Below are positions 1 through 21,989 of a stretch of DNA of 21,989 bases, one piece after another. The stretch's first letter is position 1; every line of letters begins with the position of its first letter. Under the pieces are notes generated by a model that did no database searches, was not told where the DNA came from, and saw only the letters and a list, made by a program, of their open reading frames with translations. Origin of the DNA: a virus. Location of the stretch: positions 1 to 21,989 of IMG/VR virus record IMGVR_UViG_3300042351_001682. One strand, 5' to 3'. Both the position numbers and the translations under genes were made by a program.

Positions 1-1
1 T

Positions 2-241
2 ACATCATTACCAAATGATTTAACAGTTGGAGGTGATCTTGATTTATATGATACCAAAATTACTACATTACCAAATGATTTAACAGTTGGAGGTGATCTT
101 GATTTATATGGTACCAAAATTACATCATTACCGAATGGTCTAACAGTTGGAGGTTACCTTTATTTAAATCGTACCAAAATTACTACATTACCAAATGATT
201 TAACAGTTGGTGGTAATCTTCATTTATTAGATACTCCAATA
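2..241 (+). repeat. 60-bp in-frame tandem repeats coding the LRR units
   Basis: Successive 60-base blocks align without gaps. The invariant core is TTACCAAATGATTTAACAGT; the variable codons fall around GATCTTGATTTATATGAT. The period is a multiple of three, so copies can be gained or lost by recombination without breaking the frame. Confidence 0.9.
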
Positions 242-310
242 AGTAAAAAATATTCTAAGGAAGAAATTAAAAAAATGGTTCCGGGAGTAGAAGGTAATAT
301 TTATATATAA
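2..310 (+). CDS. 20-residue LRR-type repeat protein, 3' part only (5' end outside window)
   Basis: Reading from base 2, the frame encodes three complete copies plus a partial leading copy of a 20-residue unit of the form xLxLxxTxITSLPNDLTVGG. It then has the ending TPISKKYSKEEIKKMVPG and a TAA at 308-310. The same repeat and ending occur in two complete paralogues at 10265 and 11797, so this is a third family member whose start lies left of the window. The LPxxL...LxLxxTxI spacing resembles the short 20-residue bacterial leucine-rich repeats of the IpaH/YopM type, which form a solenoid binding surface. The paralogues begin with a probable capsid-targeting peptide, so this one may too, but that part is not visible. 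Its ligand and function are unknown. Confidence 0.85.
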   Translation, partial: TSLPNDLTVGGDLDLYDTKITTLPNDLTVGGDLDLYGTKITSLPNGLTVGGYLYLNRTKITTLPNDLTVGGNLHLLDTPISKKYSKEEIKKMVPGVEGNIYI

Positions 311-320
311 ACAAAAACAA

Positions 321-719
321 ATGAAAAAATCAGAATTAAGGCAAATTATTAAAGAAGAAGTTGAATCTATAGTAAATGAAACACGTACTAGTACTAAAGA
401 TTTTGAAATAAAAGATGAAATTGGTAAATTTTTTGTAGTTACATCTCCTTTTAAAAATGATACTAAAGAAGATATACTATTTGAATCAGACGTTTTTAGC
501 TTTGCAAATCAAGTTAGAGGAGGTTTAACATTTGAGGAGGTATTGGGATTATACAAAAACAAATCAGATGCTAATAGAATAGCAACTGAAGCCTTAAAAG
601 AACGTGATACCCATTTAGATGAATTAAAATCATCAATGGAAGAATTCAGAAACCATAAAAAAGAAACAGAAGGTAAAAAATCAAGAGCTAAAGAATTAAT
701 ACAAAAACTACAAAAATAA
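321..719 (+). CDS. Unknown 132-aa protein with N-terminal capsid-targeting-like peptide
   Basis: The ATG follows the A-rich leader ACAAAAACAA and no Shine-Dalgarno is present. The first 20 residues (MKKSELRQIIKEEVESIVNE, then T) match an N-terminal pattern shared with the proteins at 5157, 7204, 8679 and 18150. They end in VNE|T, close to the [LI]-x-E site cut by T4-type prohead proteases. The middle (about residues 28-60) is a small mixed alpha/beta segment. The C-terminal 50 residues are highly charged and probably helical or coiled coil (repeated K/E around residues 90-132). The stop TAA overlaps the next start (TAATG), suggesting translational coupling. I do not recognise the family. A packaged internal protein is the best inference. 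Confidence 0.8.
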   Translation: MKKSELRQIIKEEVESIVNETRTSTKDFEIKDEIGKFFVVTSPFKNDTKEDILFESDVFSFANQVRGGLTFEEVLGLYKNKSDANRIATEALKERDTHLDELKSSMEEFRNHKKETEGKKSRAKELIQKLQK

Positions 720-1765
720 TGAATTCTTTAGTAGAATATTTAATTATGCCTATTATAGAAGAATCTACCTATAAACCGGGAGTAGTATTACTTCCAGGAG
801 CATTTAAACCACCAACCGAAGGACATTTTAATTTAGTTAAGGAATTAGCTATGGATCCTAGAACAAAAGAGTTAATTGTTATAATATCAGCAGGACAGAG
901 AGAAAATATAGGTTCTGAAGAATCTGAAAAAATATGGAAAATATATCTTAAACATCTTCCAAGTAATGTTAAAGTAATGGTATCTCCTGAAAGTTCTCCT
1001 GTTAAAGCAGCATATAGTATTATAAAAGATAATCCTGATACTCATTATTTAGTAGCAGTAGGATATAGAGACGAAAGAGATAAAAAGGATATCGATAGAA
1101 TCAAATCCTCAGAAAAATATCCAAATGCTGAAGGATTAGTATATAAAACAGATTCATCCACAAGAGCTACAGACGCCCGAAAAGAACTAGAGTCAAATAA
1201 TCAAGAAGGATTTAATGAATATCTCCCTTCCCAACTCACCCCACCAGAAAAAAATAAAGTGTGGAATATATTAACTAATCCATCAATCCAAGAATCGGAT
1301 CGAAAAGGAATTAAAGCGTTTTCCCGTGAAATTATAACAACCAACGAATCGCAACCTAAAGATTTTTCATTTTCATTAGAGGGGGGTTGGCTTCTTAAAA
1401 ATGGGTTATTATCTTTAACAAATTTTATGATTGAAAACGGGGTAAATATTAAACCACTTCCTAGGGTTGTATTAATAGAAGATGATAAGAACAATGCATC
1501 TAATATTTTAGGTAAAACGGCTTATTATAACCCACAAAATAAATCAATAGTAATTTATACTTTAAATCGTCATCCTATTGATGTACTTTCAAGCTTCTGC
1601 CATGAAATAATCCATCATATTCAAAATTTAGATGGTAGATTAAAAAACATAAATACACAAAATATATTGGAAGATGATTATTTAAAAGAAATAGAAAGGG
1701 AGGCATATGAGCAAGGTGGCCTAATATTTAGGCAATATAAGGACTTCATGAGAAAAAGTATGTAA
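719..1765 (+). CDS. Cytidylyltransferase-like nucleotidyltransferase fused to HExxH metallopeptidase-like domain
   Basis: Residues about 20-170 look like a HIGH-superfamily nucleotidyltransferase (the NMNAT/TagD/RfaE-C type). GAFKPPTEGH at 27-36 matches GxFxPxHxGH, with the first histidine replaced by threonine. An SSTRATDAR segment near residue 142 occupies the place of the usual ISSTxIR motif. The C-terminal part (about 210-348) carries HEIIHH at 295-300 within SSFCHEIIHHIQ, followed by an EREAYEQG helix. That is a minimal zincin arrangement in which a downstream Glu could be the third zinc ligand. The protein is therefore a two-enzyme fusion. The N-terminus (MPIIEE|S at 10-16) may be a targeting peptide. 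The substrate cannot be read from sequence. The missing first His leaves it open whether the transferase is active. Confidence 0.75.
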   Translation: MNSLVEYLIMPIIEESTYKPGVVLLPGAFKPPTEGHFNLVKELAMDPRTKELIVIISAGQRENIGSEESEKIWKIYLKHLPSNVKVMVSPESSPVKAAYSIIKDNPDTHYLVAVGYRDERDKKDIDRIKSSEKYPNAEGLVYKTDSSTRATDARKELESNNQEGFNEYLPSQLTPPEKNKVWNILTNPSIQESDRKGIKAFSREIITTNESQPKDFSFSLEGGWLLKNGLLSLTNFMIENGVNIKPLPRVVLIEDDKNNASNILGKTAYYNPQNKSIVIYTLNRHPIDVLSSFCHEIIHHIQNLDGRLKNINTQNILEDDYLKEIEREAYEQGGLIFRQYKDFMRKSM

Positions 1766-1775
1766 ACTATCTTCT

Positions 1776-1794
1776 TATAATATTTATGATAAAA
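1776..1794 (+). promoter_or_regulatory. Shared 19-nt intergenic element (copy 1)
   Basis: TATAATATTTATGATAAAA lies just before the GIY-YIG start at 1799. An almost identical copy (one base different) lies at 18124-18142, before an unrelated gene. The inner 18 bases are an imperfect palindrome. It could be a promoter or operator of phage late genes; the role is inferred from position only. Confidence 0.35.
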
Positions 1795-1798
1795 CATC

Positions 1799-2608
1799 AT
1801 GAGTATAGGAATTTATAAAATTACTAATCCTAAAGGTAAATTATATATAGGTAAAAGTAAAAATATAGAAAAAAGATTTAAATCATATTATAAAATGTGG
1901 CATTGTAATCAACAGATTCAATTATTTAATAGTTTAAGAAAATATGGACCTGAAAATCATACCTTTGAAATTATTGAAGAATGTTGTATTGATCAACTTA
2001 ATAAAAGGGAAATTTACTATATTAAATTATATAATTCTTTAGATAATGGATTAAATCTGACAATGGGGGGAGATGGAGGAAAAATAACAAAAGAAGCGGC
2101 CATATTAAGGGGACTTAAATCAAGAAAACCTATATTGCAATATGATTTAGAAGGTAATTTTATAAGAGAATTTTTGGGTGCTGTAGAAGCTATTGAATTC
2201 TTAGGAAGAGGTAATCCAAACAATATAAATGATTGCGCTCGAGGAAAATATATTAGTACATATGGTTATATATGGGTATATAAATGTGGGGATATAGAAC
2301 AAATTATATCTCCAAGACTTTCCAATCAAGGATGCCATAATAAATGGGATAAAGAAAGAAGAGAAAAAATAACCCAATCCAGAATGAACGAAAAAAGAAG
2401 TAAAGAATTCTGTGATAAAATGTCAAATCTAAAAAAGAAAAAAATATATCAGTATGATATTTATAATAAATTAAATAATACTTTTCCTAGTTTTAATTCA
2501 TTTGATGGGTGTGGGGTTATAGGAACAACAAAACTTAGAAAAATTTTAAATAAAAATATATACTATAAAGGTTATAAGTACACTAATACTAAATTGAATA
2601 ATGATTAA
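1799..2608 (+). CDS. GIY-YIG homing endonuclease with NUMOD-type DNA-binding modules
   Basis: The N-terminal nuclease domain (about 1-90) shows GIY at 4-6, YIG at 16-18, the catalytic Arg at 26 (NIEKRF) and the catalytic Glu at 71 in KREIYYI. From about residue 110, IlQYDLEGNFIREF followed by the ANINDCARG-like segment and YGYIW matches the NUMOD1/HTH module of free-standing phage homing enzymes. A basic NUMOD3-like linker (about 185-215) and a second QYD module follow. The gene is inserted between two cargo-like genes, and its tail overlaps the next ATG by 8 nt. Its role is mobility: it cuts cognate sites in related genomes to spread itself. It is not a structural gene. Confidence 0.9.
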   Translation: MSIGIYKITNPKGKLYIGKSKNIEKRFKSYYKMWHCNQQIQLFNSLRKYGPENHTFEIIEECCIDQLNKREIYYIKLYNSLDNGLNLTMGGDGGKITKEAAILRGLKSRKPILQYDLEGNFIREFLGAVEAIEFLGRGNPNNINDCARGKYISTYGYIWVYKCGDIEQIISPRLSNQGCHNKWDKERREKITQSRMNEKRSKEFCDKMSNLKKKKIYQYDIYNKLNNTFPSFNSFDGCGVIGTTKLRKILNKNIYYKGYKYTNTKLNND

Positions 2609-3119
2609 ATTAAAAGATATATTCGAAAATGAAATAATAGATCAAGTATTCCAAATATATTGTGATTTAGACGGATGTTTAGCCGACTTTGATAAACGAT
2701 TCGAATATTTTGCAGGGATGTCTCCTTCTGAATATGAAAAGGCATTTGGGATTAAAAAGTTTTGGGAATTGATAGACGAAAAAGTAGGTGTAAAATTTTG
2801 GACAGGGATTCCTTGGATGGAAGATGGTAAAATACTTTGGGAATTTATCAAACCACACAATCCAATAATTCTCTCAGCTCCTTCTAGGAATGAAGTAAGT
2901 AAAATGGGTAAAAGAATTTGGGTGAAAAGAAATATGCCTGGAACTAAACTCATCTTGGCAAGTAGAGGTAATAAACAAAATTACTCTGATAAATCTAATA
3001 TACTTATCGACGATAGATTAGACACAATTGAAGAATGGAGAGCAAAGGGAGGAATAGGAATTCATCATACTTCAGCATCATCCACAATTTCACAATTAAA
3101 AAAATTAGGATTTAAATAA
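2601..3119 (+). CDS. HAD-superfamily phosphatase, 5'(3')-deoxyribonucleotidase-like, with targeting-like N-terminus
   Basis: The HAD motifs are in order. Motif I is DLDGCLADF at 22-30, with nucleophile D22 and acid D24. Motif II is the LSAPS segment near S92. A motif III lysine region lies around 116-131, and motif IV is ILIDDR at 134-139. Size and layout fit the NT5C-type deoxyribonucleotidase family, which dephosphorylates dNMPs. The first ten residues, MIKLKDIFEN, match the MIKLxDIxxE leader of five other proteins in this window and are not part of a normal HAD fold. They suggest prohead targeting with cleavage at IFE|N. The ATG overlaps the end of the homing endonuclease gene, so this start was probably created or preserved by that insertion. 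Confidence 0.8.
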   Translation: MIKLKDIFENEIIDQVFQIYCDLDGCLADFDKRFEYFAGMSPSEYEKAFGIKKFWELIDEKVGVKFWTGIPWMEDGKILWEFIKPHNPIILSAPSRNEVSKMGKRIWVKRNMPGTKLILASRGNKQNYSDKSNILIDDRLDTIEEWRAKGGIGIHHTSASSTISQLKKLGFK

Positions 3120-3125
3120 ACAAAT

Positions 3126-3521
3126 ATGAATATAAGATTAGTAGGTAATACCGAAGAAGATTTACAAGCCATCGTTAAAGACATTAAAGATTATTTTAAA
3201 AATGTTAACAAAGATTTTACAAGTAAATTCACAACAGAAAAACGTAAGTTTGCAGAAGATGGAAAAATTGTTGAGAAATCTATAGATTTTATTACTGCTA
3301 AAGATAATGTTAATGGTAAAGAAACAACCATAAAACTTATTCCTATGTTAAACCCAACTGAAATGAAAATTGAATTGGGGAATGAAGGAGAATCTGTTAT
3401 TAAAGGTAAAATTAAAAATCAACTTAAGGGTCGTGGTAAGATTAAATCGTATACTAAGGACGCTAAGAAACCAATGAATGAAACTCATTTAATGACTATA
3501 ATTAAATCTATAGTAAGATAA
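3126..3521 (+). CDS. Unknown 131-aa basic protein
   Basis: The start is an ATG six bases after the previous stop, in an A-rich leader. The protein is Lys-rich with alternating beta-like segments (IDFITAKDNVNGKETTIKLI, about 54-73). Its last 15 residues, MNETHLMTIIKSIVR, resemble the helical xxLxxIIKxxV peptide that other proteins here carry at the N-terminus, but placed at the C-terminus. I do not recognise the family. The position within the cargo-like cluster suggests a virion or internal protein, without direct proof. Confidence 0.75.
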   Translation: MNIRLVGNTEEDLQAIVKDIKDYFKNVNKDFTSKFTTEKRKFAEDGKIVEKSIDFITAKDNVNGKETTIKLIPMLNPTEMKIELGNEGESVIKGKIKNQLKGRGKIKSYTKDAKKPMNETHLMTIIKSIVR

Positions 3522-3522
3522 T

Positions 3523-3720
3523 ATGAGACTCCTACGACTTATAATGATACCATTTATTATGGTTTTAATATTAACAGGATGTGTAGTTATTAAACAATCT
3601 ACTCCTATTAAACCTAATTCTGCACAATCCCAACCATGTTCTATTTGTATCCAAGAGGGAGTTGCTCATTGTATATATCATTCACCATATAATATTCAAA
3701 TAATAAAAATAAATAAATGA
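3523..3720 (+). CDS. Small lipoprotein (65 aa)
   Basis: The N-terminus MRLLRLIMIPFIMVLILTGC is a classical lipoprotein signal: basic start, hydrophobic core, and lipobox LTGC with Cys20 as the lipidated residue. The mature part is about 45 residues. It starts with a T/P/S/Q-rich linker and contains a CSIC...C..H cluster (CSICIQEGVAHCIYH) that might bind metal or form disulfides. It ends by overlapping the next start (ATGA). Phage lipoproteins of this size act as outer-membrane spanin subunits or as superinfection-blocking lipoproteins. No partner inner-membrane spanin is evident next to it, so I do not choose between these. Confidence 0.75.
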   Translation: MRLLRLIMIPFIMVLILTGCVVIKQSTPIKPNSAQSQPCSICIQEGVAHCIYHSPYNIQIIKINK

Positions 3721-4289
3721 GTGAAAATGTTTTAAAAAAGGAATTCAACCCTAAAGATGTAAGTAGGTTAAGAAATCTAATCCAGGGTAAATATGGAGAC
3801 AACACAACTACAGGAGTAGGTTATACTAAATCATTTATTTATAGAGAAGAAAATGATGTATGGGAAGAAGATGGTAGAAAATGGACTATAAAAAACGGAA
3901 TTAAACAAAATATTACTAAACTAGATGAGGCTAAGAAAACTCATCTTTTACCTCTATTATGCCCATCTTGTAAATCACCAATGACACCTCATAGAGATAG
4001 ATCATTTTATAATATTCATAAAATGTGTTTAAATTGTGTTTCTATAATGGAAACTAAATTACGCCGTGAAGGAAAGTGGGAAGAATACGAAAAAAATATT
4101 CATAATAACGAAATAGATAATCTTATAAGAGAATTTAAGTTATGGGTAGAAGACGATTTAAAAGATAAAAACCAATCATATATCACGGAAGCCGGTGATC
4201 TTGAGAAATGGGTTGGGGGTTCTAGTACTGAACAAAAAGAACAACAAATTCAAGAAACCCTCAAATATTTAGAAAATTTAAAGAAATGA
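3717..4289 (+). CDS. Zinc-ribbon-like protein (190 aa)
   Basis: Two CxxC pairs, CPSC at 82-85 and CLNC at 104-107, are separated by a short His/Arg-rich segment (MTPHRDRSFYNIHKM). They form a treble-clef or zinc-ribbon-like site. The N-terminal 80 residues include a WEEDGRKWTIKNGIKQ hairpin, and the C-terminal 80 residues are acidic and helical. Proteins of this general layout occur in marine T4-like phages, but I know of no assigned function. The start overlaps the preceding stop and the stop overlaps the next start, so it is part of a tightly coupled run. Confidence 0.78.
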   Translation: MSENVLKKEFNPKDVSRLRNLIQGKYGDNTTTGVGYTKSFIYREENDVWEEDGRKWTIKNGIKQNITKLDEAKKTHLLPLLCPSCKSPMTPHRDRSFYNIHKMCLNCVSIMETKLRREGKWEEYEKNIHNNEIDNLIREFKLWVEDDLKDKNQSYITEAGDLEKWVGGSSTEQKEQQIQETLKYLENLKK

Positions 4290-4909
4290 ACATAACTTCT
4301 ATTACATTATTATCTTCAATTTTAGTAGCACTAATTACTTCAGTATTAGGCCCAATATTATTAGTATGGGTTCGAAGTAAATTTGATAATACTAAGAAAA
4401 TCGATACATTAGGTGAAGCGTTTAAAGTTAATGAAGAAGTAGACCATCAATTAGATATTATGATGGATAAACTAAAATGTGATAGAATATGGATAGCTCA
4501 ATTTCATAATGGAGGGCATTTTTACCCTACAGGAAAATCCATTCAAAAATTCTCAATTTTCTACGAAAAAATATCACCATTAATAGTTCCAGTTAGAAAT
4601 ATATTTCAAAACATCCCAACATCATTATTTCCTAAAACATTAGTTAAACTACACAATGATGGGGAACTCATAATTCATGATAATGAAATAAGTAATTATC
4701 AAGATATATCTTATTTATTTGATAACTGTAAAACTAAATCATTATATATGATTGCTATTAAAGACTTAGAAGGACATTTTATAGGAATAATATCAGTATC
4801 GTACGAAGTAAACAAACATACTTTAAACCAAGAAGAATGGATATTTTTACGTCAAAAAATAGGAGCAATTGGAAGTATATTAACTAATTATTTAAACCAA
4901 CAAAAATAA
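4286..4909 (+). CDS. Membrane-anchored GAF-like domain protein
   Basis: Residues about 5-29 (ITLLSSILVALITSVLGPIL) form one strong transmembrane helix followed by a basic stop (VRSKF). Residues about 50-205 look like a GAF-type sensor domain. It begins with a helix, then CDRIWIAQFHNGGHFYPTG, and closes with the paired strands SLYMIAIKDLEGHFIGIISVSY and a final helix. A single N-terminal helix with a soluble C-terminal domain is also the topology of the T4 holin T (218 aa), but I see no sequence likeness to it. Membrane placement of a ligand-sensing fold suggests sensing of host state or lysis/exclusion control; this is an inference. Confidence 0.7.
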   Translation: MNITSITLLSSILVALITSVLGPILLVWVRSKFDNTKKIDTLGEAFKVNEEVDHQLDIMMDKLKCDRIWIAQFHNGGHFYPTGKSIQKFSIFYEKISPLIVPVRNIFQNIPTSLFPKTLVKLHNDGELIIHDNEISNYQDISYLFDNCKTKSLYMIAIKDLEGHFIGIISVSYEVNKHTLNQEEWIFLRQKIGAIGSILTNYLNQQK

Positions 4910-4916
4910 AACAAAA

Positions 4917-5114
4917 ATGGATAACTTTAGCGTAACTAAATGGAATAGAGAAAGATATATTGATGAAAACAAAGATGTTAAATCAACTAAAAAAATACAA
5001 GAAGCATATAATTCATTAATTTCTATGATTGAGAAAAAATCAAAACAATTAAATGATGATGAATTATATGAATTACATGAAAAAATGAAATCGTTTTTTA
5101 CAAAATCAATTTAA
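4917..5114 (+). CDS. Unknown 65-aa protein
   Basis: The start is in the leader AAACAAAAATGG, without Shine-Dalgarno. The N-terminus FSVTKWNRERYIDEN resembles short W-N-x-x-RY leaders seen on small proteins of marine T4-like phages. The rest is predominantly helical and charged (about 22-60). No catalytic motif is present. A small virion-associated or regulatory protein is possible; the function is unknown. Confidence 0.7.
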   Translation: MDNFSVTKWNRERYIDENKDVKSTKKIQEAYNSLISMIEKKSKQLNDDELYELHEKMKSFFTKSI

Positions 5115-5156
5115 CTTTTATATTATTTTACATATTTATTAATAAACAATAACATA

Positions 5157-5705
5157 ATGAACAACGAATTTGATTTCAAAGGGTATTTAAAAAATAACCC
5201 ACTATTAAAAGAAACTAATATTAATATCAATATTAACGAATCTAAACTTAGAGAAAGAGTAAAAGCCGAAATTTTATCTGCATTAAAAGAAAATGATGCA
5301 TATGAAGGAATTGGGGAATTTGATAGTAATAAACCCGCTCGTATTAAAGAATTTATTATAGCACTTAATAGGCTTGTAGATGAATATCACGCAGAATTAT
5401 ACTTAAATGATGGTGTATTTGATGCTATTTCAATGGTGATAAAATATGCTCAAGAAGAAGCAATGAATATGAATGAAGCTGAAGAAAAAGACCAACCAGA
5501 AGAAAAAGACCAACCAGAAGAAGAAACAACAACCCCAGAAGTAGCAGACGTAGAACCTGAAATTACTGGTGATGAAAAAATAGTACAAGACGCTTTAACA
5601 AAGGCATATGAAGCAGCAAATAAAATGGGTGATAAAAAACTATTAGACCAAATAGGAAATACTATCACATTTTTCACACGTTCTCACATTGTAAGTAACA
5701 AATAA
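5157..5705 (+). CDS. Acidic modular protein with an internal targeting-like/cleavage motif
   Basis: The start ATG follows AACAATAACATA. Residues 28-45 (ESKLRERVKAEILSALKE) carry the LRxxIKxEIxxxLxE peptide that other proteins here place at the N-terminus. A folded helical segment follows (about 48-102). Then NMNEAEEK, an MNE|A site, leads into a Pro/Glu-rich linker with an exact tandem repeat (EEKDQP twice, near 108-120). A C-terminal helical module (about 138-182) follows. The layout reads as modules joined by a flexible acidic linker and possible prohead-protease sites. No enzymatic motif is visible. Confidence 0.78.
   Translation: MNNEFDFKGYLKNNPLLKETNINININESKLRERVKAEILSALKENDAYEGIGEFDSNKPARIKEFIIALNRLVDEYHAELYLNDGVFDAISMVIKYAQEEAMNMNEAEEKDQPEEKDQPEEETTTPEVADVEPEITGDEKIVQDALTKAYEAANKMGDKKLLDQIGNTITFFTRSHIVSNK
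5481..5516 (+). repeat. 18-bp perfect tandem duplication
   Basis: GAAGAAAAAGACCAACCA occurs twice head to tail, in frame, encoding EEKDQP twice in the acidic linker of the 5157 gene. It is likely a slippage product that lengthens the linker. Confidence 0.9.
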
Positions 5706-5733
5706 AATTTTTATAAACCAAAACCAACCATTT

Positions 5734-5910
5734 ATGAACACACAGGAATTAATTACCAGAATGCAAGAAGTATTTGAAACTCTAACTACTGAAAATTCAA
5801 GTAAATTTAAAACAGGAAAAGGTAGAGCTAGAAAAGCAGCAAGTGAATTAAAAAAATTAGCTGGTGAATACAAAAAAGCATCTCTAGAAGAAAGCAAAAC
5901 CACAATCTAA
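5734..5910 (+). CDS. Hc1-like histone H1-like small basic protein (58 aa)
   Basis: The ATG at 5734 opens a 58-codon frame ending in TAA at 5908-5910, whose last base is the A of the next ATG (TAATG). The product starts [17 protein letters not shown] and has a Lys/Arg-rich core, [18 protein letters not shown], then GEYKKAS. The two-helix plan, acidic/neutral then a basic RARKAxxELKKLA helix, matches the Hc1 histone-like family (Pfam Histone_HC1) known from Chlamydia and widespread as about 60-aa proteins in Bacteroidota. The expected role is DNA binding or compaction, either of host DNA during takeover or of phage DNA in the capsid. The family call rests on pattern recognition only. Confidence 0.65.
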
Positions 5911-7211
5911 TGAACCAAACCTCAGGCCTCATCGTAAAAGGTGTAAATCCTATAGACAATCATGAAATAAGTAATGTTATTCAAGGTGGCACATTTTACG
6001 GTGAGTGGTTTCCTGATAAAAATCATTGGTTCTTTCCTTTTGATGAACAAAACTTGTTATCATTAAGGGATGATTTAGAACAAAAATTTATTGATACTGG
6101 AATTCATGCAGTATATACTGAAGTTGATGTAGAATTAAACGAATCTCTATCTAAAAAAGTAATAGATGCTAGAGAGGAAATTCTTAAAAACATGAAATCA
6201 AATAAAAGAGAATTAGTAAAGCGATATGGTGCTGATGCTGAGAAAGTTATGTATGGTAGAGCAACAAATTTAGCAAAAAAACAAATAAATAAAATGAACA
6301 CAGAAAAATTAAGAGAACTTATAAAAAGTAAACTTTTAGAAGCTCCTAAAAAAGATCTAAATAACGACGGAGAAATAAACTCAAAAGACTATTTAATGGC
6401 TCGTGATAAAGCTATTAAAGCAAAAATGGGAAATACAAACGAAGCCGAAGAAGGTGATTTTATTTCTGATTTTATTAAAGCATTAGAAGATGTTAAAACT
6501 GTTTTTTTATCTAAATCAAAAAATAATAAAATAAAAGGTCCAATTCTTAAAGCATTTAATGAATTTATTGATGAAATAGATAGACTTGCTCCTCAAAAAT
6601 TAAAAGAAAACATGAGCGGAGAATCAGGCATAATGGTATTTGGTAGAACTCCTATAGATAATAATGCAATCGGTGAATTTATCGAAGAAGAAGATTATTA
6701 TTATGCAGAGTGGAATAGAGAAGGATTTTGGTTTTTTCCTGAACAAGAAGATTCATATAATGATTTAGAAAAAGCATTAGATAGAGAATTTGCTAAAAGA
6801 GGAATTGATGCAAGATTTGAAGGAATATTTATGGAATCATTAAATGAAGATGATTGGATGCAAGCTGATGACGAATCAGATATGGCTAAGTCGCAATTAA
6901 GATCTATTCAATCTAATGTTTCTAAATTAATGAACATGATTGGAGATGACGAACAATTAGACGCTTGGGTACAAGCTAAATTAACTAAAGCAGAAGACTA
7001 CTTAAACTCAGTTGAAGGATATTTAGAGGGTGAAAGTAGTTTAACTGAAAATGATGTTAAAAAAGACACTCCTGAAATTAAAGCATTAATGGTTACTGCC
7101 GATGATACATCAAAAACCCCAACAGAAAGAGATAAAGCAAGACAAAAATCATCTAATTTTGCTAAAACATTAGCTGAAAAATTAGCTAAACAAATTAAAG
7201 GAAATGACTAA
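5910..7211 (+). CDS. Multi-module virion-type protein with internal duplication and an EF-hand/dockerin-like loop
   Basis: Residues about 6-78 and 239-312 are two copies of the same domain. [15 protein letters not shown] aligns with [25 protein letters not shown] with [10 protein letters not shown], and both end in NES/LNE. Between them are a [21 protein letters not shown] helix (about 104-124), the shared peptide [15 protein letters not shown] (131-145), and [12 protein letters not shown] (149-160). The last fits a calcium-binding EF-hand or dockerin loop (D-x-N-x-D-G-x-I-N-x-x-D). Residues about 322-375 form a helical module ([10 protein letters not shown]...[12 protein letters not shown]). 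TNEA and LNE|D sites punctuate the modules. This looks like a composite internal or structural protein, perhaps processed in the prohead. The exact role is unknown. Confidence 0.75.
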
Positions 7212-7641
7212 AACTGATCTTCGAAATTTAATTAGAAGCATAGCTCAACCTATTCTAAAGACTCCACCATCTACAGAAATACCAAATGTAGAATATGAGG
7301 AATTAGAAAAATTCCCTGAATTAAAAAAAATAATCGTTGATCTACTTACCCAAGACTATGCTCGTTTTTTAGATGGAATTGATTGGGTTGCTCCTCGCCC
7401 TACTACATTTAGAATAAATTTACTAAATGGACAAAATTTTTATCTGATATATGGAAAACGTAGTTGGATAGCTCAAGTTGAAGGTAAAAAATACTATCTT
7501 TTAAACCTAAACGAAGAAGAATCAGCGTGTCAAGCAATTGCTGGAATATTAAGGTTTGGTGCTAAAAATAAACCAGTAGCTGAAGGAGAAGAAGAAGAAT
7601 CTAAAGAAGAAGAAATACCTAAAGAAGAAGCCCCCGAATAA
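7204..7641 (+). CDS. Unknown 145-aa protein with targeting-like N-terminus and acidic tail
   Basis: The start overlaps the preceding stop by 8 nt. [19 protein letters not shown] matches the shared LRxxIK leader. Residues about 30-120 form a compact mixed fold ([37 protein letters not shown]). The last 20 residues are almost all Glu/Pro/Lys, a flexible acidic tail like that of scaffold or core proteins. The family is not recognised. The context among cargo-like proteins favours a virion-internal role. Confidence 0.77.
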
Positions 7642-7644
7642 ACT

Positions 7645-8667
7645 ATGGACGTATTTGATAAATTTTTTAAGAAATATTCATATAAATTTCCAAAAGGATA
7701 TCCTGACATGAAAAATGAGCAGGATGTTTTACTGCTCGAATCAATATTAAAAGAATTAGGTATAGACTTAAATGAAGCAAAAAAATCATATAGGGAAATC
7801 ATTAGAACTATATTATCATCACCCGAAGCAAAGGGTAAATTAGATACCCATTCAAGACCACAAAGAGTAAAAAATATAGGAAATATAAGTAATAATGATT
7901 TTGTAGATATACTATCAAATATTTTTGATATAGATGCTAAAGATATTAAAATATTACCTCCAAAAGCAGTAGGAAATCCTAGTAGTAAAAATTTTGCATT
8001 TCAATTCTCTATTGAAGGTCAAGAAGTAACACTTGTATTAGGAACTGAATCTCGCGGAACTAATATTGAAGATTATGAATTAAGCAATTTAAATGATTTT
8101 ATTAATAAAAATGGAGGAAGTATAAATATCAAAGTTGGGGATACAATATATAAAGATATTACTAAAGTTGAAAAAGTACCTGGTAATAAACAAGCTGATT
8201 TCGTATTTGCGGGAAAAACTAATTTATATATTCAACATAAAGATCTTAACGGATCACAACAATTATCAGGAGTAAAAAAATTAGAAGCAAATCCTGAAGT
8301 TAAAAGTTTTGTTAAAGCTGTAAAAGAAGCATCAGGTGGAACCCTTCAAAGTAAAATGAATTTTAAAAGAGAAGTAGATTCTATTGACTTGCAACTTAAA
8401 GGAGCATACGGTATAGGAGATTCATTTGGGGTAGATAAAGTCCAATCTATTATGTTTGGAAATATAGAAATTAGACCATCACGTAGTGGTACATATTTTG
8501 AATTATATAGTCCAGTTCAATTTGAATATCCAAATCCTTTAACTGGAGATTATGCGTTATATTTATTTGCCACTTATAGAAGTTATGGTATAAATCAACA
8601 AGGTATTAATAATTGCCGAATTGGTTTTTATCCATTAAAATTTTATCCATCCGCTAAAAATATTTAA
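7645..8667 (+). CDS. Possible PD-(D/E)XK nuclease-like protein with an N-terminal LNE|A module
   Basis: The N-terminal 45 residues (FFKKYSYKFPKGYPD, LLLESILKELGIDLNEA) form a separable module ending in LNE|A at 42-45, a good prohead-protease-type site. Further on, KQADFVFAGKTNLYIQHKD at 182-200 has the hydrophobic strand pattern D185...Q197-x-K199 expected of a PD-(D/E)XK core, with Gln in the E position. A glycine/glutamine-rich segment (GSQQLSGV) follows, as in related phage proteins. The C-terminal third (about 270-340) is beta-rich. The mature protein after cleavage would be about 295 residues. Nuclease activity is only a suggestion, because the second acidic residue is replaced. Confidence 0.7.
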   Translation: MDVFDKFFKKYSYKFPKGYPDMKNEQDVLLLESILKELGIDLNEAKKSYREIIRTILSSPEAKGKLDTHSRPQRVKNIGNISNNDFVDILSNIFDIDAKDIKILPPKAVGNPSSKNFAFQFSIEGQEVTLVLGTESRGTNIEDYELSNLNDFINKNGGSINIKVGDTIYKDITKVEKVPGNKQADFVFAGKTNLYIQHKDLNGSQQLSGVKKLEANPEVKSFVKAVKEASGGTLQSKMNFKREVDSIDLQLKGAYGIGDSFGVDKVQSIMFGNIEIRPSRSGTYFELYSPVQFEYPNPLTGDYALYLFATYRSYGINQQGINNCRIGFYPLKFYPSAKNI

Positions 8668-8678
8668 TATTTATTAAT

Positions 8679-9602
8679 ATGAATAGACTTACTAAAATAA
8701 TAAAAGATGTATTATCATCTTACCCAAAAAAAGATTGTGGATGTGGTTGTCATGGAAAATGCGCTACTAACGCTCCTATGTTAAACGAAAATTTAGGTGC
8801 TAAAGTAATTATGACTGAAAATATGAAGTATCATATTGACAACAAAAAACCATTAATCGAAAATACATTTCGCTATGGTTCAAAAGCATTTTTAGATTTA
8901 TGGGCTGAAGCTAGATACTTATATTCACGTGATGCCATAAATTTAAGTGAATCTGATAAACAAATTATTTTAGAAACACATTTAGGAGAACGTGGTTTAT
9001 TTAATGGTGAATTAGTCCCATTAGATTTACCTATGGAAGATTTAGATGAAAACCAGAAAATAACAACAGATCAATTATTAAATAACCCAAAAACATTAAC
9101 TTTAGATAAAGAAACTTCTATTAAAGGTAGACAATTCAAAACAGGAGATAGGATATCAGTTCAATATCAATTTGATGATGATGGTGAAAGTTTTTTTAAA
9201 ATTAAGGGGTTTGGAGCTGATGAAATCTCCATCCCATATATTCCTAAAAAAGAAATGGATAATTTTTTAAAAAATGCTTCATTATATTTACCTACAGAAA
9301 ATTTAAATGAAGCAGAATTTAAAGGTAAAGAAGTACAATTAGGTAAACCTAAACGTGGTGGATCTAAAAAATTCTTTGTATATGTAAAAGATCCTAAAAC
9401 AAAGAAAGTTAAAAAAGTATCATTTGGAGATACAACTGGATTGTCTGCCAAAATAAATAACCCCAAAGCACGTAAAGCGTTTGCCGCTAGACATAACTGT
9501 AAAAATAAAAAAGATCGCACAAAAGCTGGTTATTGGTCTTGTAACTTAGGTCGCTATGCTAAGTCTTTAGGAATGAAAAATAATTTTAGTGGATATTGGT
9601 AA
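8679..9602 (+). CDS. Modular protein: Cys-cluster leader and basic RHNC...YWSC C-terminal domain
   Basis: The leader MNRLTKIIKDVLSSYPKK is followed by a tight CGCGCHGKC cluster (C20, C22, C24, H25, C28) and PMLNE|N at 33-38. Residues about 45-205 form a central domain. TENLNE|A at 207-212 then separates a Lys-rich 95-residue C-terminal domain. It contains KRGGSKKFFVYVKDPK, VSFGDTTG, ARKAFAARHNC and AGYWSCNLGRY. That C-terminal domain is a recurrent module in T4-like phages of aquatic bacteria; I know no assigned biochemical role. Two LNE sites suggest three mature pieces. The small basic piece could bind packaged DNA. Confidence 0.75.
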   Translation: MNRLTKIIKDVLSSYPKKDCGCGCHGKCATNAPMLNENLGAKVIMTENMKYHIDNKKPLIENTFRYGSKAFLDLWAEARYLYSRDAINLSESDKQIILETHLGERGLFNGELVPLDLPMEDLDENQKITTDQLLNNPKTLTLDKETSIKGRQFKTGDRISVQYQFDDDGESFFKIKGFGADEISIPYIPKKEMDNFLKNASLYLPTENLNEAEFKGKEVQLGKPKRGGSKKFFVYVKDPKTKKVKKVSFGDTTGLSAKINNPKARKAFAARHNCKNKKDRTKAGYWSCNLGRYAKSLGMKNNFSGYW

Positions 9603-9634
9603 TAGAATTGACACCCCAAAATTTATAATAAAAT

Positions 9635-10261
9635 ATGGCTTACGTTTATATTATAACTAACATTATAAATAATAAAAAATATATAGGATCTTCTAGAAAA
9701 CAAACTGTAGATCCTCACTATTATGGTAGTGGGAAAAGAATAAAAAATGCTATTAAAAAGTATGGTATTGTAAATTTTACTAGAGAAATATTATGGGAAG
9801 GTGAAGGAGACGCTAGAAATGTAGAAACTTATTGGTTAGAATGTTTTAATGCTGCCTCTAATCCTCAATTTTATAATATGACTAATGATGCTAGAGGAAA
9901 TACTTTACATAAAGAAGAAACAAAACTCACTATTAGCGAAAAATTAACAGGTCGTAAATTTTCTAAAGAGATATGTGATAAAATATCCAAAAACAAAAAA
10001 GGTAAACCCAATCATAAGAAAGGTAAACCTGATGGTCCTAAACCTGGAGTTACTGAAGCCCATAAAGGTAGAGTTAGTCCTAATAAAGGAAAAGGAAATC
10101 AAGTAGCTTTATATAAAATATCTGGAGAATATATTAAAACTTATTCTAATTATCATGACCTAGCTATTGATATACAAATACACCCAGAAACAGTAAGATG
10201 TCAACTTGTTGGAAAATCTCAAACAATTAAGAATAAACAATATAGAGCACAATATTTATAA
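9635..10261 (+). CDS. GIY-YIG homing endonuclease with NUMOD3 region
   Basis: The nuclease domain has VYI at 4-6, YIG at 16-18, a GSGKRIKNAIKKYG helix, and a catalytic Glu region near ETYWLECF. Residues about 90-153 are a chain of basic NUMOD3-type minor-groove-binding segments (KLTGRKFSKE, KKGKPNHKKGKP, HKGRVSPNKGKG). The last 50 residues are a helix-turn-helix-like module (YNxHDLAIDIQIHPETVRCQL). The gene sits directly upstream of the LRR gene at 10265. Its role is self-spreading by double-strand cleavage, not virion assembly. Confidence 0.9.
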   Translation: MAYVYIITNIINNKKYIGSSRKQTVDPHYYGSGKRIKNAIKKYGIVNFTREILWEGEGDARNVETYWLECFNAASNPQFYNMTNDARGNTLHKEETKLTISEKLTGRKFSKEICDKISKNKKGKPNHKKGKPDGPKPGVTEAHKGRVSPNKGKGNQVALYKISGEYIKTYSNYHDLAIDIQIHPETVRCQLVGKSQTIKNKQYRAQYL

Positions 10262-10264
10262 TAA

Positions 10265-11044
10265 ATGATAAAACTTTTAGACCTTTTACGCGAAGAAAAA
10301 CTTGATATCCTTAAACCTAGACGTTCCCCTGAAGAACGCCAAGCTAACTTTCTCATTACAACCAATAAAAAAATTGAACAATACATAAAGGATGGAGGCA
10401 AAGGTGATCTTAATCTACAAAATACCCCAATTACTACATTACCAAATGATTTAACAGTTGGAGGTGATCTTGATTTATATGGTACCAAAATTACATCATT
10501 ACCGAATGGTCTAACGGTTGGTGGCTATCTTAATTTAAAGCGTACCAAAATTACCTCATTACCAAATGGTCTAAAGGTTGGAGGTGATCTTGATTTATAT
10601 GGTACCAAAATTACATCATTACCTAATGGTCTAACGGTTGGAGGTAATCTTGATTTAGAAGATACCCCAATTACCACATTATCAAATGATCTAACAGTTG
10701 GAGGTTACCTTTATTTAGCAAATACTAAAATTACCTCATTGCCAAATGGTCTAAAGGTTGATGGCTATCTTAATTTAGCAAATACTCCAATTACATCATT
10801 ACCGAATGATTTAAAAGTTGGGGGTAATCTTAATTTACATGATACTAAAATTACCTCATTACCTAATGGTCTAACGGTTGGTGGCTATCTTGATTTATAT
10901 GGTACTAAAATTACATCATTACCAAATGGTTTAACGGTTGGAGGTTACCTTTATTTAGCAAATACTCCAATAAGTAAAAAATATTCTAAGGAAGAAATTA
11001 AAAAAATGGTTCCCGGAGTAAAGGGCAATATTTATATAAAATAA
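10265..11044 (+). CDS. LRR-type 20-residue repeat protein with capsid-targeting-like N-terminus (copy A)
   Basis: MIKLLDLLREE (1-11) matches the shared MIKLxDLLxE leader, with LRE|E as the possible cleavage site. Residues 12-47 (ILKPRRSPEERQANFL, KKIEQYIKDGGKG) are a helical cap. From residue 48 there are nine 20-residue units (xLxLxxTxITSLPNGLTVGG) and a half unit. The protein ends with TPISKKYSKEEIKKMVPG, the same capping tail as the other two copies. The repeat spacing suits a short-LRR solenoid. The residues that vary between units (flanking LxL) would lie on the exposed beta-sheet face. The start is ATG after TATAATAA. A binding protein delivered with the virion is the inference; the ligand is unknown. 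Confidence 0.88.
   Translation: MIKLLDLLREEKLDILKPRRSPEERQANFLITTNKKIEQYIKDGGKGDLNLQNTPITTLPNDLTVGGDLDLYGTKITSLPNGLTVGGYLNLKRTKITSLPNGLKVGGDLDLYGTKITSLPNGLTVGGNLDLEDTPITTLSNDLTVGGYLYLANTKITSLPNGLKVDGYLNLANTPITSLPNDLKVGGNLNLHDTKITSLPNGLTVGGYLDLYGTKITSLPNGLTVGGYLYLANTPISKKYSKEEIKKMVPGVKGNIYIK
10406..10945 (+). repeat. Nine in-frame 60-bp tandem repeats (LRR units, copy A)
   Basis: Each 60-base block encodes one unit. The LPNGLTVGG-coding half is nearly constant. The codons around CTT-xxT-TTA-xxx-xxT differ from unit to unit. Confidence 0.92.
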
Positions 11045-11050
11045 AAACAA

Positions 11051-11800
11051 ATGAATTTATCACACCCCAAACTTTTATTAGAAAACAAAAAATACATTTT
11101 AGAAAACGTAAAGTTAGCTAAACAGTATGTTGATTCAAATCAAATTACTAATGATTTTTTAAATACCTTAGTTCAAGCTGATCCTACTCCTACTAAAAAA
11201 TATGTTGGGTGGATGGCTAAACAATGGGTAAATAAAAGTGTATCTGATATTGACGAATTAAGAAATACGATTGAAGAGTTTAATACTTTCCTTAACAAAG
11301 GAAAAATGAAAACTAAAGATATAAACGCATTCAAATCTTTTAATGATTTAAAACAAGAAATAACCAAACTAAACCAATCAGGTGAAGGTAAATCGATTAA
11401 AGACTTAGAAAAAGATTACGATGTAGTAGTAGATAATAATGACTTAGTAATAATGTCTCCTCACACCCATGAAGCCTCTCGTAAATTAGGTTTAAGTGTT
11501 TTCTCATTCAGAGACTGTGAAGGAGGAGGAAAAGATTCATCATGGTGTACAACATATAAAGCACCTGACCATTTTAATGATTATTACTACACCCATAACG
11601 TTACTTTTTACTATATAAAGATAAAATCTCCAAAATTATTGGAAGAATTAAAAACAGCATTTCCAAAAAAATATAAAGAATTACAAGTAGTAGCATTAGC
11701 AGTTCTTGATAATGGAAAAATAGATGGATATGATGGGTTAGACAAACAAATGAATAAAAAAGATATTGATACTTATACCGATATAATAGGAATTTCATGA
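11051..11800 (+). CDS. WCT-motif phage protein of unknown function, between the two LRR genes
   Basis: The N-terminus MNLSHPKLLLENKKYILEN has two possible LLE|N and ILE|N processing sites. Residues 44-60 (DPTPTKKYVGWMAKQWV) are a segment recurrent in aquatic T4-like phages. The core motif is SSWCTTYKAPDHF then NDYYYTHNVTFYYIKI at 163-191. This WCT...F..YY....FY.I signature recurs in many phage proteins of unknown function. An invariant-looking D155/C156 and C166 suggest a functional site. The stop overlaps the start of the second LRR gene (ATGA). The gene lies exactly between LRR paralogues, so a functional pairing with them is plausible but unproven. Confidence 0.78.
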   Translation: MNLSHPKLLLENKKYILENVKLAKQYVDSNQITNDFLNTLVQADPTPTKKYVGWMAKQWVNKSVSDIDELRNTIEEFNTFLNKGKMKTKDINAFKSFNDLKQEITKLNQSGEGKSIKDLEKDYDVVVDNNDLVIMSPHTHEASRKLGLSVFSFRDCEGGGKDSSWCTTYKAPDHFNDYYYTHNVTFYYIKIKSPKLLEELKTAFPKKYKELQVVALAVLDNGKIDGYDGLDKQMNKKDIDTYTDIIGIS

Positions 11801-12513
11801 TAAAACTTTTAGACCTTTTACGCGAAGAAAAGCTTGATATCCTTAAACCTAGACGCTCCCCGGAAGAACGCCAAGCTAACTTTCTCATTGCAACCAATAA
11901 AAAAATTGAACAATACATAAAGGATGGAGGCAAAGGTAATCTTGATTTGCGAAATACTCCAATTACCTCATTACCAAATGGTCTAAAGGTTGGTGGTAAT
12001 CTTTATTTAGCAAATACCCCAATTACCTCATTACCAAATGGTCTAACGGTTGGTGGCTATCTTAATTTATACAATACCCCAATTACATCATTACCAAATG
12101 GTCTAAAGGTTGATGGCTATCTTGATTTATATGGTACTAAAATTACCTCATTGCCAAATGGTCTAAAGGTTGGAGGTGATCTTAATTTAGTAAATACTCC
12201 AATTACATCATTACCAAATGGTCTAACGGTTGGTGGCCATCTTGATTTATACAATACCCCAATTACCTCATTGCCAAATGGTCTAAAGGTTGATGGCTAT
12301 CTTGATTTATATGGTACTAAAATTACCTCATTGCCAAATGATCTAACGGTTGGTGGCCATCTTGATTTATACAATACCCCAATTACCTCATTGCCAAATG
12401 GTTTAACGGTTGGTGGCTATCTTAATTTAGCAAATACCCCAATAAGTAAAAAATATTCCGAAGAAGAAATTGAAAAAATGGTTCCCGGAGTAAAGGGCAA
12501 TATTTATATATAA
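11797..12513 (+). CDS. LRR-type 20-residue repeat protein with capsid-targeting-like N-terminus (copy B)
   Basis: It has the same plan as copy A: leader MIKLLDLLREE, helical cap to residue 47, and eight 20-residue units from residue 48 with a capping half unit. The tail TPISKKYSEEEIEKMVPG follows. The first 140 bases differ from copy A at about four positions, three of them silent, while the order and content of repeat units differ. This indicates recent duplication or gene conversion of the ends, with reshuffling of the repeats. The start overlaps the stop of the 11051 gene (ATGA), so translation is probably coupled. Confidence 0.88.
   Translation: MIKLLDLLREEKLDILKPRRSPEERQANFLIATNKKIEQYIKDGGKGNLDLRNTPITSLPNGLKVGGNLYLANTPITSLPNGLTVGGYLNLYNTPITSLPNGLKVDGYLDLYGTKITSLPNGLKVGGDLNLVNTPITSLPNGLTVGGHLDLYNTPITSLPNGLKVDGYLDLYGTKITSLPNDLTVGGHLDLYNTPITSLPNGLTVGGYLNLANTPISKKYSEEEIEKMVPGVKGNIYI
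11938..12417 (+). repeat. Eight in-frame 60-bp tandem repeats (LRR units, copy B)
   Basis: The unit length and constant core are the same as at 10406-10945. Alternate units carry YNTP and YGTK types, giving a visible higher-order pattern (for example HLDLYN, YLDLYG, HLDLYN). Confidence 0.92.
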
Positions 12514-12524
12514 ACATAAAATAA

Positions 12525-13280
12525 GTGATTAAGCTTATAGACATATTCAATCAACTTCTCCAAGAAGAAAAAGAAAAACGCGACAGATGTTTACGTATTG
12601 CTGATCGCAAATACGATAAGCCATCTGCATACAAATCAGGAGCCGTTGTAAGATGTCGTAAAGGAGATATTTGGAAAGATTTAAAAGAAGATACAACCTC
12701 TTCAGCAGAACAAAAAATTGATGAGTTACCTAAGGGTAAACTATTTGATGATGCAAAAAATATAGAAGGCATCTTTAATAAAAGTCAACATAGTTGGAGT
12801 GAAGTAATCGAATTATTTGAAAAAAATAGAGATAAAGGTCAAGAACAATATGTGAACATAGAAGACATTCACATTACACAACCTAATATCCAAAGCAATA
12901 AAGTAAAACAGGTAATTACAAATACAAAAGAATTACCTATTATAAATATTGTTGAATTTCCAGACGGTGAAAAAGTAATTTATGACGGACATCATAGACT
13001 TGTAGCCAACTGGGCTCTAGGAAATGAAAAAATTAAAACAAACCTAGTTCAAGTTGAAAATTTAGAAGAAGCTGAATCATTACATAAGTGGTTTAACCGT
13101 CAAGGAGCAAAAGGAAAAGAAAAAGGATGGGTAGACTGTAATGCACCAGACGGAAACGGAGGTTATAAATCCTGCGGAAGAAAAGAAGGAGAGAAACGCT
13201 CTAAATATCCTGCCTGTAGACCAACAGCAGCACAATGTAAAACACCTGGTAAAGGTAAAAAGTGGGGTAAAACAAAATGA
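12525..13280 (+). CDS. ParB/Srx-like domain protein flanked by basic phage Cys modules
   Basis: The start is GTG, chosen because it restores the shared leader MIKLIDIF...LLQE|E. Residues 19-52 (RCLRIADRKYD, SAYKSGAVVRCRKG, IWKDLKE) are a basic module common in phage internal-type proteins. Residues about 108-178 are a ParB/sulfiredoxin-like fold (YVNIEDIHITQPN, LPIINIVEF, YDGHHRLVANWALG), with GHHR at 155-158 at the nucleotide-binding turn. Residues 189-251 (GWVDCNAP, KSCGRK, YPACRPTAAQCK) form a second basic Cys-rich module. The ParB-like core could bind DNA or nucleotides, or cleave DNA. The flanking cationic modules and the leader suggest packaged, DNA-associated cargo. Confidence 0.8.
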   Translation: MIKLIDIFNQLLQEEKEKRDRCLRIADRKYDKPSAYKSGAVVRCRKGDIWKDLKEDTTSSAEQKIDELPKGKLFDDAKNIEGIFNKSQHSWSEVIELFEKNRDKGQEQYVNIEDIHITQPNIQSNKVKQVITNTKELPIINIVEFPDGEKVIYDGHHRLVANWALGNEKIKTNLVQVENLEEAESLHKWFNRQGAKGKEKGWVDCNAPDGNGGYKSCGRKEGEKRSKYPACRPTAAQCKTPGKGKKWGKTK

Positions 13281-13594
13281 TAAAACTTCTTCAACTACTA
13301 ACTGAAGCTAAAGAAAGCTTTGAACAATTTGCTAAAAATCGTTTAGCAGGTGCTGAAAAAATTATAGCTAATGCTAAGGAAAAAGGTGGAGATGCTTTAT
13401 TAACATATAATCACTTTAATGTAAAACCACCTTATTATAAAAAAGCAATAAATGGTAAATTTGATAAAGAAGCGGCCAAAAAGGAATTTGAAGAAATATA
13501 TAAAAAAATATCATTAAACATGACCCAAACCGAATTTCAAAAAGAAGTTGGTCGTTTAGAAGTATTAGGTGAACTATTAATAAGAGAAAAATAA
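13277..13594 (+). CDS. Unknown 105-aa protein with LTE|A leader
   Basis: MIKLLQLLTEA (1-11) is one of the cleanest matches to a T4-type capsid-targeting sequence. LTE|A would be cut to release a protein of about 95 residues. The mature part is helical and basic, with NRLAGAEKIIANAKEKGGDA and a YNHFNVKPPYYKKA segment. The ATG overlaps the previous stop. No enzymatic motif is visible. The best inference is a small internal protein comparable in size and behaviour, not in sequence, to T4 IPI-IPIII. Confidence 0.8.
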   Translation: MIKLLQLLTEAKESFEQFAKNRLAGAEKIIANAKEKGGDALLTYNHFNVKPPYYKKAINGKFDKEAAKKEFEEIYKKISLNMTQTEFQKEVGRLEVLGELLIREK

Positions 13595-13595
13595 T

Positions 13596-14015
13596 ATGAT
13601 TAAATTAACAGATATACTAAACGAAGCAGAGATAAATAAATGTCCGTCTCCAACTCAAAATATTGAGTTAAACCTTCAAAATAGACAGAAGGCAATTAAT
13701 GAATATGGATATGGTCCCTTAAATCCTAATGAACCTAATGAAAAGTTTTGGCAAGCTAAAGCAGATATGTGGAAACTTGATTCTGTAAAAGAGGCCAAAA
13801 CATCACGTTGTGGTAATTGTGCGGCTTTCGATGTTACAGAAAAAACATTAAATTGCATAGCTAAAGGAATAGGAAACGATGAAGGATCAGAAAATCCATT
13901 TGACGTAATTAAAGCAGGACAATTAGGATATTGTAGGTTTTTAAAATTCAAATGTGCCGCTGCTCGAACTTGCGATGCTTGGGTTATTGGTGGTCCAATT
14001 AAAGATTCAATATAA
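13596..14015 (+). CDS. Cys-rich protein with LNE|A leader (possible Fe-S or zinc protein)
   Basis: MIKLTDILNEA gives the ideal cleavage site LNE|A at 8-11. After CPSPTQNIELNLQNRQKAI and YGYGPLNPNEPNEKFW come seven cysteines in all: C16, C72, C75, C87, C113, C120 and C126. They sit in RCGNCAAFD, NCIAKGI, GYCRFLKFKC and RTCDAWV. This family is common in T4-like phages of aquatic bacteria. The C-x2-C...C...C...C spacing recalls HiPIP-type iron-sulfur proteins, but the assignment is tentative. Disulfide or zinc binding would also fit. Confidence 0.78.
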   Translation: MIKLTDILNEAEINKCPSPTQNIELNLQNRQKAINEYGYGPLNPNEPNEKFWQAKADMWKLDSVKEAKTSRCGNCAAFDVTEKTLNCIAKGIGNDEGSENPFDVIKAGQLGYCRFLKFKCAAARTCDAWVIGGPIKDSI

Positions 14016-14278
14016 TGAAACCATATACTGACGTTTTAACAACGGAAAATACAATTATCAGGGAGTTTGGTGATAACATAGATCCCGTTGAATTAAAATG
14101 GCATTTGGATGAGTGTAGCCGCCACGTTACCATTTTAGAGGGTAAAGGATGGAAATATCAAGAAGATAATAAATTACCTTTGGAACTTAACGAAGGGGAT
14201 TGTATATTTATACCAAAACAAACATTTCACCGTATTTATAAAGGAACAACACCACTAAAAATAAAAATTCATCAATGA
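14015..14278 (+). CDS. Small cupin-fold protein (87 aa)
   Basis: The sequence has the two-part cupin layout. The first strand group contains LKWHLDECSRHVTILEGKGW, with possible metal ligands H30, D32/E33 and H37. The second contains LNEGDCIFIPKQTFHRIYKG, with G-D...P...H. A closely similar single-domain cupin is common in T4-like aquatic phages. It starts at the TAATG overlap with the previous gene and ends overlapping the next ATG. The substrate is unknown. No targeting leader is present, so it may act in the host cytoplasm. Confidence 0.75.
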   Translation: MKPYTDVLTTENTIIREFGDNIDPVELKWHLDECSRHVTILEGKGWKYQEDNKLPLELNEGDCIFIPKQTFHRIYKGTTPLKIKIHQ

Positions 14279-14904
14279 AAAAACAAATGCTAAGCGAACA
14301 ATTCCTACGTATGCAAAAGCTAGCAGGTATTATTAACGAATCTGAATATAAGCAAGACCTAGAAGAAACTAATGTTGAATTAGATGATCAAGAACAAGAT
14401 GTGATTGATGGTCTTAAAAGTGAGATGGATGGTGTTTTAAAAGGAATGGAAAAAGAACTTGAAAAAGTATCTAAAACTGCAAATGAAGGTATCTTAACAG
14501 CAGCTAGTATCGCCCTTGCATTACCAGCAGTTATGGGTCTAATATCTAGACTTGGAAAATCCGCAGGTACTTTAGTTAACAAAATGTTAGGTAAAAAACC
14601 TTCAAATGATTCTGATTATCAGAAATGGATGAGTAAATTGGGTAATATTGCTGATCAATTACATCATTTATATGTAATTCCTATTGAAGCGATTGTTAAA
14701 AAGTTTGTTAAAGACCCAGAAAAAGCTCATAAAGTAGCAAATGGTATATTTCATGTTATTGTGGCTGTTTTGTTTATAGCCTCAGGAGTTACAGCTGTGA
14801 AAGCACTTCAAGCTAAAAATGTATCTTTAGCCACTTTAGAAAGTGCTTTAAGTGCAGTTAAGGGAGGGGAAATTAAAACATATATCTCTAATCTTTTATC
14901 ATAA
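14275..14904 (+). CDS. Two-helix membrane protein with INE|S targeting-like leader
   Basis: The leader QFLRMQKLAGIINE|SEYKQ (9-27) is a third variant of the shared N-terminal peptide, with cleavage possible at INE|S. An acidic helical segment follows (24-70). Two hydrophobic helices lie at about 72-93 (ILTAASIALALPAVMGLI) and 156-178 (GIFHVIVAVLFIASGVTAV), separated by a basic loop. The rest is soluble. A packaged protein with membrane-inserting helices would suit a role in the host envelope during DNA entry; this is an inference. It is the last gene before the strong terminator. Confidence 0.75.
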   Translation: MKKQMLSEQFLRMQKLAGIINESEYKQDLEETNVELDDQEQDVIDGLKSEMDGVLKGMEKELEKVSKTANEGILTAASIALALPAVMGLISRLGKSAGTLVNKMLGKKPSNDSDYQKWMSKLGNIADQLHHLYVIPIEAIVKKFVKDPEKAHKVANGIFHVIVAVLFIASGVTAVKALQAKNVSLATLESALSAVKGGEIKTYISNLLS

Positions 14905-14923
14905 TATAAAAATAAAACATTTA

Positions 14924-14956
14924 AACCGATTTCATAGCCGGTTGCTCTAACAAGAG
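14924..14956 (+). other. Two small hairpins in the 3' leader to the terminator
   Basis: AACCG (14924-14928) pairs with CGGTT (14939-14943). CTCT (14945-14948) pairs with AGAG (14953-14956) around an AACA loop. With the terminator stem downstream this makes a row of three hairpins in the only sizeable non-coding gap (14905-15054). It may be an RNA 3' end structure or a small RNA. The stems are short, so this is weak. Confidence 0.3.
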
Positions 14957-14973
14957 ATAAAAATATGGAAGCT

Positions 14974-15009
14974 GTGGCTCCGATCGAAAGATTGGAGCCA
15001 CTTTTATTT
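14974..15009 (+). terminator. Strong intrinsic terminator
   Basis: A 12-bp stem, GTGGCTCCGATC paired with GATTGGAGCCAC (one G-T pair), closes a GAAA tetraloop at 14986-14989. TTTTATTT follows. It is unusually GC-rich for this window and ends the transcription unit of the 14275 gene, before the third homing endonuclease. Confidence 0.9.
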
Positions 15010-15054
15010 GGAAATCTAGATAATATGTTGTATATTCAAGAGTGATGAGACTTT

Positions 15055-15906
15055 ATGACTAAAATTTATATATTAGAACAAGATGGAGTTCCGTTTTATG
15101 TTGGAAAGGCTAAAGACACAGTTAGAAGAAAACATAAACATTATATTACATATGGTACTGATATAATATTAACTATTATTGATGAAGTTGAGGATTGGAG
15201 ATACTGGGAAGAATTTTATATTTGGTTATTTAAAAGTTGGGGTTTTAAATTAGAAAATAAAAATAATGGTGGAGGTGGTCCATCAAGCTATACTGAAGAA
15301 CAAAAAGATAAAATGAGAAAACCACGTAAGGAAGGAACAGGAGATAAAATTAGCAAAACTTTAAAAGAAAGAAATCATTCAAAATATTATACTGAAGAAG
15401 TAAGGCAGAGAATGAGGGAAAATTTGAAAGGAAGTCATGGAGGTTCTTTTACAGAAGAACATACTAAAAATTTAACAAAAAGCCACAGAAAAAGATCTAA
15501 AAAAGTTTTAATGTATAATTTTCAAGGAGAACTTGTAAAAGAATGGGAAAATAAAGGAGAAGCTGTTGAATGGGTTAAAGAAAATAATAAAAGAGCAAGA
15601 AAACAAAATGTTAATTCTCAAATAAAAGATTGTTGTTTTGGAAAAATAAAAAGTTGTTGGGGGTATATTTGGAGATATGAAGGAGATAATACACCTTTAG
15701 TCCCTAAATTTAAAACAGTATATCAATTCGATATTAATTTTAAATTAATAAACGAATTTAAATCTTTATTCCAACTAAAGGAATGGATCTCTAGAAATTT
15801 ACCTAATAGAAATATATCAGGTATATCTAGCCTTATAAAAAAACATTCACAAAATAAAATATATAAAGTAGATAATAATTATTATTCAATAAATAAAGAA
15901 ATATGA
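15055..15906 (+). CDS. GIY-YIG-type homing endonuclease with NUMOD modules
   Basis: The divergent nuclease core reads KIYILEQDGVPFYVGKAKDTVRRKHKHY, with IYI for GIY and YVG for YIG at 15-17. A catalytic Glu region lies near YWEEFYIWLF. Residues about 78-150 are basic NUMOD3-like segments (SYTEEQKDKMRKPRK, YTEEVRQRMRENLKG, FTEEHTKNLTKSHRK). QlMYNFQGELVKEW-type and VYQFDINFKLINEF segments are two NUMOD1-like modules, with CWGYIWRYEG between them. It is placed between the terminator and the FAD enzyme gene, whose ATG it overlaps. It is a mobile gene, the third of its type in this window. Confidence 0.85.
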   Translation: MTKIYILEQDGVPFYVGKAKDTVRRKHKHYITYGTDIILTIIDEVEDWRYWEEFYIWLFKSWGFKLENKNNGGGGPSSYTEEQKDKMRKPRKEGTGDKISKTLKERNHSKYYTEEVRQRMRENLKGSHGGSFTEEHTKNLTKSHRKRSKKVLMYNFQGELVKEWENKGEAVEWVKENNKRARKQNVNSQIKDCCFGKIKSCWGYIWRYEGDNTPLVPKFKTVYQFDINFKLINEFKSLFQLKEWISRNLPNRNISGISSLIKKHSQNKIYKVDNNYYSINKEI

Positions 15907-17261
15907 GAAAAGATAAAATCATAATAATAGGTGGGGGAGTAGCAGGGGCTCATGCAGTAACAAAATTAGTAGACAATGGTTATCCTGGAGAACTTATCAC
16001 AGTAATTGATATGGGAAAAGATCCTTATAAACGTAAGCCTGAAGAAGTAATGTCAGGCTGGTTAGGTAGTGGAGGATTTTCAGATGGAAAGTTAACATAC
16101 CATACATCAATTGGGGGTCAATTATCAAAATATTGCGGTGAAGAAAAAGCAATGGAATTAATGGATCAAGCTATTGAAATGTGGAAACGTTTCCATCCAG
16201 ATCCTTCTAAGATTATGTACTCAAACCCCCAAGAAGAACCTGATTTTATTAAACCACACTTTGGTCTTAGATTATTCCCAGTATATCATATTGGTACAGA
16301 TTACTTACACGAAATAGGAAAAAGATGGTACGATTATTTAGTATCTAAAGGTGTTAAATTTATGTGGGAAACTAAAGTAGAAAATATTGATTTTCAAAGG
16401 AACGAATTAACTTATTCATATTATGACCATCAAGTAAAATATTACAATACTAAGTTTGGAGATAAAATTATATTTGCAGTAGGGAAGAGTGGTATTGATT
16501 TCGCCCAACAATTAGCTCAAGATTACAAACTCCCAGATGAACCCAAATCAGTACAAATAGGCTGTAGATACGAAGCACCACAAGAACACTTTCAAAAATT
16601 AATCGATGTTTCATATGACTTTAAGTTATATAGAAAATTTGATGATGAAGGTGTTTCGTTACGTTCATTTTGTACAAATAATAATGCAGCATTCGTTGCT
16701 GTAGAGGAAACATATGGAGATCATTCATATAATGGACATGCTAAAAAAGACGAAGCATATAGAAATAACATGACCAACTTTGGTATTTTAATGGAAATTA
16801 AAGGCATTGAAGATCCATTTACTTGGTCACGTGAGGTAGTAAATAAATTACAATCAAACAATACAGGTTTATATTACAGCCCGTCTCGTACTCCTTCAAC
16901 TACATCAGAAGGCAATGGTGTAAGTGCAACTCAAATTAGTTTAGATACTTTAACACACGTTGTTGAACCTGCAATGGAAGGTTACTTTAAATATGTTTGG
17001 GATTTTATCCAAGATATGAAAAAAGTATTTCCAACATTAGAAGATGATTGGGGTATTTATATTCCTGAGGTAAAATATTTATCACCTGAAGTAAAAGTAG
17101 ATTACTCTAGTTTATCTCTAATAGATTACCCAAATGTACACTTTATTGGAGATGCTTTATCAGCTCGTGGTATAACAGTAGCAGGTTCTCAAGGTGTTTA
17201 CGTAGCAGAACATATCCTTCAAAATACAGATTTCCCTGATTTTATAGAAAATTTTAATTAA
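15903..17261 (+). CDS. FAD-dependent dehydrogenase (COG2509-like)
   Basis: The N-terminal Rossmann motif IIIIGGGVAGAHAV (6-19) is followed by a WLGSGGFSDGKLTYHTSIGG segment. That segment is characteristic of the uncharacterised FAD-utilising dehydrogenases grouped as COG2509. The C-terminal FAD-binding strand FIGDALSARGITVAGSQGV lies near 418-436. The length (452 aa) is complete for the family. The cellular substrate of this family is not established. No targeting leader is present, so it probably acts in the infected cell as an auxiliary metabolic gene. Codon use is like its neighbours, giving no sign of very recent transfer. Confidence 0.82.
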   Translation: MRKDKIIIIGGGVAGAHAVTKLVDNGYPGELITVIDMGKDPYKRKPEEVMSGWLGSGGFSDGKLTYHTSIGGQLSKYCGEEKAMELMDQAIEMWKRFHPDPSKIMYSNPQEEPDFIKPHFGLRLFPVYHIGTDYLHEIGKRWYDYLVSKGVKFMWETKVENIDFQRNELTYSYYDHQVKYYNTKFGDKIIFAVGKSGIDFAQQLAQDYKLPDEPKSVQIGCRYEAPQEHFQKLIDVSYDFKLYRKFDDEGVSLRSFCTNNNAAFVAVEETYGDHSYNGHAKKDEAYRNNMTNFGILMEIKGIEDPFTWSREVVNKLQSNNTGLYYSPSRTPSTTSEGNGVSATQISLDTLTHVVEPAMEGYFKYVWDFIQDMKKVFPTLEDDWGIYIPEVKYLSPEVKVDYSSLSLIDYPNVHFIGDALSARGITVAGSQGVYVAEHILQNTDFPDFIENFN

Positions 17262-17266
17262 AATAT

Positions 17267-17542
17267 ATGTCTAAAAAAGAAAAATACTTCGAAACCAAAA
17301 CCATGAAGATAGGAGGAGCACTTCATCATTTCTTTAGAACAGATGAGTCTCAAAATTGGAAATACCATAATTTTTCAGGTCCTGCTATTGAACCTATAGA
17401 AAAAGAAAGTACATTTAAAAAATCATATTACTTATATGGTATTCAATATACATCTGAACAATTCAAAGAATCAGTTAATGATAGAGAAGGACTTCCATTC
17501 CATAAAACTGCGGCATTTAAACAAGGAGCTAATAGGACTTAG
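17267..17542 (+). CDS. Unknown 91-aa protein
   Basis: The ATG comes five bases after the dehydrogenase stop. The motif WKYHNFSGPAIEP followed by SYYLYGIQYTSEQFKE resembles the short HxxxGPAxx...YYLxGxxY repeat found in many phage proteins of unknown function. The protein holds one such unit. It ends in a basic tail (AAFKQGANRT). The function is unknown. Confidence 0.75.
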   Translation: MSKKEKYFETKTMKIGGALHHFFRTDESQNWKYHNFSGPAIEPIEKESTFKKSYYLYGIQYTSEQFKESVNDREGLPFHKTAAFKQGANRT

Positions 17543-17549
17543 TTGGATG

Positions 17550-17557
17550 TATAAATA
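17550..17557 (+). promoter_or_regulatory. T4-type late promoter-like TATAAATA
   Basis: This is a perfect match to the T4 late promoter octamer, in the gap between two genes and about 28 bases before the kinase ATG. In such an AT-rich genome chance matches are expected, so confidence is modest. Confidence 0.4.
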
Positions 17558-17585
17558 AAATTTATTATCTTATAAAAAAATAATC

Positions 17586-18128
17586 ATGAAAAAAGGATAT
17601 AAGTTAGGATTTTGCGGTTCAGTCAGTGTAGGAAAAACCACTTTAGTAAATGAATTAGCTAAATTAGAGCAATTTAAAGAATATTACATAGCAACTGAAC
17701 GTTCTAAATATTTAAGAGATTTAGGCATTCCATTAAACACAGACTCTACTTTATTAGGTCAAACTATATTCTTATCAGAACGTTGTTCTGAATTATTAAG
17801 GGATAATGTACTAACAGATAGAAGTATAATTGATGTAATGGCATTTACATCTTTATCTAAATCAATGTCAAGAACAGAAATATTATCATTTTGTGATTAT
17901 GCATCAAATTTTATATCTTTATACGATCATATATTTTATGTATCTCCTGAAGGTGTAAAATTAGAAGACAATGGAGTAAGGGCGGTTGACGCAGAATATA
18001 GAGATCAAATAGATGAAGAAATTAAATATTTATTAGGAATTTACAAATCTAAAATTAAAAACTTTCACGTAATATCAGGTATTGTTGAAGAACGTATGGA
18101 GCAGGTTAAACAAGCACTTTCTTTATAA
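17586..18128 (+). CDS. P-loop AAA/NadR-like kinase
   Basis: Walker A is GSVSVGKTT at 11-19 within LGFCGSVSVGKTTLV. The following TERSKYLRDLG and LSERCSELLRDNVLTDRSIIDVMAF segments match the AAA_28 / NadR ribosylnicotinamide-kinase-like nucleoside kinase group, in which DRS is the Walker-B-like lid region. The length of 180 residues is typical. It probably phosphorylates a nucleoside, nucleotide or nicotinamide riboside; the substrate is not decidable from sequence. A late-promoter-like octamer lies upstream. Confidence 0.75.
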   Translation: MKKGYKLGFCGSVSVGKTTLVNELAKLEQFKEYYIATERSKYLRDLGIPLNTDSTLLGQTIFLSERCSELLRDNVLTDRSIIDVMAFTSLSKSMSRTEILSFCDYASNFISLYDHIFYVSPEGVKLEDNGVRAVDAEYRDQIDEEIKYLLGIYKSKIKNFHVISGIVEERMEQVKQALSL

Positions 18129-18142
18129 TATTTATCATAAAA
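18124..18142 (+). promoter_or_regulatory. Shared 19-nt intergenic element (copy 2)
   Basis: TATAATATTTATCATAAAA differs in one base from the element at 1776-1794. It overlaps the kinase stop codon and ends eight bases before the next ATG. Looser relatives lie before the genes at 5157 and 8679. Confidence 0.35.
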
Positions 18143-18149
18143 ACATATA

Positions 18150-19049
18150 ATGAAGAAATCTGATCTTAAAAAACATATCAAAGAAGAAATACTTTCGATC
18201 CTAAAAGAAGCATCAACAGCATTAGTAACTTCTAAAGGAGGAACAAAACCAGTATCTTTCTCATCCCCTTCAGAATTAAATGCTCTTAAAACAGATTCTA
18301 ACGTAACATCAATCACAACAACTGCAGGGCAAAAGATTAAAGAAACCGAATCTACAGAAACATATATGATTTCTAAAGCAGGTTCTAAAGGTATTCCATA
18401 TTATGTTTTAGAAAAACCAGATGGGTCTAAACAAATAGATATGATGTTTTCTTCCCCTGAAGAAGCTAAAAAATATGCTACTAAGAAAAATCTAAAATTA
18501 TCCTCTAAAAAAGGATATAATATGAATGAAGCCAAAGAAATAAATGGCATTCCGGGTACTGTAACAATTGGTGGAGGTAAAAGCGGGATTTTAATCCCAA
18601 CTAATCAAGGAGATTATATATATTATGTAACAGATGATGAATATAATGCTTTTATTAATGCCGGAGGTAATGCTCAAAAATTAATGGCAACTATTTTCCT
18701 TAAATCAGGTAAAGCAAAACCATACAAACCTAAATATAACCCAATGGCTAGTTTAGGTGGAGGGAAAGGATACCACATTGATGAAGATAAAATTGAATCT
18801 GATTTTTTTGAACGAGAACCAAAATCTAAAGATATTGAGAAAGGAGAAGGCATAATAGCTAAAACTAAAAATCTTTTAAATTTTCAAAAAGAATTAAAAA
18901 CATTATCTAAAGATATGCAAGATTTAGCTGCTGAATATAGAGAAGCTGAAGGATCTGATAAAGATGAAATTTTACGTTCATTAAAAGTTAAAACTGCCGC
19001 TAAAAAGGAATTAGAGAAAAAAATAGAACAACTTGAAAAATATGTATAG
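18150..19049 (+). CDS. Unknown coiled-coil protein with LKE|A leader and internal MNE|A site
   Basis: MKKSDLKKHIKEEILSILKE|A is the clearest long-form targeting leader in the window, cut predicted after residue 20. A Ser/Thr-rich segment (21-70) and a small domain (YYVLEKPDGSKQIDM, 80-110) are followed by NMNE|AKEING at 124-132. A second domain (about 132-185) and a C-terminal coiled coil of about 65 residues (LLNFQKELKTLSKDMQDL, KKELEKKIEQLEKYV) complete it. The architecture suggests a scaffold- or core-like or injected protein processed into two parts. It precedes the terminase block. Confidence 0.78.
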   Translation: MKKSDLKKHIKEEILSILKEASTALVTSKGGTKPVSFSSPSELNALKTDSNVTSITTTAGQKIKETESTETYMISKAGSKGIPYYVLEKPDGSKQIDMMFSSPEEAKKYATKKNLKLSSKKGYNMNEAKEINGIPGTVTIGGGKSGILIPTNQGDYIYYVTDDEYNAFINAGGNAQKLMATIFLKSGKAKPYKPKYNPMASLGGGKGYHIDEDKIESDFFEREPKSKDIEKGEGIIAKTKNLLNFQKELKTLSKDMQDLAAEYREAEGSDKDEILRSLKVKTAAKKELEKKIEQLEKYV

Positions 19050-19704
19050 TATAATATTAGGTGTATTAAAAAATGTTTTAGTATTTCTAAAAAAATTAGA
19101 TTTTAAATCTTTATTAATCATAGCACTAATCCTAATAATTTTATTTATTAAAGGATGTGGAGGTAATCACCCACCAACACCTACAAAAATTATTAAAATT
19201 GATGGAAAAAAATATAGTGTACTTAAACATACGATTGATACTACATACATTCCAAAAAATACAGTTATATATCGTAAAGGTAAAGACATTGTTATTGAAA
19301 AAGAAATTCCAATCTATATTCCTCTAAACATAGATACTTCAGCAATAATTAAAGACTATTATACAAGTAGATTATATAAAGATACACTTACATTAGACTC
19401 ATTATCATTTGTTGTTATTAATGATACTATAGCAAAAAATAGAATAGAATCGAGAAAATTTAGCTCTCATATAGTATATCCCGTTATTAAAGAAACTATA
19501 GTAGTAAAGGAATTACCAAAAAATCAATTCTTTTTAGGTGCAACTCTTGGATTTGATAAAACGAACATAATAAATTTTGCAGGTCCCTCATTTATATTTA
19601 AAAGTAAAAAAGATTATTTATACTCTTTTGGAATAGGTTATAGCAATGCTAAAACTGTTAGTATACAAGGAGGAATGCTTTTTAAAATTAAATTAAAAAA
19701 ATAA
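19042..19704 (+). CDS. Membrane-anchored protein with beta-rich C-terminus
   Basis: I prefer the ATG at 19042, overlapping the previous stop by 8 nt; a TTG at 19033 is the longer option. The hydrophobic stretch FKSLLIIALILIILFIKGC (about residues 22-40) ends in a Cys that resembles, but does not clearly form, a lipobox. The middle has repeated short beta segments (YSVLKHTIDTTYIPKNTVIY, DIVIEKEIPIYIPL). The last 55 residues alternate like outer-membrane beta hairpins (FFLGATLGFD, YLYSFGIGYSNA, SIQGGMLFKIKL). An envelope-spanning or periplasmic role is likely. A spanin-type function is possible but unsupported by a recognisable family. Confidence 0.72.
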   Translation: MYSIILGVLKNVLVFLKKLDFKSLLIIALILIILFIKGCGGNHPPTPTKIIKIDGKKYSVLKHTIDTTYIPKNTVIYRKGKDIVIEKEIPIYIPLNIDTSAIIKDYYTSRLYKDTLTLDSLSFVVINDTIAKNRIESRKFSSHIVYPVIKETIVVKELPKNQFFLGATLGFDKTNIINFAGPSFIFKSKKDYLYSFGIGYSNAKTVSIQGGMLFKIKLKK

Positions 19705-19707
19705 GTT

Positions 19708-21288
19708 TTGGAACATCAAATAAAAGATATAATGAGGCAGGAGTACATAAAATGTCTCCAAGATCCTGCCCATTTTATGAAAAAATATTGTCACATTAGT
19801 CATCCTCAAAGAGGAAGAATTATGTTTCACTTATATCCGTTTCAAGAAAAGGTATTAGGCCTATTCCAAAAAAATCCATACTCTATAATACTTAAATCTC
19901 GTCAGCTAGGTATATCTACATTAGCTGGTGGGTATGCTTTATGGTTAATGTTATTTCATAAAGATAAGAATATTTTATGTATTGCAACTAAACAGGATAC
20001 AGCTAAAAATATGGTTACTAAGGTAAAATTTATGTATGATAATTTACCTTCATGGTTAAAAGAAAAAGATAAACCCTTAGAAGACAATAAACTAACTCTC
20101 AAACTAAATAACGGCTCTCAAATTAAAGCAACATCTGCCTCAAGTGATGCAGGTAGATCAGAAGCTGTGTCCTTACTATTAGTAGATGAGGCCGCTTTTA
20201 TTGAAAATATTGGAGAGATTTGGGCCTCAGCTCAACAAACATTAGCAACAGGAGGAGGAGCAATTGTTCTTAGCACTCCATACGGAACAGGAAATTGGTT
20301 CCATCAAACATGGGTCAAAGCAGAAGCATCTGAAAATGACTTCTTACCTATCAGACTTCCATGGTATGTTCATCCTGAAAGAGACCAGGCATGGAGAGAT
20401 AAACAAAATGACTTATTAGGAGATCCAAGATTAGCAGCTCAAGAGTGTGACACAGACTTCTCTAATTCAGGAGATACTGTATTTCATCCTGAATATATAA
20501 AATACTATGAAGAAACTTATATTAAGGAACCGTTGGAGAGGCGAGGAGTTGATCGTAACTTATGGGTATGGGAATCTCCAGACTATACTCGTCAATATTT
20601 AGTAGTAGCGGATGTAGCTAGGGGTGATGGGAAGGATTTCTCAGCATTCCATGTTATTGATGTTGAGTCAAATACGCAAGTTGCTGAATATAAAGGGCAA
20701 ATTGGGACTAGAGAATTTGGATACCTATTAGTAGGAGTAGCTACTGAATATAATAATGCTTTATTAGTAGTTGAAAATGCGAATATAGGATGGAGTACAC
20801 TACAAACCATTCAAGAACGAAACTATGCTAATTTATATTATTCTCCAAAAAATGGAGAAATTACAGCTGATTCATATTTCGATCAGTTTATGGATTCAAG
20901 TAAAACAGTAGCAGGGTTTACGATGTCTTTAAGAACAAGACCTATGGTAATAGGTAAATTTCAAGAATATGTTGGTGACAGATCAGTAGTTATTCAATCT
21001 AAAAGATTATTAGAAGAAATGAAAGTGTTTATTTGGAAAAATGGTAGAGCTGAAGCTCAACAAGGGTATAATGATGATTTAATTATGCCATTTTCTATTG
21101 CTATGTATTTAAGAGACACAGCATTTAAATTTAAACAACAAGGTATAGATTTAACTAGAACCGCATTAAACAATTTTTCAACAGGAAAAAATCAATATCA
21201 AGGAGCTTATTTTTCAAAAGGAGTAGATAATCCATACTCTATGAATATAAAAGGTCATAATGAAGATTTAACATGGTTAACAAAATAA
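19708..21288 (+). CDS. Large terminase subunit, T4 gp17-like
   Basis: This is the packaging motor ATPase and headful nuclease that pumps DNA through the portal. Numbered from the TTG start, the Walker A-type KSRQLGIST lies at 63-71, Walker B LLLVDEAAF with D160/E161, and the coupling motif IVLSTPYG follows. The RNase-H-fold nuclease has DVARGDGKDF (D302), VVENANIG (E356) and NDDLIM (D456/D457), giving the expected acidic triad. Gene order, directly before the portal, supports the call. The TTG at 19708 is only three bases after the previous stop. The ATG at 19732 (MRQEYIKCLQDPAHF, 518 aa) has an A-rich leader like its neighbours and is a credible alternative start. Confidence 0.96.
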   Translation: MEHQIKDIMRQEYIKCLQDPAHFMKKYCHISHPQRGRIMFHLYPFQEKVLGLFQKNPYSIILKSRQLGISTLAGGYALWLMLFHKDKNILCIATKQDTAKNMVTKVKFMYDNLPSWLKEKDKPLEDNKLTLKLNNGSQIKATSASSDAGRSEAVSLLLVDEAAFIENIGEIWASAQQTLATGGGAIVLSTPYGTGNWFHQTWVKAEASENDFLPIRLPWYVHPERDQAWRDKQNDLLGDPRLAAQECDTDFSNSGDTVFHPEYIKYYEETYIKEPLERRGVDRNLWVWESPDYTRQYLVVADVARGDGKDFSAFHVIDVESNTQVAEYKGQIGTREFGYLLVGVATEYNNALLVVENANIGWSTLQTIQERNYANLYYSPKNGEITADSYFDQFMDSSKTVAGFTMSLRTRPMVIGKFQEYVGDRSVVIQSKRLLEEMKVFIWKNGRAEAQQGYNDDLIMPFSIAMYLRDTAFKFKQQGIDLTRTALNNFSTGKNQYQGAYFSKGVDNPYSMNIKGHNEDLTWLTK

Positions 21289-21297
21289 AAATAAAAA

Positions 21298-21989
21298 ATG
21301 GCAGATAAAAGTATATTTACAAGACTAAAAAGATTATTCTCTACAGATGTAATCATCAGAAATCAAGGAGGAAATAATGTTCGTGTAATAGATGTTAACC
21401 ACATCCAAACAACTGGAGAAATTGAAACTAATTCACTTCAAGATAGATTTAATAGAATATATAGTAGTACAAATCCTTCATCATTATATGGAGCCCAATT
21501 TAATCTTAATTATCAATATTTAAGAACTCAAATGTATTCTGAATATGATGTTATGGATACAGATGCTATTATAGCTTCCGCTCTAGATATTATTGCAGAT
21601 GAAAGTACATTAAAAAACGAACAGGGAGAAGTATTACAAATTGTAAGTAGTGATGAAGATGTTCAAAAAATATTATATAACTTATTTTATGATGTATTAA
21701 ATATAGAATTTAATATGTGGTCATGGGTAAGACAAATGTGTAAATATGGTGACTTTTTCTTAAAATTAGAGATAGCTGATAAATTTGGAGTATATAATAT
21801 TATCCCATATACTGCATATCATATTGAAAGACAAGAAGGATACGATAAAGCAAATCCGGCTTCTATAAGATATGCATTTTCACCTGATGGTTTTGCTGGA
21901 GGTAGTTATGGTTACTATAACTTACCAAATCAACCTACTAATTCAAATCGAATTTATTTTGATAACTATGAGATGGCTCATTTTAGGTT
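21298..21989 (+). CDS. Portal protein, T4 gp20-like, N-terminal 230 residues (runs off window)
   Basis: The frame from ATG at 21298 (leader AATAAAAA) stays open to the window end with no stop. It encodes MADKSIFTRLKRLFSTD, then the portal signatures YSEYDVMDTDAIIASALDI, IADEST, YGDFFLKLEI and GVYNIIPYTAYHIERQEG. The visible part ends at NYEMAHFR, the equivalent of the IAHFR segment of gp20. The portal forms the dodecameric ring at the capsid vertex through which terminase packages DNA. The position right after terminase, without gp18/gp19-like genes between, differs from T4. Confidence 0.93.
   Translation, partial: MADKSIFTRLKRLFSTDVIIRNQGGNNVRVIDVNHIQTTGEIETNSLQDRFNRIYSSTNPSSLYGAQFNLNYQYLRTQMYSEYDVMDTDAIIASALDIIADESTLKNEQGEVLQIVSSDEDVQKILYNLFYDVLNIEFNMWSWVRQMCKYGDFFLKLEIADKFGVYNIIPYTAYHIERQEGYDKANPASIRYAFSPDGFAGGSYGYYNLPNQPTNSNRIYFDNYEMAHFR

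Follow-up and report, generated by a model that had tools for sequence, protein, structure and literature searches.

The window, by which we mean the whole stretch of DNA analysed, comprises all 21,989 bases of one IMG/VR record and is a fragment of a T4-like phage. As its terminase is 60% identical to that of Flavobacterium phage immuto, it probably infects a bacterium of the Bacteroidota, an inference which rests on this likeness. The window is syntenic with a 148.6 kb relative (which we refer to as G001), and all LRR-bearing relatives used here were metagenome contigs. The features of the window are as follows:

2-310, + strand: LRR gene C, partial, truncated where the record starts, which leaves its last four units and the C-terminal cap
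321-719, + strand: gene with the second leader type (MKKSELRQIIKEE), body unrelated to LRR
2601-3119, + strand: nucleotidase-like gene (named from the annotation of its immuto homologue) with first-type leader MIKLKDIFENE
9635-10261, + strand: GIY-YIG homing endonuclease, directly upstream of gene A
10265-11044, + strand: LRR gene A, 259 aa; the leader is followed by an N-terminal helix, a half-unit cap, nine 20-residue units and a C-terminal cap
10265-10294, + strand: gene A leader MIKLLDLLRE, a putative capsid-targeting sequence by comparison with T4; its [L]xE ends at residue 10
10439-10978, + strand: the nine 60-bp LRR units of gene A
11051-11800, + strand: partner gene, 249 aa, non-LRR (PHTHEASRKLGLS...KDSxWCTTYKAPDHFNDYYY), with its own LLxEN leader
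11797-12513, + strand: LRR gene B, 238 aa; the same layout as gene A, from leader, N-terminal helix and half-unit cap to C-terminal cap, but with eight units
11797-11826, + strand: gene B leader MIKLLDLLRE, a putative capsid-targeting sequence
11971-12450, + strand: the eight 60-bp LRR units of gene B
12525-13280, + strand: gene with a first-type leader (MIKLIDIFNQLLQEE), GTG start, unrelated body
13277-13594, + strand: gene with first-type leader MIKLLQLLTEA, unrelated body; the immuto start is similar (MRLLELLREA)
13596-14015, + strand: gene with first-type leader MIKLTDILNEA, unrelated body
14275-14904, + strand: gene with the third leader type (QFLRMQKLAGIINES), unrelated body
18150-19049, + strand: gene with the second leader type (MKKSDLKKHIKEE...LKEA), unrelated body
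19708-21288, + strand: T4-type terminase large subunit, where the head-gene region begins; the portal follows

Repeat units and predicted fold

Three LRR genes, one of them partial at the left edge and all built from a 60-bp, 20-residue unit, had been predicted from sequence alone, and all three (C, A and B) are present; the predicted difference in unit number also held for A (nine) against B (eight), partial C retaining four. The predicted interval was corrected, as it also encloses the unrelated 249-aa gene between A and B. Tandem Repeats Finder scored the LRR arrays at 339-803, and both A and B satisfy LRR membership, defined as tandem LxxLxLxxN/T-x-L units above the family cut-off (Pfam: LRR_4 at 31.1 and 33.9 bits against a cut-off of 27, LRR_1 at 25.1 and 26 against 20.6). 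The unit is laid out as L1 P2 x3 x4 L5 x6 V7 G8 G9 x10 L11 x12 L13 x14 x15 T16 x17 I18 x19 x20. Its LPNGLTVGG half, described in the original prediction as nearly invariant, is so only in part: the core L, P, L, V and G change almost only synonymously, but G/D at position 4, T/K at 6 and G/D at 8 vary. The claim that variation flanks LxL held, the positions being 10, 12, 14 and 15, plus 17.

Structure prediction, named beforehand as a check, was run for gene B with 23 relatives (AlphaFold2) and returned an LRR solenoid at high confidence (mean pLDDT 91.5) with regular strands, the first 20 residues alone being uncertain. A solenoid was to be recognised by a concave side to which each unit contributes a single short parallel strand; the model fits this, and it aligns to solved LRR proteins with Z of 15-22.7. 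In each unit the strand falls on positions 11-12; L11 and L13 point inward, so by alternation positions 10, 12 and 14 likely face outward, a reading taken from LRR geometry, as exposure was not computed from coordinates. The same geometry would put 15 and 17, the other variable positions, on the exposed side.

The nearest solved chain is 8z5u (Z 22.7 over 179 residues at 2.4 Å), followed by LRR domains of Leptospira, SHOC2, IpaH and SspH1. 8z5u is also the best sequence match among solved proteins (E 6e-40, with 46% identity across the LRR), but it is a cellular structural component, of the polar flagellar motor, with few surface data and no such leader; no report on it was found in the open-access literature searched. 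LRR domains of the IpaH/SspH/YopM type share the 20-residue LPxxL... units and the solenoid (Z 16-18), whereas the phage LRRs have an ITSLP/VGG consensus, a head-type leader in place of a type III secretion context and no E3 ligase domain: Pfam found no C-terminal E3 ligase domain in A or B, and the proteins end about 20 residues past the last unit. Among phages, the same unit type is found at 47-54% identity in LRR proteins of uncultured Caudovirales (BFVD A0A6J7X691 and A0A6J7X9U5) and in gp47 of Edwardsiella phage Edno5.

Scanning cellular assemblies with a single protein gave four LRR relatives, and the MIKL leader is absent from all four. These four (L108-L111), labelled Bacteroides, Patescibacteria, Rhizobiales and Sodalis, have the same LRR unit type, and two of them, L109 and L111, resemble phage or prophage.

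Variation on the predicted face and recombination between units

We compared 49 distinct units from the near clade of the window. At core positions 1, 5, 13 and 18 pN was 0.000 with silent change present, and position 11 was fixed, whereas at positions 10, 12, 14, 15 and 17 pN reached 0.31, 0.30, 0.77, 0.42 and 0.46 against pS of 0.24, 0, 0.36, 0 and 0. Background constraint in the other genes, window against G001, is pN/pS 0.37. As these units are old duplicates, pN/pS between them does not amount to a formal test of positive selection. The check set beforehand, an excess of non-synonymous change at the LxL flanks in related phages, was positive, and the result that would have refuted the idea, uniformly silent variation, is contradicted, as the predicted face changes its amino acids and the core changes silently.

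A second comparison drew on 73 arrays with 491 units. Codons for the same residue gave ratios of within-array to between-array diversity of 0.07-0.87 (mostly 0.1-0.6, median near 0.45) and residue 3 gave 0.35, whereas positions 10, 12, 14, 15 and 17 gave 0.92-0.99. As same-residue codons and residue 3 differ less within arrays than between them, the units are homogenised inside a gene: they undergo concerted evolution, from which the predicted face positions are exempt. If selection favoured faces that differ, homogenisation would be expected to spare exactly the predicted face, as it does; a ratio near 1 might also arise where fast-changing sites are saturated, which would still mean fast replacement.

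Recombination is seen directly in several cases, two of which are fused genes. In L012, the gene at 7211-7861 is chimeric, its 5' 335 bp being exactly those of gene 7869 and its 3' 323 bp exactly those of gene 6433, with an overlap of 7 bp; the sister contig L071 (98.7-99.2% identical) contains 6433 and 7869 without the chimera, which is a product of unequal crossing-over. The reciprocal product is found in L008, where a single gene stands in place of two in L009, being a fusion of L009-5391 then L009-6001 with their flanks and an overlap of 5 bp. Assemblers work with words much longer than these overlaps of 5-7 bp, and assembly collapse is therefore an unlikely cause of the chimeras.

Unit number changes between phages that are otherwise almost the same. 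L006 and L010 have six units at the gene A locus, between flanks 99.7-100% identical to those of the window; units near-identical to those of gene C occur there, and the 3' half of the gene is 98.7% identical to window gene C. Gene B in L010 has five units against eight, window units 4-6 being absent although the phages are otherwise near-identical; here assembly collapse remains possible because the junction identity is 67 bp. Between phages with 94-100% identical flanks the unit counts were 8/5, 9/6, 8/5 and 6/9, and L012/L044 and L071/L044 combine near-identical flanks with largely different units. A further pair, L016/L055, was set aside, as the L016 gene stops inside the array and the 234-bp difference is not one of whole units. 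In-frame recombination, as originally predicted, thus held in the form of chimeric genes, tandem gene gain and loss and whole-unit differences, and the copy-number check was positive: unit and gene number differ among near-identical phages, as seen in metagenome contigs.

On a neutral account the diversity would come from recombination and drift of the repeats alone, without selection for binding, and it is true that repeats recombine readily and that unit gain and loss are frequent. However, neutrality expects silent change to equal replacement change, where we find a silent core and a face changing by replacement; homogenisation spares the face, and reading frames are intact across about 100 arrays. 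We regard this account as all but excluded. A working analogy is offered by the variable lymphocyte receptors of jawless vertebrates, in which LRR modules are shuffled and the concave face is diversified (2o6s is a distant match), but these are of another LRR class and organism and are assembled somatically, as opposed to recombining in a phage population, and we claim no shared ancestry.

At unit positions 11-13 the codons CTT-NAT-TTA are nearly fixed in the window's clade even at silent sites, whilst the flanking codons vary; a recombination anchor or a codon constraint are both possible. NAT/NNT codons at positions 10, 12 and 15 had suggested adenine mutagenesis by a diversity-generating retroelement, a reading we rejected on two grounds: NNA codons are also used at position 14, and the search for a reverse transcriptase was negative, as RVT_1 had no match in G001 (148.6 kb) or in five other related records, which may be incomplete.

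Leaders and head genes

Genes A and B both start MIKLLDLLREE, following the pattern MIKLxDxLxE, with Leu-x-Glu at residue 10 as in the leaders of T4 internal proteins (in NC_000866, IPII begins MKTYQEFIAEA and IPIII likewise). In T4, the leaders that direct proteins to the capsid span 10-19 residues, of which 4 and 7 are involved in targeting and 8 and 10 in processing, and gp21 cleaves after Glu (PMC9026906). Both genes meet the definition of a T4-internal-protein leader as 10-19 residues with Leu/Ile-x-Glu, and [IL]xE is present at residue 9 or 10 in nearly all of 87 LRR relatives; the few family members without Glu at 9/10 include L050, L089 and L092. The likeness to T4 is limited to this short motif; in the first-type leader of A and B the residue that follows the predicted cut is Glu and not Ala, Gly or Ser, and AlphaFold2 confidence over the gene B leader is low (57-61).

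The leader is not confined to LRR genes: 21 genes in G001 carry one of three leader types ahead of unrelated bodies, and most of these lie either in a cluster next to the terminase, at 95-113 kb, or near the two ends of the record. In G001, [IL]xE at residues 7-24 is found in 24 of the 36 genes in leader regions compared to 39 of 155 elsewhere (p 6e-6); this is no independent test, as the regions were picked for their leaders, but it shows that the leaders carry the motif. The same leader classes lie upstream of the terminase in the cultured phage immuto, for which we found no report of proteomics in the open-access literature searched. In L026 (G001:387-791) an LRR gene has the second leader type (MKITEFKKLIKEEVRKVLKEN), so that one LRR body occurs with two leader types.

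A gp21-type protease, which such a leader would need, was identified as an S77 prohead protease in two relatives, G001 (2.5e-30) and G006 (7.7e-36); the window ends before the corresponding region. The G006 locus (L018) also places LRR genes inside the head operon, in the order terminase, portal, two genes, an LRR-fused protein, a MIKL-leader LRR gene, the S77 protease and a gp22-like gene. Over its first 54 residues the fused protein is related (41% identity, 5e-11) to the gene that directly precedes the protease in G001, and the T4 core proteins gp67/gp68 occupy the slot matching the fusion. In this protein (L018:4519-6378), between portal and prohead protease, the LRR array forms the C-terminus. 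The original prediction of a capsid-targeting-like leader is supported: it has the length and Leu/Ile-x-Glu spacing of T4 IPII/IPIII and is common to unrelated genes beside the head operon, with S77 present in two relatives.

In a structural alternative, the LRR proteins are prohead core or head parts that use the same leader and bind phage proteins, not host targets. In its favour are the fusion of an LRR array to the gp68-slot protein in L018 and the structural role of the closest solved LRR, 8z5u, in the bacterial polar flagellar motor. It predicts a conserved face, however, whereas no other part of the protein varies as much as the face; phages that are nearly identical differ in how many units and genes they have; and gene B has no tblastn match in cultured immuto, which means that heads in this lineage can be assembled without the LRRs. 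We consider this alternative unlikely.

The LRR proteins could instead be early or late effectors made in the infected cell and not injected, acting in host takeover, anti-defence or superinfection exclusion, with a leader that serves another purpose. The Edno5 relative fits such a role: it lacks the leader (the alignment with gene B begins only at residue 19, past the leader) and lies in the early lambdoid region of a temperate phage, beside repressor and RecT genes. On both counts the LRR body can work without packaging, and the Edno5 protein has itself been proposed as a eukaryote-directed ligase effector (PMC6372524). Moreover, the function of the leader rests on sequence only. Against this stand the occurrence of the leader, with T4-like spacing, on many unrelated genes near head genes, and the head-operon location in L018, and we think it improbable that this explanation, taken with these roles, is correct.

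A proposed role as injected binders

Our preferred reading is that the LRR proteins are head-packaged, injected binders of a host protein, diversified by recombination. We give this a probability of about 0.6, with no virion proteomics, cleavage or binding data in the sources searched, and the rating of the whole chain is this high because the statement allows any host protein. Its parts are not equally secure: we take the repeats, the selection and the recombination as shown, packaging in the head is likely and injection is favoured by a smaller margin, both being inferred, whilst the idea that the targets are host-defence proteins is a guess without binding data that could fall either way. 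Under the injected-binder reading, the short leader would target each LRR protein into the prohead core, a gp21-type protease would probably remove it after Glu at about residue 10, and the mature protein, a helix-capped LRR solenoid, would leave the head together with the DNA. Once in the new host it would bind a host protein, most likely a defence component, through its concave face, and several paralogues per genome, with recombination between 60-bp units and between neighbouring genes, would give new faces on a constant scaffold.

The closest known counterpart is the set of T4 internal proteins IPI, IPII and IPIII, injected inhibitors of GmrSD type IV restriction, which share only a leader and each block a different GmrSD (PMC12373910); diversity of injected cargo therefore has a known cause. 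Both systems have a short leader at the N-terminus, its Leu/Ile-x-Glu at residue 10, a diverse set of cargo proteins with the leader alone in common, and a T4-like phage with, here in relatives, an S77 prohead protease. They differ in that T4 cargo is small and mutually unrelated, whereas here a single repeat scaffold recombines by units, and in host and target.

The original prediction had favoured injected binders over tail receptors, and each link that could be tested supports it, injection and host binding being inferred only. The opposing view, that these are receptor-binding or surface proteins (of the tail or as capsid decoration) diversified for host range, can point to the diversified binding face and the paralogues, and LRR proteins can bind surface ligands. 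The LRR proteins have no apparent Sec-type signal, however, and a Pfam search found no tail-attachment domain in them; their genes lie with the leader genes beside the terminase, outside the G001 tail-fibre cluster (about 84-92 kb), and L018 has the head-core fusion. We hold this view to be very unlikely.

LRR proteins annotated in uncultured phages, the Edno5 LRR as a possible effector (PMC6372524) and the T4 internal proteins were already known; in the limited open-access literature searched we found no description of head-targeted, recombining LRR repertoires. Each T4 injected protein has a separate fold against one enzyme; if the LRR proteins are head cargo, one fast-recombining scaffold also yields many injected binders. 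Should this be true, variable host defence proteins are predicted as the targets, the arrays form a natural binder library with which new defence systems could be sought, and the means by which phages keep pace with varied hosts become directly testable in cultured relatives that share the leaders.

A bolder version, which we rate as less likely than not, holds that T4-like phages, probably of Bacteroidota, carry a modular, antibody-like counter-defence in the form of an injected LRR repertoire: one scaffold, in which recombination of units and neighbouring genes would continually yield new specificities against host defence proteins, with the WCTT partner as a shared effector or chaperone. 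The stop of the partner gene overlaps the start of gene B (ATGA), and in 36 related loci, not all of them on separate contigs, a member of its family directly precedes an LRR gene. Its AlphaFold2 model has a pLDDT of 73 and is poor at the centre; there was no PDB sequence match at E < 0.1 and no PDB chain above Z 3.6, and a weak 20% match is to Pseudomonas jumbo phages. The partner family has the conserved motifs PHTHEASRKLGLS and WCTTYKAPDHFNDYYY and is coupled to LRR genes in dozens of contigs.

Further observations concern the remainder of the window and G001. The window has three GIY-YIG homing-endonuclease-like genes (9635-10261, 1799-2608 and 15055-15906), and in G001 a different GIY-YIG gene (104871-105656) is directly upstream of an LRR gene. 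We rejected a homing endonuclease as a general driver, as it adjoins the LRR gene only in the window's own clade. The T4 late promoter TATAAATA occurs at 14 sites against 8.8 expected, mostly on the other strand, and was set aside as evidence. The gene at 719-1765 joins a nucleotidyltransferase-like N-terminal half (GAFKPPTEGHF) to a C-terminal HEIIHH zinc-protease-like motif; the immuto gene at the equivalent position is annotated as NadR, and the window gene and a NadR-like kinase at 17586-18128 may form an NAD-related pair. G001 also encodes GroES-like (21006-21299) and GroEL-like (21312-22919) chaperonins (L027, G001:20001-40000).
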